A DNA stretch of 64,000 nucleotides from Thermoleophilia bacterium (GTDB lineage Bacteria; Actinomycetota; Thermoleophilia; Solirubrobacterales; 70-9). The number at the start of each line of letters is the position of its first letter. Position 1 is the stretch's first letter. Where the stretch lies: assembly GCA_016650125.1 (NCBI GenBank), contig JAENWT010000003.1, positions 62,001 through 126,000 on the forward strand, in the 5' to 3' direction. The notes beneath the pieces are model-generated. The model searched no databases. It was not told the DNA's origin and saw only the letters and a list, made by a program, of their open reading frames with translations. The position numbers and the translations under genes were made by a program. Below, piece by piece: positions 1 to 64,000 of this stretch.

Positions 1-302
1 CTGTTCTTCTCGGAAGCGCGCACGAAGTAATGGATGTCGTTGAAGTCGATCTGGTCGAGGTCGCCGCCCCACTGAGGGGTGGGCTTGGCCTCGAAGTTGT
101 CGTAGGCCTTGAGGCGGAACTCGCGCATCCATTCCGGCTCGTTCTTGTATTCGGAAATCGATTCGACGATTTCGCGGTTCAGTCCCTTGGGGGCCTTGTA
201 GGCGTAACCCTCTTCGGAGTCACTGAAGCCGAACTTCTCCTTGTAGTCGGAGTTGATTCCTTCGACTGCTTTTTTCTCGGCAATTGCTTGCATAGTCGCC
301 AT
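1..302 (-). CDS. sufB: Fe-S cluster assembly scaffold SufB, N-terminal part
   Basis: SufB forms the SufBC2D scaffold on which [Fe-S] clusters are built from SufS/SufU sulfur. Only the first 100 codons are present; the gene leaves the window at its left edge. The visible part reads like a SufB N-terminus: a [20 protein letters not shown] segment near residues 23-42, then [20 protein letters not shown] and a [18 protein letters not shown]-type stretch. The ATG at 302-300 is chosen because a GGAGG lies about 6 nt upstream. It begins 1 nt after the stop of the Rieske protein gene, so the two are co-transcribed. The catalytic core is outside the window. Confidence 0.93.
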
Positions 303-303
303 T

Positions 304-630
304 TCAAACCTCCAGGATGATGGTCTCGTCGGTGATTTCGACCGGAAAAGTGCGGACCGGCTGGAAAGCCGGCAAAGTCTTGGGCTTGCCGGTGCGCAGA
401 TCGAAGAGCGATCCGTGGCGCGGGCATTCCACCGTGCGTGCGGCGCAATCCCACTCGCCCTCGGCCAGGGGGCCGTCGTCGTGGGAGCAGCGGTCCTCGA
501 TCGCGAAGAACTCGCCTTCGCAGTTGAAAACGGCGATCGGCTCGCCTTCGTGCTCGACGATCTTCCGCTCGCCGGGGGCGAGTTCGGAGACCGGGCATAC
601 GGAAATTTTCATGTTCTCGTCAGTGGTCAT
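304..630 (-). CDS. Rieske [2Fe-2S] ferredoxin-like protein of the suf cluster
   Basis: This 108-residue protein is a single Rieske domain of the small ferredoxin type found with ring-hydroxylating dioxygenases and in many actinobacterial suf operons. Cluster ligands are visible as C48-x-H50 (RCSHDDG) and C69-x2-H72 (CPRHG). No signal peptide is present, so it should be cytoplasmic; electron transfer or cluster trafficking during Fe-S assembly is inferred from its place directly before sufB. The start is uncertain: an in-frame GTG lies at 648, ATG at 630 and another ATG at 612, none with a strong ribosome binding site. ATG 630 is used. Confidence 0.85.
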
Positions 631-781
631 AGTTGTGAAACCCGCCACTTAAGCCTAGCTAGGGGGTCGGAATTAGAGTTTATCCACTCGCGCCGTCCGG
701 CAGCTTTGTTCAGGGCTACCTAATACGCAGAACGGCGTCAACCCGGCGGCAAACAGCCGGCCGCCCGAGCGCCGGGTGACA

Positions 782-808
782 TTGATTTACCCACTGAATC
801 AGTATAAA
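782..808 (+). promoter_or_regulatory. Possible promoter of the heme-copper reductase operon
   Basis: TTGATT (782-787) and TATAAA (803-808) are separated by 15 nt, slightly short for a sigma-70 promoter. They lie about 50 nt before the subunit II start, in the divergent gap facing the Rieske-sufB operon. This is an inference from spacing and base composition only. Confidence 0.35.
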
Positions 809-856
809 GTCAGACCAGGTGCCCTGGCGCTGGCAGTTTCGTCCAAAGAGGAGACC

Positions 857-1387
857 GTGGAGCTCAGTTTCGGTGGATTCCAGATCGTCGTGCTGATTGC
901 CTTTCTGGTGGTCACTGCTTCGCTGATCGCGATTTTTACCCTGGTCGCACTGCAGGCCAGGCGAAACGTCGAATTCGAGCTGGTGACGGACACCGGCTAT
1001 AGGTTGCGCCGGTACTGGCTTGTCTTCCTGGCTTTGCTTCTGGCCACCGGCGTAGTGCTGTCGCTTTTCTTCCTGCCGTACCCCGGTGCGGACGAGACCA
1101 ACGCGACCGTCCGGGTCAGCGGTGGGCTCTTTTATTGGTCGATGAATCCGGAGACGGTGCCGGCCGGCAGCAAAATCAACTTCGACGTTACCTCGGCCGA
1201 CGTTAATCACGGTTTCGGAATCTACGACCCCGATGGCGTTCTCATCGGCAGCGTCCAGGCGATGCCCGGCTACCACAACCAGCTCGACCTGAGCCTCGAC
1301 AAGGCCGGTACGTACGAGATTGCCTGTCTGGAGTTTTGTGGTTTCAAGCATCACGAGATGACTCGCGAATTCGAGGTGATCCCATGA
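857..1387 (+). CDS. Heme-copper reductase subunit II with CuA site
   Basis: This 176-residue subunit II accepts electrons from cytochrome c at a binuclear CuA centre and passes them to subunit I. Two transmembrane helices (about residues 8-33 and 53-72) precede an extracytoplasmic cupredoxin domain. The CuA ligands are complete: H118, then C157-x-E159-x-C161-x3-H165-x2-M168 (CLEFCGFKHHEM). The GTG at 857 is preferred over an upstream in-frame start at 776 because AGAGGAG sits 3 nt before it and it starts just ahead of the first helix. It shares a 4-nt ATGA overlap with subunit I. The partner subunit has an unusual active site, so a nitric oxide reductase role is possible. Confidence 0.9.
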   Translation: MELSFGGFQIVVLIAFLVVTASLIAIFTLVALQARRNVEFELVTDTGYRLRRYWLVFLALLLATGVVLSLFFLPYPGADETNATVRVSGGLFYWSMNPETVPAGSKINFDVTSADVNHGFGIYDPDGVLIGSVQAMPGYHNQLDLSLDKAGTYEIACLEFCGFKHHEMTREFEVIP

Positions 1388-3423
1388 GCGAGCTGGTCGC
1401 CGAGCCGCCGGCCGGGCAGGTCCTCCACCCCCTGGGCGAAGAGTTGAGTCCCGAGACCGAGGGCCACCAGCGTACCGTGGGCTGGCTCTTCGGCGGAACC
1501 GGTCTGGCCCTGTTCACCCTGATGGCCGTGATCGGGGTGGTGATGCGTTTCGCCCAGGCGGATTCCGTCGGGATCTCGCCCGAGTGGTTCTACCGCCTCA
1601 TGACATTGCACGCGGCGGGGATGCTCGCCGGTGCCCTGCTTTCCATGATGGGCGGGCTCTGGTTCGTGGTCAGGTCGGTCGTTCCCGCGCTCGACTTCAA
1701 GCGGGCTCTGGTGAGCTGGGGAACGATCGTGGGTGGCGTCGTGCTGGTACTCATCGCGGTCCTGATCGGGGGGTTCGCGGCCGGATGGACCTTCCTTTTC
1801 CCGCTTCCGTTCGACTCATCCGGGCAGTGGTCGACCTGGGCGGCGGTCACCTTCATCGTCGGCATGGGACTGGTCGGCGTCGGGTTCACGATCTACTGCA
1901 TCGATGTGCTGAAGTCGACGACCCAGACCTACGGAGGTCTGAGCGGATCACTCGGCCTGAAGTGGCTGCGCGGCAAGGAATCGACGGGTCCGCCGCCGCA
2001 GGTGGTCGCCGCGACCGCCGTGAGCATCCAGGGGATCATCTGTGGTGCGGTCGGCATGACCATCGTGCTTGCCCTGCTCGATCACACGATCGACGGCCAG
2101 GTTACGCTGGATGCCCTCTGGGCCAAGAACCTGACCTACTTCTTCGGCCATACCATCGCCAACCTGATCATCTATCTCGCGGCGGGCATGATCTACGTGC
2201 TTGTACCGCTCTACGCCGGCCGTCAGTGGAAGCTCTCGAAGCCCCTGGTGATCGGCTGGATGGCGACGATCGTTTTTGTGATGACCGCGTATTCGCATCA
2301 CCTGTACATGGATTTCGTCCAGCCCGGCGCGCCGCAGATGATCTCGCTGGTCGCTTCATCGGCCGCAGCCATTCCGGTCGCGGTGGTGACGATCTACACG
2401 GGCATGATGCTGGTCTGGGGTTCCCGGTACCGGTGGACCCTGACTTCGGTCCTGCTCTATCTCGGATTTGCCGGCTGGGCAATCGGTGGTTCGGGCGCGG
2501 TGATCGATTCGCTGGTCCCGATCAATTTCCGCTTTCACAACACGCTCTGGGTTCCAGCGCACTTCCACAATTACCTCATGATGGGCGTCGGTCTCTGGAT
2601 GATGGCGCTGGTCTCCTACCTGCTGGAGCGTTCCGCCGGACGAACGGCGAGCCGGAGGGCGACGATCTGGGCTCCGGTGCTGATGGTGCTCGGCGGGTAC
2701 GGCTTCATCTTCAGCTGGTACGTGTCCGGAGCCCTGGGAATCCCCCGGCGCTGGGCCGTTCATCCGGCCGGTACCGAGGAATACAGTCTGGTGGCTTCGG
2801 TCTTCGCCGTGGTGTTCCTGGTTGGGTTTTTCATCATGCTGGCCGAGTTCGTATCGCTCGGGCGGGATGCCCGGCGTCGGCGTAAAGACGCCCTACCGCC
2901 GTCGGCGGCACCGGTGATCGCGGGTGGCTCCGCCGAGGCCGACCTGGCGCTCGGCCGGGGCGCCGAACCGCTGATCAAGACCAGTTTCGGCCTGGCTACG
3001 GTGGTCGGGATGGCTGTGGTGGCATCGTTCGTATTCCTCCCTCCGATCTCCGACGCCTCGACGGTCACGGTCGGTTATCACCATCTGGCCCATGCAGTGC
3101 AGTTTTTCGTCGGAGCGATGTTCGGAGCGGCCATCGGCTCCGCCCCGATGGTCCTCAGGCGCATCGCGCCGCGCTTCACCAATCTCGGCATCCTCGTCGT
3201 CATCCTGATGCCGGCCGCGATGCTGCTCGTCATGATCCCTGCGATCTACTCGGATATCGAAACGAACGATTTACTGCATGCCTCCTATCACGGGGTCGTC
3301 CTGATGCTCGGCTTGGTGATGGGGCTGGCTGCGACGGCACTCGGCCGGGTGGCTGGCTGGACCGTTCTGGCTTCTTCGGTCGGGATGGCACTCATGTTTT
3401 CGGCGGGAGTAACGGGAGGATGA
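1384..3423 (+). CDS. Heme-copper reductase subunit I, active-site tyrosine absent (possible NO reductase)
   Basis: The 679-residue polytopic membrane protein belongs to the heme-copper oxidase superfamily, closest by eye to the ba3/B type, with extra C-terminal helices. Metal ligands can be placed: H76 (low-spin heme), H256 (FFGH, CuB), H305-H306 (YSHH, CuB), H393 and H395 (VPAHFHNYL, hemes). In oxygen reductases of this kind the helix VI motif is GHPxVY, with a Tyr four residues after the first His cross-linked to it; here it reads GHTIAN, with N260 in that place. Loss of this Tyr is typical of nitric oxide reductases derived from oxygen reductases. The operon of CuA subunit, catalytic subunit and cytochrome c fits either enzyme. 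NO reduction is inference. Confidence 0.87.
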   Translation: MSELVAEPPAGQVLHPLGEELSPETEGHQRTVGWLFGGTGLALFTLMAVIGVVMRFAQADSVGISPEWFYRLMTLHAAGMLAGALLSMMGGLWFVVRSVVPALDFKRALVSWGTIVGGVVLVLIAVLIGGFAAGWTFLFPLPFDSSGQWSTWAAVTFIVGMGLVGVGFTIYCIDVLKSTTQTYGGLSGSLGLKWLRGKESTGPPPQVVAATAVSIQGIICGAVGMTIVLALLDHTIDGQVTLDALWAKNLTYFFGHTIANLIIYLAAGMIYVLVPLYAGRQWKLSKPLVIGWMATIVFVMTAYSHHLYMDFVQPGAPQMISLVASSAAAIPVAVVTIYTGMMLVWGSRYRWTLTSVLLYLGFAGWAIGGSGAVIDSLVPINFRFHNTLWVPAHFHNYLMMGVGLWMMALVSYLLERSAGRTASRRATIWAPVLMVLGGYGFIFSWYVSGALGIPRRWAVHPAGTEEYSLVASVFAVVFLVGFFIMLAEFVSLGRDARRRRKDALPPSAAPVIAGGSAEADLALGRGAEPLIKTSFGLATVVGMAVVASFVFLPPISDASTVTVGYHHLAHAVQFFVGAMFGAAIGSAPMVLRRIAPRFTNLGILVVILMPAAMLLVMIPAIYSDIETNDLLHASYHGVVLMLGLVMGLAATALGRVAGWTVLASSVGMALMFSAGVTGG

Positions 3424-3426
3424 TCG

Positions 3427-3888
3427 ATGGACGAAGAGCAGAAGACAGATAAGAAAGAAACCGACGACGGCGGCAACGGCGGCAGCCGGACCTTGCAGGC
3501 CTGGCTGGCCGGCATCGGTGTCGGTTGCCTGGTGGCGGCGGCGATGATCGCGGCCTACGAGATCGGGACCAACAACCCGAGCAATCCGGGCGGAGGACAG
3601 AGTTCCGGACCGGTCACCGAGAAGCCTCCCGCCAAACCGGCCGCTGCCGGACCGGGGCTCGATCTCTTCGTCGCGAACTGCGGCAGCTGTCATACGCTCG
3701 CCGAAGCGGACACCGCCGGTGCGGTCGGGCCCAACCTCGACGACCTCCAGCCTGACGCGGCTCTCGTCACGTCGGCCATCGAGAACGGTGGGGCCGGCTC
3801 CGGCGTGATGCCGTCCAACATCGTGTCCGGCGAAGAGACCCAGCAGATTTCCGACTACGTCGCCGATTCCGTCGGGTCCTCGAAGTAG
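3427..3888 (+). CDS. Membrane-anchored monoheme c-type cytochrome
   Basis: The 153-residue protein has a charged N-terminus, one transmembrane anchor (about 24-46), a Pro/Gly-rich linker and a C-terminal class I cytochrome c domain. Heme attachment is C85-G-S-C88-H89, and M128 in GVMP is the likely sixth ligand. It starts 3 nt after the stop of subunit I, with GGAGG just upstream, so it is in the same operon. It most likely delivers electrons to the CuA site of subunit II on the outer face of the membrane. Confidence 0.9.
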   Translation: MDEEQKTDKKETDDGGNGGSRTLQAWLAGIGVGCLVAAAMIAAYEIGTNNPSNPGGGQSSGPVTEKPPAKPAAAGPGLDLFVANCGSCHTLAEADTAGAVGPNLDDLQPDAALVTSAIENGGAGSGVMPSNIVSGEETQQISDYVADSVGSSK

Positions 3889-3903
3889 GTCCGGTTCGTC
3901 ACC

Positions 3904-4599
3904 GTGGCATACGTGAAAATGGGAGCGGTCTCATCGAGGACAGCCATGTTGGCCGTCCTGGTTCTGCTGCTCCTGCCGGCCGCTTCGGTTCAGGCGCACA
4001 AAGCCTCTTCCCACGACTTCGAATCGATCCCCGAATCGATTGTGCCCCCGGCACTCGGTGCGGGGATCAAGTTCGAGATGATCGACAAGGATTCCCGGAT
4101 CCGCCTGCGGAACGACAGCGGCCGGGAGCTGGTCGTTAAAGGCTACGACGGCGAACCCTACGCCCGGCTGGATCCGGATGGCGCCGTCTACCTGAACTCA
4201 CGCTCGCCGGCCTTCTACCTGAACCGGGACCGCTACGCCCGCACCCCGGTCGATCCGTCAGCGGATCCGTCAGCGCCCCCGAAGTGGGTCCGTCAAGCGG
4301 TTGAGGGTGAGTTAACCTGGTTCGACAAGCGCAGTCATCTGCTGAAAACCGGCGTCCTGCCCGGCATCGAGAACACCGCGGCGCCGCAGGCCGTACGGGA
4401 TTACAGCATCCCTCTGGAGGTCGACGGGCAGCCGGCTGAACTCAAGGGAACTCTCTACTGGTCCGGCAGGAGTGAGTTTCCGATGGGCATCGTCGCCGGC
4501 CTGCTGGTCGCCACATTCATCTGCGCCATGCTCGGGGTTTTCGCCATCGAGGCGGTCCGCCGGACCCCCGAAGAATCGCCCGGGTCTCGCGGGACATGA
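3904..4599 (+). CDS. Secreted/anchored protein of the reductase operon, function unknown
   Basis: The 231-residue product has an N-terminal signal sequence (hydrophobic about 14-30, ending AASVQA), an extracytoplasmic beta-rich domain and a C-terminal transmembrane helix (about 196-216) with a short basic tail. A WFDKRSH motif near residue 139 recalls actinobacterial proteins found near copper or cytochrome oxidase genes (from memory). No catalytic motif is recognised. It lies 15 nt after the cytochrome c gene and is probably co-transcribed, so a role in assembly or copper handling is possible. Start choice among GTG 3904, GTG 3913 and ATG 3919 is uncertain because none has a clear ribosome binding site. 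Confidence 0.75.
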   Translation: MAYVKMGAVSSRTAMLAVLVLLLLPAASVQAHKASSHDFESIPESIVPPALGAGIKFEMIDKDSRIRLRNDSGRELVVKGYDGEPYARLDPDGAVYLNSRSPAFYLNRDRYARTPVDPSADPSAPPKWVRQAVEGELTWFDKRSHLLKTGVLPGIENTAAPQAVRDYSIPLEVDGQPAELKGTLYWSGRSEFPMGIVAGLLVATFICAMLGVFAIEAVRRTPEESPGSRGT

Positions 4600-4624
4600 A
4601 TTTCTCAGGCCGGGTTCTCCGCGA

Positions 4625-5050
4625 CTAGATGTCGTCGCTGAGGGACGGGTCGCCGACGGTTCCTTCGTCGTCCCAGTCGGCGGTCTTGCCGAGTCCGGCA
4701 CCCTTGACCACTTTGAGGCCGAGTAACGCGCACTTCATCCGGGTGGCGGAAATGTCGATGCCGAGCAGGTCGAGCACGAATTCCTTGGGCAGCGTGATCA
4801 GCTCGTCGCGGGTCTTTCCGGCCAGCTCATCGGTGAGCATCGAGGTGGCCGCGGTCGAGATCGCGCAACCCTTGCCGTCGAACTTGACTTCGGCGACCTT
4901 GCCCTCGTCATCGAGCTTGATCGTCACGTGCTGCTCGTCGCCGCAGAACGGATTGGTGTCCTCGAATTCCAGATCGGGATCGTCAATGACGCCAAAATTC
5001 TGCGGCCGTTTGTAGTGCTCGAGGATCTGTTCGCGGTAAAGCTCTTCCAT
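4625..5050 (-). CDS. sufU: Fe-S assembly sulfurtransferase SufU
   Basis: SufU is the Zn-dependent partner that takes persulfide sulfur from the cysteine desulfurase SufS and delivers it to the scaffold. The 141-residue protein has the U-type ligands C36 with D38 (NPFCGDE), C62 (GKGCAIS) and C107 (MKCALL). The ATG at 5050 starts the canonical MEELYREQILEHY N-terminus; a longer in-frame start at 5143 would enter the divergent rpiA region. It is separated from sufS by rpiA and the toxin-antitoxin locus, and it converges with the reductase operon. Confidence 0.93.
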   Translation of the reverse strand: MEELYREQILEHYKRPQNFGVIDDPDLEFEDTNPFCGDEQHVTIKLDDEGKVAEVKFDGKGCAISTAATSMLTDELAGKTRDELITLPKEFVLDLLGIDISATRMKCALLGLKVVKGAGLGKTADWDDEGTVGDPSLSDDI

Positions 5051-5090
5051 GCAAATGAGCGTAGCTGAACGGATTTCCGGGCAACTTGCC

Positions 5091-5789
5091 ATGCTTGAAC
5101 CGATGATTCCCTTCGAGACCTTCGACCGCGACTCGATCTCCAACTACGAAGCCAAGCTGGCGGTTGCCCGGAGTCTGGCGGCGACCGCTGAATGTGGCCA
5201 GGTGATCGGGGCCGGCTCCGGCAGCACGTCCTTCCTCGCGATCCACGCGATTGCCGAGCGCGCGAGGGCCGGCGAGCTCGACGACATGACCCTGATCCCC
5301 ACCTCGATCGAGGTCCAGCTGACGATCGCCAACCTCGGCCTGCGAGTCGGCGACCTCGCCGCCGACACGCCCCAGTGGCTCTTCGATGGTGCCGACGAGG
5401 TCGACCCCGATGGAAGCCTCATCAAGGGGAGAGGCGGGGCACTCTTCCGCGAGAAGATGCTCTTCCGGGCCACGACTGACCGCCGCGTGATCGTCGACGA
5501 TTCGAAGAGAGTCGAAAAGCTCGGCTCGAAGTTCGCAATTCCGGTCGAAGTAGTGCCGCTGGCGTTGCCGGTGGTCCTGCCCGAGCTCGAGAAGCTCGGT
5601 CCCTCGGATTTCGAGATCCGCAAGGCAACGGGTAAGGACGGGCCGGTGATCACCGAACTCGGAAACGTGATCGTCGATTGCCGTTTCGACGGAATCGCCT
5701 CTGACCTCGAGGTTAGGATCAAACAGATCACAGGAGTGATCGAGTCCGGACTGTTCCAGGGCTACGAATCCACGTTGATTGGAGCTTGA
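5091..5789 (+). CDS. rpiA: Ribose-5-phosphate isomerase A
   Basis: RpiA interconverts ribose 5-phosphate and ribulose 5-phosphate in the pentose phosphate pathway. Family motifs are visible: GAGSGSTS (phosphate-binding loop), DGADEVDPDG with the catalytic Asp/Glu, and KGRGGALFREK with the catalytic Lys region. With ATG 5091 the product is 232 residues, normal for the family; ATG 5103 is an alternative and neither has a strong ribosome binding site. It is transcribed away from sufU across a short gap and sits alone inside the dispersed suf genes, with no functional link to them apparent. Confidence 0.93.
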   Translation: MLEPMIPFETFDRDSISNYEAKLAVARSLAATAECGQVIGAGSGSTSFLAIHAIAERARAGELDDMTLIPTSIEVQLTIANLGLRVGDLAADTPQWLFDGADEVDPDGSLIKGRGGALFREKMLFRATTDRRVIVDDSKRVEKLGSKFAIPVEVVPLALPVVLPELEKLGPSDFEIRKATGKDGPVITELGNVIVDCRFDGIASDLEVRIKQITGVIESGLFQGYESTLIGA

Positions 5790-5794
5790 TCCAG

Positions 5795-6154
5795 ATGAAG
5801 CGAGTGCGGTGGTGCATGGTTGCCTTTGTTACTGCGGCAGTGGTCGCTTCGAGCCCGACCGCGGCGTCAGCGGCCGCCCATAAGTGCGGCAAGACGAGCG
5901 GCAACCGGGTCTATTCTCTGAATACGAACTGCAACAGGGCGATGTCCGCCACCCACGGGCTGCCGAACAAGTGGACCGCCTCGAGCGCGCAGGTCAAGAT
6001 CGGCGGTCGGCTCACGAGCGTCGTGGTCCTGTACCCGCTCGCCAAGACGTCCGGCGTATTCCGAGCGATCAAACGCCCGGCAGCATCAGTGCGAAAACTG
6101 TTCAAGCGCCGAAAGCTCCACGGTACGCCAGTGGTCTGGTACGCCCTCGGCTAG
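5795..6154 (+). CDS. Small secreted protein of unknown function
   Basis: The predicted 119-residue product has a clear signal peptide (basic MKRVRW, hydrophobic core, cleavage likely after ASA/AAA near residue 27). A small basic domain with two cysteines (KCGKTS and NTNCNRA) follows; they could form a disulfide outside the cell. No known family was recognised. The ATG at 5795 has GGAG 10 nt upstream and overlaps the end region of rpiA, so the two may be co-transcribed. Confidence 0.6.
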   Translation: MKRVRWCMVAFVTAAVVASSPTAASAAAHKCGKTSGNRVYSLNTNCNRAMSATHGLPNKWTASSAQVKIGGRLTSVVVLYPLAKTSGVFRAIKRPAASVRKLFKRRKLHGTPVVWYALG

Positions 6155-6189
6155 AGCCAGGGACGAGTCGGGACTGCGAGTGCTGGAGA

Positions 6190-6603
6190 TCAGATTCCTG
6201 GACTCATGGTTCGCAGGCCTGCCAGCCGGGCCACCGCCGCTTGGCGTTCGTCGTAAGTGACAAAGGCTTCAACCGGGCTGAGGTCAATGGCAGATGCCAC
6301 GTGTACCGCGTCCAGAGTCCGAAGAGCAGGCTCGGTAATTGCTCCGGCGCCCGCAAGGATATGGCGGTCCACCACCCGTAGTGCGACGGTCTCGATCACC
6401 TCGCCAGCTCGTTCCATCAGGTGGTCGAGTGGCAATGCGGGATCGATTGAAGCGGCCCGATGAACCGCCCTGGGGACTTCAGCGAGAACCAGCTCACTGC
6501 TGACCAGGTCAGCCCCGGAAAGATACGCACGCAATACATCCGACCCGGCTTCTTGGCGGACGAGTTTTAACAAGGCCGATGAGTCTGCGTAGAACATCGA
6601 CAT
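6190..6603 (-). CDS. VapC-type PIN-domain toxin
   Basis: The 137-residue protein has PIN nuclease features: FYADSSALLKL with the first acidic residue, an ELVLAEV segment with the second, LDAVHVASA with the third and a late TYDERQAA. PIN toxins cleave RNA in a Mg-dependent way. It starts 3 nt after the stop of an antitoxin-like gene, the standard toxin-antitoxin order. RNA target and activity cannot be judged from sequence. Confidence 0.88.
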   Translation of the reverse strand: MSMFYADSSALLKLVRQEAGSDVLRAYLSGADLVSSELVLAEVPRAVHRAASIDPALPLDHLMERAGEVIETVALRVVDRHILAGAGAITEPALRTLDAVHVASAIDLSPVEAFVTYDERQAAVARLAGLRTMSPGI

Positions 6604-6606
6604 GAT

Positions 6607-6885
6607 TCAGCGCTCGCCGCGCACCTCGTCGAGCGCTTTACTCAGCGAATCCGGGTCTCCGGTCATTTCGATCGGGTCTGGAAGACGCCACCGGGTTGGT
6701 GGCGAAACTTTTCCTTCGGCAATCAGTCGGTCGAGTTCGGGCCCCGTAGACGGGGCAGGTCCCAGCTCGGCCACCGGCCGGTTCCGGTCCGTCACCACGA
6801 GTCGCTCACCTTTTCCCACTCGCCTCAGATAGACGCTCAAGTTTTGCCGAAGCTCCGCAACGCCAACTGTTTCGCTCATGTACAT
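6607..6885 (-). CDS. Phd/VapB-type antitoxin
   Basis: The 92-residue product begins with a Phd/YefM-like DNA-binding segment (VGVAELRQNLSVYLRRV, then a GERLVVTDRNRPVAEL strand). A less conserved, acidic C-terminus should bind the toxin. ATG 6885 is used and ATG 6879 is equally possible; neither has a clear ribosome binding site, which is common for autoregulated antitoxins. It is the upstream gene of the pair with the PIN toxin. Confidence 0.85.
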   Translation of the reverse strand: MYMSETVGVAELRQNLSVYLRRVGKGERLVVTDRNRPVAELGPAPSTGPELDRLIAEGKVSPPTRWRLPDPIEMTGDPDSLSKALDEVRGER

Positions 6886-6902
6886 GAATGTAGCACTTAG
6901 CT

Positions 6903-7205
6903 TCACGGCCGCGCCAATCTTGCCGCTTCCTTCAGATCGGTCATGACCCGATCCACCACTGCCCCCATCAGCGCGATTGCAGCTCGGCATTGGCTCTCAC
7001 CGGCAGCCTCGATCGCCGGCTGAGCACTCCCGGCCATCATCTCGAACAAGACCTTTGCCGGATCTTCCCCGGGAAAAGAGTCTTTCGGCAGGTCTTCCAG
7101 GATGGAATCGACGATGCTGTCCAAGGTCATGGCAGAACGGAAAATCTCCAGGATCAGGGCCTGCCCCATGGATAGTTCATCTGGATCGGTTCTCGCGTGA
7201 GCCAC
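6903..7205 (-). CDS. Small helical protein, function unknown
   Basis: The 100-residue GTG-started frame encodes a soluble, mostly helical, acidic protein with no recognised family. It lies 17 nt upstream of the antitoxin start on the same strand and may be part of the same inserted segment. There is no strong ribosome binding site, so the start could be a later Met (MGQALIL, near residue 13). Amino acid composition is typical of a real small protein rather than a shadow frame. Confidence 0.5.
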   Translation of the reverse strand: MAHARTDPDELSMGQALILEIFRSAMTLDSIVDSILEDLPKDSFPGEDPAKVLFEMMAGSAQPAIEAAGESQCRAAIALMGAVVDRVMTDLKEAARLARP

Positions 7206-7263
7206 GGAGGTATAAGGCCCGGCAAGGCGATAGTCGCCCCCGCCCTGGCGAAGGTTTTGTGAC

Positions 7264-8523
7264 TTAGAGCCCGAAGATGCGGCGGGCGTCGAGGAGCGCT
7301 TCGATCAGGCGGTCGGTCTCTTCGTTCGTGTTGTAAACCGCATAACTCGCCCGGGTCGTGGCCGGGACTTCGAGGCGCTTCATCAGGATCTGGGCGCAGT
7401 GGTGGCCGGCTCGCACCGCCACTCCGTGGCGGTCGAGGATCTCGGAGACGTCGTGGGGGTGGATCCCTTCGAGGTCGAAGGAGATGATCGCTTCGCGGTC
7501 TTCGGTGCCTTCCGGCCCGAACAGCTTCAATCCCGGCACTTCCTGGAGGCGGGGGAGGGCGTAGGCGGTGAGTTCACGCTCGTGGTTGGCGATCGCGTCG
7601 AGTCCGACGCCCTGGATCCATTCGACCGCGGCTCCGAGCCCTGCGGCTTCGGCGATCGGCGGGGTGCCGGCCTCGAACTTGGCCGGGACCGAGGCCCAGG
7701 TGATCTTGTCCTTGGCGACCTTGCTGATCATCGAACCGCCGCCCTCGAAGGGCTCGAGTTCCTCCAGCAGCTCGCGGCGTCCGTAGAGGACGCCGATCCC
7801 GGTCGGGCCGTAGAACTTGTGGCCGGTGAAGCCGTAGAAGTCGGCGCCGATGGCCTTCATGTCGAGTTCCATCCTCGGCGCGGCCTGGGCGCCGTCAATC
7901 AGCGTCAGCGCGCCGGCGGCTTTCGCCCTGGCGACCAGTTCGGCCACCGGGTTGGTCGTGCCGAGCACGTTCGAGACGTGGGTGAAAGCGAACACTTTCG
8001 GCTCGCGCGCCAGTCCGGCTTCGAGCCCCTCCTGGTCGAGGCGGCCGTCGTCGTCGATGCCGACCCAGTCGAGCTCGGCTCCGGTCCGTTCGGCGATCAG
8101 GTACCAGGGCACGATGTTCGAGTGGTGCTCCATCTCGGTCAGCAGGATCCGGTCGCCGGGACCGAGGTTGGCCTGGCCCCAGGCCTGCGCGACGAGGTTG
8201 ATCGCGCCGGTCACGTTGCGGGTGAAGATGACCTCGCGGGTGTTGGCGCCGATGTGGGCCGCGACCGAGGCGCGGGCGCCTTCATAGATGTTGGTCGCTT
8301 CTTCCGAGAGGGTGTGGACGCCGCGGTGGACGTTGGCGTTGTGCTCGCGGTAATAGTTGTCGATCGCCTCGATTACGAAGGCCGGCTTCTGGACCGTGGC
8401 GCCGTTGTCGAGGTACGAGAGGGGCTTGCCTTTGACCTCGCGGCCGAGGATCGGGAATTCTGCGCGGATCGACGTAAGTGTCCTGGGGAGGGCTGTCCCG
8501 GGTGTCGCGGGCGCGGTACTCAT
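7264..8523 (-). CDS. sufS: Cysteine desulfurase SufS
   Basis: SufS is the PLP-dependent class V aminotransferase-fold enzyme that turns cysteine into alanine and an enzyme-bound persulfide for Fe-S assembly. The 419-residue product shows the PLP lysine in TGHKFYGP, the persulfide cysteine in RAGHHCAQ, and TEMEHHSNIVPW and DGAQAAPRM around the cofactor. The ATG at 8523 overlaps the stop of sufC (ATGA), giving translational coupling; an upstream in-frame start at 8556 would lie inside sufC. Partner SufU is encoded about 2.2 kb downstream. Confidence 0.95.
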   Translation of the reverse strand: MSTAPATPGTALPRTLTSIRAEFPILGREVKGKPLSYLDNGATVQKPAFVIEAIDNYYREHNANVHRGVHTLSEEATNIYEGARASVAAHIGANTREVIFTRNVTGAINLVAQAWGQANLGPGDRILLTEMEHHSNIVPWYLIAERTGAELDWVGIDDDGRLDQEGLEAGLAREPKVFAFTHVSNVLGTTNPVAELVARAKAAGALTLIDGAQAAPRMELDMKAIGADFYGFTGHKFYGPTGIGVLYGRRELLEELEPFEGGGSMISKVAKDKITWASVPAKFEAGTPPIAEAAGLGAAVEWIQGVGLDAIANHERELTAYALPRLQEVPGLKLFGPEGTEDREAIISFDLEGIHPHDVSEILDRHGVAVRAGHHCAQILMKRLEVPATTRASYAVYNTNEETDRLIEALLDARRIFGL

Positions 8524-9287
8524 GCGGCCGCTGCTTCGACCTCTTCCTTGATCCACGCATAACCCTCGGCTTCGAGCTGATCCACCAGTTCGGAGCCGCC
8601 TTCCTTCACGATCCGCCCTTCGAACATGACGTGAACCGCGTCGGGCTCGACCATGTGGAGCAGTCGCTGGTAATGGGTAATGATCAAGGCGCCCATGTCG
8701 GGGCCGGTGAACTTGTTGATGCCGTCGGCGACGGTGCGCAGGGCGTCGATGTCGAGGCCGGAGTCGGTCTCGTCGAGGATCGCCATCTTCGGCTTGAGCA
8801 GCGCGAGCTGGAGCAGCTCCATACGCTTCTTTTCGCCGCCGGAGAAGCCGTCGTTGAGGTAACGGCTGGAGAAGTCCTGGGGGATGTTCGCGAGGTCCAT
8901 GGCTTCACGGGCCTGGGCGGCGAACTCCTTGATCTTCAGCGGTTTCTCACCGCGGGCCTCACGCTGGGCGTTGAGGATCTGGCGCAGGTACTTGCTGACG
9001 GCGACACCCGGAATCGCAATCGGGTACTGGAAGGCCATGAAGACACCGAGCTGCGAGCGTTCGTTGACCGCCATCCCGGTGATGTCCTGGCCGTCGAAGT
9101 GGATCGATCCTTCGGTGACGGTGAGTGCGGGGTGGCCCATGATCGCGTTGGCGAGGGTGGACTTGCCGGAACCGTTGGGTCCCATGAGGGCATGTACTTT
9201 GCCTGACTCGACCTTGAGGTCGAGGCCGCGAAGGATTTCTTTGTCCTCGACGCTGACGTGAAGATTTTTGATCTCTAGCTCTGCCAA
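8520..9287 (-). CDS. sufC: SufC ATPase of Fe-S assembly
   Basis: SufC is the ABC-type ATPase that drives the SufBCD scaffold; it is cytoplasmic and not a transporter. The 255-residue protein has Walker A GPNGSGKST (about 36-44), the signature FSGGEKKR, Walker B MAILDETDSGLD and the H-loop ITHYQR. Translation starts at TTG 9287, since the frame opens with TTG-GCA-GAG, and GGAG lies about 11 nt upstream. It overlaps sufS by 4 nt and follows the Rrf2 regulator gene by 45 nt. Confidence 0.95.
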   Translation of the reverse strand: MAELEIKNLHVSVEDKEILRGLDLKVESGKVHALMGPNGSGKSTLANAIMGHPALTVTEGSIHFDGQDITGMAVNERSQLGVFMAFQYPIAIPGVAVSKYLRQILNAQREARGEKPLKIKEFAAQAREAMDLANIPQDFSSRYLNDGFSGGEKKRMELLQLALLKPKMAILDETDSGLDIDALRTVADGINKFTGPDMGALIITHYQRLLHMVEPDAVHVMFEGRIVKEGGSELVDQLEAEGYAWIKEEVEAAAA

Positions 9288-9332
9288 GAGATTGGCTCCG
9301 TTTCTGTGTTTCGGTTGGGGTAGCGCGACGCT

Positions 9333-9806
9333 CTAGGCGGCGCTGCCGACGGCTGGCTGGCGTTCTTCGGCCGGGCGGCGGGAAAATTCGACGAGCTCGG
9401 CCAGGGTGGTCCCGGCGAGAGCGCGGTTGACGCCGCCCTGGACCCGCATCCAGAGGAGCTTGGTCGCACAGGCGTCGTCGGTGTCGCCTTCGTGCGAACA
9501 GAGGACCTTGCCTTCGGGGGTCTCGTGAAAGCACTCCATCGGCGCGATCTGTCCTTCGAGGGCCTCGACCACTTCGACCATCGTGATCTCCTCAGCCGGA
9601 TGGGCCAGGCTGTAACCGCCGTGCGCTCCGCGGGTCGAGGTCACCAAGCCGGCCTTGCGCAGCTTCGCCACGAGGTGCTCGAGGTATGAAAGCGGCAGGT
9701 TCTCGGCTTCGGCTACGGCGCTAAGCGAAACCGGACCGGTACCGCGCTGGCGACCGAGCTCGACCATGAGACGAACTCCGTACTCGGCTTTTGTCGAAAA
9801 GAGCAT
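9333..9806 (-). CDS. Rrf2-family regulator, probable SufR/IscR-type Fe-S sensor
   Basis: The 157-residue protein is an Rrf2 winged-helix regulator (MLFSTKAEYGVRLMVEL start, LVTSTRGAHGGYSLAHP wing). Cysteines C92, C103 and C113 fit the three-Cys cluster-binding pattern of IscR-like members. It heads the minus-strand sufR-sufC-sufS run and probably represses the suf genes when Fe-S supply is sufficient. No palindrome resembling a known Rrf2 site was found just upstream. Confidence 0.88.
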   Translation of the reverse strand: MLFSTKAEYGVRLMVELGRQRGTGPVSLSAVAEAENLPLSYLEHLVAKLRKAGLVTSTRGAHGGYSLAHPAEEITMVEVVEALEGQIAPMECFHETPEGKVLCSHEGDTDDACATKLLWMRVQGGVNRALAGTTLAELVEFSRRPAEERQPAVGSAA

Positions 9807-9847
9807 CGATTCATATCCTACGGCATCGGTCGGGCTTACCCCGCGAG

Positions 9848-10519
9848 CTAGGCCGGGTGGCGTTCCGGATCGTCTTGGAGCCGCCGGCGATTGCGGGCCA
9901 TGCGGCGGCGCAGCCGCCGCCAGGGTGAGACTTTGAGCGAGCCGCGGGCTGAGGAGCCGAGCGTGCGAGCCAGCAGGGATCCGGAAAACGAGCCGGGACC
10001 GGGCAGTTCGATCAGGATCTCGACCTGACCCGGGTCGCCACGCATCTTGCGGGCCCGGTCGGGCACGAGTCCTTCGAAGAGTTCGGTCGCCGAGGTGTTG
10101 CTGGTCAGGATCAGCGCCAGGAAATAATCGATCCCTTCCGCCGCCGCCCGGCGCACGAGGCGCTGGAGCATCGCGGTGGCGAGGCCCTTGCCCTGCCAGT
10201 CGTCGCTGATGGCGATCGCGACCTCGGCTTCGTTCCTGAGTTTGGTCCGGACGTAACGGGCGACACCGACGATCGACCCTTCGTCCGGGTCGATCGCCAC
10301 CAGCGCTTCGTGGTCGCTGTGGTCGACCTCGGTCAGGTAGGTCAGGTCGCCTTCGCTCAGCCGTTCGACCGGAGCGAAGAACCTCTGGTAGCGGGTCTCT
10401 GGCGACGACCCTTCAAATGCTTCGGCCAGCAGGAGCTTGTCTTCCGGGCGGATTTGCCTGATCAGGACCTCGGTGCCGGGCTCGAGGGTGACCCGCTCGG
10501 TTTCAATCAGGTGGTTCAC
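9848..10519 (-). CDS. GNAT-family N-acetyltransferase
   Basis: The 223-residue protein has a GNAT domain in its first two thirds: IRQIRPEDKLLL start, SIVGVARYV strand, and the acetyl-CoA pyrophosphate loop SDDWQGKGLATAML. The C-terminal about 60 residues are basic (WRRLRRRMARNRRRLQDD) and not part of the domain. It resembles the acetyltransferase part of Pat-type protein acetylases, but the substrate is unknown. The GTG start at 10519 overlaps the response regulator stop by 4 nt. Confidence 0.85.
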   Translation of the reverse strand: MNHLIETERVTLEPGTEVLIRQIRPEDKLLLAEAFEGSSPETRYQRFFAPVERLSEGDLTYLTEVDHSDHEALVAIDPDEGSIVGVARYVRTKLRNEAEVAIAISDDWQGKGLATAMLQRLVRRAAAEGIDYFLALILTSNTSATELFEGLVPDRARKMRGDPGQVEILIELPGPGSFSGSLLARTLGSSARGSLKVSPWRRLRRRMARNRRRLQDDPERHPA

Positions 10520-11145
10520 GGCTCGATGAGACCTTGCCTTATGGCGTAACGAACCAATTCGACCCGGTCGCGCATGCCGAGTTTCTTCATCGCGTTGGCG
10601 CGATGATTTTCTACGGTTTTTTCGGAAAGGTGAAGTAATTCGGCGATCTCTCTGGTCGTATTGGCTTCGGCCACGAGCTTGACGATCTCTTCTTCCCTTG
10701 GTGTTAATTCCGGGTGATCATGGTCGCCGCGTTCCAACACGTCCCTGATCAAGGCCTGCTGGGCGCCGGGGGAGAGGAACGGCTCGCCGCGCTCGACCGA
10801 ACGGACCGCCTCGAGCAGGTCGGTGTCGGCCTGCGACTTGAGCACGTAGCCCGACGCTCCGGCCTTCAGGGCTTCGAACAGATATCGCTCGTCGTCGTGC
10901 ATCGAGAGGATCAGGATCGGCACCTCGGGTGCCTGCGCCTTGATCTCGCGGGTTGCCTGGAGGCCGGTGAGCCCGGGCATCTTCACGTCGAGGATGGCCA
11001 GGTCGGGCCGCTCAGAGATCACCAGGTCGCGGGCTTCGATCCCGTCGGCCGCTTCGGCCACGACTTCGAGGTCGGGCTGGCGCTCGAGCAGCAGTTTGAT
11101 GCCGGAGCGCACGATGCCGTGGTCATCGGCGATGACGATCTTCAT
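10516..11145 (-). CDS. NarL/FixJ-family response regulator
   Basis: The 209-residue protein has an N-terminal receiver domain (phospho-acceptor Asp in LAILDVKMPG, acidic pair near ADDHG, Lys in YVLKSQ). A C-terminal LuxR-type HTH follows (LTPREEEIVKLVAEANTTREIAELL, KTVENHRANAMKKLG). It starts 4 nt after the stop of the partner kinase gene, and the acetyltransferase gene overlaps its end, so a three-gene operon is likely. Targets are not evident. Confidence 0.93.
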   Translation of the reverse strand: MKIVIADDHGIVRSGIKLLLERQPDLEVVAEAADGIEARDLVISERPDLAILDVKMPGLTGLQATREIKAQAPEVPILILSMHDDERYLFEALKAGASGYVLKSQADTDLLEAVRSVERGEPFLSPGAQQALIRDVLERGDHDHPELTPREEEIVKLVAEANTTREIAELLHLSEKTVENHRANAMKKLGMRDRVELVRYAIRQGLIEP

Positions 11146-11149
11146 CGGC

Positions 11150-12142
11150 TCAGTTTCTCATCCCGGAATCCGGTTCGGCGCGATCGGGCACGGTCAGCCG
11201 GACCGACGTCCCGTGTCCGGGCCGCGATTCGATCTGTAGATCGCCGCCGACGAGGATCGCCCGTTCGCGCATGCCTCCGAGTCCGAGGCCGGAGGTCGCT
11301 TCATCGAAGGTGAAGCCCGAGCCGTCGTCCTTCACCGTCAGCTCGACCTTGCCCGGACCCCGGCTGAGGCGGATGTCGATGTGACCGGCGCCGCTGTGGC
11401 GGATCGCGTTGCCGAGGGATTCCTGGGCAACGCGGTAGATCACGAGCTGCACGTCGGGATCGAGCCCGCCGACGTCACCTTCGACTTCGAAGGTCGCTTT
11501 CACTTCGCTGCCGCCGAGCTGCTCGATCTGCCCGGCGATCGCAGCGCTCAGGCCGAGGTCGTCGAGCGCGGTGGGCCGCAGCTGGCGGGCGACCGTGAGC
11601 AGTTCGTCCATCGCCTGGTGGGCGAGGGTGCTGGTCTCGACCAGCTCTTCCTCGAGTTCGGGCGGCGCCGCGGCCCTCGCCGCTTCGAGGCGAAGCAGGA
11701 CGCCGGTCAGGGACTGATTGACCTGGTCGTGCAGGTCCCGGGCGACCCGGGCCCGCTCCTCTTCCTGGGCGCTCAGCGCGGCGTTCGAGGCGCGTCGCCG
11801 CTCGGCTTCCAGCCGGCGCATCATCCTCAGGAAGGCGATCTCCAGGCGTTCGACCTCCTCGGTCTCCGCCTTGCCGTCGATCTCGGGCGGCAGGTTGGCG
11901 CCGGGCTGGCTGAGGTCGACCTTCTCCATCTCGTCGATCAGGTGCTCCAGGGGATTGAAGCGACGCCGGAGCAGGGCGACGTTCAGCAGGCAGGTCACGC
12001 CGGCCGTGATCGCGACCAGGGGGACCAGGATCTCGACGTGGTCCCAGTCGAGACCGGTCACGATCGCCGTCGCGACGGTCGCAAAAGCGACCATGACCGC
12101 GTTCAGCGCGAGGACCTCCGTGAATAGCGGGCGATGCTTCAT
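11150..12142 (-). CDS. NarL-type sensor histidine kinase
   Basis: With ATG 12142 the product is 330 residues: two close transmembrane helices near the N-terminus (about 9-28 and 34-53) with almost no extracytoplasmic loop, and a HAMP-like linker. A HisKA_3 dimerisation segment follows with the phospho-acceptor His in RVARDLHDQVNQSL, then an HATPase domain (DDGSGF, GLGGMRERA). The lack of a sensory loop suggests an intramembrane or cytoplasmic signal. A longer frame to 12511 runs through the PepSY gene and a hairpin, so it is not used. Confidence 0.9.
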   Translation of the reverse strand: MKHRPLFTEVLALNAVMVAFATVATAIVTGLDWDHVEILVPLVAITAGVTCLLNVALLRRRFNPLEHLIDEMEKVDLSQPGANLPPEIDGKAETEEVERLEIAFLRMMRRLEAERRRASNAALSAQEEERARVARDLHDQVNQSLTGVLLRLEAARAAAPPELEEELVETSTLAHQAMDELLTVARQLRPTALDDLGLSAAIAGQIEQLGGSEVKATFEVEGDVGGLDPDVQLVIYRVAQESLGNAIRHSGAGHIDIRLSRGPGKVELTVKDDGSGFTFDEATSGLGLGGMRERAILVGGDLQIESRPGHGTSVRLTVPDRAEPDSGMRN

Positions 12143-12189
12143 CTGTGGGGTCCGGTTGCTTCGATGCCAGTCATCGTGCCACATGAGAA

Positions 12190-12214
12190 ACGGCCCGCCG
12201 ATCAGGCGGGCCGT
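12190..12214. terminator. Bidirectional hairpin terminator
   Basis: A 10-bp perfect stem (ACGGCCCGCC / GGCGGGCCGT) with a GATCA loop is followed by TTTTTCT on the plus strand and GTTTCTC on the minus strand. It lies 41 nt downstream of the PepSY gene and before the kinase gene, so it most likely ends PepSY transcription. Confidence 0.8.
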
Positions 12215-12254
12215 TTTTCTCACACGGTGGTTCGGGCCTTTCGGCCAGGTCCGG

Positions 12255-12593
12255 CTACTCGGTGTCGTTGGCCTCGGCGCCGTGCTCGGCCTCCTGGCTG
12301 ACCACCTTGAAAGAGCGGTCGAGCTGAACGTCGGTCTGGCTGCCGTTGTCGAGGGTGACCTCGACTTCGTAGTAGGACTGTTCGTCGCTGACCTCGGTGC
12401 CGGTGACCTTGCCCTGTCCGACGGCGTCGAGCGCCGCGGTCTTGGCCTGGCTGAGAGCTGACCCCGTAATCGGGGTGTCGTTCTCATGGGCGTCTTCGCC
12501 GCTGCCACCACCGGCGACGGCGAGTCCGGTTCCGCCGGCCACGATGGCGAGGGCGGCGATTCCGGTTGCGATGGTCTTGTTTCGTTTGTTCAT
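12255..12593 (-). CDS. Secreted PepSY-domain protein
   Basis: The 112-residue protein has a signal peptide (MNKRNKTIATGIAALAIVAG, cleavage around ALA/VAGG). One PepSY domain follows: an ALSQAKTAALDAVGQGKVTGTEV helix, a YYEVEVTLDNGSQTDVQLD strand pair and an acidic tail. PepSY proteins are linked to inhibition of proteases and to envelope stress systems. A direct repeat matching the one upstream of the adjacent OmpR-type regulator lies 56-72 nt upstream of the start, so control by that system is inferred. Confidence 0.88.
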   Translation of the reverse strand: MNKRNKTIATGIAALAIVAGGTGLAVAGGGSGEDAHENDTPITGSALSQAKTAALDAVGQGKVTGTEVSDEQSYYEVEVTLDNGSQTDVQLDRSFKVVSQEAEHGAEANDTE

Positions 12594-12648
12594 TTCGTGC
12601 CTCCTGTGAGTTCGGATTGCGACTTCACCGTGAGTTCTACGGAGGCCA

Positions 12649-12665
12649 GATGAGCCGGCAATGAG
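12649..12665 (-). promoter_or_regulatory. Putative response-regulator direct repeat upstream of the PepSY gene
   Basis: GATGAG-N5-AATGAG (11-bp period) on the plus strand, read as CTCATT-N5-CTCATC toward the gene. It differs by one base from the GATGAG-N5-GATGAG pair upstream of the regulator-kinase operon at 14771-14787. OmpR-family regulators bind such one-turn direct repeats. Confidence 0.55.
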
Positions 12666-12685
12666 GACAGGGGAAGGCGCTTTGT

Positions 12686-14071
12686 CTACGAAAGCGGGAG
12701 GTTGCCGGCGGCGTCCCGGGGGATTCGCATGGCCACTTTCGCCCCGGATGTTCCCGGCTCGATCGCCACTGTTCCGCCGTGCGCTTCGGCGACCGCCTTC
12801 ACGATCGCCAGCCCGAGTCCGTAGCCCCTTGTCGTCCGCCCGGCCTCCGCCCGGGCGAATCGCTCAAAGGCCTCTTCGGTGAAGCCGGCCGCAAAACCGT
12901 CTCCCTCGTCAGTGACCTCGAAGATGACCACGCTGCCCTCGACCCGTCCGGAGAGAGAGACCTCCCCTTCACCGTGCCGCAGGGCGTTTTGCACCAGGTT
13001 CCCCAGCGCCAGTTTGATCTGTGACTGATCCAGGTAGATGCTTTCGAGAGTCCTCGCGACAATGGTCAGGCGTCGACCCTCTTCCCCGGCTAACGGCTCG
13101 AAGCGGGACCGGACCTGATCGAGTAGAACCGGAACTGAAACTTCAGTGCGATCAATCGCCAGGTGGGCGTCGTCGGAGCGGGCCAGGGCGAGCAGGTCTT
13201 CGGTGAGGTTCTGCAGGCGGATCACTTCCTCCTGGGACGAGAGCATCGCCGCCCGGGCGGCGGTCAGATCACGATCAGGCCGCAGGCCCAGTTCCAGCTC
13301 GCCGCGAACGATGGCGAGGGGAGTCCGCAGTTCATGACTGGCGTCGGCAACGAACGAGCGCTCCCGGTCGAGTGAGTCCTCGATTCGGTCGAGCATGTCG
13401 TTGAGTGTCTCGCCGAGCCGGTGAATCTCGTCCCGGGACGCAGGAAGAGGCAGCCGCTCGCCACTTCGGTCGAGGGTGATCTGGCCCGCCTGCCGTCGCA
13501 TCCGCTCGACGGGCCGCATGGCGACGGTAGCCAGGCCATAGCCGGCAAGAGAAGCCAGCAGCAGGGCAAGCGGCGCCGCGATCAGGAACGTTCTGACCAG
13601 GCCGGCCAGCGTTTCGTCGCGGTCCTGGGTTGCTGCGCCGGCGACGGCAACGAAGCTCTCGCCGCCGTGTTCAGCCGGGCGGGCAAGGAGCCGGGCGTCT
13701 CCGTCGACGCCCGGCAGCTCGCCAATGTCGAATCCGGTCTCACCGTCCTCCACTGTCGCGAGAGCGTGCGCGCCGAGTACGGGTTCAGTCAGTGAAGGCG
13801 AAGTCGAGTCGACCAGCGATCCGTCCGCGCGGATGATCTGCGAGAAGGAGTCTTCGGGATCCTCACTCGAGCCGAGCTCGATCTTTGACGCCGGTGTATC
13901 GGCGACCTTCGCGATGAGGACGTCAGTGCGACCCACGAGCGTCTCGTCGATCGAGTCGTTGAGTTCATGGGAGACCGATACGTAGACAAAGGTTCCAGCC
14001 AGAGCGAGTACGACGGCGGTGGCGAACGCGAAGGCGATCGTCAGCCGGAGTCGGATCGGCAGTCGGCTCAG
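12686..14071 (-). CDS. OmpR-type sensor histidine kinase, probable CTG start
   Basis: The 461-residue kinase has an N-terminal transmembrane helix (about 11-34), an extracytoplasmic sensor region (about 35-180), a second helix and HAMP domain. HisKA follows (phospho-acceptor in FVADASHELRTPLA), then HATPase with N, G1 and G2 boxes (NLVQNALRHG, DEGDGF, GYGLGLAI). The first in-frame GTG is at 13936, which would remove the first helix. The open frame continues upstream to a CTG at 14071-14069 inside a CTGA overlap with the regulator stop, with GGAGAG 5 nt upstream. No ATG, GTG or TTG exists between, so CTG is the likely start. Confidence 0.85.
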   Translation of the reverse strand: MSRLPIRLRLTIAFAFATAVVLALAGTFVYVSVSHELNDSIDETLVGRTDVLIAKVADTPASKIELGSSEDPEDSFSQIIRADGSLVDSTSPSLTEPVLGAHALATVEDGETGFDIGELPGVDGDARLLARPAEHGGESFVAVAGAATQDRDETLAGLVRTFLIAAPLALLLASLAGYGLATVAMRPVERMRRQAGQITLDRSGERLPLPASRDEIHRLGETLNDMLDRIEDSLDRERSFVADASHELRTPLAIVRGELELGLRPDRDLTAARAAMLSSQEEVIRLQNLTEDLLALARSDDAHLAIDRTEVSVPVLLDQVRSRFEPLAGEEGRRLTIVARTLESIYLDQSQIKLALGNLVQNALRHGEGEVSLSGRVEGSVVIFEVTDEGDGFAAGFTEEAFERFARAEAGRTTRGYGLGLAIVKAVAEAHGGTVAIEPGTSGAKVAMRIPRDAAGNLPLS

Positions 14072-14748
14072 GATGACTCTCCGGTTCGCATTCGATAGCC
14101 CGCCCCGCGAACCGTCTCGATCGAATCCCGGCCGAACGGACGATCGATCTTCTCACGCAAATAGCGCACGTAGACGTCGACGACGTTTGAGCGATTCTCG
14201 TACTCGTAGTCCCAGGCGTGCTCGAGCAGCTGGAGTCGGCTGAGTACGTCGCCGGGGCGGCGCATGAACGTTTCGAGCAGCGCGAATTCTTTGACCGAAA
14301 GCGGGATTTCGGTGCCACCCCGGTGAACCTTGCGGGCCGCCGGGTCGAGTTCGAGGTCATCCACCCTGAGCAGGGTCGGCCGGGCTACCGAACCGCGGCG
14401 GATCAACGCGCGCAGCCGGGCCGACAGCTCGGCAAATGAAAACGGCTTGGCAAGGTAGTCATCGGCGCCGCTGTCGAGACCCGACACCCGGTCCTCGACC
14501 GCGTCCCGGGCGGTCAGCATCAGGATCGGGGCCCAGACCCCGTCGGCGCGCAGGCGGCGGCAGGTCTCGAAGCCGTCGATTCCGGGCAGCATGACATCGA
14601 GCACGACGGCGTCGAATTCAGTGCTGCCGGCCATCCAGAGCGCATCTTCGCCGTTGTCGGTGACGTCAGCCGCGATCCCGTCGTCCTGGAGCCCGCGCTG
14701 CAGGAGCCGCGACATCTTGGGCTGGTCTTCGACCACTAGAACTCGCAT
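14068..14748 (-). CDS. OmpR/PhoB-family response regulator
   Basis: The 226-residue protein has a receiver domain (Asp in DAVVLDVMLPG, Lys in YLAKPF) and a C-terminal winged-helix domain (LSVKEFALLETFMRRPGDVL, VDVYVRYLREKI, TVRGAGYRM). ATG 14748 opens the conserved MRVLVVEDQP N-terminus. It is co-transcribed with the kinase gene. A direct repeat 23-39 nt upstream suggests autoregulation. Confidence 0.93.
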   Translation of the reverse strand: MRVLVVEDQPKMSRLLQRGLQDDGIAADVTDNGEDALWMAGSTEFDAVVLDVMLPGIDGFETCRRLRADGVWAPILMLTARDAVEDRVSGLDSGADDYLAKPFSFAELSARLRALIRRGSVARPTLLRVDDLELDPAARKVHRGGTEIPLSVKEFALLETFMRRPGDVLSRLQLLEHAWDYEYENRSNVVDVYVRYLREKIDRPFGRDSIETVRGAGYRMRTGESS

Positions 14749-14770
14749 CGGATCAAGTATCGGCCATGAA

Positions 14771-14787
14771 GATGAGAGCTGGATGAG
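14771..14787 (-). promoter_or_regulatory. Putative autoregulatory direct repeat of the response regulator
   Basis: A perfect GATGAG-N5-GATGAG repeat (11-bp period), 23 nt upstream of the regulator start. Its near-copy lies upstream of the PepSY gene at 12649-12665. Confidence 0.55.
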
Positions 14788-14929
14788 AAACATGGATTCG
14801 GGCCGTTTAGGGACCGGACGGATCACATGGGGGTAGTCGCCCCTATGGATAAAACCTCCGATTGCTTCAGACTGCGTTCATTGATTCAATCGCGCCCTGC
14901 GTGATCCCCTCTCACCAAGGAGTCCCTGA

Positions 14930-15799
14930 ATGACCACCACCAAAGGTTCAACTTTCTCCGCGACGCTGAGGACGACCATCCTTCTGGCGACCCTGTCGGG
15001 ACTGCTCGTCGCCATCGGGTACATCGTCAGCGGCGGCGATCCGAACATCACGCTGCTCTTCCTCGCCGGCGCGGTAGCGATGAACTTCTTCTCGTATTTC
15101 TTCAGCGACAAGCTCGCCCTCAAGATGAGCGGCGCCAAGCCGATGGAAGAATCCGAGAACGCGGAGTACTTCCAGATGGTTCGCGAGCTCTGCCAGCGGG
15201 CCGATATCCCCATGCCCCGGCTCTACGTGATCCCGCAGGAACAGCCGAACGCCTTCGCGACCGGCCGCAATTACAGCCACTCGGCCGTCGCCGTGACCGC
15301 CGGCATCACCAAGCTGCTTTCGCCGGACGAGCTGCGCGGGGTCGTCGCCCACGAGCTGGCCCATGTCAAGCACCGCGACATCCTGATCCAGTCGGTCGCC
15401 TCGACGATCGGCGCCGCGATCACCTACCTCGGCTACATGCTGCTGTGGTTCGGCAGCGACAACAACTCGCCGCTCGGCCTGGTCGGCGCGCTGGCCATGG
15501 TCCTGCTGGCCCCGCTGGCCGCATCGATCATCCAGCTTGCCGTCTCGCGACAGCGTGAGTACGCGGCCGACGCCGGCGGTGCCGTGATCTGCGGCAACCC
15601 GGAGTCGCTGGCCAGTGCTCTGCTGCGCCTCGAGCAGGGAGCAGACAACATCCCGATGACCGGCCGCGTGAACGAGGCCGCCGAGCCGCTCTACATCGTC
15701 ATGCCGTTCAAGGCCACCGGCATGAAGAAGCTCTTTTCGACCCATCCCCCGATCGAAGAGCGGGTGAAGAGACTGCGCCAGATGCGTCCCTCCCTGTAG
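14930..15799 (+). CDS. htpX: HtpX membrane zinc metalloprotease
   Basis: HtpX is an M48 membrane protease for quality control of membrane proteins. The 289-residue protein has N-terminal helices (about 15-35 and 38-58), the zinc site H141-E-L-A-H145 (VVAHELAHVKHRD), two more helices and the third-ligand region REYAADAGG. Length and order match the family. The ribosome binding site AAGGAG lies upstream of ATG 14930. It is a single-gene unit divergent from the two-component genes. Confidence 0.95.
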   Translation: MTTTKGSTFSATLRTTILLATLSGLLVAIGYIVSGGDPNITLLFLAGAVAMNFFSYFFSDKLALKMSGAKPMEESENAEYFQMVRELCQRADIPMPRLYVIPQEQPNAFATGRNYSHSAVAVTAGITKLLSPDELRGVVAHELAHVKHRDILIQSVASTIGAAITYLGYMLLWFGSDNNSPLGLVGALAMVLLAPLAASIIQLAVSRQREYAADAGGAVICGNPESLASALLRLEQGADNIPMTGRVNEAAEPLYIVMPFKATGMKKLFSTHPPIEERVKRLRQMRPSL

Positions 15800-15804
15800 G
15801 CGCT

Positions 15805-15820
15805 ATACTTTATGAAGTAT
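15805..15820 (+). promoter_or_regulatory. Putative operator ahead of the activating enzyme/cysO operon
   Basis: The perfect palindrome ATACTT-TATG-AAGTAT lies 30 nt before the start codon. The core ACTT-N4-AAGT recurs at 19446-19457, between cysM and the ABC transporter operon. A common sulfur-responsive regulator is inferred. Confidence 0.5.
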
Positions 15821-15849
15821 TGGAAACCTTCTATTCAAGGGAAAACGTA

Positions 15850-17013
15850 ATGGCACCGGACACAGTCGCAGTTCAGGAGATCACTCCTCAGGAGGCTTTC
15901 GCCGAGCTCGAGTCGAGTGATGCTGTCCTGATCGACACTCGCGAGCCCTATGAGTATGCCGAGTCTCACATCGACGGCGCGAACCTGATTCCGCCGGCGA
16001 TGGTTGCGGACAACATCGCGGACAAGGTGCCGGACAAGTCGACCCGGGTCCTGCTCTCGTGCCGTTCTGGTGTCCGTTCGGCGACCGCGGCCGAAGTGCT
16101 GATGGGTATGGGTTACGAGGACGTGGCCTCGGTCGCGGGTGGCATCCTCGAATGGCAGGAGCAGGGTCTGCCGGTGATCGCCAGCACGGCGCTCACGCCG
16201 GAACAGCGCGATCGTTACTCGCGTCACACTCTGTTGCCCGAAGTCGGGGTGGACGGTCAGGTGAAGCTGCTCGAAGCCAAGGTGCTGCTGCTCGGCGCCG
16301 GCGGGCTCGGAGCGCCGACCGCTCTTTATCTCGCCGCGGCCGGGATCGGCAAGATCGGCTTGGTCGACGACGACGTGGTCGACGCCTCCAACCTGCAGCG
16401 CCAGGTGATCCACAAGACCTCCACGGTCGGCCAGTCGAAAACCAGCTCGGCCCGTCAGGCGATCGAGGACCTGAATCCGGACGTGGAAGTCGTCGAATAC
16501 AACTTCCGCCTCGACGCCGACAACATCCTCGACGTGATCGGTGACTACGACATCATCGTCGACGGTGCCGACAACTTCCCGACGCGATACCTGCTGAATG
16601 ATGCGTCGGTCCGGCTGAAGAAGCCGGTCGTCTCGGCTTCGATCCTCTCCTTCGACGGTCAGATCTCGACCTTCATGCCATACGAAGGCCCCTGCTACCG
16701 CTGCCTCTACCCGACCCCGCCGCCGCCGGAACTCGCTCCGAGCTGCTCGGAGAACGGCGTGCTCGGTGTGATGGCCGGCGTGATGGGCCTGCTCCAGGCA
16801 AACGAGGTCATGAAGCTCGTCCTTGGTATCGGCGAACCGCTGATCGGTCGCCTGCTGCTCTACGAATCCCTCGGGACCCGCTTCACCGAGCTCAAGGTCC
16901 GGCGTGATCCGGCCTGCCCGATCTGCGGACCGGACGCCCCCGAGGTTCCGGAATCCGAGATAGGCCAGTTCCCCGATTACGACGCCTTCTGTGGCGGACA
17001 CACCGGTTCCTGA
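15850..17013 (+). CDS. Rhodanese-ThiF sulfur-carrier activating enzyme (MoeZ-like, domains in reversed order)
   Basis: The 387-residue cytoplasmic enzyme joins an N-terminal rhodanese domain (about 8-110, active Cys C71 in SCRSGVRSA) to a ThiF/MoeB adenylating domain (about 120-375). The latter has ATP motif GAGGLG at 149-154 and two zinc CxxC pairs (CYRC, CPIC). Such enzymes adenylate the C-terminus of a sulfur carrier and convert it to a thiocarboxylate. In mycobacterial MoeZ and human MOCS3 the rhodanese domain is C-terminal; here it leads. It is followed after 30 nt by cysO, the probable substrate. ATG 15850 is chosen (AAGGGAAA upstream) over an in-frame start at 15820. Confidence 0.9.
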   Translation: MAPDTVAVQEITPQEAFAELESSDAVLIDTREPYEYAESHIDGANLIPPAMVADNIADKVPDKSTRVLLSCRSGVRSATAAEVLMGMGYEDVASVAGGILEWQEQGLPVIASTALTPEQRDRYSRHTLLPEVGVDGQVKLLEAKVLLLGAGGLGAPTALYLAAAGIGKIGLVDDDVVDASNLQRQVIHKTSTVGQSKTSSARQAIEDLNPDVEVVEYNFRLDADNILDVIGDYDIIVDGADNFPTRYLLNDASVRLKKPVVSASILSFDGQISTFMPYEGPCYRCLYPTPPPPELAPSCSENGVLGVMAGVMGLLQANEVMKLVLGIGEPLIGRLLLYESLGTRFTELKVRRDPACPICGPDAPEVPESEIGQFPDYDAFCGGHTGS

Positions 17014-17043
17014 GCCGGATCGAATCCCGATAGGATCCGCGAC

Positions 17044-17319
17044 ATGCCGACCGTAAGGATTCCGCCTGTTCTCCGCCAGCACACCGACGGTGCCACCGAG
17101 GTGGATGCCGGCGGCTCCAACGTGGGCGAGGTGCTCCAGGCCCTGGTCGACCAGCACCCGGCAACCAAGGCCCAGCTCTTCTCCGACGATGGCGACCTCA
17201 ACCGGTTCGTCAACGTCTATCTGAACGACGAAGACGTACGGGTCCTCGACGGACTCGACACCGCCGTCAGCGATTCAGACACGGTGATGATCCTCCCGGC
17301 AATGGCCGGCGGCTCTTAG
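17044..17319 (+). CDS. cysO: CysO-type sulfur carrier protein with C-terminal Gly-Gly-Ser
   Basis: The 91-residue ubiquitin-fold protein is MoaD/ThiS-like (PTVRIPPVLRQHTDGATEV start, VNVYLNDEDVR, VMILPAMAGG end). In the mycobacterial pathway CysO-thiocarboxylate gives its sulfur to O-phosphoserine through CysM, and Mec then releases cysteine. All partners are encoded here. Carriers normally end in Gly-Gly; this one carries one extra Ser (GGS, then TAG), so the Gly-Gly end would first have to be exposed by a protease, perhaps the JAMM enzyme Mec. The reading frame leaves no doubt about the last codons. Confidence 0.88.
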   Translation: MPTVRIPPVLRQHTDGATEVDAGGSNVGEVLQALVDQHPATKAQLFSDDGDLNRFVNVYLNDEDVRVLDGLDTAVSDSDTVMILPAMAGGS

Positions 17320-17334
17320 GCCTGGGTCTTCGGT

Positions 17335-17406
17335 CTACCGCAAGGGCGGGCAAAACTTGACCAGGAGAACAAGCTCCTGGTTTTTGCCCTCTCGGAGCCA
17401 TCACAG
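17335..17406 (+). terminator. Repeat module A, copy 1: nested hairpin terminator after cysO
   Basis: The inner stem CCAGGAG/CTCCTGG lies inside an outer stem GGGCAAAA/TTTTTGCCC with a T-run, a strong intrinsic terminator 15 nt after cysO. The whole 72-nt block, including flanks CTACCGC and CTCGGAGCCATC, is almost identical to 46111-46183 after guaA. It is therefore a dispersed repeat as well as a terminator. Confidence 0.88.
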
Positions 17407-17531
17407 TTCTGAATAACTGCATCCGAATTGACATTCCTCGTGTGACGATTCGGAAGGGATTCAGGTCGCTGGTTTTCGGAAAGCCAACACGGATGTCTCG
17501 GCTAGCTGACCATGTCTTTACCGGGCTACCC
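17404..17531 (-). repeat. Repeat module F, copy 2 (inverted relative to copy 1)
   Basis: Read on the minus strand, it begins GGTAGCCCGGTAAAGACATGG, then CGAGACATCC and GTTGG. It ends GGATGCAGTTATTCAGAAC. The same ends in the same order are found on the plus strand at 36112-36241. The middle is diverged, but an imperfect internal inverted repeat around CATCC/GGATG is kept. The ends recall insertion-sequence termini, but no transposase is present. Confidence 0.75.
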
Positions 17532-17571
17532 CTGTACACCCTCAGCGCGCCTCTGCAAGATCCATGTAGCC

Positions 17572-17620
17572 GAGGTGACCGGGATAAGGGCCGTGAGATG
17601 GCCTCGATCGAGGTCACTTC
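17572..17620. repeat. Repeat module B, copy 2
   Basis: A 49-nt hairpin element matches 36456-36504 at 43 of 49 positions by eye. The outer arms GAGGTGACC/GGTCACTTC enclose a conserved GATAAGGGCC-GGCCTCGAT core. Confidence 0.75.
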
Positions 17621-17628
17621 GGGCTCGG

Positions 17629-17796
17629 GTGTGGTGCGGGTGTTCCTGTCCAGGCGCCTAGTTGTCAATCAATCGCGGCGCAGCGGGACCGAAGGGAACG
17701 TCCCATCCGCTAAATCGCATCCTGGACAGGGATGCCCGCGCCGCGCCCCACGCCACCCGGCATCCTGGACAGGGGTACCCGCACCGCGCCCCACGG
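17629..17796. repeat. Repeat module E, copy 1: one inverted and two direct copies
   Basis: Left arm 17629-17654 contains GGTGCGGGTGTTCCTGTCCAGG. Its approximate reverse complement occurs twice in tandem at 17717-17752 and 17760-17796 (CATCCTGGACAGGG, then CCCGC and CCGCGCCCCACG), with a 43-nt period. Either copy can pair with the left arm, so two alternative long hairpins are possible. The same design is found at 46348-46516. It lies between convergent cysO and DUF2007 genes. With modules A, F and B it fills the gene-free stretch 17320-17806. Confidence 0.8.
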
Positions 17797-17806
17797 AGAC
17801 CCCGAA

Positions 17807-18067
17807 CTACTCCCCGGGAAGGGGTTCTGCGACCTCGACGTCGGCGAGGATCTTCTTCGCTTCTTCTTCGGCGCTGGCCGGCACGACTATATGCCTGGGG
17901 CCGATCGCGAAGAGATCGGCGAGGAACTGGCCCTCTGGCTTCCTGGTCATGCTCGGGATTCCCTCCTCGCGGAGGATCCCCTGAATCAGGTCGGCTTCGG
18001 TCTGGTTGGCGGCGAACGCCACTTCGACCGGCTCCGGGGGGCGTTCAGACCGCCTGAAAATCGACAT
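17807..18067 (-). CDS. DUF2007-like small protein overlapping mec
   Basis: The 86-residue soluble protein has a DUF2007-type pattern: VEVAFAANQTEADLIQGILREEG, then a GPRHIVVPASAEEEAKKIL region. DUF2007 is annotated as a putative signal-transducing domain of unknown mechanism. ATG 18067 lies 23 nt inside the end of mec, so the genes are coupled as the third member of the cysM-mec operon. A longer frame upstream is a shadow of mec and is not used. Confidence 0.75.
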   Translation of the reverse strand: MSIFRRSERPPEPVEVAFAANQTEADLIQGILREEGIPSMTRKPEGQFLADLFAIGPRHIVVPASAEEEAKKILADVEVAEPLPGE

Positions 18068-18443
18068 CTTCGACCGAGTGTCCGTTGATCCGGAAGCCCC
18101 GGATGTACGGCTCGTCCGGGTTCTCGAGCGAGACGATGAAGTAGACGGGATCCGGCCAGCCGTTGGCGAGGTTGATGTCGGTTTGCGAAGGAACCGCGGC
18201 GGTCTTGGTGTGCGAGTGGTAGATCCCGACGATGTCTTCGCCCGCATCGAGGATCGTCTTGTAGATCTCGAGTTGCTCTTTCGAGTCGATCTCGTAGCGC
18301 AGGGGGCTCTTGGCCTTGTTGTGCGCACGGTGGAGCGACTTTGCTTCGTCGCCGACGCCGCCGATCAGGCCGCAGCATTCGTTCGGCGCGTCGGCCTTGG
18401 TGTGCTCGACCATCTCGTCGAGCAGTCCTTTGGGGATTTTCAT
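18045..18443 (-). CDS. mec: Mec-type JAMM/MPN+ metallopeptidase
   Basis: In the CysO pathway Mec hydrolyses the CysO-cysteine adduct to release cysteine. The 132-residue protein has a complete JAMM zinc site: E22 (NECCG) and H76-S-H78-x7-S86-x2-D89 (YHSHTKTAAVPSQTD). The gene starts 4 nt after the cysM stop. Since the cognate CysO ends in Gly-Gly-Ser, this peptidase may also remove the last residue (inference). Confidence 0.93.
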   Translation of the reverse strand: MKIPKGLLDEMVEHTKADAPNECCGLIGGVGDEAKSLHRAHNKAKSPLRYEIDSKEQLEIYKTILDAGEDIVGIYHSHTKTAAVPSQTDINLANGWPDPVYFIVSLENPDEPYIRGFRINGHSVEDVDFQAV

Positions 18444-18447
18444 CCGG

Positions 18448-19416
18448 TTACCACCAGTTGGTGGCGTCGATGTCGCCCAGCTCTTCGATCGACTTTGTGT
18501 AGAGGCCGGAGGAGAGGTACTTCCAGCCGCCGTCGGGGATCAGGAAGACGATGTTGCCGCTCTCGATCTCGTTGGCCATACGTACTGCGATGGCCGCCAC
18601 CGCTCCTGACGAGACGCCGGCGAAGATGCCTTCGTCCTCAAGCAGGCGCTTGGTCCAGATGATCGCGTCCCGGTTGGAGACCATGATCTTCCGGTCGAGC
18701 AGGGAGAGGTCGATGATCGGCGGGATGAAGCCGTCGTCGAGGGAGCGCAGGCCCTGGACGTCTTCGCCCTGCATCGGCTCGGCGGCGACGATCTGGGTCT
18801 CGGGGTCGTGCTCCTTCAGGCGGCGGCCGTTGCCCATCAGGGTGCCGCCGGTGCCGAGGCCGGCCACAAAGGCGGCCACCGAATCGAGTTCTTCGAGGAT
18901 CTCGACCGCGGTGCCGTTGTAATGGGCGAGCGGATTGGCCTCGTTTCCGTACTGGTAAGGCATGTAGTACTGGGAATCCTCGGCCATCTCGAGCGCGACT
19001 TCGACCGAGCCGTTCGATCCTTTGGCGCCCTCCGACCAGACGATCTCGGCGCCGTACATCTGAAGGAGCTGGGTGCGCTCGGCGGTGACGTTGTCGGGCA
19101 TCACGACCTTGAGCTTGTAGCCCTTTCGCCGGCAGATCATCGCCAGGGAGATCCCGGTGTTGCCGGAGGTCGGCTCGAGGATGGTCTGGCCGGGAGCGAT
19201 CGCTCCGGAGTCCTCGGCGGCCTTCATCATCGAGCGGGCGACGCGGTCCTTTACGGAGCCGGTCGGGTTGGCCGATTCGAGCTTGGCGAAGAGCTTCACG
19301 TTCTCGTTCGGAGACAGGGTTCCGAGCTCGACCAGCGGCGTGTTGCCGATCGAATCGACGATGTCGGTGAAGGTGCCGCCGCAGGGCTTGTTCAGGAGGT
19401 CGTAGTAAGGGCTCAT
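18448..19416 (-). CDS. cysM: CysM-type cysteine synthase
   Basis: The 322-residue fold type II PLP enzyme has the Schiff-base Lys K56 (NPTGSVKDR), the TSGNTGISLA substrate loop and the GTGGTLMG phosphate loop. The mycobacterial homologue uses O-phosphoserine and CysO-thiocarboxylate as substrates rather than acetylserine and sulfide; the same is inferred here from neighbouring cysO and mec. ATG 19416 begins a natural N-terminus (MSPYYDLLNKPCGG); upstream in-frame codons run across the putative operator. First gene of cysM-mec-DUF2007. Confidence 0.93.
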   Translation of the reverse strand: MSPYYDLLNKPCGGTFTDIVDSIGNTPLVELGTLSPNENVKLFAKLESANPTGSVKDRVARSMMKAAEDSGAIAPGQTILEPTSGNTGISLAMICRRKGYKLKVVMPDNVTAERTQLLQMYGAEIVWSEGAKGSNGSVEVALEMAEDSQYYMPYQYGNEANPLAHYNGTAVEILEELDSVAAFVAGLGTGGTLMGNGRRLKEHDPETQIVAAEPMQGEDVQGLRSLDDGFIPPIIDLSLLDRKIMVSNRDAIIWTKRLLEDEGIFAGVSSGAVAAIAVRMANEIESGNIVFLIPDGGWKYLSSGLYTKSIEELGDIDATNWW

Positions 19417-19444
19417 GGGCTCGGGCTGAAGCTTTATCCAAGGG

Positions 19445-19459
19445 TACTTTAGAAAGTGT
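19445..19459. promoter_or_regulatory. Putative operator between cysM and the ABC transporter operon
   Basis: TACTTTAGAAAGTGT contains ACTT-N4-AAGT and resembles the perfect palindrome at 15805-15820 (TACTTTATGAAGTAT). It lies 29 nt upstream of the cysM start and about 100 nt upstream of the transporter binding protein gene, so it could serve either direction. Confidence 0.45.
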
Positions 19460-19558
19460 AGTGCCTTGGACAATTGGTGGCGGAATTCACGTTGATACGT
19501 GCGATACTCATGAAATCGCGCGTCCAACAACACTATCCCTGTTCGGAGGAATCAACGC

Positions 19559-20413
19559 ATGAAGAAGTCTCGTCTATTTATCCTGATGGCCGCCCTGGTG
19601 GTCATGTCATCGCTGGTTCTTGCCGCTTGCGGTAGCAGTGACGACGACAGCTCGAGTGACTCATCCTCGTCTACCGCCAGCAGCGACTTTTCGTCGGAGC
19701 TGATCACCGACGGCACCCTGACTGTCGGCACTGACACCCCTTACCCGCCGTTCGAATTCGGCAAGGCACCTGACTACGACGGTTTCGACATCGACATGGT
19801 CAACGCCATTGCCGAGAAGCTCGGCGTGGAGACCGTGTACAAGGATGCCGCCTTCGAGACGATCTTCACCGACGTCGCGCAGGGCAAGTTCGACATGGTC
19901 GCTTCGGCCTCAACGATCACGCCCGACCGCCAGAAGACGGTCAATTTCTCCGACCCGTACTACGAAGCCGAGCAGGCACTGCTGGTTCCGGAAGGTTCGG
20001 ACATCGCGACTGTCGACGATCTGGCAGGCAAGACCGTCAGTGCGCAGGACGGCACCACCGGTGAGGCATATGCCAACGACGAGACCGATGCCTCTGATGT
20101 TCGCGGTTTCCCGAATGGTCCCGCCTCGATCGCCGCTCTGACGAACGGCCAGGTCGAAGCCACGATCATCGACCAGCCGGTTGCTCAGGACGCGATCGAC
20201 AAGGGTCAGGGCGGATTCGAGATCGCGACCATGATCCCGACCGGCGAGCTCTACGGACTCGCATTCAGTAAGCAGAACACGGAACTGCTGTCCGCAGTGA
20301 ACGGCGCCCTCGAGGGCCTGAAGAAGGACGGCGGACTCGACAAGATCTACCAGGAGTGGTTCAAGATCGACGCGCCCAAGGGCGTCATCAACGGGACAAC
20401 GACAAACCCGTAG
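19559..20413 (+). CDS. Amino acid ABC transporter substrate-binding lipoprotein
   Basis: The 284-residue family 3 solute-binding protein has a lipoprotein signal (LVLAAC, lipidated C24), a Ser/Asp-rich linker, then TLTVGTDTPYPPFEF and GFDIDMVNAIAEKLG, typical of polar amino acid binders. The ribosome binding site GGAGGA lies 10 nt before ATG. It heads the transporter operon with permease and ATPase. The shared motif upstream with cysM suggests, but does not prove, cystine or cysteine as substrate. Confidence 0.92.
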   Translation: MKKSRLFILMAALVVMSSLVLAACGSSDDDSSSDSSSSTASSDFSSELITDGTLTVGTDTPYPPFEFGKAPDYDGFDIDMVNAIAEKLGVETVYKDAAFETIFTDVAQGKFDMVASASTITPDRQKTVNFSDPYYEAEQALLVPEGSDIATVDDLAGKTVSAQDGTTGEAYANDETDASDVRGFPNGPASIAALTNGQVEATIIDQPVAQDAIDKGQGGFEIATMIPTGELYGLAFSKQNTELLSAVNGALEGLKKDGGLDKIYQEWFKIDAPKGVINGTTTNP

Positions 20414-20427
20414 TAACAACCATGAAC

Positions 20428-20454
20428 GGAAGGGGCGCCAATGGCGCCCCTTCC
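20428..20454 (+). terminator. Intercistronic hairpin after the binding-protein gene
   Basis: A perfect 12-bp stem GGAAGGGGCGCC/GGCGCCCCTTCC with an AAT loop, followed by GCTTTC. It lies between binding protein and permease genes, where such hairpins usually stabilise the upstream message and limit read-through, giving more binding protein than membrane subunits. Confidence 0.75.
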
Positions 20455-20489
20455 GCTTTCATGACCGCAGCAACTGAAGGAAGCAGGCC

Positions 20490-21230
20490 ATGGAAACCTT
20501 TTTCAACACATTCTTTGATTTCGGCTTCATGGCGGACCATTTCGGCGAGGTCCTTACAGGCTTCTGGGTAACCATCCAGCTTTCCCTGGTCGGTGGCTTC
20601 TTCGCCCTGGTCTGGGGCCTCATCCTCGCCGTACTCCGACAGCTTCCCGGTAAAGTTTTCGCACCGGTTAGGTGGGTCACGATCGGTTACATCGACGCCC
20701 TGCGCGGCATCCCGCTGCTGCTGGTCATCCTGTTGCTCTCCTCCGGTCTCGCCATCATGGCCTCCGAAGGAACGATCCCAAAGGAGATCGGTATTCCTCA
20801 GTGGTTCGGCAAGACCGATCCGTTCTGGTACGGCGTTTTTGCACTTACGATCACCTACGGCGCGTATATGGCTGAGGTCTACCGAGCCGGCATCGAAGCG
20901 GTGCCTCGCGGTCAGATGGAAGCGGCCAGATCGCTCGGCATGAGCCACGGTCAGGCGATGAGGTACATCATCGTGCCGCAGGCCGTGCGCAAGGTGATCC
21001 CGCCGCTGCTCAACGACTTCATCGCCCTGATGAAGGACACCGCCCTGATCAGCGTCATCGGCCTTGTCGAAACCGTTCAGGTCGGCAGCGACCTCTATTC
21101 CCAGTTCTACAACCCCTCGGGTTACACGCTCGGCGCCTTCATGTTCCTGGTGGTGACGATCCCGCTGGCCCGCTTGGTCGACTGGCAGATCAAGAAACAG
21201 GACGAGAAATTCCAGAGAGGCATCCCGTGA
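20490..21230 (+). CDS. Amino acid ABC transporter permease
   Basis: The 246-residue HisM/GlnP-type permease has about five transmembrane helices. The EAA loop is visible as [30 protein letters not shown], which contacts the ATPase. The gene overlaps the ATPase gene by 4 nt. A single permease gene implies a homodimeric membrane channel. Confidence 0.93.
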
Positions 21231-21973
21231 GCGAAGCGATCCTTGAAGTCTCCGATCTGCGAAAGAGTTACGGCAAGCTGGATGTGCTCTGCGGCATCGA
21301 TTTCGAACTGAAGGAAGGCGAGGTCGTCTGTGTGATCGGCCCCAGCGGCTCCGGCAAGAGCACCCTGCTGCGCTGCCTCAACATGCTCGAGCTGCCGGAC
21401 GGCGGGCGCATCGAACTCAGGGGGAACGAGATTTACGGCGGCGGCAAGCCCAAGGACCTCGATGTACTTCGCCGTGAAGTCGGGATGGTTTTCCAGTCCT
21501 TCAACCTCTTCCCTCACATGACCGCGGAACAGAACGTCTCGATCGCCCAGAAGAAGGTCCGCAGCCGCAAGGCGGGCTTCTGCAAGGACCGGTCGGAAGA
21601 GCTGCTGACCACGGTCGGCCTTGCCGAAAAGATCGACGAGTACCCGGACCGGCTGTCCGGGGGTCAGCAGCAGCGTGTGGCGATCGCCCGGGCGCTGGCG
21701 ATGGATCCCGAGATCATGCTTTTCGACGAAGTCACCAGCGCACTCGACCCCGAACTGGTGAAGGGTGTTCTCGACGTGATGCGCGAGCTGGCCGGCGGAG
21801 GCATGACCATGGTCTGCGTCACCCACGAGATGACTTTCGCCCGGGAAGTCGGTGACCGCGTGATCTTCATGGACGGCGGCGTCATCGTCGAGCAGGGCAA
21901 GCCGGATGACGTTCTCGGCAATCCACAGGAGGAACGGACCCAGCAGTTCCTCGGTCTCGTACTCGAACACTGA
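21227..21973 (+). CDS. Amino acid ABC transporter ATP-binding protein
   Basis: The 248-residue GlnQ/HisP-type ATPase has Walker [11 protein letters not shown]-loop [11 protein letters not shown], signature LSGGQQQR, Walker [15 protein letters not shown] (with V where most family members have P) and H-loop CVTHEM. It completes the binding protein-permease-ATPase operon. Its stop overlaps the start of the next, non-transporter gene by 1 nt. Confidence 0.94.
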
Positions 21974-22701
21974 TGGCAACGGCAACCGTTGAGTTCAGCG
22001 GCAGGGCCTACCTCCTCGGATATATGGAGACGGGTATCTCAAACGCGACGATCAAGTTGCGTGAGTTCCCGGAGCTTTCGGCGACCACGGACGAGTTCGG
22101 CGACTACCGCTTCGCCGTACCTGACTATGCCGACGTCACGCCGTACATCCTCTCCGGCGAAGGCGACCTGACCGGGCGGCCGCGGGAAGGCGAGCCGACG
22201 GTGAAGCGGTACCACTGGAACGAGCTCGACCTGCAGACGTTCCAGACCCGGGGCGAGGCCCTGGAGAACGTGAACTTCCAGGCGCCGGCCGACGCTGAAT
22301 ATGAAGCCCTGATGGCCTGGCTCCAGGTCCCGTCGGGCGAAGACGGCCGCCCCTCGCGATGCGCGATCGTCACCACCGCTTCGGCCCGCAACGTTCGCGG
22401 AGTCGACTACGACACTTTCTGGACCAATACGCCGCACGGCGTCGAGGGGGCGACCTCGGCCGCAGAACCGGCGCTTCCCGATCCGATCTACTTCAACGAG
22501 TTCGTGATCCCGGATTCGTCGAGGACCGAGACTTCCGTGGACGGCGGCATCGTCTGGCCGGTCGTGCCCGCCGGAACCTACCGGATCACGACCAGCTCGC
22601 CGGACACGCGTTTTGCGGAGTTCACCGCAACCTGCGCCCCGGGGAGGGTTATAAACGCGAACCCGCCGTGGGGTGCTTTCGAGCTCGAGGAGACGGAATG
22701 A
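21973..22701 (+). CDS. Beta-rich protein of unknown function, cytoplasmic paralogue
   Basis: The 242-residue protein starts with a carboxypeptidase-regulatory-like beta fold (VEFSGRAYLLGYMETGISNATIKLREFP, ATTDEFGDYRF) followed by a unique region with GVDYDTFW and RFAEFTATCAPGRVINANPPWG. The next gene encodes the same blocks in the same order and is plainly a paralogue, but this copy has no signal peptide. It begins on the last base of the ATPase gene stop, so translation is coupled to the transporter. No enzyme motif is recognised. Confidence 0.75.
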   Translation: MATATVEFSGRAYLLGYMETGISNATIKLREFPELSATTDEFGDYRFAVPDYADVTPYILSGEGDLTGRPREGEPTVKRYHWNELDLQTFQTRGEALENVNFQAPADAEYEALMAWLQVPSGEDGRPSRCAIVTTASARNVRGVDYDTFWTNTPHGVEGATSAAEPALPDPIYFNEFVIPDSSRTETSVDGGIVWPVVPAGTYRITTSSPDTRFAEFTATCAPGRVINANPPWGAFELEETE

Positions 22702-23855
22702 ACCGGAAACTGAAAATCATATTGACTGGCTTCTGCGCCGCTATCGCCCTGGTGGCCGGGGCCCAGACCGCAAGCGCGGCCGGCAAGACCGTGACCATCT
22801 CCGGCAAGGCTTACGTCTTCGGCCACATGGACACCCCGATCTCGAACGCTCCGATCAAGGTGCGCGAGTTCCCGAAGATCTCCGCCACGACCGACGAAAT
22901 CGGTGACTACAAGCTCAAGGTCCCGAACGACACCAACGTCACCCCGTACATCCCCTCGGGTTCAGGGCTCCTGACCAAGCGAAACCTCGATGACTACAGC
23001 CCCAAAGGGCAGGTCCAGACTCACTGGAACGAGATCGACCTTCAGACCTTCCACACCCGCGGTGCCGACCTGGTCAACGCGAACTTCCAGACACCGGCTG
23101 ACGGCGAGTACGCGGGCCTGAAGGCGATCCTCAGCGTGCAGTCCGGTGCGGACGGCCGGCCCACGCAGTGCGCGATCGTCACGACCGCTTCGGTTCGCAG
23201 TGTGCGCGGCGTCGACTACCGCACGTTCGAGGCAAAAACCGCCGAGCTTCACGGTCACGGCGTGCCCGGCGGCACTTCGATCGAGTACCCGGCTCTCGAC
23301 GGACCGACCTACTTCAACAAGCAGGTGATCCCGGACAAGAATCAGCTCGAGACCTCCGAGGACGGCGGCATCGTCTGGACGGAAGTCCCGGCCGGCACCT
23401 ACCGGATCGTCACCACTTCGCCGACCACCCGGTTCGCAAGCTTTCTCGCAACCTGCGCGCCCGGCCGCGTCGTCAACGCCAACCCGCCGTGGGGCGCCTA
23501 CCAGCTGAGTAAGGGCGAGAAGCCGCTTGGGGCGAGCAATGTCGCTGGCAGCGTGGAGAAGGTCAAGGCGTACCGCAAGCACAAGACTCGGTTCATCTCG
23601 ATCCGCGTCAACGCTGGCGAAGAACTCACGGTGAGTGGCACCATCAAAAACATCCGCAAGCCCGGGGTACCTGCGGTCGCGGCAACTTTCGAAAACCGGC
23701 GGATCAAAGGCGGGATCAGGACGGTCAAGGTCTCAATGCCCCGGTTTTTCCAGCGGGCAAGAATTCCAGTGAAAGTGAAGGTCACGCTTCAAGATGCCTC
23801 GGGCGTCAGCTTCACTTCGACCCACCGGGTCACCCTGCCAAAGCTCAAGAAGTAG
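22698..23855 (+). CDS. Secreted paralogue with C-terminal extension
   Basis: The 385-residue product has a signal peptide (MNRKLKIILTGFCAAIALVAG, cleavage near ASA) followed by the block shared with the upstream gene (ISGKAYVFGHMDTPISNAPIKV to CAPGRVVNANPPWGAY). A basic C-terminal domain of about 125 residues (KAYRKHKTRFISIRVNAGEELTVSG onward, beta-rich) follows that the first copy lacks. ATG 22698 overlaps the upstream stop by 4 nt. Tandem duplication with divergence in localisation is inferred. Function unknown. Confidence 0.8.
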   Translation: MNRKLKIILTGFCAAIALVAGAQTASAAGKTVTISGKAYVFGHMDTPISNAPIKVREFPKISATTDEIGDYKLKVPNDTNVTPYIPSGSGLLTKRNLDDYSPKGQVQTHWNEIDLQTFHTRGADLVNANFQTPADGEYAGLKAILSVQSGADGRPTQCAIVTTASVRSVRGVDYRTFEAKTAELHGHGVPGGTSIEYPALDGPTYFNKQVIPDKNQLETSEDGGIVWTEVPAGTYRIVTTSPTTRFASFLATCAPGRVVNANPPWGAYQLSKGEKPLGASNVAGSVEKVKAYRKHKTRFISIRVNAGEELTVSGTIKNIRKPGVPAVAATFENRRIKGGIRTVKVSMPRFFQRARIPVKVKVTLQDASGVSFTSTHRVTLPKLKK

Positions 23856-23859
23856 CGCG

Positions 23860-24651
23860 CTAGAGCGTCAGGTCGAGGCTGGTCGGGACGTCACGTCCGG
23901 CCGGGTCGGGCTGTGTGATGTCCCGCAGGTACTGGCGCCAGAGGACTTCGATGTCGCGCATCGGCAGATCGAAGGCCGCCTCCAGATTGGCTTCCGGACC
24001 GTCCCGTCGCAGTCTTGAGACCAGCAGCTCGCAGGCGCCGCCGCCGCGGTAGTCCTCGAGCAGATCGAGCACCGTGCCACCGAGCAGGACCGCGTCGCGG
24101 CGCGACGGCGGGAAGGACGGGCGCGAGCCTTCCCTCAGCCGGCGGATGACCGCGGCCCGGTAGAAGTCGACCTGGCGCGAGAAGTGCTGCGCGCCGCCTT
24201 CGACCAGCCAGGCCCACCGCAGGTACCGTAGGAAGCGGGTCGGGGTCCATGGCGGCGGGATTTTTTCGTTGTTCGAGGCCAGCACGATCAGGGTGTAGAG
24301 CCGTTCGGCGGTGCCCTTCAGGGCTTCGAGAGAAGCGTCACCGGCGGCGCGTTTCTCCATGGCCGCCTCGCCGAGGACGTGGACCTCGGTCGCCATCGGC
24401 CAGCCGGCCAGGTAGCGCCGCCCGGCCGGTGCGGCCGACCAGCGGACCGCCGGCAGGAAGGGGTGGGCCATGGTCAGCCAGATCGGGGAGGGGTGGACGA
24501 CGACCGTGATCTGGCTTGGCACGACCTCGAACCGGTCCTCCAGCTTGAGGCTCAGGTCCTCGAGCCGGTCGAGCAGTTCCTCGGCGTAGCTGGTGTCCCC
24601 GTCTTCATGCCTTGCGGCGAAGGTGAGGGAAGTCGTCTCGATCCAGGTCAT
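23860..24651 (-). CDS. Conserved-looking protein of unknown function
   Basis: The 263-residue soluble protein has no signal peptide. WAWLVEGGAQHFSRQ in the middle resembles the WxxEGxA segment that follows the HExxH zinc motif in gluzincin peptidases, but HExxH itself is absent, so it could be a degenerate peptidase fold. The rest is helical with basic patches. It is convergent with the secreted paralogue and precedes, on the same strand, nothing closely coupled. Identity is uncertain. Confidence 0.65.
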   Translation of the reverse strand: MTWIETTSLTFAARHEDGDTSYAEELLDRLEDLSLKLEDRFEVVPSQITVVVHPSPIWLTMAHPFLPAVRWSAAPAGRRYLAGWPMATEVHVLGEAAMEKRAAGDASLEALKGTAERLYTLIVLASNNEKIPPPWTPTRFLRYLRWAWLVEGGAQHFSRQVDFYRAAVIRRLREGSRPSFPPSRRDAVLLGGTVLDLLEDYRGGGACELLVSRLRRDGPEANLEAAFDLPMRDIEVLWRQYLRDITQPDPAGRDVPTSLDLTL

Positions 24652-24689
24652 CTACCGCCAAGTATGGAGGCTGGTGGTCCTCGGGAGCG

Positions 24690-27527
24690 CTAGTTGGCCC
24701 CGCCGACCTGGACTGCCTGTTGATAGGTGGGGCGGTTCTGCCAGGGCTGCGGGGGAACCTTTAGGCCTCCGAGCGAGCGGTAATGGATCGCGTCGAAACA
24801 CATCTGGTTGTTGCCGAGTTCGCAGTCGCCGGCCGGCTCCCCGGCGTACGGGTCCCTGGTCAGTGCGGCCGAGAGTGTGTCGAGGAGCATCTGGCGGCAG
24901 TCGGTGATCTTGCCCTTGCCACAGTAGATGGTCGAGTACTTGCCCTTGACCGGGTTCTTGATCTTGACCTTCAGGTGCTTCTTGCCGGCCTTCTGGCGCT
25001 TCTTGTTGATCTTCTTCAGCTTCTTCTTCTGCTTGATCCTCTTCTGCTTCTCGAGAAGTGTGCGCAGATCCTTGTTGGCGTACGAGTAAAAGCCGCCGTT
25101 GTAGGCCGATCCCTGGTGATGGTTGGGATCGTCGTCGATCGTGTTCATCCCGGCGACCTTGTCGAACAGGGGCTTGCCGAGACGGGCTTCGAACTCGCCG
25201 CGCATCCACGGTTCCCACCAGGCGTCCATCAGGCGGATCGCGTTGGAGTGCTCGTAGCTGCCGCTGCGGTCGCCGTCACGACGATGGGCTCCCGCCTTGA
25301 CCCAGGTCCGGAGGTCGGCCAGGGCGGCGTTGAGCTGCGGGTTCTCAGTCTTGCCCATCACCTTGAGCGCAAAGGGCAGAGCGGTCACGCCACGGAGGTC
25401 GACCGTGGCCGCACCCTCCATCGCCTGGACCAGTTCGATCAGGGAGATCTTCTTCTTGCCCTTGATCTGCGGCTTGATCCGCTGGTCGAGCGTGATCGAG
25501 CGGTAGGCCGAGCCGTAACTCCAGGTGTCGTCTGCAGCCCTGTAGTCGCGGCCCTGCTTGTTGTTCCAGCTGGTGTTGTAGTCCTGGTCGATCGTTCGCG
25601 GGTGGCTCTTGAACGAGGTCAGCTTCGACTCGTTGTTGGCCGCGTCGTATCCCTGCCATTCCATCTTGGCGCTGACCGGGAAGTCCGGAGCGACACGCTT
25701 GGCCCGCAGCGGATTGTCACCCGAGTTGAAGTATGCGGTGTGCTTGTCGTTCGCGAACAACCAGTTGAAGGTGAAGCCGATCTTGTGGGCGGCCTTCTGG
25801 AATGCCTCGGGGCTGCGCATCTTCGCCGGGTTGTTGAAGTCCCGGAACCCGACCGCCGATTCGGCTTCGTGCATGTAGGTCGAGCGCAGCTTGGTGAATG
25901 CCACCGGCTTGCCCTTGACCGTGGCCCGGCCGGCCACCAGTCCGAGTGCGGTGCGCTCCGCCCGCAGCGTGACCGAGCCGGGAGGCGTCTGGTCGCCGAT
26001 GCTCGGCACCCAGCTGTTCTCGCGTGTGAGGATCTCCATGGCCCGGCATTTGCCGCGGAACAGATAGTGCTCGCTGTTCTTGTCCGGGGCGCTGCCGTCG
26101 GGCTCACAGAGCGGCACGGCGAAGGTGTCGATGATGTCCTGGCCGGCCGAGGTCGCGCTCCAGGAGTAGTCGGTGCCGCGGCCCAGGAGTACGTACATCG
26201 AGACGCCGACGAACGAAGCGCCACGGGCGTCGATGCCCGGTCCGTGGAGATCTTCTTCGAGAAGGATCTGCGGGACGAAATAACTGACCTGCGGACCGGC
26301 GACGAAGGTGGGCCGCCCGCCTTCCGACTCCTTGGCGGAGACGACCAGGGCGTTCGAGGCACCCGAGCGCTGACCGTTGACGCCGGTCATCTTGTCGCCG
26401 AGGCCGGAGAGTCCGTCGCTGATCTCACTGCTCAGCGGCAGGTCGGGCAGGTCGATCGGCAGGTCGGGCAGCTGCTCCTGGAGTCCAGGTGAATGCTCAG
26501 CGACCACGTTGGTCTTGGTCGTCGTGCCGGCGTCCGGGAGGACCCGGCCGAGGGTGTTCTTCTTGCCATTCTGGTAGTTGAACTTGCCCTTGTGAGCGGT
26601 GATCGGGGCTTCCGGATCGTTGGCGCTGCGGAAGTCGCGGAAGATGCGGGTGGCGGTCTTCCCGTTGAACTTCTTCTTCGCCTCTTCGAGGACCAGGGCG
26701 TTGTCGAGCTCGCGCCCGCCGCCCTTGCCGAAGATGCCGCCGACCAGCGCAGCGGTGGCGATCACGTCCGTGGCCTTCCAGTCCTCGGCGCCGGTGGGGT
26801 GGTCCAGCGCGAAGTACTCACCGGGGATCTTGGCCGGGTTGAGCCGGCCCTCGGCGATGTACTTGTTGATGCCGGCGATGTACGAGGTGACATCGCTGCG
26901 GACTCCGTCAAACTCCGACTTCAGTCCGGGCGGCGAATAGTGGAACTGCTTCTCGAGGTCGGCCTCGTTATAAGGACTGTTGTTCCAGACGTCGATGTCC
27001 ATGCCGAGGTTGGCGCCGCCGGCGAAGCTCGAGAGCTGTCCGCGGCCGGCGTGGCGCAGGGCGTCCATGAAGAAGAGGCGGTCCTCGGCCGCAGAGTAAC
27101 CGGCTCCGAACATCGTGCCGGACCGGGTCGAGCCGTAGACGTGCGGGGTGCCGAGCTCGTCGCGGACGATCGTGACGTCGCTGCGCGGGCTGTAGGTGCG
27201 CTTGACGTTCGCCGGTTTCGTGCCGAAACTGCCGTCGTGGTAGTAGTCGCTCAGGTTGCCCTCGTCAAGCGAGGGGTAGTTGAAGATGAGGTTGGTGTAG
27301 GGTGCCAGCTGATCGTCGCTGTGGGTCGGCAGCGGTCCGCCGGCCTGCACGGTGACCAGGTCGGCTAGCGAAGCGAAGCCATTGGTGCCCGGGGGCAGGA
27401 TCGCGTTGAATCCAGTGGCGTCACCCGACTGGTACGGCTCCGGTGTCGGGGCGGCCGTAGCCTGTCCGATGGTTCCGGCAAGCATCAAAGCGAAGACGGC
27501 AACAGCCGCGATCCCGATTCTCCTCAT
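24690..27527 (-). CDS. Secreted penicillin acylase family Ntn hydrolase
   Basis: The 945-residue precursor has a signal peptide (MRRIGIAAVAVFALMLAG, cleavage near ATA). An alpha region starts with RDELGTPHVYGSTRSGTMFGAGYSAAEDRLF, and the catalytic N-terminal Ser of the beta chain is probably S391 in GASNALVVSA. The family hydrolyses amide bonds of beta-lactams, acyl-homoserine lactones or other acylated amines after self-cleavage. A very Lys-rich segment (about 825-860, including KRIKQKKKLKKINKKRQK) interrupts the C-terminal part. ATG 27527 is chosen because it opens the signal peptide. Substrate unknown. Confidence 0.9.
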   Translation of the reverse strand: MRRIGIAAVAVFALMLAGTIGQATAAPTPEPYQSGDATGFNAILPPGTNGFASLADLVTVQAGGPLPTHSDDQLAPYTNLIFNYPSLDEGNLSDYYHDGSFGTKPANVKRTYSPRSDVTIVRDELGTPHVYGSTRSGTMFGAGYSAAEDRLFFMDALRHAGRGQLSSFAGGANLGMDIDVWNNSPYNEADLEKQFHYSPPGLKSEFDGVRSDVTSYIAGINKYIAEGRLNPAKIPGEYFALDHPTGAEDWKATDVIATAALVGGIFGKGGGRELDNALVLEEAKKKFNGKTATRIFRDFRSANDPEAPITAHKGKFNYQNGKKNTLGRVLPDAGTTTKTNVVAEHSPGLQEQLPDLPIDLPDLPLSSEISDGLSGLGDKMTGVNGQRSGASNALVVSAKESEGGRPTFVAGPQVSYFVPQILLEEDLHGPGIDARGASFVGVSMYVLLGRGTDYSWSATSAGQDIIDTFAVPLCEPDGSAPDKNSEHYLFRGKCRAMEILTRENSWVPSIGDQTPPGSVTLRAERTALGLVAGRATVKGKPVAFTKLRSTYMHEAESAVGFRDFNNPAKMRSPEAFQKAAHKIGFTFNWLFANDKHTAYFNSGDNPLRAKRVAPDFPVSAKMEWQGYDAANNESKLTSFKSHPRTIDQDYNTSWNNKQGRDYRAADDTWSYGSAYRSITLDQRIKPQIKGKKKISLIELVQAMEGAATVDLRGVTALPFALKVMGKTENPQLNAALADLRTWVKAGAHRRDGDRSGSYEHSNAIRLMDAWWEPWMRGEFEARLGKPLFDKVAGMNTIDDDPNHHQGSAYNGGFYSYANKDLRTLLEKQKRIKQKKKLKKINKKRQKAGKKHLKVKIKNPVKGKYSTIYCGKGKITDCRQMLLDTLSAALTRDPYAGEPAGDCELGNNQMCFDAIHYRSLGGLKVPPQPWQNRPTYQQAVQVGGAN

Positions 27528-27602
27528 TACTGTGAAATCCCCTCTTGGTTTCCGACTCAACGACAGTACTCCCATACCTGTACCCCGGTGTTCCTGCAAG
27601 TA

Positions 27603-27628
27603 AACGAGTCCCCTTGCAGGGGCCCGTT
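27603..27628. terminator. Hairpin between DUF1802 and acylase genes
   Basis: An imperfect stem AACGAGTCCCCT/AGGGGCCCGTT with a TGC loop (one bulge, one mismatch), followed by TTCC on plus and TACTT on minus. It lies after the DUF1802 gene and likely ends its transcript. Confidence 0.55.
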
Positions 27629-27707
27629 TTCCGGCGTACTCATAATCCGAGTCGCACAGCGAGACTATTCGTTACTTCTACCGAGCGAAGTCGACTCGGA
27701 TTCCTAA

Positions 27708-28340
27708 TTACGCGAAAGCCGGCTCACGTTCACCGTGGCAGACCGCGCGGATCTCGGCGCTGGCGCGCTCGAATTCCTCGTCAGCCATCACCGGGGTGCC
27801 TTCGAAGGGCAGATCGCGATCGATCTCGACCCATGAACGGCAGCCGTGGTACTCCTCGCGGACCCTGACGGTCACGGGGCGGGGAATCCGGTGGACCCGG
27901 AGCAGAACCAGATGCAGCGGGTGACGCGGCTTCCAGTTCAGACGCTTCGAGGCGTAGTCGGTCGTCCAGATGTAGAACGGCGACAGGCCGTCGACGACCT
28001 TCGGGTTGTCGATCGTGATGTGCTCGGCAACCTCGGCCCAGGCACGGATACGGACCCGGTCGGGCTGGGCGATGCCGCCGTCCTGGAGCAGCGCGCGGGC
28101 GGGCGGCTCCTCGTCGGGCCAGACGCCTTCTTCGAGGGCACGGTCGAGTTCGGGGTGGTGTGAGGGGCGCACCAGATCGTTCTGCTGATGATCAAATGTG
28201 GGGTAGAGGAAGAATCGTTCGTGCTCGAGCTCGAAGTGTTTGTTCTCTTCGCGAATTCCGCCCTTACGCAGGGTAAGGAGCTGTTCGCCTTCGGCCAGGG
28301 CTCGCACGGTTACTGCCCATTCCTTAAACGCAATTGGCAT
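27708..28340 (-). CDS. DUF1802 family protein
   Basis: The 210-residue protein matches DUF1802 by the AFKEWAVTVRALAEGEQLLTLRKGG opening, FFLYPTFDHQ, and a later LHLVLLRVHRIPRP segment. The family has no known biochemical function. It is transcribed alone from a good sigma-70-like promoter (28437-28465) with a 5' leader of about 90 nt. The gene ends at a hairpin at 27603-27628. Confidence 0.85.
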   Translation of the reverse strand: MPIAFKEWAVTVRALAEGEQLLTLRKGGIREENKHFELEHERFFLYPTFDHQQNDLVRPSHHPELDRALEEGVWPDEEPPARALLQDGGIAQPDRVRIRAWAEVAEHITIDNPKVVDGLSPFYIWTTDYASKRLNWKPRHPLHLVLLRVHRIPRPVTVRVREEYHGCRSWVEIDRDLPFEGTPVMADEEFERASAEIRAVCHGEREPAFA

Positions 28341-28436
28341 AGGGGTTTCTCAGTCGGGGTAGAAAGTTGCTACGGACATGTGCGGGGCCGGGAGGAAGCT
28401 GGACTGGCAAGCTGCGAGGCCCTGCAAGGAGAAGGA

Positions 28437-28465
28437 ACCATACAAGATGTTTACGTAAAGTTCAA
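28437..28465 (-). promoter_or_regulatory. Sigma-70-like promoter for the DUF1802 gene
   Basis: On the minus strand TTGAAC (28465-28460) and TATGGT (28442-28437) are 17 nt apart. A CTTTACGTAAA-type palindrome within the spacer (28450-28460) could be an operator. Confidence 0.6.
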
Positions 28466-28480
28466 GCTATGTGACGGATG

Positions 28481-30364
28481 TTACGTGGCTTGAGTATGGG
28501 AAATACGCAGTAAACCACTGCCCGCCGCGGTCGCTGTCCAGCCCTCCGGGAGGTGTAGCGTGGCCTGCCGGAGGTCGACCGAAAGCGGTCCGGTGGCGGT
28601 TTCGAAAGTGGGATCCTGAAGGTCGGGATCGGGTCCCGGCTGGACATATCGGCGGCGCACGGTGACCAGCTCGATCGCCGCATCGGAGTCCCGGTATCCA
28701 TACCGGCGTTCATGCGCCTGCTCGAAGATATCCCGCAGCCGGGCGGGGTCGCCGCTGAGGTCGGCGACGGTCAGTTCGAACGACTGGCCGCGGTAGCGCA
28801 GGTCCCAGGAGACGGCGTCGGCGTCGCCGATCAGCTCCTCCAGGGCGGCGGCGGTGATCGCGTCCTCGTCGAGCATCACCGTCCGGACTTCGTCGCGGCG
28901 GCGGTCGGCCGCGGCCAGGCCGAGGGCGCTGAAGACGCCGCCGTCGACCGGCACCAGGATCTGGTCGATCCCGAGCGCGGTGGCGATGCCGGTCGCGTGG
29001 AGCGGCCCTGCCCCGCCGAAGGCGAGCAGGGTGAACCGCCGCGGATCGAGGCCTCGCTGGACGGTCATGACCCGCAGGGCCCGGACCATCTCGGCGTTGG
29101 CCACACGCACGATCCCGAGGGCGCACGCCTCAGGGGTGATCCCGAGTTCTGTGGCCAGTCCGGAGATCACCGTTCGCGCCGATGCGGGATCGAGTCTGAT
29201 CTCCCCGGCCAGCGGGCGCTCCGGATCGAGGCGGCCGAGGAAGAGGTTGGCGTCGGTGACCGTCGGCTCGGTTCCCCCGTGGCCGTAACACGCGGGACCC
29301 GGCCGGGCGCCGGCCGATTGCGGTCCGACCCGCAGGGCGCCGCCGCTGTCCCGCCAGGCGATCGAGCCGCCGCCGGCGCCGACCGTGTCGATGTCGACCA
29401 TCGGCAGGGCGAGCGGATGCCCGCCGACCCGTTTGCCGCTGGTCTCCCGCACCGCACCGTCCTCGACGACGCAGACGTCGCAGGAGGTGCCGCCCATGTC
29501 GAAGCAGAGCAGATCGGGCTCGCCGGCGGCCCGGGAGACCAGGGCGGCGGCCGCGGCGCCTCCGGCCGGACCGGAGAGCACGATGAGGGCGGCGTGGCCG
29601 GCGGCATCATCGAGGCCGGTGAGGCCGCCACTCGACTGCATGATCGCGGGCTCGACCAGGCCGGTCTCCTCGCAGGAGTCCGCAAGGCCGCTCAGGTACC
29701 CGGCCAGCAGCGGCGACAGGGCCGCGTCGACCTCTGTCGTAGCCGCGCGCTCGTATTCCCGGAAGGTGCCAACCACTTCGTGCGAGAGCGACACGTGGAG
29801 TCCGTCGCCGAAACGCTCCTTGCACGCTTCGCCGATCCTTCGCTCATGACCCGGGTGGCGGTCGGCGTGGAGCAGGCAGACCGCGACCGACTCCGCGCCC
29901 GTCGAGGCCACAGCGTCGGCGATGCGCGCCGTCTCTTCGTCGCTCAAAGCGGTCAGCTCGCCGTCCGGTCCGTTCCTCTCTTCGGCTGCGATCCGCCGCT
30001 CGGGCGGGACCAGAGGCGGCGGATGGGCGGCTTCGAGCCGGTAGAGGCTGGCCCGGTCCTGACGCCCGATCTCGACCAGGTCGGTGAATCCGCTGGTCGC
30101 CACCAGGGCCGTGCGGGCACCACGGTTCTCCAGCAGCGCGTTGGTGGCGACGGTCATTCCGTGGGCGAACACTTCGACATCATTCGGTTCGAGTCCCGCC
30201 TCGGCGAGGACCGATTCGATCGCGTGGATCACCCCTTGTGACTGGTCCCCGGGCGTGGTCGCTGCCTTGCCGGTGAAGATCCGGCCACCGCTGATCAGCA
30301 CTGCGTCGGTGAAGGTGCCGCCGACGTCGACCCCGAGGATGGTTCCGGTCTCAGGCTTCGCCAA
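28481..30364 (-). CDS. hyuA: Hydantoinase/oxoprolinase subunit A (HyuA)
   Basis: The 627-residue ATP-dependent ring-opening amidohydrolase subunit has the actin-like ATPase motifs GVDVGGTFTDAVL near the start, LSGPAGGAAAA and CFDMGGTSCDV in the middle, and AFGGAGPLHA later. Partners of this family act on N-methylhydantoin, oxoproline or acetophenone-like substrates. TTG 30364 is chosen: GGAGGC lies 4-5 nt upstream and it overlaps the end of hyuB by 14 nt; the frame to 30487 is a shadow of hyuB. Substrate cannot be assigned. Confidence 0.92.
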   Translation of the reverse strand: MAKPETGTILGVDVGGTFTDAVLISGGRIFTGKAATTPGDQSQGVIHAIESVLAEAGLEPNDVEVFAHGMTVATNALLENRGARTALVATSGFTDLVEIGRQDRASLYRLEAAHPPPLVPPERRIAAEERNGPDGELTALSDEETARIADAVASTGAESVAVCLLHADRHPGHERRIGEACKERFGDGLHVSLSHEVVGTFREYERAATTEVDAALSPLLAGYLSGLADSCEETGLVEPAIMQSSGGLTGLDDAAGHAALIVLSGPAGGAAAAALVSRAAGEPDLLCFDMGGTSCDVCVVEDGAVRETSGKRVGGHPLALPMVDIDTVGAGGGSIAWRDSGGALRVGPQSAGARPGPACYGHGGTEPTVTDANLFLGRLDPERPLAGEIRLDPASARTVISGLATELGITPEACALGIVRVANAEMVRALRVMTVQRGLDPRRFTLLAFGGAGPLHATGIATALGIDQILVPVDGGVFSALGLAAADRRRDEVRTVMLDEDAITAAALEELIGDADAVSWDLRYRGQSFELTVADLSGDPARLRDIFEQAHERRYGYRDSDAAIELVTVRRRYVQPGPDPDLQDPTFETATGPLSVDLRQATLHLPEGWTATAAGSGLLRISHTQAT

Positions 30365-31853
30365 AACCGCCTCCGCCCGGGGTCTCGATGCGCAGGCGGT
30401 CGCCCGGGCCCAGCCGCCCGGTGGCCTTCGGTTCCAGTTCCTCCGGTTCACCTTCGGCGGGGATCCTGAAATTGTGGCCCAGCGCACCGGGGCCGCCGCC
30501 GGCCGCTCCCGGCGGACGGTGGCGCCGTCGTTCGCTGAGCACCGCGAAGTCCATCGGCTCGAGGGCTTCGACGTCCCGGACCAGTCCGTCGCCGCCGTGG
30601 TGGCGACCGGTGCCGCCCGTTTCCCGGCGGATCGAATACGTCCGCGCGCGGATCGGGAACTCGATCTCGAGCGCCTCGATCGGGGTGTTCAGCGTGTTCG
30701 ACATCGCCACGTGCACCGCGCTCGGGCCGTCTGCGCCGGCCGATGCGGCCTGGCCGCCGCCGAGGGTCTCGTAGTAGGTGAAGGTCTCGTTGCCGAGGGT
30801 GAAGTTGTTCATCGTGCCCTGGCCGAGCGCCCGCCCGAACGCGGCCAGGCATAGGTCGGCGACACGCGACGATGTCTCGACGTTGCCGGCGACGACAGCG
30901 GCCGGTGACCGGGCGTTCAGCAGTGTGCCCTCGGGGACGATCACCTCGACCGGCCGGTGGGCGCCGGCCGAAGCCGGGATGTCCGGGTCGGTCAGGACCC
31001 GCACCGCGAAATAACAGGCAGAGGCGGTTACCGAGATCGGGCAGTTGAGGTTGCCGGTGTCCTGGTCCGAGGATCCGGTGAAGTCGAATCGGATGCTCTC
31101 GCCACTGACCGTGGCGGTCAGCTTGAGCTCGAGGTCGCCGTCCAGCGCTTCGAGCCAGTCGGTGGCGGTGTACTCGCCGTCCTCGATCTCCGCGATGCGG
31201 GCCCGGGTCCGAGCTTCCGCGTATTCGATCACTGACTGCAGCGCGGCCGCGAACTCCCTTTTGCCCTTGACGGCCGCGAGTTCAAGCAGGCGGTTCACGC
31301 CGGCCCGGTTGGCCGCGAGCTGGGCGCGCAGATCGGCCCGGCGCTGCTCCGGCTGCCGCATCTCGAGGATCACCTCTTCGATCGCCGCGTCGTCCATGAC
31401 CCGCGGGGAGATCACCACGCCTTCCTCGTCCAGGGTGCGTGAGTCGGCCGGCATCGAGCCAGGGAGGCGGCCGCCGACGTCGGCGTGGTGGGCGCGGTTG
31501 GCGGCGAAGCCGAGCAGGGTGCCGGCGTCATCGAAGGCCGGCGTGACCACCGTGATGTCTGGCAGGTGGGTGCCGCCGGCATAGGGATCGTTCAGGAACC
31601 AGGAGATGCCGGGTTGGTGGTCGAAGGTAGCCACCGCCCGGACCGAGGCCGGCATCGAGCCGAGGTGGACCGGGATGTGCTCGGCCTGCATCACCATCTC
31701 GCCGGCAGCATCGAACACCGCGGCGGAGCAGTCCCGCCGCTCCTTGATGTTCGCCGAATGGGCCGAGCGGATCAGCACGGCACCCATCTCTTCGCAGGCC
31801 GAAGCCAGGGCCCCGGCGACGATCTGGATCTCGACCGGATCGAGATCCTTCAC
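30351..31853 (-). CDS. hyuB: Hydantoinase/oxoprolinase subunit B (HyuB)
   Basis: The 500-residue subunit shows family features: IRSAHSANIKERRDCSAAVFD, AEHIPVHLGSMPASVRAV, NDPYAGGTHLPDITVV with probable metal or substrate residues, and a Gly-rich C-terminus RIETPGGGGFGEA. The GTG start at 31853 has GGAGAC 8 nt upstream. It follows nadB by 16 nt and overlaps hyuA. An operon linking quinolinate synthesis with a hydantoinase is unusual. Confidence 0.93.
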   Translation of the reverse strand: MKDLDPVEIQIVAGALASACEEMGAVLIRSAHSANIKERRDCSAAVFDAAGEMVMQAEHIPVHLGSMPASVRAVATFDHQPGISWFLNDPYAGGTHLPDITVVTPAFDDAGTLLGFAANRAHHADVGGRLPGSMPADSRTLDEEGVVISPRVMDDAAIEEVILEMRQPEQRRADLRAQLAANRAGVNRLLELAAVKGKREFAAALQSVIEYAEARTRARIAEIEDGEYTATDWLEALDGDLELKLTATVSGESIRFDFTGSSDQDTGNLNCPISVTASACYFAVRVLTDPDIPASAGAHRPVEVIVPEGTLLNARSPAAVVAGNVETSSRVADLCLAAFGRALGQGTMNNFTLGNETFTYYETLGGGQAASAGADGPSAVHVAMSNTLNTPIEALEIEFPIRARTYSIRRETGGTGRHHGGDGLVRDVEALEPMDFAVLSERRRHRPPGAAGGGPGALGHNFRIPAEGEPEELEPKATGRLGPGDRLRIETPGGGGFGEA

Positions 31854-31869
31854 CGTGAGTCTCCGGCGG

Positions 31870-33333
31870 TCAGTCCCACCGTTTCAGCTCGATCGAACCG
31901 TCCGGCCGGTAGATCAGGTGATGGTGGTCGAGCGCCGGATCGGTCTGGGGGAAGTCCGTGCGGCGATGACCGCCGCGGGATTCCTCGCGGGCACCGGCGG
32001 TGGCGCCGATCGCGCGGGCCAGCGGGTAGTCCGAGCTCGCGAGCTCTTCGAGTTCCGAAGCTACGCGCATCGGTCCGGCCAGGCTCCAGACTGATTTCCT
32101 GGTCTTCACGGTCGGCGGGTCAAATCGCCATTCGGGCTGATCTGGTGCCACTCCAGGGTCCGGTTCGGCGAGGCCGGCTTCGGCCGCCCGCCTCCCGAAG
32201 ACGAAGCACTCGGTCAGGGAGTTCGAGGCGAGGCGGTTGGCACCGTGGATGCCGGTACAGGCGCACTCGCCGGCGGCATAGAGGCCGTCGAGGGTCGTGC
32301 GTCCGTCAAGGTCCACCGCGATGCCACCCATCATGTAATGCGCGCCTGGGGAGATCGGCACCGGTTCGGTGTGCGCGTCGAAGCCGGCGTCTCCGAGCAT
32401 CGCGAAGACGCTCGGAAACTGTTCCACTCGAATTTCGGTCAGGTCGAGCCGGACCGGCTCGCCGTCCTGCTTCTCGATCTGGGCGAGGATCGCTGCGGTC
32501 ACGTCGTCGCGCGGGGCCAGCTCTTCGGTGAACCTGTCGCCCGATTCGTCGAGCAGTTTCGCGCCCTCTCCGCGGATCGCTTCGGTGATCAGAGCCCCGT
32601 CGTAACCGGTCCCGGGGGCCGAGACGCAGGTCGGGTGGAACTGGCAGAACTCGAGGTCGGCCAGGTCGGCTCCGGCAGCGCTGGCGAGGACCGGTCCGGC
32701 GCCGATTGCGCCCCATGGGTTCGAGGTGCGGCGCCACAGTGCCGCGGCGCCACCCGAGGCCAGCAGGGTGGCCTTGGCGGCGACGCTGCCGTGGTCGGTG
32801 ATGACGCCGTAACAGCGGAAGCCGTCGCTCCAGAGGGCCACCGCGGAGGTCTCTTCGAGCACGTCGACCCCGGACTGTCCGGCGACCATGCGGGCCAGTC
32901 CGCCGGTGATTTCGCGGCCGGTCTGACTGCCGCCGGAATGGATGATCCGCCGGTGGCTGTGGCCGCCCTCGAGTGCGAGCGCCAGCCGGCCGTCGGGATC
33001 GAGGTCGAATTTCAGACCGCGACGGATCAGATCGCGCACGATGTCCGGCGCTGCTTCGGTCAAGACCTTTACGGCGTCGGTCCGGCAGAGGTTGCGGCCG
33101 GCGGCGATCGTGTCGGCTGCGTGCTGCTCGGGGGAGTCGTCGGCGTCGAGGGCCGCGGCGAGGCCGCCCTGGGCGTGGAAGCTGGCGCTCTCGGCAAGTG
33201 GCTTACGGGAGATCAGGCAGACCCGGCCGCCGTCTTCGGCCGCGCAGAGGGCCGCCCACAGCCCGGCGGCACCCCCACCGATAACGGCCAGGTCATAGGA
33301 GCCGATGGTGGACTCTGGTCCGGTCCCGGTCAC
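31870..33333 (-). CDS. nadB: L-aspartate oxidase NadB
   Basis: NadB oxidises L-aspartate to iminoaspartate, the first step of NAD synthesis; NadA then makes quinolinate. The 487-residue flavoprotein has the FAD motif AVIGGGAAGLWAALCA, SFHAQGGLAAAL, HSGGSQTGREI, EFCQFHPT and GLYAAGECACTGIHGANRLASNSL, all typical. The GTG start at 33333 overlaps the upstream stop by 1 nt. No nadA or nadC gene is adjacent in the window, which differs from the common nadABC order. Confidence 0.93.
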   Translation of the reverse strand: MTGTGPESTIGSYDLAVIGGGAAGLWAALCAAEDGGRVCLISRKPLAESASFHAQGGLAAALDADDSPEQHAADTIAAGRNLCRTDAVKVLTEAAPDIVRDLIRRGLKFDLDPDGRLALALEGGHSHRRIIHSGGSQTGREITGGLARMVAGQSGVDVLEETSAVALWSDGFRCYGVITDHGSVAAKATLLASGGAAALWRRTSNPWGAIGAGPVLASAAGADLADLEFCQFHPTCVSAPGTGYDGALITEAIRGEGAKLLDESGDRFTEELAPRDDVTAAILAQIEKQDGEPVRLDLTEIRVEQFPSVFAMLGDAGFDAHTEPVPISPGAHYMMGGIAVDLDGRTTLDGLYAAGECACTGIHGANRLASNSLTECFVFGRRAAEAGLAEPDPGVAPDQPEWRFDPPTVKTRKSVWSLAGPMRVASELEELASSDYPLARAIGATAGAREESRGGHRRTDFPQTDPALDHHHLIYRPDGSIELKRWD

Positions 33334-33632
33334 TACTGACCGGGGTCGGTGCCCGGTTCGTCGTCGTGGCGAGCCAGATCTTCCAGCTCTTCGAGGGTCA
33401 GGCCATCTTCCAGGCCTCTGGCGATCAGGTCGGCTTCGCGGTCGATGCCGACGACTTCGGTTGCTTTCGCAGAAAGGTTCCGCCGGTCGAAGTTGCCGGC
33501 GGCGGCCATCTCGACCGTCATCTGCCCGAGCTCCGAGAGGCTGGTGCGGCGCAGCTCGTCGAGCTCGTCGAGGTGATCCTTCATCGCCCGGCGCTCACGA
33601 CCGCTCTGTTTGTTGCGGCTGAAGAGGCCCAT
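33333..33632 (-). CDS. Small charged helical protein, function unknown
   Basis: The 99-residue protein (MGLFSRNKQSGRERRAMKDH start) is rich in charged residues and predicted helical, with no membrane segment. It starts on the last base of the upstream gene stop and ends on the first base of nadB, so it is firmly within the operon. Its N-terminal half has the same LDELRRTSLSELGQMTVEMAAAGNFD pattern type as the upstream protein's LDRREALGELVLGMFVQGNWD, which suggests a shared short domain. Confidence 0.8.
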   Translation of the reverse strand: MGLFSRNKQSGRERRAMKDHLDELDELRRTSLSELGQMTVEMAAAGNFDRRNLSAKATEVVGIDREADLIARGLEDGLTLEELEDLARHDDEPGTDPGQ

Positions 33633-35044
33633 CAGGATTCTTCCTTCGGCTTTTCCGCGGTGGCTGGTTCAGCCGGCGCGGCGGCCGGGGCGCTGGCGAT
33701 CTCGTGGCGGAGTGCGGCGATCTGACCGCGCAGCCAGTTGACTGCGGCTTCGCGAGCTTCGGCTTCGGCCTTGTCAGACTGGGCCGGCGTCGGTCCTCTG
33801 AGTTCGGCGGCGGTCTCGGCGGCTTCAACCGCGGCAGGCTTGCTGGCGGCGGCCTGTTCGGCAGCGAAGATTCGTGCTTCGGCTTCCTTGGCGCTAGCCT
33901 CGATCTGCTTCAAGCGGGTCTCGGCTGCGCCCAGCGCTTCGGCCTTGCTTGCCTTCTCGGCCGCGAGGTCGGCTTCGAGCGCGGCGATCTTCGCGACCGC
34001 GGCGGCGTCGGGCGCAACTGCGGCTGCGGCTGCGGCTGGTGCCTCAGGGGCGGTTGTTCCCGGAGGCGGTGGCGCCACAGCCTCGGCGGTCGCGGCTTCG
34101 GGTGTGGCGATCTCGGCGGCGAGCGCGGCGTCGGCTTCGATCTCGGCGGCCTGGTTGCGGACCCAGACGGTCGCCGCCTCGCGGCTCGATGCCGATTCGC
34201 GGGTGAGCTTGGCTTCGGCCTTGCTGGCCTTCTCCTGGGCCGCAGTGATCGCGGCCGCGGCCGCGGCAAGGGCGGTGTCGAGTTTCTTCTGGTCGGCTTC
34301 GACTTCGCGAGTGATCGCGCTCATTTCGGTCCTGGCGTCGGCCTTCGCTGAAGCTTTGGCCGCTTCGGCGGCGGTCTTCGCCTGGCTCTCACTGGCTTCC
34401 AGGCGCTCCGAAAGTGCGTCCAGCGGGCCCTTTTCCTTACGTGCCTCCGGGGCAGCGGCCGGGGCCGGTTTTGCCGCGGGAGCCGCCGGCTTCACGGAGG
34501 GAGCCTTGACCGGGGCTTCGGCCGCGGCCTTGGTCGGATCCGCCGATGGCTTCAGCGTGGCCGGAGCCGACGGGGTCGGCGCGGTGGCCGATGGTGGCCG
34601 GGGTGCGGGCACCGGTGTGGGCAGAGCGGTTTTGGCGTCGCGTTCGGCCTTGGTCGGCGGTGCATCGGGCGAGGCAGGCAGCTGGTGCTCGCCGGTGTGC
34701 TCGCCGGTCGCCGGCAGGGCGTGCTCGCCCGTGTGTTCACCGGTAGCCGGCAGGGCATGCTCGGCGGTGTACTCGCCGGTGTGCGGCAGGTCGTGTTCCG
34801 CCGTGTACTCGCCGGTCACGGGGAAATCGTGTTCGGCGCTGTCCGGCTCCGGCGTTTCGCCGGCGGCCAGTGCCTTGAGCTCGGTTTCAACCTCGCTTAC
34901 TTCGGCAGCGCCCCGGGCCAGCAGTGAATCGTCCCAGTTCCCCTGGACAAACATCCCGAGAACCAGCTCCCCGAGCGCCTCGCGCCGGTCGAGGTGGAGC
35001 TCTTCGAGCTGCCTCTGTTTCTTCTTCAGGGCACCCTTCCTCAT
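33632..35044 (-). CDS. Ala/Pro-rich coiled-coil protein with TGE repeats
   Basis: The 470-residue soluble protein has a basic helical start, then five tandem copies of a 12-13-residue unit (about 71-123) of the form EHALPATGEHTG. A Pro/Ala-rich linker (about 124-200) and a long Ala/Glu/Lys coiled coil (about 205-460) broken by a PPPPG stretch follow. No signal peptide or transmembrane helix is visible. The role is unknown; a structural or scaffold function is inferred from architecture. The gene overlaps both neighbours by a few nucleotides (ATGA with the glycosyltransferase). Confidence 0.82.
   Translation of the reverse strand: MRKGALKKKQRQLEELHLDRREALGELVLGMFVQGNWDDSLLARGAAEVSEVETELKALAAGETPEPDSAEHDFPVTGEYTAEHDLPHTGEYTAEHALPATGEHTGEHALPATGEHTGEHQLPASPDAPPTKAERDAKTALPTPVPAPRPPSATAPTPSAPATLKPSADPTKAAAEAPVKAPSVKPAAPAAKPAPAAAPEARKEKGPLDALSERLEASESQAKTAAEAAKASAKADARTEMSAITREVEADQKKLDTALAAAAAAITAAQEKASKAEAKLTRESASSREAATVWVRNQAAEIEADAALAAEIATPEAATAEAVAPPPPGTTAPEAPAAAAAAVAPDAAAVAKIAALEADLAAEKASKAEALGAAETRLKQIEASAKEAEARIFAAEQAAASKPAAVEAAETAAELRGPTPAQSDKAEAEAREAAVNWLRGQIAALRHEIASAPAAAPAEPATAEKPKEES
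34676..34834 (-). repeat. In-frame tandem repeats encoding LPxTGE-like units
   Basis: About 36-39-nt units encode EHDFPVTGEYTA, EHDLPHTGEYTA, EHALPATGEHTG, EHALPATGEHTG and EHQLPA. The third and fourth units are nearly identical in DNA (CGGCAGGGCGTGCTCGCC type), indicating recent duplication. Such arrays change copy number easily. Confidence 0.85.
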
Positions 35045-36036
35045 CTTCTGTCCCCATCATTACCGAACTTGGGCCGAGAGACAGGCTTCCCTCCCCGGCG
35101 AGTCAGGATTTCTTCGTAGGCGAAGACCACCCGTTCGGCCATTCGCCCCGCGGACAGGGCTTCGGAAACCGACCGTCCCGGGGCCCTCGGGTCGGGCTGG
35201 GCGAGCAGCCCGGAGGCGAAGGCCGACCAGGTGGGCAGGTCGAAATCGGCGCAGAGGGTCCCGCCGACATTGCGCAAGGCGTGCGGGGCGATGCCGACCG
35301 GGGTCGAGAGCACCGGCACGTCGCAGGCGAGGCTCTCGAGGCAGGCAAGCCCGAATCCTTCGTAGTCGGAGGTGACCAGGACCGCGTGCGAGGCGTTGAT
35401 CCAGCGGCACATCTCGTCCGGCGGGATGCCACCGCCGGTGATCAGCGCGGCGTCGCAGGCCTCGGCGAGCTCCTCGACACGATCGAACCGTTTCTCGGGG
35501 CGGGCGGGATCGGCCGGGAAGAACAGGTACCTGGTGTCGGGGTCGAGGCCGAGGGCGGTTTTCGCTTCGTGCCGGTCGGCCGGGGCAAAGCGCGAGAGAT
35601 CGGCGCCGCAGGGCAGGACGGCGTTGCGCCCCTCGGCCAGGGGCAGTCCGGGCCGGCCGGCCTCGGTTTCGAACAGCGCCTTCGAGACGCCGGCGACCAG
35701 GTCGATCCGTTTGGTCAGCATCCGCGACATCGGCCCGACCACGCGGTGGCGCACGTCGGTCCCGTGGAAGGTGACGACCAGCGGGTCGGCGCCGGCGAGC
35801 CGGGCGCACCAGCCGGCGAGGCCGTAGTGCGCGTGGACGAGGTCGAAATCCCGCTCCCGGAGGATCTGCCGGATCCGGCGGGTCGCCGGCAGATAGTGGG
35901 ACTTGCCCGGCTGGAATGTGAACAGCTCGGCTTCGATGCCCAGCTCCCGCAGCGCGTCGACCTGATCGACCACCCAGCGCCCGCGCTGGGGGGTGGCCTG
36001 GTCGGCGCCGAAGTTCATGACCACCAGTACGCGCAT
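35041..36036 (-). CDS. GT4-type glycosyltransferase
   Basis: The 331-residue GT-B fold protein has an N-terminal domain with FDLVHAHYGLAGWCARLAG and VVTFHGTDVR. The C-terminal nucleotide-sugar site has SDYEGFGLACLESLACDVPVLSTPVG, including the EGFGLACLE (E-x7-E) motif. Family members transfer sugars from nucleotide donors to lipids, polysaccharides or small metabolites. It is the first gene of the chain that runs to hyuA. Donor and acceptor are unknown. Confidence 0.9.
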   Translation of the reverse strand: MRVLVVMNFGADQATPQRGRWVVDQVDALRELGIEAELFTFQPGKSHYLPATRRIRQILRERDFDLVHAHYGLAGWCARLAGADPLVVTFHGTDVRHRVVGPMSRMLTKRIDLVAGVSKALFETEAGRPGLPLAEGRNAVLPCGADLSRFAPADRHEAKTALGLDPDTRYLFFPADPARPEKRFDRVEELAEACDAALITGGGIPPDEMCRWINASHAVLVTSDYEGFGLACLESLACDVPVLSTPVGIAPHALRNVGGTLCADFDLPTWSAFASGLLAQPDPRAPGRSVSEALSAGRMAERVVFAYEEILTRRGGKPVSRPKFGNDGDRR

Positions 36037-36111
36037 CGGCGCAGGTTATCCCGCGAGTCGCCGCCCAACCTCGGCTATATGGATTTTCGGGGCCCCGCTT
36101 AGGTTGCCACC

Positions 36112-36241
36112 GGGGTAACCCGGTAAAGACATGGGCAGCTACTCGAGACATCCAAGTTGGTTTTACGAACGTGTTCTTGGCTGTTACCCAGACCAGAAAC
36201 ACCAACTTGGATGCAGTTATTCAAAACACGTGTGATGGCTG
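36112..36241 (+). repeat. Repeat module F, copy 1, with 13-bp inverted repeat
   Basis: The element begins GGGGTAACCCGGTAAAGACATG and ends TTGGATGCAGTTATTCAAAAC. Inside, CATCCAAGTTGGT (from about 36150) and ACCAACTTGGATG (from about 36201) form a perfect 13-bp inverted repeat with a 38-nt centre. Ends match the minus strand of 17404-17531. Confidence 0.78.
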
Positions 36242-36280
36242 GTGGCAATTCACAAGGTCGAGGGCTGGGTGCTCACCGGA

Positions 36281-36334
36281 GGGGTACTCCGTAAGGAAGC
36301 CGCCGGAGGCGGCTTTTACTTATTCCGGTACCCC
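36281..36334. repeat. Extended hairpin in the pilin upstream region
   Basis: The outer arms GGGGTAC/GTACCCC (36281-36287, 36328-36334) enclose the inner terminator-like stem GCCGCC-GGA-GGCGGC, followed by TTTTACTT. It could terminate plus-strand transcription. No second copy was found in the window. Confidence 0.6.
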
Positions 36335-36378
36335 GTGGTTCTAGGTGGGCCGGTAACCGGAAAGGGCAGGCCGGGGAC

Positions 36379-36427
36379 GGTTCTTTGCCGCGTTTGGTGC
36401 GTATAGGACCAAAACGCGGCAAAGAAC
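36379..36427. repeat. Repeat module D, copy 1: long near-perfect hairpin
   Basis: GTTCTTTGCCGCGTTTGGT pairs with ACCAAAACGCGGCAAAGAAC with one extra A, leaving a short loop GCGTATAGG. A partial direct repeat CGGCAAAGAACACACTC follows. The counterpart is at 46285-46333, about 42 of 49 positions alike. Confidence 0.8.
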
Positions 36428-36455
36428 ACACTCGGCAAAGAACACACTCTCTAGA

Positions 36456-36504
36456 GAAGTGACCCGGATAAGGGCCGTAAGAAGGCCTCGATTCAGGTCA
36501 CTTC
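36456..36504. repeat. Repeat module B, copy 1
   Basis: GAAGTGACC/GGTCACTTC is a perfect 9-bp outer stem with an inner AGGGCC/GGCCT stem. It matches 17572-17620. Confidence 0.78.
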
Positions 36505-36507
36505 CGA

Positions 36508-36546
36508 ATTTCCCAACTGGGAAATTTCGGCGTTTGCTGCAGTGGG
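36508..36546. repeat. Repeat module C, copy 1
   Basis: The palindrome TTTCCCA-AC-TGGGAAA is followed by CGGCGTTTGCTGCAGTGGG. All 39 positions but one match 46203-46241. Together with modules F, D, B and the 36281 hairpin it fills the gene-free stretch 36037-36660. Confidence 0.8.
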
Positions 36547-36660
36547 TGGGCTACCCGTGAGCGGTACGTGGTTGGCTGGCGGTGAATTGTTGCCTTTGGC
36601 GTACTTGCATTGACTCGGTTCGCCTGAGGATTGGCTCACACCAACCTAAGGAGGAACCAG

Positions 36661-36909
36661 ATGGTCTATGAAGCGATGGGTTACGCCCATGCGGCCGGCG
36701 TTCACCGGGCCACGCAGGTGAAGCGGGCGCTCATTGAGCAGAACGGTCAGGGCACGGTCGAGTACGTCGGCCTGATCCTGCTCGTCTCGCTGCTGATGGT
36801 CGGCATGGTCGCGGCCATGAAGGGCTTCAGCGGCAGGCAGGGGACCGAGCTGGCCGAGCTGATCGTGGACAAGATCCAGTCGGCGGTAGACAAGATCGCC
36901 TTCAGGTAA
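36661..36909 (+). CDS. Flp/Fap-type pilin
   Basis: The 82-residue protein has the type IVb pilin signature: a basic leader ending NG, then QGTVEYVGLILLVSLLMVGMVAAM. Cleavage by prepilin peptidase after Gly would place Glu at +5 and Tyr at +6, as in Flp pilins. ATG 36661 is chosen because AAGGAGGA lies 6 nt upstream. No tad/cpa assembly genes are in the window, so the secretion machinery must be elsewhere. The long repeat-filled region upstream is its 5' flank. Confidence 0.85.
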   Translation: MVYEAMGYAHAAGVHRATQVKRALIEQNGQGTVEYVGLILLVSLLMVGMVAAMKGFSGRQGTELAELIVDKIQSAVDKIAFR

Positions 36910-36916
36910 TCGGGAA

Positions 36917-36942
36917 GCGGGACGGCTACGAAGCCGTCCCGC
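36917..36942 (+). terminator. Hairpin after the pilin gene
   Basis: A perfect 11-bp stem GCGGGACGGCT/AGCCGTCCCGC with an ACGA loop, 7 nt after the stop. There is no T-run, so it may stabilise the pilin transcript rather than act as a classic terminator. Confidence 0.65.
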
Positions 36943-37042
36943 GCCCGACCGACCACGTACCGCTCACGGGTAGGCGCACCAGGCCTTTGAACGCCGGATT
37001 TGCCCGAAGGCAAATTCGGTGCCTTGTTGCCAGACTGTCTTC

Positions 37043-37771
37043 ATGACTGAACTCACTCGCAGCTTCGACCGTGGCCCCGCCGACCTCAGGCCGGTGACGA
37101 TCGAACCGGGATTCGTCTCCAGTGCCGACGGCTCGGCCCTGATCTCGGTCGGTGGGACGAGGGTCATCTGCACGGCCTCGGTTTCGACCAAGGTCCCGAA
37201 ATGGATGGTCGGAAACGGCGAAGGCTGGGTCACCGCCGAGTACTCGATGCTGCCCGCCTCGACCGGCGACCGCAAGCCCCGAGACATCAGCAAGGGCAAG
37301 CAGGACGGCCGAGGGGTGGAGATCCAGCGTCTGATCGGGCGGTCCCTCCGGGTCGGGGTCGACTTCAAGGCGCTCGGCGAACGCAGCGTCTACGTCGACT
37401 GTGACGTGCTCGAGGCCGACGGCGGCACTCGCTGTGCTTCGATCACCGGCGGCTACGTCGCCCTGCACATCGCGCTGGCGGCCCTGGTCGAGAGCGGGGA
37501 GATCGAAACCCATCCTCTGACCACCACCGTTGCCGCGGTGAGTGTCGGCATGGTCGGCGGGCGGGCCCTCTGCGATCTCGATTACCCCGAGGACTCGACC
37601 GCCGAGGTCGACGCCAACGTGGTCATGACCGGGGACCGCGGTCTGATCGAGGTCCAGGCGACGGCCGAGCGCACGCCGCTTTCCCGCACCTCCCTCGACG
37701 AGCTCCTGGGTCTGGCCGAAAACGGGATCGACCAGCTGCGCGAGGCTCAGCGCGTGGCCATCGGTTTTTGA
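37043..37771 (+). CDS. rph: Ribonuclease PH
   Basis: RNase PH trims tRNA 3' ends phosphorolytically. The 242-residue protein shows GTRVICTASV, GWVTAEYSMLPAST, R-rich QDGRGVEIQRLIGRSLR and CDVLEADGGTRCASITGG, with the phosphate-binding GTR motif in the last. ATG 37043 starts the standard MTELTRSFDR-type N-terminus. It overlaps rdgB by 4 nt, a common actinobacterial pair. Confidence 0.95.
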   Translation: MTELTRSFDRGPADLRPVTIEPGFVSSADGSALISVGGTRVICTASVSTKVPKWMVGNGEGWVTAEYSMLPASTGDRKPRDISKGKQDGRGVEIQRLIGRSLRVGVDFKALGERSVYVDCDVLEADGGTRCASITGGYVALHIALAALVESGEIETHPLTTTVAAVSVGMVGGRALCDLDYPEDSTAEVDANVVMTGDRGLIEVQATAERTPLSRTSLDELLGLAENGIDQLREAQRVAIGF

Positions 37772-38340
37772 TCTTCGCCAGCCGGAACGCGCATAAACGC
37801 GCCGAGCTCGAGCAGATCCTCGGTATCGGCGTGGAACTGCTTCCGGAGGAAGTCGAGCAGCCGCCAGAGGACGCCGACACTTTCGCCGGCAACGCACTGA
37901 TCAAGGCGCGGGCGGCCCGGGAGGCGACCGGCCAGGCCGTGATCGCCGACGATTCCGGGATCGAAGTCGACGCTCTCGGCGGGCGGCCCGGCGTGCGCTC
38001 GGCCCGTTACGCCGGGGAGGACGCCACCGACGGCGAGAACCTCGAGAAGGTCCTGTACGACCTCGCTGCCGCGGGCGGGGATCCCGGAGCACGGTATGTC
38101 TGTGTCGTCGCCTACATCGACGACGCCGGTCAGGAACACCTCTTCGAAGGGACGTGTGCCGGCCGTCTGACGCAGGACGTCCGGGGTGACGGCGGTTTCG
38201 GTTACGACCCCGCCTTCATCCCGGAGGAGACCGGTCCGGACGACGAGCGCACCATGGCGGAAGTCACCCCGCAGGAGAAACACGCGATCAGCCACCGGGG
38301 CAAGGCGGTGCGCGACCTCGCCCGGTACCTCGGCCTGTAG
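37768..38340 (+). CDS. rdgB: XTP/dITP diphosphatase RdgB
   Basis: This 190-residue HAM1-type pyrophosphatase removes inosine and xanthosine triphosphates from the nucleotide pool. Motifs: FASRNAHKRAEL (nucleotide binding), VIADDSGIEVDALGG (catalytic Asp), GFGYDPAFIPEE and SHRGKAVRDL. The start is TTG 37768 within a TTGA overlap with rph. Confidence 0.95.
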   Translation: MIFASRNAHKRAELEQILGIGVELLPEEVEQPPEDADTFAGNALIKARAAREATGQAVIADDSGIEVDALGGRPGVRSARYAGEDATDGENLEKVLYDLAAAGGDPGARYVCVVAYIDDAGQEHLFEGTCAGRLTQDVRGDGGFGYDPAFIPEETGPDDERTMAEVTPQEKHAISHRGKAVRDLARYLGL

Positions 38341-38347
38341 GCGGTTA

Positions 38348-38506
38348 CTACTCCGGGTTAGCGGTCGGCCAGAGGTTGACCGCTGCCGCCACGCCGACGG
38401 CGGCGACAACGGCGCCGTAGCCGGCGTAGCCGGCGATAAACGAGCCCAGCGACGCGATCGCACAGAGTGCGACCACGATCAGCCAGGAGACTCGGGCAAG
38501 GGACAT
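38348..38506 (-). CDS. Small two-helix membrane protein
   Basis: A 52-residue frame from ATG 38506 (MSLARVSWLIVVALCAIASL) encodes two hydrophobic helices separated by a short Gly/Tyr turn, ending WPTANPE. It converges on rdgB and diverges from the roadblock-like gene. The hydrophobic pattern makes a real gene likely; the in-frame extension upstream is a shadow. Confidence 0.6.
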   Translation of the reverse strand: MSLARVSWLIVVALCAIASLGSFIAGYAGYGAVVAAVGVAAAVNLWPTANPE

Positions 38507-38526
38507 GCCCGATATGTTGCTACACC

Positions 38527-38913
38527 GTGGCGGATAACACCGAACAGACCCCCGAGCCGGGCACCGTCTCGCAGGCGGAGATCGCCGAGCGAGTGCTCGA
38601 CAACCTGGCCGAGCTCGAGCCTGAACTCCGGGCGGCGGCGATTCTGGGTGCCGACGGCAAGGTCCTCGCGTCGACCAGGACCGGCGCGGACTGGCTGGCC
38701 GCGGCGAACGAGGTGCTGGACTCGGTCGACTCGGTCCGGGAGCGCCCGGTGGACAGTGCACACCTGGCGACCGAGACCGCGGAGATCTTCGTCGTCCGGC
38801 AGGGTTCCTTGAGCCTGATCGCCGTGACCGGACGCTTCGTCCTGGCTTCCCTCACCAGCTTCGACATGCGCATGGCTCTGAGAGACGTGAACGAGGGGGT
38901 CGCACATGCTTAA
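38527..38913 (+). CDS. Roadblock/LC7-like protein
   Basis: The 128-residue soluble protein has an N-terminal helix (AEIAERVLDNLAELEPEL) followed by AAAILGADGKVLAST and a SLSLIAVTGRFVLASLTSFDMRMAL strand-helix, the roadblock/LC7 arrangement. Such proteins regulate small GTPases or form dimeric scaffolds. GTG 38527 is used. It overlaps the next small gene by 8 nt. Confidence 0.7.
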   Translation: MADNTEQTPEPGTVSQAEIAERVLDNLAELEPELRAAAILGADGKVLASTRTGADWLAAANEVLDSVDSVRERPVDSAHLATETAEIFVVRQGSLSLIAVTGRFVLASLTSFDMRMALRDVNEGVAHA

Positions 38914-39109
38914 GCCGCACCGGGTGCTGATCGACAAGGTCTCCTCTTATACGGACGAAGCGGCCGCATTCGTGCGCCGGCGCCGCCACAACCGGCGCTC
39001 ATTCATCCGGATCCAGTTCCAGAGCGGAGATGCGCTCGAGGTGGGTCCAGGCACCGTCGAAGCCGAGCGAATCGGCGCGGCGGCGGACGCCCTGATCGAC
39101 CTGAGCTGA
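38906..39109 (+). CDS. Small basic protein coupled to the roadblock-like gene
   Basis: The 67-residue protein has a basic central stretch (FVRRRRHNRRSFIRIQFQ) and an acidic C-terminus. No family was recognised. Its 8-nt overlap with the upstream gene suggests that the two products act together. Confidence 0.65.
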   Translation: MLKPHRVLIDKVSSYTDEAAAFVRRRRHNRRSFIRIQFQSGDALEVGPGTVEAERIGAAADALIDLS

Positions 39110-39219
39110 GACACCTCCGTGGGGCGGCCTGGAGGAGTTAGCAGGAATGTGGGAAAAACGGCGTCCGAATGCGGTGTTACGGTACCGCCATTCCCTAAAT
39201 CCTTGAGGAGGATTACTAC

Positions 39220-39501
39220 GTGACCAAAGCTGAGTTCCTAGAAAAGGTTTCTGAAGACGAGCGAATCGGCAGTAAGAAGGCCGCGGCTGACGCAGTTGAC
39301 GCAGTACTCGAAGCAATCACCAGCACCCTCACCGGTGGTGGCGAGGTGAACTTCACCGGCTTCGGCAAGTTCCACGTCGCCATGCGCAGTGAGCGCCAGG
39401 GCGTCAATCCCCGTACGGGCGAGCGCATCACCATTGCCGGTGGCAAGGTGCCGCGTTTCTCGGCTGGTTCCGCGCTGAAGAAGCAGGTCAAGGGCAGCTG
39501 A
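39220..39501 (+). CDS. hup: HU-family nucleoid protein
   Basis: This 93-residue HU protein begins TKAEFLEKVSEDERIGSKKAAADAVDAVLEAI and has the GEVNFTGFGKFHV core and the DNA-binding arm RQGVNPRTGERITI. It lacks the long Lys/Ala tail of mycobacterial HupB. GTG start with GAGGAGG 10 nt upstream. pyrF follows with a 4-nt overlap. Confidence 0.95.
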   Translation: MTKAEFLEKVSEDERIGSKKAAADAVDAVLEAITSTLTGGGEVNFTGFGKFHVAMRSERQGVNPRTGERITIAGGKVPRFSAGSALKKQVKGS

Positions 39502-40382
39502 GCCTCTTCATCGATCAGGCTGCGGCGCTCGTTGATGAGCGCCGCAGCCAGATCTGCCTCGGGCTGGATCCAGATCCCGCCCGCCTCGGCGACGCCGCTG
39601 TCAACTCGGTTACTTCCGGGTCGACCGCAGAGAAAGCGGCAGAAGCCGTATCACTTGATTGCCGGCGCATCATCGAAGCCGCCGGAGCAGCATGCATCGC
39701 CGTGAAGCCGCAGCTGGCGTGCTTCGAACGCCTGGGCTGGCCCGGCTGGAAAGCCCTGGACGAAGTCTGCGAAGCGGCCCGCGCCGCCGGCCTGCTTGTC
39801 GTCGCCGACGGCAAGCGCGGTGACGTCCCGGTAACCGCTATGGCCTATGGCCAGGCGATGGTTGGTAAGACCGAGACCGCCTTCGGAACCGTGAACGGGC
39901 TCGGAGCGGATGCCTTCACCGCCAATCCGCTGCTTGGGGCTGACGCGCTCGAACCGCTGGTCGCCGCGGCCGAAGCGACCGGTTCCGGCGTATTCGCGTT
40001 GGTCCGGACCAGCAATCCCGGTGCTGCCGACGTACAGGACCTCGAAACCCCGGAGGGCCCGGTCCACGAAAGCCTCGCCGGGTTGGTCAACGGTTTCAGC
40101 GACCGCCTGGCCGGCAGCGCCGGCCGGCTGAGCGGCATGGGGGCGGTGGTCGGCGCGACCGCGCCGGAACACATCGCCCGCCTGCGTGAACTGATGCCCC
40201 GCGCGATATTCCTGATTCCCGGAGTCGGCGCCCAGGGCGGCCGGCCCGAAGACCTCGGGGCGGCCTTCGAGCCCGGCCGCGCCGCGGCGATGATCGCGGC
40301 CTCACGTTCGATCAGTGGAGCCGACGATCCCGGACAGGCCGCCGAGGATCTGCGGCAGGCGGTCTGGGACGTCTCCGGTTGA
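39498..40382 (+). CDS. pyrF: Orotidine 5'-phosphate decarboxylase, probable CTG start
   Basis: PyrF makes UMP from OMP, the last step of de novo pyrimidine synthesis. The type 2 enzyme shows ICLGLDPDPARLG at its N-terminus, the catalytic LVVADGKRGDVPVTA with Lys and Asp residues, and IFLIPGVGAQGG in the phosphate loop. The first GTG in frame (39702) would delete the essential LGLDPDP segment. The frame is open back to CTG 39498 inside a CTGA overlap with the HU stop, with AAGGG a few nt upstream and no ATG, GTG or TTG between. The product would be 294 residues, normal for the family. Confidence 0.9.
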   Translation: MSLFIDQAAALVDERRSQICLGLDPDPARLGDAAVNSVTSGSTAEKAAEAVSLDCRRIIEAAGAACIAVKPQLACFERLGWPGWKALDEVCEAARAAGLLVVADGKRGDVPVTAMAYGQAMVGKTETAFGTVNGLGADAFTANPLLGADALEPLVAAAEATGSGVFALVRTSNPGAADVQDLETPEGPVHESLAGLVNGFSDRLAGSAGRLSGMGAVVGATAPEHIARLRELMPRAIFLIPGVGAQGGRPEDLGAAFEPGRAAAMIAASRSISGADDPGQAAEDLRQAVWDVSG

Positions 40383-40467
40383 TCCTTCCCGGCGCCCCGG
40401 CGGGGTACCGGGGCTCAACCGATCCCGCTATACAGTTGCGCAGTCCCAAGGCAGCTAACCGCACCGC

Positions 40468-40797
40468 ATGACCAAAACCTCCCCGATAACCCGAATCCTC
40501 GCCGCCGTCGCCCTCGCGGGCGCGGTCGTGCTCGTCTTCATCGTCATCTCTGGCTCGACGGGAAGTGACGATGACGGCGGCAAGGGCAAGCCGAACCAGA
40601 ACAGGGTCGGCAAGAAGCAGGACTCCGGCAAGAAGGAGAAGACGAAGTCCAGGTCCAAGACGTACGAAGTACAGGACGGGGACACGCTCACCGGGATCGC
40701 GGCAGAGACCGGCGTGACGGTCGAAGAGATCCAAGTGCTCAACCCCGATCTCGACCCGCAGGCCCTGATCGCCGGCCAAGAGCTGAAACTGCGTTGA
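40468..40797 (+). CDS. LysM-domain membrane-anchored protein
   Basis: The 109-residue protein has one N-terminal transmembrane or signal-anchor helix (about 9-28), a Lys/Gly-rich linker and a C-terminal LysM domain (YEVQDGDTLTGIAAETGVTVEEIQVLNPDL, then AGQELKLR). LysM binds the glycan of peptidoglycan. It overlaps the next gene, a D,D-carboxypeptidase, by 4 nt, fitting a cell wall role. Confidence 0.9.
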   Translation: MTKTSPITRILAAVALAGAVVLVFIVISGSTGSDDDGGKGKPNQNRVGKKQDSGKKEKTKSRSKTYEVQDGDTLTGIAAETGVTVEEIQVLNPDLDPQALIAGQELKLR

Positions 40798-42050
40798 CCG
40801 TGGCCCTCGGCCGCATCATTCGGCTGACCGCCGTCCTTTGCTGCGTCTCGGCCGGATTCGCCACCGGCTCTCTCGCGGCCAAGCCGGCCAAGCCGGACAA
40901 GCCGCCGAAGCTCGACGCCAAGGCCTGGATCGCGATCGACGCCCGAACCGGGGAACCGGTCGCCGAGAGCCACGCCGACAAACGTCTGCCGATGGCCAGC
41001 ACGACCAAGCTGATGACCGCCTACCTGTCTCTGCGCTCGTTGCCGATGGGTAAGAGGCTGACGGCGACCGACTACGACGCGATCCCTGGTGAATCGCTGA
41101 TGGGCCTCGAGGCCGGGCAGGAGGTGTCGGTGAAAGATCTCCTCTACGGACTGATCCTGCTGAGCGGCAACGACGCCGCCGTCACCCTGGCCAAGGCCGT
41201 GTCGGGCAACGAGCCACGCTTCGTCGACCTGATGAACAAGACCGCGGCCAAGCTGGGGCTCACGAACACGCACTACGACAACTCGATCGGCCTCGACGGC
41301 AAGCGCCACTACACCAGCGCCCGCGATCTGGTCAGCCTGGGCCGGACGCTGATGGAGATGCCGCGCTTCCGCCGGATCGCCTCGTCCCGCACGGCGAAGC
41401 TCCGGAGCTACGACCCGCCGCTCGAGATCGAGACGATCAACCACTTCGTGCTCGACAACTCCTGGGCCCAGGGGATCAAGACGGGCCACACCGACAAGGC
41501 GGGCTACGTCCTCGCCTCCGACGGTCGCAAGCGGGCGACCGAGTTGATCGGCGCCGTGATCGGCACCCCGACCGAGCTGTCCCGGGACGCCGAGACGGTG
41601 AAGCTGCTCGATTACGGTTTTTCGCTCTACCGGAAGCGCCTTCCGGTCCGGCCGGGCAAGGCCGTGGTCACGGTCCCGGTGAAGTACCAGGACGAGGACC
41701 TGGCGCTCACCTCGAAGCGCCCGGTGCGCATCGGTCTCCAGAAGGACGAGAAGGCCGCGGTCAGCACGGTCGTGCCGGGAGAAGTCGAAGGTCCGATCAA
41801 GAAGGGCCAGCGGATCGGCCGGGCGACGGTCTCGGTCGGCGGCGATGTGATCGCCAAGTTACCGCTCTTTTCAGCGACTGCCATCGAGAAACCCAGCCTG
41901 CTCGACAAGCTCATGGACAACGTCCTCCTGCTGGCCCTCGCCCTCTTGGTCATCGTCTTCGCCATACTTGGCACAGCCGCATTGGTCAGGCGGCGCCGCC
42001 AGTCAAGGATGAGGAGAAGGTTGCGTAGGGTAGCCAGGAGACCACGATGA
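40794..42050 (+). CDS. D-alanyl-D-alanine carboxypeptidase (PBP5/6 type)
   Basis: This 418-residue serine peptidase trims the terminal D-Ala of peptidoglycan stem peptides. Active-site motifs are S69-T-T-K72 (SxxK), S124-G-N126 and K229-T-G231. A signal peptide (about 1-29) leads and a C-terminal transmembrane helix (about 378-400) with a basic tail anchors it. The start is TTG 40794 (TTGA overlap) or GTG 40800. It follows the LysM gene and overlaps the kinase gene by 4 nt. Confidence 0.93.
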   Translation: MTVALGRIIRLTAVLCCVSAGFATGSLAAKPAKPDKPPKLDAKAWIAIDARTGEPVAESHADKRLPMASTTKLMTAYLSLRSLPMGKRLTATDYDAIPGESLMGLEAGQEVSVKDLLYGLILLSGNDAAVTLAKAVSGNEPRFVDLMNKTAAKLGLTNTHYDNSIGLDGKRHYTSARDLVSLGRTLMEMPRFRRIASSRTAKLRSYDPPLEIETINHFVLDNSWAQGIKTGHTDKAGYVLASDGRKRATELIGAVIGTPTELSRDAETVKLLDYGFSLYRKRLPVRPGKAVVTVPVKYQDEDLALTSKRPVRIGLQKDEKAAVSTVVPGEVEGPIKKGQRIGRATVSVGGDVIAKLPLFSATAIEKPSLLDKLMDNVLLLALALLVIVFAILGTAALVRRRRQSRMRRRLRRVARRPR

Positions 42051-43003
42051 TTATCTCGGTGACATTGAATGCCGCCATCGACCGTACGGTCGCTGTGCCC
42101 AACTTCCGTCAGGGGCACCGTCACCGCTCGGTCGAGAGCCGGACCGCTCCGGGCGGCAAGGGCATCAACGTGGCCCGGGCCCTCGGGCTGCTGGGCCGAC
42201 CCGTCATCGCCACCGGCCTCGCCGGCGGCGCCAACGGCCAGCGCGTCATCGAGCAGCTCGGCGAGGAGTCGATCCTCACCGATTTCATCCGGATCTCCGA
42301 AGAGACCAGGATCAACTTCGCGGTGATCGACCCGACCTCCGGGGAGCAGACGGAGATCAACGAGCGCGGCCCGACCGTCCGGGCCGACGAACTCGATTCC
42401 TTCATCCGCCGTCTCGACTACCTGGCCGGCGGCGCCAAGCTCTGCGTCCTGGCCGGAAGCCTTCCGCCCGGGGTGGACGTCGGCTTCTATGCGCGCCTCG
42501 TGACCACACTGAGGAGTCGCGGTATATCGGTCCTGCTCGATGCTGAAGGCGACGCGATGTCGGCCGGCATGCGCGCCGGACCGCACATGATCACTCCGAA
42601 CCAGCTGGAAGCCGAAGAACTGGTCGGGCACGAGTTCGAAGCGGGGGACGAGCTCTTCGAAGTGCTCTCCGAGCTGGTCGACCTTGGTCCCGCTGAAGCC
42701 GCGATCACCCTGCCGCAGGGCTGCGTGGCCGTGGTCGGCGAGGGTCCCGAGCAGCGGATGCTGGAAGTGACAATTGACCCACTCGAGCCGATCTCCACGG
42801 TCGGCTCCGGCGACGCTTTCGTCGCCGGATACGTGGCGGCCCTCTACGACGGCTGGTCGCCGGAGCGCTGCCTTTCCTACGGAGTCGCCTGTGGAGCCGA
42901 ATCAACGCAGCACCTCGGGGCGGGACGGGTCGATCGCGGCCGGGTCGAGAGCCTGCTCGACAGCGTTCACGTGCGCCAGGTCGAAACGCCCGCCGGCGTT
43001 TAG
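42047..43003 (+). CDS. PfkB-family 1-phosphofructokinase-like kinase
   Basis: The 318-residue sugar kinase of the FruK/LacC subgroup has ISVTLNAAIDRTV, the substrate motif APGGKGINVARAL and the ATP/catalytic motif STVGSGDAFVAGY with the base Asp. It phosphorylates fructose 1-phosphate or tagatose 6-phosphate-like sugars. ATG 42047 overlaps the carboxypeptidase stop by 4 nt, though no functional link is obvious. Confidence 0.88.
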   Translation: MIISVTLNAAIDRTVAVPNFRQGHRHRSVESRTAPGGKGINVARALGLLGRPVIATGLAGGANGQRVIEQLGEESILTDFIRISEETRINFAVIDPTSGEQTEINERGPTVRADELDSFIRRLDYLAGGAKLCVLAGSLPPGVDVGFYARLVTTLRSRGISVLLDAEGDAMSAGMRAGPHMITPNQLEAEELVGHEFEAGDELFEVLSELVDLGPAEAAITLPQGCVAVVGEGPEQRMLEVTIDPLEPISTVGSGDAFVAGYVAALYDGWSPERCLSYGVACGAESTQHLGAGRVDRGRVESLLDSVHVRQVETPAGV

Positions 43004-43320
43004 TCGCGGGACCTCGGTACAGGCGAACAGCCTCCGATCTTGTACGAAATGAGAGGTGAGCCGGTCGGCGCCGGCGATATCTTTTGGACAACGGTTCGGG
43101 GCTCTCCTCCCCGGTCATGTGGCAGTAATGAGCAGAGTCGAGTGACATGAGTCGCCCGCCCTGCTCCCCTCCCTGTCGAGCCCCGGCTTCCTTCGCGAAG
43201 CCGGGGCTCTTCCTGTGCAGGGCCTTGCGGGCCAGAAGAGGCCGAGCCGCGAGCCTGACTAGAATCGTCCGACGGGGCACATACCCTGCTCCTTTCAACC
43301 GCCAGCCCTGGAGGACCTAA
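43004..43320 (+). other. Untranslated region before the guaB-like gene
   Basis: This 317-nt stretch has no credible gene. It contains a strong hairpin at 43178-43209 and, near its end, GGAGGACC serving the TTG start of the guaB-like gene. No known riboswitch class was recognised. Confidence 0.6.
43178..43209 (+). terminator. Strong hairpin between the PfkB kinase and guaB-like genes
   Basis: A perfect 13-bp stem GAGCCCCGGCTTC/GAAGCCGGGGCTC with a CTTCGC loop, followed by TTCCTG. It probably terminates the upstream operon; an attenuator for the guaB-like gene is the alternative. Confidence 0.7.
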
Positions 43321-44526
43321 TTGGAAATTGAGATCGGCCGAGGTAAGAAAGGCCGACGCGCATACGGGTTCGACGACGTGGCAATCGTGCCCTCGCGTCG
43401 CACACGTGATCCTGACGACATCGACATCAGCTGGACGCTGGGTCCGTACCGCTTCGACCTGCCCCTGGTCGCTTCCGCGATGGACGGAGTCGTCAGCCCG
43501 GAGACCGCCGTGCTCACGCACAAACTCGGTGGTTTCGGCGTGCTCAATCTCGAAGGAATCTGGACTCGTTTCGAAGACGCCGAGGAGCAGCTCGAGCGCG
43601 TCTCGAAGGCGCCCAGGGACGAATCCACCGGGATCATGCAGGAGATCTACGAGACTCCGGTAAAGCCCGAGCTGATCGCGCAGCGCATCGGCGAGATCAA
43701 GGCCGCCGGCGCCGTCGTCTGCGGATCCTTCACGCCGCAGTCCGTGCAGAAGTACTACGAAACGGCGATCGAAGCCGGTCTCGACATCCTGGTCATCCAG
43801 GGCACGGTGATTTCGGCCGAGCACGTCTCGACCACGGTCGAGCCGCTCAACCTCAAGGAATTCATCGCCGACGTACCGATCCCGACCGTGGTCGGCGGCT
43901 GTGCTTCCTACTCGACCGGACTCCACCTGATGCGCACAGGCGCAGTCGGTGTCCTGGTCGGCGTCGGACCCGGCGCCGCCTGCACGACCCGCGGCGTCCT
44001 CGGGATCGGTGTGCCCCAGGCGACCGCGATCGCGGATGTGGCCGCGGCCCGCTCGCAGCACATGCTCGAGACCGGCGAGTACGTCAACGTGATCGGTGAC
44101 GGCGGCATGAGCACCGGTGGCGACATCTCCAAGGCGATCGCCTGTGGCGCCGACGCGGTCATGATCGGCTCACCCCTGGCTCGGGCCAAAGAGGCTCCCG
44201 GCCGCGGATACCACTGGGGCATGGCGACCTTCCATTCGTCGCTGCCGCGTGGCACCCGGGTGACCACCGTTCAGGACGGCACGATGGAGGAGATCCTTCT
44301 CGGTCCGGCCCACACCAATGACGGCACCTTCAACCTGATGGGCGCGCTGCGGACATCGATGGCCACCTGTGGTTACGAAGACATCCGCTCATTCCAGCGG
44401 GCCGAAGTGATGGTCGCTCCGGCACTGATGTCCGAGGGCAAGAAACTCCAGAACGAACAGTCGGTCGGCATGGGCTCGAACGGCCGGGCGGCCGTGTCGG
44501 CGGGTGTCGAAGTGGCCGACGACTGA
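43321..44526 (+). CDS. GuaB family IMP dehydrogenase-related protein
   Basis: The 401-residue TIM-barrel protein has the IMPDH/GMPR core without CBS domains: [45 protein letters not shown] with the catalytic Cys loop, and [25 protein letters not shown]. It fits the GuaB3-type related protein of Actinobacteria, whose exact reaction (IMPDH or GMP reductase) is not settled by sequence. The start is TTG 43321 with GGAGG 6 nt upstream. The guaA ATG overlaps its stop by 1 nt. Confidence 0.9.
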
Positions 44527-46073
44527 TGTCGGTCGCCACAACCGAGGAAGTGCTGGTCCTCGATTTCGGTGGCCAGTACTCGCAGTTGATCGCCCGCCGT
44601 ATCCGCGAATGCGGCGTTTTCGCCGAGTTGCTCCCGATCACGGTTTCAACCGATGAGATTCTGGCGAGGCATCCGAAAGCTCTGGTTCTCTCGGGTGGTC
44701 CGGCTTCGATCCACGATCCGGGTGCTCCCAGCTTCCCGGAGGGCCTGACCGAACTCGGGATTCCGGTGCTGGGCATCTGTTACGGAATGCAGGCGATGGC
44801 GCACAGCCTCGGCGGCCGGGTCGAAGGGGCCGAAGCCGGCGAGTTCGGCCGCACCGACCTTTTCGTGGTCGGTGATGGCGGCACGCTCCTCGGCGGACTC
44901 CCCAAGGAGCAAACCTGCTGGATGAGCCATCGCGACTCGGTGTTCGCGGCGCCCGAGGGTTTCACCCCGATCGCGTCCACGCCGGGTTCGCCGGTCGCGG
45001 CCCTGGAGGACCACGAACGCAAGCTCTACGGCATCCAGTTCCATCCCGAGGTCGTGCACACCCCGTACGGCACCGAGGTCCTGACCCGGTTCCTGCGCGA
45101 AGTTGCCGGCTGCGTCGAACAATGGAATCCGGCTTCGGTGGTCGCCGAGCAGGTCGAGGCGATCAAGGCACAGGTGGGTAAGGGCAACGTGATCTGCGGC
45201 CTGTCCGGCGGTGTCGATTCATCGGTCGCGGCCAAGCTGGTCCACGAGGCGATCGGCACCCAGCTCACCTGCGTCTTCGTCGACCACGGCCTGATGAGGG
45301 CGAACGAAGGCGAGCAGGTGGTCGAGTCCTTCAAGGAGTTCGGCATCCCGCTGGTCCACGTCGACGCCGAGGAGCGCTTCCTCAAGCGGCTCGAGGGACA
45401 GACCGACCCCGAGACCAAGCGGAAGATCATCGGCGAGGAGTTCATCCGGGTCTTCGAAGAGGAGGCGCTGAAGCTCGATGAAGTCGACTACCTGGTCCAG
45501 GGCACGCTCTATTCCGATGTGATCGAGTCCGGCGGCAGCGACCACGCGGCGACGATCAAGTCCCACCACAACGTCGGCGGCCTGCCCGAGGACCTCGAGT
45601 TCGAGCTGGTCGAGCCGCTTCGCATGCTCTTCAAGGACGAGGTCCGCGCCGTCGGCACCGAACTCGGCCTGTCCGACCGCCTGGTCTGGCGCCAGCCGTT
45701 CCCCGGACCCGGACTCGGCATCCGCATCATCGGCGGCGAGGTCAACAAGGAGCGGCTCGACATCCTGCGAGCGGCCGATGCGGTCCTCCAGGAAGAGATC
45801 CACGCCGGCAACCTCTACCGGGAACTGTGGCAGTCCTTCTGCGTCCTGCCCGCGATCCGATCGGTAGGAGTACAGGGAGACGGAAGAACATACGCCTACC
45901 CGATAATCATCCGCGCGGTGACGTCAGAAGACGCAATGACAGCGGACTGGGCACGACTTCCTTACGACCTTCTCGAGCGCGTGTCCAACCGGATCATCAA
46001 CGAGATACCTGGGGTTAATCGGGTGGCTTTGGATATTTCGAGCAAGCCTCCCGCGACGATTGAGTGGGAGTAG
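44526..46073 (+). CDS. guaA: GMP synthase (glutamine-hydrolysing)
   Basis: This 515-residue GuaA makes GMP from XMP. The glutaminase domain has [13 protein letters not shown], the catalytic Cys in [10 protein letters not shown] and FHPEVVHT. The ATP pyrophosphatase domain has [13 protein letters not shown], and the C-terminal dimer domain ends PATIEWE. The last about 220 nt use A-ending codons (GTA GGA, AGA ACA) more than the rest of the gene. It is coupled to the guaB-like gene and followed by terminator module A. Confidence 0.96.
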
Positions 46074-46110
46074 CCGAAGCTCCGAAGTATGCGAGGGCCC
46101 ACAATGTGGG

Positions 46111-46183
46111 CTACCGCGAGGGCGGGCAAAATCGGAACCAGGAGAACAAGCTCCTGGTTTTTGCCCTCTCGGAGCCATCGCAG
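46111..46183 (+). terminator. Repeat module A, copy 2: nested hairpin terminator after guaA
   Basis: The same nested stems as at 17335-17406 (CCAGGAG/CTCCTGG inside GGGCAAAA/TTTTTGCCC), with nearly identical flanks on both sides. The block starts 38 nt after the guaA stop. Confidence 0.88.
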
Positions 46184-46202
46184 CCTTTTCATAAGGCACC
46201 GG

Positions 46203-46241
46203 ATTTCCCAACTGGGAAATCTCGGCGTTTGCTGCAGTGGG
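46203..46241. repeat. Repeat module C, copy 2
   Basis: It matches 36508-36546 in 38 of 39 positions, including the palindrome TTTCCCA-AC-TGGGAAA. Confidence 0.8.
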
Positions 46242-46284
46242 CGGTCCCCTGCGACATCACACGGGTCAGGCCTCGGAGGGACGC

Positions 46285-46333
46285 GGTTCTTTGCCGCGTT
46301 CAGTGCATATAGGACGTAAAAGCGGCACAGAAC
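46285..46333. repeat. Repeat module D, copy 2
   Basis: The hairpin GGTTCTTTGCCGCGTT...AAGCGGCACAGAAC corresponds to 36379-36427. The loop TATAGGAC is conserved. Confidence 0.78.
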
Positions 46334-46347
46334 GGGTTCAGGGTCAG

Positions 46348-46516
46348 GTGTGGTGCGGGTGTCCCTGTCCAGGTGCCTCCGGTTGTGTATTACCCAAGCG
46401 CAGCGGCGCCTCGCCTGAAGTCCTCATCGCTACCAGGGCATCCTGGACAGGGATGCCCGCACCGCACCCCACGGCAGACCGCATCCTGGACAGGGGTACC
46501 CGGACCGCTCCCACGG
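46348..46516. repeat. Repeat module E, copy 2: one inverted and two direct copies
   Basis: Left arm 46348-46373 (GGTGCGGGTGTCCCTGTCCAGG) and tandem right units at 46438-46474 and 46481-46516 repeat the design of 17629-17796. It ends 2 nt before the zur gene 3' end and, with modules A, C and D, fills the gene-free stretch 46074-46517. Confidence 0.8.
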
Positions 46517-46517
46517 C

Positions 46518-46964
46518 CTAACAGTCCTCGCAAGTTCCCTTGAGGGTTATGTCGTGGCTTTCGATCTGGAACCCGTCCCGCTTTGAGACTTCGTGGATGA
46601 CCTTTTCGAGCTGCTTGTCTTCGAAGGGGACCACCTTGCCGCAGTCGGTGCAGACGATGTGGTGGTGATGGTGGCCTTCGGGATCGACCTTTTCGAAGCC
46701 GGCTGAGTCGCCGCCGACGTCGATCTTCTGGGTCAGGCCGAGCTCTTCCATCTGCTCGAGTGCGCGGTAGACCGTGGCCCGGCCGACGCCCTTCAACCGC
46801 TCGTCCAGTTCGAGGGCAGTGATCGCACAGCTCTGGTCGCCGAGGAGCTCGACCACCTTGCGTCGTGAGCCGCCGCTGCGGTATCCGGCCTCGGACAGCT
46901 GGTCGAGGGCGTACTCGGCCCAGGTCGCTGACTTTTTTACCCCGGCCTTGCTGGCGGCGGTCAT
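46518..46964 (-). CDS. zur: Fur-family regulator, probable Zur
   Basis: The 148-residue Fur-type repressor has a winged helix (ALELDERLKGVGRATVYRALEQMEELGLTQK), the metal-site segment GHHHHHIVCTDCGKVVPF and a C-terminal CEDC. The CxxC pairs bind structural zinc. As the last gene of the zinc uptake operon, which carries a Zur-like box, it is assigned as Zur rather than Fur. The ATG at 46964 overlaps the permease stop by 4 nt. Confidence 0.88.
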   Translation of the reverse strand: MTAASKAGVKKSATWAEYALDQLSEAGYRSGGSRRKVVELLGDQSCAITALELDERLKGVGRATVYRALEQMEELGLTQKIDVGGDSAGFEKVDPEGHHHHHIVCTDCGKVVPFEDKQLEKVIHEVSKRDGFQIESHDITLKGTCEDC

Positions 46965-47806
46965 GAACTGATCCTAATGCTGGTGGCCCGCGTCCTGACC
47001 GGCATTGCGGCCGCAGCGGCGGCCAGCAGGTAGCAGGCGAGCAACGCGATCACGACCGAGGCCCCGGCAGCGGTCCGCAGGTAATACGAGGCGTAGATCC
47101 CGGCCACTCCGGCGATCACGGCGATCACGACGGCAGACAGCATCATCGGTCCGATCCGGCGGGAGACGAGCCGCGCGGCCGCAGCCGGCCCGACCAGGAT
47201 CGCGGCGACCAGCAGGTTGCCGAGGCCCTGGACTCCGACCAGCACGGTGACCGCGACGAGGGCGAGGAGCAGGGCGGTTATCACCCCGGGCCGGATGCCG
47301 AGCGACGGGCCGGCATCGCGGTTGAACCCGATCGCCAGCAGGCGGTCATGAAAGAGCCAGAGGACCCCGATGACCACGATCCCGATCGCTGCGGTGGCGG
47401 CGAGCTGGCCGTCGCCCACCCCGAGCAGGTCGCCGAAAAGGAGTGACTGGATCCCCGGGGGACTGTCGGGCGAGAGCGCCATCAGGACCCCCAGGCCGAA
47501 GAGGGTTGTGACCACGACCGCGATCGCGGTGTCGGCCGCATCGGTGGCAAAACGACCGATGAGGGCGATGAGCAGCGCGGCAAGGATGATCCCGACAGCC
47601 CCGCCGAGCAGCAGGGGCAGACCGAGCAGGGCCGCCCCGACCAGCCCGGGGAACATGCCGTGGGCCAGCGATTCCGCGCTGTAGGAAACCTCGTAGAGCA
47701 CGACCCAGCAGCCGACCGCTCCGCTGATCGCGCCCAGGATGGTGATTTCGACCAGGGCGCGGACCGTGGTCCCGTAACTGAGGGGCTCGGCGATCCAGTC
47801 GATCAT
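46961..47806 (-). CDS. znuB: Zinc/manganese ABC transporter permease (ZnuB type)
   Basis: The 281-residue ABC-3 family membrane protein has about 8-9 helices, with GCWVVLYEVSYSAESLAHGMFPG near the N-terminus and VGVQGLGNLLVAAILVGPAAAARL in the coupling region. It is a second permease in an operon that already encodes one as part of a fusion, so the transporter may be a heterodimer. It overlaps the ATPase gene and zur. Confidence 0.92.
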   Translation of the reverse strand: MIDWIAEPLSYGTTVRALVEITILGAISGAVGCWVVLYEVSYSAESLAHGMFPGLVGAALLGLPLLLGGAVGIILAALLIALIGRFATDAADTAIAVVVTTLFGLGVLMALSPDSPPGIQSLLFGDLLGVGDGQLAATAAIGIVVIGVLWLFHDRLLAIGFNRDAGPSLGIRPGVITALLLALVAVTVLVGVQGLGNLLVAAILVGPAAAARLVSRRIGPMMLSAVVIAVIAGVAGIYASYYLRTAAGASVVIALLACYLLAAAAAAMPVRTRATSIRISS

Positions 47807-48567
47807 CGGCGCTCCCCGTCGTGGTGGTGATGGTGGGAGGCCGGAAGCACTCCGAGATCCGGCTGACCGGGGATCTCGACGATGTGTCCGCCGTAGGTCG
47901 CTTCGAGCACCGGTTTGCTGAGCGCCTCGGCCGGCGTGCCGAAAGAAATCTGCTCGCGGTTCAGGCAGAGGACGAGATCCCAGTTTTCGGCCTGTTCGAC
48001 CTCGTGGGTGGCGATCATCACCGTGCGGCCGGATCGGGCGAGGCGGTCGATCAGCGCTTCCAGGCGGGTCTCGTTGGCCGAATCGAGACCGGTGAATGGC
48101 TCGTCCATGAGCAGCAGTTCCGCGTCGGCCGTCAGCGCCCGGGCGATCAGGACGCGCTGCCGCTGGCCGCCCGAGAGGTCTCCGAACTGGTGGTCGGCCC
48201 GGTCGGCCAGGCCGACCTCGGCCAGGGCCTCCCGGGCCCGCTCACGTTCGGCCCGGCCCGGGCGCTTCCACCAGGGCAGGCGTGCCAGCGAGCCCATCGT
48301 CGCCACGTCGAGGGCCGAGACCGGGTAGTCGAGCCGGGAGCGGTCGGTCTGGGCGACGGTGGCCGTGGTGGTCGTTACATGGAGCCGCCCGGAGACCGGA
48401 CTCAGCTCGCCGAGCAGGGCGCGGAAGAGAGTGGTCTTGCCGCCGCCGTTCGGCCCGAGGATCCCGACCGTGGTTCCGGCCGGGATCTGAAACTCGAGTC
48501 CACGCAGGGCGAGCTCGCCCCCGTAGCCGAGGGAGGTGTGGTCGGCGATGACGACCGGCTCAGCCAC
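47803..48567 (-). CDS. znuC: Zinc ABC transporter ATP-binding protein
   Basis: The 254-residue ATPase has Walker A GILGPNGGGKTT, signature LSGGQRQRVLIARAL, Walker B ELLLMDEPFTGLD and H-loop ATHEVEQ. The C-terminus ends in a His-rich tail (SHHHHHD). GTG 48567 (VAEPVVIADH) is preferred, overlapping the upstream gene by 8 nt; GTG 48597 would add ten residues. Confidence 0.92.
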   Translation of the reverse strand: MAEPVVIADHTSLGYGGELALRGLEFQIPAGTTVGILGPNGGGKTTLFRALLGELSPVSGRLHVTTTTATVAQTDRSRLDYPVSALDVATMGSLARLPWWKRPGRAERERAREALAEVGLADRADHQFGDLSGGQRQRVLIARALTADAELLLMDEPFTGLDSANETRLEALIDRLARSGRTVMIATHEVEQAENWDLVLCLNREQISFGTPAEALSKPVLEATYGGHIVEIPGQPDLGVLPASHHHHHDGERR

Positions 48568-50344
48568 CGGACACCCCGAAGCATCCGTATCGCCCACCGG
48601 TCATGCCGCGGACCACGGAGTCGGCGTTTGCTTTCATCGAACCGAGCCAGGTCTCTCCGTCCGACCCGGACGGCCCGAGGGTGTCACCGTAGAGCGAATA
48701 GTCGGTGCTGGCCCCGGTGTCCCGGGCTACGGCTTCGGCAAGGGCGGGGGAGACCGAGGACTCGGGGAAAACTGCCTTCACCCGCTCGCGACGGATCGTC
48801 TCTTCGAGTTCTGCGAGGTCACCGGCCGACGGCTGGGCCTCGGTGGTCAGTGCCGGGATCACCGTGCCGGTGGTCTCGATCCTGAAACGGCCGGTGAAGT
48901 AACCGAAGGCATCGTGGTCGGTGACGATCTTCCGGTCCGCGACCGGCACCCGCTTCAGACTGGCTTTGATGCCGCTGGTCAGCCGGTCGATCTTCCGGTC
49001 GAATCGTTGGGCCCGAGCGCGGAAGTAGGCGGCATCTCCGGGGGCGGCTTCGGTGAGGCCCGTTTTGATCTCCGCGGTCGCAGCTTTCACGTTCAGGGGG
49101 TCCTGCCACCAGTGGGGATCGAAGTCTTCTTCGTCGCTCTCGTGGACTCCGCCGTGCTCCTCAGTGTGATCGTCCCCTCCATGGAGCTTCACCGGAAGGT
49201 CCTGGCTCAGGTCGATTAAGGTCGCATCGCTGCCACTGTCCCTGATCAGGTCTTCGGTCCATTCATCGAGGTGACCCCCGGAACGGAAGATGATGTCGGC
49301 GTCGGCCACGGCCTTCACGTCAGAGGGGCGCGGTTCGTATTCGTGCGGGTCGGTGTTGGGCTGGAGGATGCCGGTCAGGTCGACTTGGTCGCCGCCCACC
49401 TCCGAAACGAAGTCCCGGACCTGGGTGGTGGTCGCGACGACCTTCGGCCCGTCACCGCCGGAGCTCTGGTCGCCACATCCGGCGGCAAAACCGGTCAGGG
49501 CGAGCACCGCGGTCGCCACGGCGAGCGGCCGCACCCTGGACCGGCGCCCGAGCGCACGGCCAAAGAATGCGAAAGCGAAAACAGCACCGCTCACGACCGC
49601 GATCGTTGCGCCGGGAGGGGCGTTGGTCTCAACCGAAAGCCAGAGCCCGAATGTTCCTTCGAGTATCACCAGCGCGATCGTCGTCAGCTGAAGGGTCCTG
49701 ACCCGGCGCGCGAACAGCCTGACCGTTGCCGCCGGAACGACCATCAAAGCGGAGATGAGCAGGGCGCCTACAGCGCTCAGGCTGGCAACCACCGTGACCG
49801 CGACGACCGCGAGCAGGGCTGTGTCGAAGAGCTCGGACCCGGACCTCAGCCGGGCGGCAGAGTCCTCGTCGAATCCTTTGGCCAGCCAGTGGTGGCCGAG
49901 GAGCAGCGTCGTGAGGATTGCGAGAACGGCCGCCGCCGCGGCCAGCCAGATGTCGCCGGAGTCGATAGCCAGCAGCGAGCCGAAGAGGAGAGTGTCGACG
50001 TTCGCCCCTGAGCCGAAGACGTCGCTGGCCAGGATCACCCCGGTGGCGAGACAGGCGACCAGGGCCAGGGCGGTGACGCTGTCGGCCGCCGTCCTCCGGG
50101 AGCGGGCGAGCAGGGCGGAGAGCAGGGTGAAGGCGCCGGCCGCGCTAAAAGCGCCAAGGGCGGCGGAGAAGCCGATCCCGTCGGCCAGGACCAGGCCCGG
50201 GAAAGACGCCGTCCCGATCGCGTGTGAGTGAAAGGCGAGTCCGCGCAGCACGATCCAGGTGCCGATCAGTCCAGCCGGAATCGACAGCAAGAGGATCTCG
50301 AGCAGTCCTTCCTGGACGAATGGCAGGCTGAAAGTTTCGAACAT
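48560..50344 (-). CDS. Zinc ABC transporter permease fused to substrate-binding protein
   Basis: The 594-residue product joins an ABC-3 permease (about 1-265, helices plus FHSHAIGTASFPG and VGALLISALMVVPAA) to a ZnuA-like zinc-binding protein (about 298-590). Zinc ligands can be seen at H334 (TDPHEYEP), H411 (FDPHWWQDP) and in TDHDAFGYF, plus a His/Asp/Glu-rich loop near 386-408. The joint (about 271-290) looks like a lipoprotein signal (LTGFAAGC, C290). A GTG codon at residue 271 (49534) could start a separate binding protein, but no stop separates the two parts. The Zur box lies 17 nt upstream. Confidence 0.9.
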   Translation of the reverse strand: MFETFSLPFVQEGLLEILLLSIPAGLIGTWIVLRGLAFHSHAIGTASFPGLVLADGIGFSAALGAFSAAGAFTLLSALLARSRRTAADSVTALALVACLATGVILASDVFGSGANVDTLLFGSLLAIDSGDIWLAAAAAVLAILTTLLLGHHWLAKGFDEDSAARLRSGSELFDTALLAVVAVTVVASLSAVGALLISALMVVPAATVRLFARRVRTLQLTTIALVILEGTFGLWLSVETNAPPGATIAVVSGAVFAFAFFGRALGRRSRVRPLAVATAVLALTGFAAGCGDQSSGGDGPKVVATTTQVRDFVSEVGGDQVDLTGILQPNTDPHEYEPRPSDVKAVADADIIFRSGGHLDEWTEDLIRDSGSDATLIDLSQDLPVKLHGGDDHTEEHGGVHESDEEDFDPHWWQDPLNVKAATAEIKTGLTEAAPGDAAYFRARAQRFDRKIDRLTSGIKASLKRVPVADRKIVTDHDAFGYFTGRFRIETTGTVIPALTTEAQPSAGDLAELEETIRRERVKAVFPESSVSPALAEAVARDTGASTDYSLYGDTLGPSGSDGETWLGSMKANADSVVRGMTGGRYGCFGVSGG

Positions 50345-50360
50345 CAGGGACTTATATCAG

Positions 50361-50379
50361 AATGAGAACCGTTCTCATT
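50361..50379 (-). promoter_or_regulatory. Zur-type operator of the zinc uptake operon
   Basis: AATGAGAACCGTTCTCATT is a perfect 9-1-9 palindrome, 17 nt upstream of the first gene of the zinc operon. The form and position fit a Zur box, and the operon itself encodes the Fur-family regulator. Confidence 0.85.
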
Positions 50380-50424
50380 AGTAGGGTCCAGATGGCAAGC
50401 GGCCCGCCACGCTGATCAAAAGGG

Positions 50425-51171
50425 CTATTCCGGCGTCACGTAGGCGCCGGACAGTCCGCCGTCGACCATGAAGGCCGACGCGGTGACGAAGGACGATTCG
50501 TCCGAGGCGAGGAAGAGCGCGCTCTGGGCGATCTCGCGGACTTCGCCGAACCTTCCCATCGGGATGTGGACCAGGCGCTGGGAGGCCCGGGCGGGATCCG
50601 AAGCGAAGAGTTCTTCGAGCAAGGGGGTGTTGACCGGTCCCGGGCAGAGCGCGTTGACGCGCACGCCCCGCCGGCCGAACTCGACCCCCATCTCCCGTGA
50701 CATGGCGAGGACGGCGCCCTTCGAGGCGGTGTAGGAGATCTGGGAGGTCGCGGCGCCGAGGATCGCGACGAAGGAGGCGGTGTTGATCACCGAGCCGCCG
50801 CCGGTCTCCATCAGGTGGGGGATGCCGTGCTTGCAGCAGAGGAAGACGCTGCGCACGTTGATGTCCTGGATCCGCTGCCAGGTCTCGAGCGGTGTGTCGA
50901 GCACCGATTCGTCCTCCGGCGGGTTGACGCCGGCGTTGTTGAACAGCACGTCGATCCGCCCGTACTTTTCCCGCACCTGCTCGTACATGTCACGGACCCC
51001 GTGGTCATCGGACACGTCGACTTCGAGTGTGAATTCGCCCTCCGAATCAGGAGAGAGATCCACTCCGACCACGATCGCTCCCTCCTGGGCGAACAGGCGG
51101 GCGGATTCGGCGCCGATGCCCGACGCCGCCCCGGTGACGACACAGACCTTGCCTTCGAGTCGGCCCGGCAT
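50425..51171 (-). CDS. Short-chain dehydrogenase/reductase
   Basis: The 248-residue classical SDR has the NAD(P) motif TGAASGIGAESARLF, NNAG, the catalytic SYTASKGAV with Tyr and Lys, and CPGPVNTPL. GVDLSPD after the second strand suggests NAD preference. It is the last gene of the permease-ligase-hydrolase-aldehyde dehydrogenase operon and may reduce or oxidise a product of that pathway. Substrate unknown. Confidence 0.92.
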   Translation of the reverse strand: MPGRLEGKVCVVTGAASGIGAESARLFAQEGAIVVGVDLSPDSEGEFTLEVDVSDDHGVRDMYEQVREKYGRIDVLFNNAGVNPPEDESVLDTPLETWQRIQDINVRSVFLCCKHGIPHLMETGGGSVINTASFVAILGAATSQISYTASKGAVLAMSREMGVEFGRRGVRVNALCPGPVNTPLLEELFASDPARASQRLVHIPMGRFGEVREIAQSALFLASDESSFVTASAFMVDGGLSGAYVTPE

Positions 51172-52535
51172 CAGCCGCTCTCTTCAGTTGCGTAGAACAC
51201 GTTTTTCACCTCGGTGTAGTGGTCGAGAGCGTCTGGTCCGAGCTCCCGTCCGACCCCGGATTGCTTGAAGCCGCCGAACGGCGTGGAGACCCGCACGGAG
51301 CTGTTCGAGTTGATCGAAAGAACGCCGGTGTCGATCAGTCGCGCGACCCTCAGGGCCCGGGCGCCGTCACCGGTCCAGATCGAGCCCGAGAGGCCGTACT
51401 CGGTGTCGTTGGCGATCTGGATCGCTTCGGCTTCGCCTTCGAACGGGATCACGCAGGCGACTGGGCCGAAGATTTCTTCACGGGCCGCACGGTCCGAGTT
51501 TGCGACCGGGGACAACACCGTCGGGGCGAACCAGTAGCCGGGGCCGTCGGGGGTGCTGCCGCGAAACGCGACCGGGGCGTCGTCGGGGACAAACGATGAG
51601 ACCTTCTCGCGGTGGGAGGCCGAGATCAGTGGTCCCATTTCGGTCGCCTCGTCAAGCGGATCGCCGACCCGCATCTTTCCGACGGCGGCCTCCATCGCTT
51701 CGAGGAAGCGATCCACCTGCGACCTCTCGACCAGGATCCGCGACCGTGCGCAGCAGTCCTGTCCGGCGTTGCCGAAGACCGCGGAAGGTGCCGCGGCCGC
51801 CGCCGCTTCGATGTCCGCGTCGGCGAAGACGATGGTGGCCGACTTGCCGCCGAGCTCCAGCGTGACCCGCTTGATCGTTGCCGCCGCCCCGGCCATGATG
51901 CCCCGGCCGACCTCGGTCGAACCGGTGAAGGCGATCTTGTTGACGTCCGGGTGCTCGACCAGCCGGTTTCCGCAGGTGCGCCCGGGTCCGGCGACCACGT
52001 TCAGCACGCCTTCGGGGACTCCCGCTTCGAGCACGATCTTTTCGAGCTCCAGCGCCGTGAGCGGGGTCAGCTCGGCGGGCTTCAGCACGACCGTATTGCC
52101 GGCGGCCAGGGCCGGCGCGACCTTCCATGAAGCGATCGCCAGGGGAAAGTTCCAGGGCACGATCAGCCCGATCATGCCCATCGGCTCGCGGAAGGTGAAA
52201 TCGACCCCGCCCGCGACCGGGATCGTCTGGCCGAGCAGGCGCTCCGGGGCACCCGAGTAGTAACGGAAGGTGTCGACCACCATCCCGATCTCGCCCCGGG
52301 CGTCATTGATCGGCTTGCCCGCGTTCCGGGCTTCGATCGTGGCCAGCTCGTCGAGCCGGGTCTCGATGCCGTCGGCGATCAGCCGCATCAGCGTGGCCCG
52401 GTCGGCGGGGCCGACGGCGCGCCATGCCGGAAACGCGGCTTTGGCGGAAGCGACCGCGGCATCGACCTCGTCCACGCCTGCCCGCGGGACCTCGGCCATC
52501 ACCTCTTCGGTCGCGGGTTCGACTACGGCGAGCAT
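51171..52535 (-). CDS. Aldehyde dehydrogenase family protein
   Basis: The 454-residue NAD(P)-dependent enzyme has VPWNFPLAIASWKVAPALAAG, FTGSTEVGRGI, the catalytic Glu in TLELGGKSATIVF and the catalytic Cys in GNAGQDCCARSR. In gamma-glutamylated putrescine breakdown such an enzyme oxidises gamma-glutamyl-aminobutyraldehyde; this role is inferred from neighbours. It overlaps both adjacent genes by 1 nt. Confidence 0.93.
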   Translation of the reverse strand: MLAVVEPATEEVMAEVPRAGVDEVDAAVASAKAAFPAWRAVGPADRATLMRLIADGIETRLDELATIEARNAGKPINDARGEIGMVVDTFRYYSGAPERLLGQTIPVAGGVDFTFREPMGMIGLIVPWNFPLAIASWKVAPALAAGNTVVLKPAELTPLTALELEKIVLEAGVPEGVLNVVAGPGRTCGNRLVEHPDVNKIAFTGSTEVGRGIMAGAAATIKRVTLELGGKSATIVFADADIEAAAAAAPSAVFGNAGQDCCARSRILVERSQVDRFLEAMEAAVGKMRVGDPLDEATEMGPLISASHREKVSSFVPDDAPVAFRGSTPDGPGYWFAPTVLSPVANSDRAAREEIFGPVACVIPFEGEAEAIQIANDTEYGLSGSIWTGDGARALRVARLIDTGVLSINSNSSVRVSTPFGGFKQSGVGRELGPDALDHYTEVKNVFYATEESG

Positions 52536-53278
52536 CAGGCGCCCATTCTCGCACGGGCGGCATCGACCAGAGCCGCGATCAGCGAATCCCCTTCATCGAC
52601 TTCCGGGTGCCATTGGACGCCGAGCGCGAACGACTTGTCCGGAATCTCGATCGCTTCGGCGATGCGATCGGGGATCGCGGCGCCGGTCACCTCGAGACCG
52701 TCGGCGATCCGGTCGAGGCCCTGATGGTGATGGGACTGGACGAGCACCCGTTCGGATCCGCAGATGCCGGCGATGCGGGAGCCACTGATCAACTCGACCT
52801 CGTGCTCGTCGAACTGACCGGGAACGGTGCGGTGGCGTTCGTGCCCGACGGCGTCCGGCAGGTGTTGCACCAGCGTTCCGCCGGCCGCCACGTTCATCAA
52901 CTGGAACCCCCGGCAGATGCCGAGGAGTGGCAGATCCTTTTCGAGGGCTCCCTTCACCAGGGCTAACTCGAACTCGTCCCGTTCGGGACGGATGTCGGTG
53001 GTCTGGGCCGCCGCTTCGGCGCCGTAGGAGGCCGGATCGACATCCGCTCCGCCGCCGAGGATCAGGCCGTCGAACCGGTCGAGGAGGGGGGCGGGGTCTC
53101 CGGCGACCACCGGGTCGGCCGGCAGCAGGACGGCGACGCCGCCGGCCCGCTGAACGGTCAGGGCGTAGTCGTGTGGCGCCAGGTCAGCGAGCTGGTTCCA
53201 TGCTCCCCAGCGGGCCGGCTCGGTCGCCGCCGAGATCCCGATCAGGCAGGCGCCCGCGGTGCCCGCGGCAGCCGTCAA
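52535..53278 (-). CDS. puuD: Gamma-glutamyl-GABA hydrolase-like class I glutaminase (PuuD type)
   Basis: The 247-residue class I amidotransferase-fold hydrolase has the nucleophile Cys in LLGICRGFQLMNVAAGGTLVQHL and the catalytic His/Glu region GVQWHPEVDE. PuuD frees GABA from gamma-glutamyl-GABA. TTG 53278 overlaps the upstream stop (TTGA). The operon fits that use, with a glutamine synthetase-like ligase upstream and an aldehyde dehydrogenase downstream. Confidence 0.9.
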   Translation of the reverse strand: MTAAAGTAGACLIGISAATEPARWGAWNQLADLAPHDYALTVQRAGGVAVLLPADPVVAGDPAPLLDRFDGLILGGGADVDPASYGAEAAAQTTDIRPERDEFELALVKGALEKDLPLLGICRGFQLMNVAAGGTLVQHLPDAVGHERHRTVPGQFDEHEVELISGSRIAGICGSERVLVQSHHHQGLDRIADGLEVTGAAIPDRIAEAIEIPDKSFALGVQWHPEVDEGDSLIAALVDAARARMGA

Positions 53279-54603
53279 AGTCGCTCGAACCCGCGGTAGC
53301 GCTCCCAGTCGGTGACCGCGGCCTCGAATGTCTCGATCTCGAACTCGGCCCGGTGAACGTAGTGGCGAACCACTTCCTCGCCGAAGGCCTCATTGGCGAG
53401 TTTGCTTTCCGAGAAGAGGTCCCGGGCCGTGTACATGTTGGAAGGCACCCGTTCGGCCCCCGAGGTGTAGGCGTTGCCGTCGACGGGCGGTGGAAGCTCG
53501 ATCTCCTTGTCGATTCCGTCCAGGCCCGCGGCAATCATTCCGCTGATCGCCAGGTACGGGTTGACGTCGGCACCTGGCAGGCGGTTTTCGACCCTGAGTC
53601 CTTCGCCCTGGCCGACCACGCGGAAGGAGCAGGTCCGGTTGTCCTTGCCCCAGGTCACCGCGGTCGGCGCAAAGGTGCCTTCGGCGAATCGCTTGAACGA
53701 GTTGATGTTGGGCGCGTACAGAAGGGTCAGCTCCCGCATGTATTCCAGCTGCCCGGCGATGAAATGATCGAACATGGCCTGATCCGCGGCGAAGGCGTTC
53801 TTACCGTCGGTTCCGGCGAGCGAGAGGTGGATATGACAGGAGCTGCCTTCACGCTCGTCCCACTTTGCCATGAAGGTGATCGAGCAGTCCTCCTGCGCGG
53901 CGATCTCCTTGGTGCCGGTCTTGAAGATGGCATGCTGGTCCGCCGTCTTGAGGGCGTCCTCGTAGCGGAAATTGATCTCGTGCTGGCCGAGGTTGCATTC
54001 GCCTTTCGAGTTTTCCACGACCATTTCGGCGGCACCCATTTCGTTGCGGATCCGCCGGATCAGCGGCTCCACCCGGGCGCTGCCGAGCAGCGAGTAGTCG
54101 ATGTTGTAGAGGTTGGCCGGCTCGAGGTCGCGGAAGCCACGCTTCCATGCATCTTCATACGTATTGCGGAAGACGATGAACTCCAGCTCGGTGGCGGCGT
54201 TCGCGATCAGCCCGCGTTCCTCGAGGCGCTCCAGCTGACGGCGGAGGATCTGCCGTGGAGACGCGACGACGGGCTGGCCGTCGTGCCACGAGGCATCCGC
54301 CATAAGAAGGACCGTCTTTTCATGCCAGGGAATCGGCCGAAGGGACGAAAGGTCGGGCTTCATCTCGAAGTCTCCGTAACCCTTGTCCCACGAGGTCATC
54401 TCGTAACCGCCCACTGTCTCCATCTCGGCGTCGACGGTGAGCAGGTAGCTGCAGCCCTCGGCGCCTTCCTCGAGCACCTGGTCGAGGAAATGAGAAGCGG
54501 TCAGCCGTTTTCCCTGGAGGCGGCCCTCCATGTCAGCGATCGCGAGCAGGACGGTGTCGACCGTGCCCGCCTCGACGGCGGCGCGTAGTTCGTCGAGATC
54601 CAC
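53275..54603 (-). CDS. Glutamine synthetase-like gamma-glutamylamine ligase (PuuA/GlnT type)
   Basis: The 442-residue protein has the GS fold: DMEGRLQGKRL, metal residues in ATELEFIVF, GECNLGQHEINFRY, the ATP site ITFMAKWDEREGSSCHIHLSL and NSFKRF. The absence of other nitrogen-assimilation genes and the presence of puuD-like, aldehyde dehydrogenase and permease genes suggest glutamylation of an amine. GTG 54603 is chosen, 1 nt after the permease stop; ATG 54660 is an alternative. The exact amine is unknown. Confidence 0.88.
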   Translation of the reverse strand: MDLDELRAAVEAGTVDTVLLAIADMEGRLQGKRLTASHFLDQVLEEGAEGCSYLLTVDAEMETVGGYEMTSWDKGYGDFEMKPDLSSLRPIPWHEKTVLLMADASWHDGQPVVASPRQILRRQLERLEERGLIANAATELEFIVFRNTYEDAWKRGFRDLEPANLYNIDYSLLGSARVEPLIRRIRNEMGAAEMVVENSKGECNLGQHEINFRYEDALKTADQHAIFKTGTKEIAAQEDCSITFMAKWDEREGSSCHIHLSLAGTDGKNAFAADQAMFDHFIAGQLEYMRELTLLYAPNINSFKRFAEGTFAPTAVTWGKDNRTCSFRVVGQGEGLRVENRLPGADVNPYLAISGMIAAGLDGIDKEIELPPPVDGNAYTSGAERVPSNMYTARDLFSESKLANEAFGEEVVRHYVHRAEFEIETFEAAVTDWERYRGFERL

Positions 54604-54604
54604 C

Positions 54605-56257
54605 TCAGGTTCCGGGCGTCCCGGCACCCGGGGGATTTTCTCCCGCGATCTCGCCTTCATCGATCACGCGCCCGGTTTCATCGGTATGTACCTGGCGGAT
54701 CGGCCCGGTGAAGTGGTTCTTCGCCGAAATCAGCCACCAGAGGCCGACCGCGATGATCACCACCAGGACGGTGATCGGGGCGTAGTTGAGGTATCTGATG
54801 TCGAAGGTCGAGTCCCAGGGGATCGAGATCGGGGCGGTCGGGAGGCTGAAGATGATCACGCAGAGGATCACCCAGACGACCGCGATCGGATTGATCCACT
54901 TGTACTTCTTGCCCAGGGTCCACGGCCCGGGCTCGAAGTCGTCGCCCTTGCGCCAGCGCAGGTAGATCGGGATCATGTAAGCGATGTAGAGGCCGATCAC
55001 GGCGATCGAGACGACCGCGTTGAAAGCGAAGGCGATCCCGGCGTCATCGCCGATCAGCGCCGGCAGGGTGACCACAAGCGCGCACGCCGCCATGAACAGC
55101 ACCGAGAGGTGCGGGACCCGATGGTGGTTGAGCCTGGTCCAGAGCCGGTGTCCGGGAACGGCCCGGTCACGCGAGAAGGCGTAACACATACGGGACGAGC
55201 TGGTCAGGCAGGCCATGCCGCAGAAGAGCTGACCGACCGTGGCGATGATCAGGACCATCTTGGCCGCCCACGAAGAGAGCGCGAGATCAAGGATCGAGAG
55301 CGTAGTGCCGACCCCGAACGGGGCGACTTCCGCATCGTTGATCTGCGGCACGAGGCTCTCCGAGGCGGCGAACGTGATCGCCAGCAGAACCAGCCAGCCG
55401 ATCAGGCCGGCCCAGAAGACCGAGCGCCAGACACCTTTGGCGGCACCCATGGCGGCGCCCTTGGTCTCCTCGCTGATGTGGGCAGAGGCGTCGTAGCCGG
55501 TCTGCGTATACATGGTCAGCAGGAAGCCGAGCGGCAGGATGTAGAACCAGAAGGCCGCCGTGGCCGTCGAACCGTTGAAGAGGCCGGTGTTGTTGAAGGT
55601 CTGGGTAAAGACGAAGTCGAGACTCGCGTGCTCGGACGGGACGATGACCAGCAGGCCGATGATCACGGCGACGCCGACCACGTGCCACCAGACCGAGACG
55701 TTGTTGACCTTGGCCACCAGCGGCGACGAGTAGATGTTGATCAGGGAGTGAAGCCCGAGAATGACCACGAACAGAATGAAGGTTTCGCGCAGCGCGTTTT
55801 CAGCGTCACTGAAGTTGATGAATCCGAGGTCCACGCCGTAGATGCTGAGCACGGTGTTGAGGAAGGCCGCCGAGCCGTAGACGACGGATGCCGTCACGCC
55901 CACGAGGCCGATCAGGTTGAACCAGCCGGTGAACCAGCCCCAGGCTTTGCCGCCGAGGTCGGATGACCAGTAGTAGATCCCGCCCGCGGTCGGGTATTTG
56001 GAAACCAGCTCTGACATCGAGACGGCGACGAGCAGGATGAGTCCGCAGATAATCGGCCAGCCCCATGAAATTGCAATGGGACCGCCGGCATTCCAGGCGA
56101 ACTGGTAGGTCGTGAAACAGCCGGCCAGAACGGAGATGATCGTGAACGAAATCGCGAAGTTCGAGAACGAACTCCAGGCACGATCGAGCGACTGGGTGTA
56201 GCCGAGCTCGGCGAGCCGTTCTTCGTCAGCCCCGGGCGCCTGGGTCGAATCGGTCAT
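54605..56257 (-). CDS. APC-superfamily amino acid/polyamine permease
   Basis: The 550-residue protein has about 12 transmembrane helices with FSNFAISFTIISVLAGCFTTY and SELVSKYPTAGGIYYW typical of the amino acid-choline-GABA permease group. ATG 56257 has GGAGG 7 nt upstream. As first gene of the operon it probably imports the amine or GABA-like substrate used by the following enzymes. Confidence 0.93.
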   Translation of the reverse strand: MTDSTQAPGADEERLAELGYTQSLDRAWSSFSNFAISFTIISVLAGCFTTYQFAWNAGGPIAISWGWPIICGLILLVAVSMSELVSKYPTAGGIYYWSSDLGGKAWGWFTGWFNLIGLVGVTASVVYGSAAFLNTVLSIYGVDLGFINFSDAENALRETFILFVVILGLHSLINIYSSPLVAKVNNVSVWWHVVGVAVIIGLLVIVPSEHASLDFVFTQTFNNTGLFNGSTATAAFWFYILPLGFLLTMYTQTGYDASAHISEETKGAAMGAAKGVWRSVFWAGLIGWLVLLAITFAASESLVPQINDAEVAPFGVGTTLSILDLALSSWAAKMVLIIATVGQLFCGMACLTSSSRMCYAFSRDRAVPGHRLWTRLNHHRVPHLSVLFMAACALVVTLPALIGDDAGIAFAFNAVVSIAVIGLYIAYMIPIYLRWRKGDDFEPGPWTLGKKYKWINPIAVVWVILCVIIFSLPTAPISIPWDSTFDIRYLNYAPITVLVVIIAVGLWWLISAKNHFTGPIRQVHTDETGRVIDEGEIAGENPPGAGTPGT

Positions 56258-56331
56258 GCAGCCTCCTCCAGTAGACGATAGAGCTGAGCCTAGGCGCACG
56301 ACGGCCCCGCCGTCAAGGGGGCGAAATCAAA

Positions 56332-57510
56332 TCAGGAGTATTTGTCCCACCGCTTGAGCGGGGTGGTGGGATCGATGAAGGTTCCGCCCTGGTACCAGCC
56401 GGGTCCGGACCAGACTTCGAAGTGGGTGTGACAGGCGGTGCTGTGGCCGGTCGTGCCGACCTTTCCGATCCGCTGCCCGGTCTTGACATGCGTGCCTTCC
56501 TTGAGCGGAGAGGGCTCGAGCATGTGCATGTAGACGTGGCTCTTGCCACCAGCACCCTTGATGTTGATCACCAGGTAGTTGCCGGCGCCGCTGGCCTGGT
56601 AGTCGTTCGTGTAGACCGTGCCGGCGCGGGCCGCGATCAGCTTGGTACCGCAGTCGGCGAGGACATCCTGGCCCTGGTGGCCGCGACCGGCGCCGAGGCC
56701 GTCGCCGTAGGTGTGCGGACCCCGTATCGGGAACACGTAGCCGTAGATCTTGAAGGCAAAGGGGTCGGCCTCCTTCTTGCTGCGGGAGGCCTTGGTCAGC
56801 GACTTCGAAACGATCGCTTCGGTGCCGTCGGTGCTGCGCACGACGAAGCGGTAGGCGCCGTTGGGAGCGGACTTGCCGGCGGAGGTGCGGCCGTTCCAGC
56901 CGACCGACTGGCCGGTCCCGGTCGGAACGTTCTCCTTGAACTTGCTGTCGACGACCTGGCCCGAAGACGAAGTGATGTCGATGCGCAGGTCGTTGATTTC
57001 CTTGCCGCCGTTGATCACGTAGTTGAGCGTCGGGCGCTTCTTGCCGTACTGGTAGGCCCGGGACGGGCTGGTCTCGGCGTCAGTGAGCCGGATCGGTGAG
57101 GTACGGCCGAGCTCCATCGCTTCGCCGATGTCCAGTTTCTCCTCCGAGAAGTCGGACGCGTAGCCCGAAGAGCTGATCATTCGGACCCGGCCGGTCCGGG
57201 CGTCTTCCGGCACGACGGCTTCGACCCGGTCTTCGGCCGTGAAATACGGCTTGGCCTTGGTCCGTTTGTTCTTGCCGGCAAAGCTCACGTACGAGACCGT
57301 GCCGAGGTCCGACCCGCTGACCTGGATCTTGCCGCCGGGGGAGGAGGTCCTGATCTCGGTGCAGCCTGAGAGGCAGACGACATCGTCGATCTCGGCGGCC
57401 TTCGGCACGGCGAGGCCGCCACCGGAGGTGATCGCGAAGGCGGGACCGGCGCAGATCAGGAAGATCGCGCATGCGGCAAGGCTCAGGGACTTCGTTCTAC
57501 CGGTCGACAT
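56332..57510 (-). CDS. Secreted M23-family peptidoglycan endopeptidase
   Basis: The 392-residue protein has a signal peptide (cleavage near AFA), an IPT/TIG-like beta domain, a FlgD-like Ig segment (VGWNGRTSAGKSAPNGAYRFVV) and a C-terminal M23 domain. Zinc ligands are in GHQGQDV (HxxxD) and HTHFE (HxH). Such enzymes cut peptidoglycan cross-links during growth. A c-di-AMP riboswitch immediately upstream controls it, as is common for actinobacterial wall hydrolases. Confidence 0.92.
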   Translation of the reverse strand: MSTGRTKSLSLAACAIFLICAGPAFAITSGGGLAVPKAAEIDDVVCLSGCTEIRTSSPGGKIQVSGSDLGTVSYVSFAGKNKRTKAKPYFTAEDRVEAVVPEDARTGRVRMISSSGYASDFSEEKLDIGEAMELGRTSPIRLTDAETSPSRAYQYGKKRPTLNYVINGGKEINDLRIDITSSSGQVVDSKFKENVPTGTGQSVGWNGRTSAGKSAPNGAYRFVVRSTDGTEAIVSKSLTKASRSKKEADPFAFKIYGYVFPIRGPHTYGDGLGAGRGHQGQDVLADCGTKLIAARAGTVYTNDYQASGAGNYLVINIKGAGGKSHVYMHMLEPSPLKEGTHVKTGQRIGKVGTTGHSTACHTHFEVWSGPGWYQGGTFIDPTTPLKRWDKYS

Positions 57511-57512
57511 TT

Positions 57513-57661
57513 CTCTTTCGGACGCGCCTGCGGAGTTAGCTGTCGGGCTCGCGCTGAAAGAGTTGCGCTACCGGGCAATGAATGCCCCTGATTCGCCCCA
57601 TGGGGATAAATCTCCCCGTTGGTTCCTCCGCCCCGGACCGGAGACCGGCTGGGGTTCGGCT
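57513..57661 (-). promoter_or_regulatory. c-di-AMP (ydaO-type) riboswitch upstream of the M23 gene
   Basis: On the minus strand the leader shows ydaO-type conserved blocks in order: CCGAACCC, GGGGCGGAGGAACCAACG, GGGGCGAATC, CTCTTTCAG, GAGCCCGACAGCTAACTCCG and GCAGGCG, ending 2 nt before the start codon. This is recognition from memory of the class. The terminal GAAAGAG (57519-57513) can pair with CTCTTTC (57562-57556) and also holds the ribosome binding site. Ligand binding would then hide the site. Confidence 0.88.
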
Positions 57662-57675
57662 ATTGAATTGATGTC

Positions 57676-57681
57676 AGTATA
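57676..57681 (-). promoter_or_regulatory. Probable -10 element of the riboswitch-M23 transcript
   Basis: TATACT on the minus strand, about 15 nt before the first conserved riboswitch block. No convincing -35 hexamer is visible. Confidence 0.45.
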
Positions 57682-57704
57682 GGGAGCGAAGCGGCCGAAC
57701 AGAC

Positions 57705-57757
57705 CCATTCTGGAAAGCATTTCCATCAAATAGAGCGTGAAATGCTTTCCAGAATGG
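57705..57757. repeat. Perfect 19-bp inverted repeat between the M23 and rplM genes
   Basis: CCATTCTGGAAAGCATTTC (57705-57723) and its exact reverse complement (57739-57757) are separated by 15 nt. No T-run follows. It lies 115 nt upstream of rplM and 25 nt upstream of the M23 promoter element, in the divergent gap, so it may be an operator or RNA hairpin. Confidence 0.85.
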
Positions 57758-57839
57758 AATTTGCGTGAGATCTCGCGATTCATCCGAGGTCTGCAACGCG
57801 TGTGAGGCCTCGTTTCCCTATCATGCGCAAGCCGTGTTC

Positions 57840-57856
57840 GCGAGCGTTCGGCTCGC
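57840..57856 (+). promoter_or_regulatory. Hairpin in the rplM leader
   Basis: GCGAGC-GTTCG-GCTCGC followed by TGCGGACTTTT, 15 nt before the rplM start. It could be an attenuator or a ribosomal protein binding site. Confidence 0.45.
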
Positions 57857-57871
57857 TGCGGACTTTTACCT

Positions 57872-58306
57872 ATGAAGACCTTTGTAGCCACCCCCACCAC
57901 ACGCCAGAGAGACTGGTACGTAGTCGATGCCGAGGGCAAGACCCTGGGCCGGCTCGCCACCCAGCTCGCCGATGTCCTGCGCGGCAAGCGCAAGCCGGAT
58001 TACACCCCGCACATCGACACCGGAGACTTCGTCGTAGTGGTCAATGCCGAAAAGATCAAGGTCACCGGAGACAAGGTGAACTCCAAGATCTACTGGCGGC
58101 ACAGTGGCTACCCGGGAGGGATCAAGTCCCGCACCCTCGGCGAGATGCTCGAGAAGCAGCCGGAGGAAGTCATTCGCAAGGCGGTCAAGGGAATGATGCC
58201 GCGCAACAAGCTTGGTCGAGCGCAGCTGCTGAAGCTGAAGGTATATGCCGGACCGGAGCACAACAACCAGGCCCAGCAGCCCAAGCCGATGGAGATCACC
58301 ACGTGA
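57872..58306 (+). CDS. rplM: Ribosomal protein L13
   Basis: The 144-residue large-subunit protein has [18 protein letters not shown], the [18 protein letters not shown] core, [12 protein letters not shown] and the [11 protein letters not shown] segment. It forms the conserved rplM-rpsI pair, with a GTGA overlap to rpsI. The leader contains a hairpin and lies downstream of the 19-bp inverted repeat. Confidence 0.97.
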
Positions 58307-59169
58307 GCGAAGAAGAGACGAACGACGAAGCGGTAAACGTTGAGGCTGCGGACGAAGCAACACCTGAACCTGAAGAAGTGACCGGCGAAGAAGTCACTGA
58401 GGAAACGCCGGAAGAGAGCCCAGAAGAAGGGGCCGACGCCGACACGCAAGTCGAAGTTGACGTCGAGCTCGAGGTGACCGAAGAGGTCGCTGAAGACGGA
58501 TCCGTCGAAGTTGAAGCCGTCCAGACCGAAACCGTCATCGAAGACGGTGAGGTGGTCGAAGAGACCGTGATCGTCGAAGAAGCCGTCATCGAAAAAGGAT
58601 CCGACCTTCCGCCCGGTGCCGACCTCGAGCCGATCTCGGTCGAGCCGGTCGCCGAGCTCAGCATCGAAGAGCGTGCCCGTCTGGAAGCCGAAGAGCAAGA
58701 ACGCGCCGAGCGTGAAGCCGAATCCGGTGACGAAGACGAAGACGCCCCGGCGCCGACCCCGGCGCCCGCCAAGATCGCCAAGGATGCCCGCTACATCGCG
58801 ACCGGCAAGCGCAAGCGCTCGGTCGCCCGGGTGATCGTTCTCGCCGGTGACGGCAAGATCCAGATCAACGAACGTGAGATCGAGGAGTACTTCCCGCGGG
58901 CCCGGCATCGCACGATCGTCAACTCACCGCTGGTCGCGACCGGTTACGAATCGAACCTCGAGATCCGAATCCGCGTCCATGGCGGTGGCATCAGCGGCCA
59001 GGCCGGGGCCGTGCGCCACGGCATCGCCCGCGCCCTGACCGAGGTCGACCCCGAGCTTCGCGCTGAACTCAAGCGCCGCGGCTTCCTGACCCGTGACTCA
59101 CGGGCCAAGGAACGTCGCAAGGCCGGCCTCAAGAAGGCCCGTAAGAAGCCGCAGTTCTCAAAGCGCTAA
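58303..59169 (+). CDS. rpsI: Ribosomal protein S9 with long acidic N-terminal extension
   Basis: The S9 domain occupies about residues 163-288: [51 protein letters not shown] and the basic tail ending PQFSKR, which contacts tRNA in the P site. The first about 160 residues are extra, very rich in Glu and Val ([21 protein letters not shown] type). Usual S9 is about 130 residues, with up to about 170 in some Actinobacteria. The GTG at 58303 overlaps rplM; internal starts after the acidic part were not evident, and the frame is unbroken. Confidence 0.93.
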
Positions 59170-59173
59170 GGCC

Positions 59174-60493
59174 CTGGCTTCCTCGATCCGCAAATTGTTC
59201 GGCACGGACGGAGTCCGCGGCCGCGTCGGCGAGGTACTGAACGCGGAACTCGCCGTTTCGATCGGGCGGGCCGGCACCGCCGCCCTGCCAGTCGAAAGGC
59301 CTCGCGTGCTCATTATCCGCGACTCGCGTGAATCCGGGCCGATGCTCGAAGCTGCGCTGGCCGCGGGAATCTCCGAAGCCGGCGGCGACGTGCTGCTCGG
59401 CGGGATCCTGCCGACCCCGGCGGCTGCCCTGCTCAGCCGCCAGTACGGCTTCGACATGGCCGCGGCCGTGTCCGCCTCGCACAATCCTTACTGGGACAAC
59501 GGCATCAAGCTGTTCGGCGGCGACGGCGGCAAGCTCGACGATGAGACCGAAGCCGGGGTCGAGGCTCTGATCCAGGATCCGCCTCCGGTGGCCGACCGCC
59601 CCGGCAGCATCACCGAGCTGCGAGCCGCGGAAGCCGACTACCTGCGGGCGCTCCAGACCGCGTTCCGGCTCGAACTGAACGGACTCAAGGTCATTCTCGA
59701 CTGTGCCAACGGCTCGACCTACCGCGTGGCCGGCGAGATCTTCCAGCGGCTCGGCGCCGACGTCGAATTGATGGCGAACGAGCCCGACGGCCGGAACATC
59801 AACCTCGGCTGCGGCTCGACCGAGGTCGGCGGACTGGCCCGGCGGGTGGCCGAATCCGATGCCACCATCGGCTTCGCCTTCGACGGCGACGGGGACCGCG
59901 TCCTGGCGGTCGACGGGGACGGAAACGTGCATGACGGCGACCAGCTGATCAGCCTGATCGCGACCCACCGTCAGGCCCGCGGGGACCTCGGCGGCGGCAT
60001 CGCCGTCACGGTCATGTCCAACTACGGATTTCACAAGGCGATGGCCGATGCCGGGATCGAAGTCGAGATCACCAGTGTCGGTGACCGGTACGTCACCGAG
60101 GCGCTGAAGGAGAAGGGGTGGACCCTCGGCGGTGAGCAGTCGGGGCACATAATTTCGACCGACTACGCGCCGACCGGTGACGGCATCGCGGCGGCGCTGA
60201 TGGTGCTCGACGCCCTCGGCGGCCGTCCGCTGAGCGAAGCCGGCGTCATGGAGAAACTTCCCCAGACTCTGGTCAACGTGACCGTGGCCGATCGCGGCGC
60301 GATCGATGGCGCCAAGCCGGTCTGGAGTGCCGTCGACCGCGCCAACGCCGGCCTCGAGGGACGCGGCCGGGTGCTGATCCGGGCCTCCGGGACCGAGCCC
60401 CTGGTCCGGGTCATGGTCGAAGCTCCTTCCCAGGAAGAGGCGGAAGAGATTGCCGCCGGCCTGGTCGAACTGGTCAAGGCCGAACTGGGCTGA
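59174..60493 (+). CDS. glmM: Phosphoglucosamine mutase GlmM
   Basis: GlmM converts glucosamine 6-phosphate to glucosamine 1-phosphate for peptidoglycan precursor synthesis. Motifs: SIRKLFGTDGVRGRVG, the phosphoserine loop VSASHNPYWDNG, metal loop FAFDGDGDRVLAVD and RASGTEPLVRVM. The start is unclear: the frame is open from within rpsI, and between its stop and the GTD motif only CTG 59174 (AAGG 4 nt upstream) and TTG 59195 are available. CTG keeps the SIRK residues and gives 439 residues. Confidence 0.92.
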   Translation: MASSIRKLFGTDGVRGRVGEVLNAELAVSIGRAGTAALPVERPRVLIIRDSRESGPMLEAALAAGISEAGGDVLLGGILPTPAAALLSRQYGFDMAAAVSASHNPYWDNGIKLFGGDGGKLDDETEAGVEALIQDPPPVADRPGSITELRAAEADYLRALQTAFRLELNGLKVILDCANGSTYRVAGEIFQRLGADVELMANEPDGRNINLGCGSTEVGGLARRVAESDATIGFAFDGDGDRVLAVDGDGNVHDGDQLISLIATHRQARGDLGGGIAVTVMSNYGFHKAMADAGIEVEITSVGDRYVTEALKEKGWTLGGEQSGHIISTDYAPTGDGIAAALMVLDALGGRPLSEAGVMEKLPQTLVNVTVADRGAIDGAKPVWSAVDRANAGLEGRGRVLIRASGTEPLVRVMVEAPSQEEAEEIAAGLVELVKAELG

Positions 60494-60567
60494 GACGGTC
60501 GGCGTGGTGTGCGGGTCCGGCGACAGCCGTGCTCGTGACCGGGCCGATCTCGTAGCCTTACTCGCTC

Positions 60568-62433
60568 ATGTGCGGAATCATCGGATACGTCGGCGAACGG
60601 CCCTGCGAGGAAATTCTCGTGGCCGGTCTCGAGAAGCTCGAATACCGGGGATACGACTCGGCCGGCGTCGCCATGCTGATTCCGGAAGGGGTCGAGAAGG
60701 TCCGCGCGGTCGGCAACCTGGCCAATCTCCGCGAGGCGCTGGCCGCCACCGAACTGGCCGGGCTCTCCGACAGCCCGACTGCCGACGGCGCCTGGACCGG
60801 CATCGCCCACACCCGCTGGGCGACCCACGGGCGGGTCACCGAAGCCAATGCCCACCCGCATTCGGATGAGACCGGCGACGTCCAGATCGCGCTTAACGGC
60901 ATCGTCGAGAACCACGCCGAGTTGCGCACTCAGCTTGAGGCCGAGGGCAGGGTCTTCAGCTCGGAGACCGACGCCGAGGTGATCGCCCACCTCATCGCCA
61001 AACATTTCGACGGTGACCTGACTGCGGCGGTCCGGGCCACCTACAACGAACTCCGCGGCCATTACGGCTTCGTCGCTATGCACGCCGAGACGCCCGGCGT
61101 CCTCGTCGGAGCCCGCAAGGAAGTGCCGCTGATCATCGGCATCGGCGAGAAGGGCACAGAGAACTTCATCGCTTCGGCGATCCCGGCCTTCATGGCCGAG
61201 ACCCGCCAGGTGATGACCATCGAGAACGGCGAGATCGTCACCGTGACCCGGAATGAGGTCACGATCACCACCGCCGAAGGCGGGCCGGTCGAGCGCGGTT
61301 CCGAGACGGTCGAATGGGACGAAGAACAGGCCGAAAAGGGTGGCTACGACACCTTCATGATGAAGGAGATCCACGAGCAGCCGGAAGCCATCGCCGAGAC
61401 GATCCTGGACCGCATGCCCAATGACGACGGGGTCGACCTCTCCGACATCGGATTGAGCGACGAATATCTGGCCGGGGTCGAACGGATAATGATCGTCGCC
61501 TGCGGAACTTCCTACCACGCCGGCCTGGTCGGCCGTTACGCAATCGGTGAGTGGGCACGGCTCCCGGTCGGGATGGACATCGCTTCCGAGTTCCGGTACA
61601 GCAACCCGGTGATCGGCCCCGGCGACCTGGTCATCGGCATCACCCAGTCGGGCGAGACCGCCGACACACTGGCCGCGATGCGGCTGGCCAAGGAGGCCGG
61701 CGCCACGGTCCTCGCCGTGACCAACATCATGGGCAGCCAGGCGACCCGGGACGCCGATGCCGTGCTCTACACCAGGGCAGGCCTGGAGATCGGCGTCGCC
61801 GCAACCAAGACCTTCGTCGCCCAGGTGGCGGCCATGTACCTGCTCGCCCTGCGCCTTGCCGAACTCCGGCAGACCCTGCCGCATGAGCGGGTGGTTGAAC
61901 TGGTGGCCGAGCTCAAGCGCATCCCGGATGCGATGGAGGCAACCATCGATCAGGTCTCTGACCAGGTTTTGGAGATATCAAAGCGCCATTTCGACCAGAA
62001 GTTCTTCCTGTTCCTGGGCCGGCACATCGGTCTGCCGGTCTGCCTCGAAGGCGCGCTCAAGCTGAAAGAGGTCTCTTACATCCCGAGCGACGCCTACGCG
62101 GCCGGCGAGATGAAGCACGGCCCGATCGCGCTGCTCGACGAATCGACCCCGGTCGTCTGCGTCGCGACCAACAGCCCGATCCTGGACAAGATGCTCTCGA
62201 ACATCGAGGAAGTCCGGGCCCGCGGTGCCCAGACGATCGCGGTCGCGACCGAGGGTTCCGGACGGGTCGAGGCCGTGGCCGAGGAGACGATCACGATTCC
62301 CACCACCGACTGGGTTCTCCAGCCGTTGCTGGCGATCCTGCCACTGCAGCTGCTGGCTTACCACGTGGCTCGTCTGAACGGCCTGAACGTGGACCAGCCG
62401 CGCAACCTCGCAAAGACGGTCACCGTCGAATAG
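60568..62433 (+). CDS. glmS: Glutamine-fructose-6-phosphate aminotransferase GlmS
   Basis: The 621-residue enzyme makes glucosamine 6-phosphate from fructose 6-phosphate and glutamine. The glutaminase domain starts MCGIIGYVG, with C2 as nucleophile after Met removal; two SIS domains follow (ACGTSYHAGL, TQSGETADTLAAM, and EGALKLKEVSYIPSDAYAAGEMKHGP). It ends NLAKTVTVE as in the family. It follows glmM by 74 nt; no glmS ribozyme was recognised in that gap. Confidence 0.96.
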   Translation: MCGIIGYVGERPCEEILVAGLEKLEYRGYDSAGVAMLIPEGVEKVRAVGNLANLREALAATELAGLSDSPTADGAWTGIAHTRWATHGRVTEANAHPHSDETGDVQIALNGIVENHAELRTQLEAEGRVFSSETDAEVIAHLIAKHFDGDLTAAVRATYNELRGHYGFVAMHAETPGVLVGARKEVPLIIGIGEKGTENFIASAIPAFMAETRQVMTIENGEIVTVTRNEVTITTAEGGPVERGSETVEWDEEQAEKGGYDTFMMKEIHEQPEAIAETILDRMPNDDGVDLSDIGLSDEYLAGVERIMIVACGTSYHAGLVGRYAIGEWARLPVGMDIASEFRYSNPVIGPGDLVIGITQSGETADTLAAMRLAKEAGATVLAVTNIMGSQATRDADAVLYTRAGLEIGVAATKTFVAQVAAMYLLALRLAELRQTLPHERVVELVAELKRIPDAMEATIDQVSDQVLEISKRHFDQKFFLFLGRHIGLPVCLEGALKLKEVSYIPSDAYAAGEMKHGPIALLDESTPVVCVATNSPILDKMLSNIEEVRARGAQTIAVATEGSGRVEAVAEETITIPTTDWVLQPLLAILPLQLLAYHVARLNGLNVDQPRNLAKTVTVE

Positions 62434-62500
62434 CCGGTATGCCGATGGCTGGTAGCCGGCCGCTAGAACCTCGCGATCACACGCTGTAAGGTTCCGGACC

Positions 62501-64000
62501 ATGCCTACCAAAGTGCTTCGTTACACAGTCCCAGCCCTGATCGCAACCGCAGCTCTGGCCCTCGCCCTCTCCGCCTGTGGTGGCGGCAGCAGCGGTGACG
62601 ATGCGACTTCGGCACTCGCCAAGTACGTGCCGGCCGACGCGCTCGTCTACGTCGAAGGCAGCGTCCGCCCGGACCAGGAGCTCGCAGACAACGTCAACAA
62701 GCTCGCGACCAAACTGACCGGCAGCCCGCTCAGCGACACGATCGATGACGCCCTGGCCAACGCCGAAGAAGGCGACGTCAGCTACACGGAAGACGTCGAG
62801 CCCTGGCTCGGCGAGAACGCCGCCTTTTACGTCGGCGGCGACTTCGCGACCGATGCTGCGGATTCGGTCGCTTCCGGAGATGCTTCCTTGACGCCTGATA
62901 TGGACGCGACCGATGGCGAAGACGTCGGCCTCGTCGCGGAGACGACTGACGTCGATGCCAGCCAGTCCTTCATCGAGAAGGCGGCCGGTGAAGAGAACGC
63001 GACCGATGGTGAGTACGAAGGCTTCTCCTACAAGGTCAGCAAAGACGACGATTCAGTACTCGGCATCGTCGATGACTATGTCGTCTTCGCGACTTCCGAA
63101 GACGTGTTCAAGGCGATGGTCGATGCCTCGCAGGGCGATTCGCTCGAAGGCACCTCCGCCTTCTCAGACGTGTCCGGCAAGGCGGCCGACGGCAGCCTGC
63201 TGAACGTCTACATCATCCACGAGCCGCTGCTCGCCGCCACGAAGTCGAGCGGGTTCGACGTCTCTTCGCTCTACTCGACGCTCGGCTCGGACGTGACTGA
63301 TACCGCAACCCTCATCAGCCTGGTCCCCACGGCTGACGAGATCTCGCTGGTCGGCGCGACCAACCTCGAGCCGGCGCTCGAAAGCGGCGACCCCAGTGCC
63401 GTACTGGAGACCTTCCCGGCCAATTCGCTTTACGCGGCCGGCACCGGTGATGTCGGTGCCAACATCACCAAGATCCTCGACGCGATCGACAAGGAAGGCA
63501 TCGAAGGCGTCGTCGAGCCGGGTCAGCTAAACAAGGAACTCGACAAGATCTCGAACCAGGGCTTCGACGTGCGCAGCATCGTCGAGTCGCTCGAGACGGT
63601 CGGCGTCTTCGTCAGCGGCGATTCGGTCGACACGCTCGGTGGCGCCCTGGTCGCCACGACCTCGGACCCCGAGCCGCTGAAGAGCACGCTCGGAGCGTTC
63701 TCATCGCTGATCGGACTCGCCGGCGACGCCAAGGTGAAGCCTCTCGGCGGAGGCCAGACCGGCTTCAGCGTCAAGACGCCGGAACTACCGGGACGCCCGG
63801 TCGTGATCGCCCTCCAGGGTGACCGCCTGGTCATCGCCATCGGCCTGCCCGCCGCGCAGCAGGCGCTGTCCGGCAAGGGCGAGACCCTGGCGGACTCTGA
63901 CTCCTACAAGGCGGCCGAAGAGTCGCTATCGGGCGAGAACGTCGACATGTTCGGCAACCCGGCGGCGATCGGCGGGCTGATCGCCGACGCGACCGGTGGC
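62501..64000 (+). CDS. DUF3352-like secreted lipoprotein, C-terminus beyond the window
   Basis: At least 500 residues are encoded and the frame is open at the window edge. A lipoprotein signal (ALALALSACGGGS) leads. The mature part repeats beta-rich modules with ALVYVEGSVRP, GENAAFYVGGDF, DDYVVFATSEDVFKAMV and GDRLVIAIGLPAAQQAL, resembling the DUF3352 pattern of Actinobacteria and Cyanobacteria. No catalytic residues are recognised. It is probably exported and lipid-anchored. The family assignment is from memory. Confidence 0.8.
   Translation, partial: MPTKVLRYTVPALIATAALALALSACGGGSSGDDATSALAKYVPADALVYVEGSVRPDQELADNVNKLATKLTGSPLSDTIDDALANAEEGDVSYTEDVEPWLGENAAFYVGGDFATDAADSVASGDASLTPDMDATDGEDVGLVAETTDVDASQSFIEKAAGEENATDGEYEGFSYKVSKDDDSVLGIVDDYVVFATSEDVFKAMVDASQGDSLEGTSAFSDVSGKAADGSLLNVYIIHEPLLAATKSSGFDVSSLYSTLGSDVTDTATLISLVPTADEISLVGATNLEPALESGDPSAVLETFPANSLYAAGTGDVGANITKILDAIDKEGIEGVVEPGQLNKELDKISNQGFDVRSIVESLETVGVFVSGDSVDTLGGALVATTSDPEPLKSTLGAFSSLIGLAGDAKVKPLGGGQTGFSVKTPELPGRPVVIALQGDRLVIAIGLPAAQQALSGKGETLADSDSYKAAEESLSGENVDMFGNPAAIGGLIADATGG

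What the first reader, a model, noticed from the sequence alone, without database searches (positions are those of the whole stretch)
17308..17319. CysO ends in Gly-Gly-Ser instead of Gly-Gly
The last codons are GGC GGC TCT TAG. Adenylation and thiocarboxylation need a free Gly-Gly end, so one residue must be removed first. A JAMM peptidase (Mec) is encoded in the facing operon, and JAMM proteins are known to process other sulfur carriers with C-terminal extensions. Maturation by Mec would give this protease a second job and a control step before sulfur loading.
Basis: partly seen in the sequence, partly recalled or inferred. Interest (0 to 1): 0.62.

Follow-up and report, generated by a model that had tools for sequence, protein, structure and literature searches.

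The report
Sulfur carrier CysO with removable serine
The bacterium makes its cysteine-building sulfur carrier with one extra residue that must be cut off before use, almost certainly by the neighbouring Mec protease; this is an already known trick, but here one protease seems to have to unmask three different sulfur carriers in the same cell.

Summary
Confirmed: CysO (17044-17319, +) ends GGC GGC TCT TAG, so Ser follows Gly-Gly. It is not an error. In the survey across Actinomycetota, 131 of 162 CysM/Mec-linked CysO genes carry residues after an unvarying AGG. Tails are mostly 1-2 residues, with 11 different ones in the window's own genus. The threonine-synthase-linked paralog has a tail in 22 of 65, and standalone ThiS without an adjacent JAMM in 4 of 31. 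Tails never start with Pro (0 of 179) and favour Ala/Ser/Cys, the mark of a cut exactly after Gly-Gly. Two relatives encode CysO fused in frame to CysM or to the E1 enzyme.

The window's genome has one detected Prok-JAB protease, Mec. Three of its four sulfur carriers hide Gly-Gly: CysO-Ser, a ThiS-ThiG fusion and a MoaD-MoaE fusion.

Most likely Mec removes Ser after translation, the same chemistry as its known removal of Cys from CysO-Cys. JAMM maturation of "capped" carriers is published (Streptomyces PtmS1/PtmS2; D. radiodurans JAMM on MoaD-MoaE), so this is a new member of a known kind. A regulatory "control step" is not supported, because tails drift and are lost repeatedly. Cleavage by this Mec is inferred; no experiment was run.

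The parts
17044..17319 (+). cysO, 91-aa ThiS/MoaD-family sulfur carrier, made as CysO-Ser
17308..17313 (+). GGC GGC: the Gly-Gly that must be terminal for adenylation and thiocarboxylation
   Evidence: AGG present in every CysM/Mec-linked carrier surveyed (the survey regex asked for GG, but no carrier hit failed it)
17314..17316 (+). TCT: C-terminal Ser (P1' residue), predicted to be cut off
18045..18443 (-). mec, 132-aa JAMM metallopeptidase on the facing strand (E22, H76-S-H78, S86, D89 conserved)
18448..19416 (-). cysM/cysK-type cysteine synthase (Pfam PALP), directly upstream of mec on the - strand
15850..17013 (+). E1-like adenylyltransferase with N-terminal rhodanese domain, directly upstream of cysO
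14930..15799 (+). HtpX-like M48 metalloprotease gene upstream of the E1 gene (named by eye from its translated HELAH motif; not scanned against a library); considered and rejected as the processing protease
17807..18067 (-). DUF2007-type small protein overlapping the 3' end of mec; not thought to take part

Best explanation
CysO is translated as an inactive precursor, CysO-Ser. Mec, a zinc JAMM peptidase encoded on the facing strand, cuts the Gly-Ser bond, leaving a free Gly-Gly end. The E1-like enzyme then adenylates that end, sulfur is loaded as a thiocarboxylate, and the cysteine synthase builds CysO-Cys. Mec cuts the equivalent Gly-Cys bond to release cysteine and return CysO. The first cut is chemically almost the same as the last, so the precursor resembles the pathway's own product and any short tail is tolerated. 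Shown here: the masked end, its wide occurrence and rules, Mec's intact motif and fold, and the single Prok-JAB gene. From the literature: JAMM unmasking of other carriers, and CysO-Cys cleavage by mycobacterial Mec. Inferred: that this Mec cuts this CysO.
For: (1) Non-terminal AGG in 131 of 162 CysM/Mec-linked CysO, against 22 of 65 ThrC-linked paralogs (p=2.6e-11) and 4 of 31 standalone ThiS without an adjacent JAMM (p=5e-13). (2) Tails vary freely but never begin with Pro: 0 of 179, against 35 of 505 C-terminal residues of other genes; Ala/Ser/Cys make up 105 of 179 against 114 of 505. Pro is allowed later in the tail. This fits an endoprotease cutting just after GG. (3) In-frame CysO-CysM (L177) and CysO-E1 (L247) fusions, each with a JAMM gene in the same locus. 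(4) ThiS genes with a JAMM neighbour are masked in 12 of 12, others in 11 of 38. (5) The own genome has one Prok-JAB gene and three masked carriers: CysO, ThiS-ThiG, MoaD-MoaE. (6) The Mec model (pLDDT 94.8) matches P. furiosus JAMM1 bound to SAMP2 (5lda, TM 0.89). (7) Precedents: S. platensis capped carriers and the JAMM-knockout loss of thioacids (PMC6006322); DRJAMM cleaves MoaD-MoaE at the C-terminal Gly (PMC8832034); M. tuberculosis MoaX is cut between Gly82 and Ser83, also a Gly-Ser bond (PMC4326299).
Against: No biochemical test. The two paralog types split once on the tree, so that contrast is between two clades; averaged over sequence clusters it shrinks to 72% against 39% (p=0.007). 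Three genomes look like exceptions with no JAMM found even by profile: G021 (CysO tail R; cysO lies near a contig end), G059 (ThrC-type carrier, tail AG) and G241 (ThiS-ThiG fusion). In M. smegmatis the protease that cuts MoaX is unidentified (PMC4326299), so other proteases may cut after Gly-Gly.
Confidence: 0.8

Rival explanations
1. CysO-Ser is cut after Gly-Gly, but by a protease other than Mec (for example HtpX next door or an unidentified enzyme).
For: The protease that cuts MoaX after Gly82 in M. smegmatis is unidentified (PMC4326299). Three genomes have masked carriers and no detected JAMM. HtpX lies just upstream of the E1 gene in this family.
Against: HtpX adjacency is confined to the window's close relatives, while tails occur across the phylum. 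JAMM adjacency goes with masked ThiS. In S. platensis, losing the JAMM gene alone abolished thioacid production (PMC6006322).
Confidence: 0.12
2. Tails are trimmed from the end by unspecific carboxypeptidases, not cut at Gly-Gly.
For: Most tails are only 1-2 residues long.
Against: In-frame fusions to whole enzymes (L177, L247, ThiS-ThiG, MoaD-MoaE) cannot be trimmed that way. Pro is avoided only at the first position, not inside or at the end of tails (HP, APA, SPG). A carboxypeptidase would have no reason to stop at Gly-Gly.
Confidence: 0.03
3. The Ser stays on and this CysO works with it, or CysO no longer carries sulfur.
For: None found, beyond the absence of direct mass data.
Against: AGG does not vary in the CysM/Mec-linked set while everything after it drifts. 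A free C-terminal Gly is needed for adenylation of this protein family (E. coli MoaD mutants as summarised in PMC4326299). The E1, Mec and cysteine synthase genes are kept alongside.
Confidence: 0.03
4. Sequencing or assembly error at the last codon.
For: The window comes from a draft assembly of 41 contigs.
Against: 13 of the 16 own-genus genomes compared have a tail, of many different sequences; the same is true across the order and phylum.
Confidence: 0.02

Closest known systems
S. platensis PtmS1 (JAMM) with capped carriers PtmS2 (GG-MV) and PtmS3 (GG-C), PMC6006322
   Same: Actinobacterial carrier with 1-2 residues after GG, JAMM gene clustered with the capped carrier, and the JAMM needed genetically for thioacid production.
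   Different: There it was studied for thioplatensimycin; cleavage itself was not assayed in the passages read (caps were removed by cloning). Here the locus is the E1-CysO / Mec-CysM cysteine cluster and the cap is a single Ser.
M. tuberculosis CysO-Mec-CysM cysteine pathway (as summarised in PMC3227635)
   Same: Same carrier, protease and cysteine synthase; Mec cuts CysO-Cys.
   Different: M. tuberculosis CysO already ends in GG (3dwg_C), so no first cut is needed.
D. radiodurans DRJAMM and its MoaD-MoaE fusion (PMC8832034)
   Same: A JAMM protease exposes the C-terminal Gly of a sulfur carrier; the own genome here also has a MoaD-MoaE fusion.
   Different: A large partner is cut off rather than one residue, and for molybdopterin rather than cysteine.
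P. fluorescens QbsD/QbsE and W. succinogenes HcyD/HcyS-Ala (details recalled; QbsD role stated in PMC6006322)
   Same: JAMM protease removes 1-2 C-terminal residues (Cys-Phe, or Ala) from a sulfur carrier; HcyD also releases the amino-acid product, the same double role proposed here.
   Different: Siderophore and methionine pathways outside the Actinomycetota. My memory of HcyD was not checked: the paper is not held.
M. tuberculosis MoaX (PMC4326299)
   Same: Cut between Gly82 and Ser83, the same Gly-Ser bond, to free a carrier.
   Different: Fusion protein; protease unidentified.

Membership tests
CysO (sulfur carrier for cysteine synthesis) | ThiS/MoaD beta-grasp family ending in a conserved Gly-Gly | tested here: met
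   Pfam ThiS E=2.3e-14; aligns with M. tuberculosis CysO to the GG; the GG is followed by Ser, so it is terminal only after processing
CysO (sulfur carrier for cysteine synthesis) | Linked to E1/MoeZ, Mec and CysM | tested here: met
   All three lie within 2.5 kb and the link recurs in relatives
CysO (sulfur carrier for cysteine synthesis) | Carries sulfur as a thiocarboxylate used to make cysteine | not testable with these tools
   needs biochemistry
Capped sulfur carrier matured by a JAMM protease | One or more residues after the Gly-Gly | tested here: met
Capped sulfur carrier matured by a JAMM protease | JAMM gene clustered with the carrier gene | tested here: met
   mec at 18045-18443 on the facing strand
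Capped sulfur carrier matured by a JAMM protease | JAMM removes the cap | not testable with these tools
   mass spectrometry needed
JAMM/Mec metallopeptidase | E ... HxHx7SxxD zinc motif | tested here: met
   E22, H76-S-H78, S86, D89; motif in 170 of 172 homologs found
JAMM/Mec metallopeptidase | JAMM fold | tested here: met
   pLDDT 94.8; TM 0.87-0.89 to 2kks and 5lda

The most novel reading that the evidence does not exclude
In this lineage a single Mec is the general maturase of sulfur carriers: it frees CysO from Ser, ThiS from ThiG and MoaD from MoaE, besides releasing cysteine from CysO-Cys, so one protease gates cysteine, thiamine and molybdenum-cofactor synthesis.
Probability: 0.5. Interest if true: 0.55.

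Novelty: new member of a known kind. Interest (0 to 1): 0.42.

Why it matters
It turns a one-residue oddity into a testable rule: where a JAMM protease serves a sulfur carrier, the stop codon after Gly-Gly is free to drift, much as in eukaryotic ubiquitin and SUMO precursors. It makes M. tuberculosis CysO, which ends in bare GG, the exception rather than the model for the phylum. It also predicts that deleting mec in such organisms should hit cysteine, thiamine and molybdenum-cofactor synthesis together. For annotators, the extra residues are real and not frameshifts.

Tried and rejected
Sequencing error (rejected: different tails in many relatives). HtpX as the maturase (rejected: adjacency limited to close relatives). 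Carboxypeptidase trimming (rejected: in-frame fusions, Pro only avoided at the first position). Regulation by the tail (no conservation; frequent loss). A clean presence/absence test of Mec against tails was attempted but has little power: nearly all genomes with such a carrier have Mec. A tree-based independent-pairs test of carrier type against tail gave only one pair. Literature searches for CysO with JAMM and for QbsE and HcyS mostly found nothing usable, though led to PMC6006322; the Wolinella and 2-thiosugar papers are not held.

Full report
WHAT IS THERE. The last codons of the carrier gene are GGC GGC TCT TAG, giving ...ILPAMAGGS. Pfam calls it ThiS, and the nearest solved relatives include M. 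tuberculosis CysO, which ends exactly at GG. Upstream on the same strand are an HtpX-like protease and an E1-like enzyme with an N-terminal rhodanese domain; facing it are a JAMM protease (Prok-JAB) and a cysteine synthase. Naming this CysO and Mec is therefore reasonable, by family and by neighbourhood.

IS THE EXTRA SER UNUSUAL? No, it is the local rule. Within the family (50 genomes) and the order (80 named loci, mostly Solirubrobacterales and Thermoleophilaceae) the orthologs keep PAMAGG and then add nothing, R, A, S, Q, E, SR, SA, AS, GR, APA, STN and so on. In the window's own genus, 13 of the 16 genomes compared have a tail, with 11 different tails; the other three end in GG. The pattern continues across Actinomycetota, including large, Streptomyces-sized genomes with GG-MA.

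CONTROLS. I sorted carriers by neighbour. Of those linked to a cysteine synthase or Mec, 131 of 162 have residues after GG; of the paralogs next to a threonine-synthase-like gene, 22 of 65 (p=2.6e-11). The two types split once on the tree, so this is a contrast of two clades, but tail state changes at least 43 times over the whole tree, so there have been many separate gains and losses. Averaged over sequence clusters, the means are 72% and 39% (p=0.007). As an outside control I took ThiS from the same phylum: 4 of 31 standalone ThiS without an adjacent JAMM gene have a tail, while 12 of 12 ThiS with a JAMM neighbour have a tail or are fused to ThiG.

WHAT THE TAILS SAY. Median length is 2, whereas reading through a lost stop would give about 40 codons, so long tails seem mostly to be selected against. 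The first residue is never Pro (0 of 179) although Pro is common further along; Gly and Asp are rare or absent; Ala, Ser and Cys are favoured, with Cys 15 of 179 against 1 of 505 last residues of other genes. Cys is the residue Mec removes from CysO-Cys in the mycobacterial pathway (PMC3227635). A mutational contribution to Cys (TGA to TGC) cannot be excluded. The MoaD-MoaE and ThiS-ThiG junctions show the same Ala/Ser bias, though 42 fusions are too few to test Pro avoidance on their own (p=0.12). This is what an endoprotease cutting just after Gly-Gly would leave.

FUSIONS. In L177 the reading frame runs from CysO through AGG straight into a whole cysteine synthase with no start codon at the junction; in L247 it runs into the E1-rhodanese enzyme. 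Both loci also hold a JAMM gene. Such proteins should have to be cut after Gly-Gly to work.

THE OWN GENOME. It has four ThiS/MoaD-type carriers. The threonine-synthase-linked one ends in GG. CysO ends GG-Ser. ThiS is the N-terminal part of a ThiS-ThiG protein (QGG|AGEW). MoaD is the N-terminal part of a MoaD-MoaE protein (SGG|SGIR). Only one Prok-JAB protein was found in this 95% complete genome: Mec. MoaD-MoaE fusions recur in about half of the family's genomes, nearly all of which have Mec.

MEC. The JAMM residues are conserved in 170 of 172 homologs found. The predicted structure is confident (pLDDT 94.8) and closest to a Desulfitobacterium JAMM protein and to P. furiosus JAMM1, including its complex with the ubiquitin-like SAMP2.

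LITERATURE. JAMM unmasking of capped carriers is established: in S. platensis the carriers PtmS2 (GG-MV) and PtmS3 (GG-C) are described as capped, QbsD is named as the known uncapping protease, and loss of the JAMM gene ptmS1 abolished thioacid production (PMC6006322). DRJAMM cuts the D. radiodurans MoaD-MoaE fusion (PMC8832034). MoaX is cut between Gly82 and Ser83 by an unknown protease (PMC4326299). Iyer and colleagues foresaw in 2006 that JAB proteases would free ThiS or MoaD from fusions (PMC1779556). From memory only: HcyD of Wolinella removes Ala from HcyS and later releases homocysteine.

VERDICT. Observation confirmed; maturation very likely and by Mec most likely; regulation unsupported; a known kind of system, with the useful addition that one Mec faces three masked carriers in this cell.

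Noticed in passing
L359:1967-2938 (-), genome G000:C4 near 28234: The window's own genome encodes ThiS fused in frame to ThiG, with Gly-Gly buried (QGG|AGEW).
   Followed up: yes
L385:1489-2190 (+), genome G000:C6 near 57834: The own genome encodes MoaD fused to MoaE (SGG|SGIR); similar fusions occur in about half of the family's genomes with varying linkers.
   Followed up: yes
L177:746-2041 (-): CysO fused in frame to a cysteine synthase, with no start codon at the junction, in another actinobacterial family.
   Followed up: yes
L247:1848-3362 (-): CysO fused in frame to the E1-rhodanese enzyme; the first codon after GG is GTG.
   Followed up: partly
loci L174-L176, L185, L206, L239, L240, L259, L301-L326 (family f18): One actinobacterial family has a partly conserved tail ending Arg-Cys-(Arg/Lys/Leu), often with DNA CGATGT just before the stop; reason unknown.
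   Followed up: no
L343, L346, L348, L360, L362-L366 (family f18): ThiS-ThiG fusions with a second, separate JAMM gene about 2 kb from thiS, apart from the one beside cysO.
   Followed up: partly
17807-18067 (-): A DUF2007 small protein overlaps the 3' end of mec; the mec-DUF2007 pairing recurs in relatives.
   Followed up: no
14930-15799 (+): An HtpX-like protease gene sits upstream of the E1 and cysO genes in the window's close relatives but not in the wider order.
   Followed up: partly
L216:3365-3844 (-): A CysO homolog with a 41-residue tail made of near-repeats (ARGSGGLMPS...).
   Followed up: no
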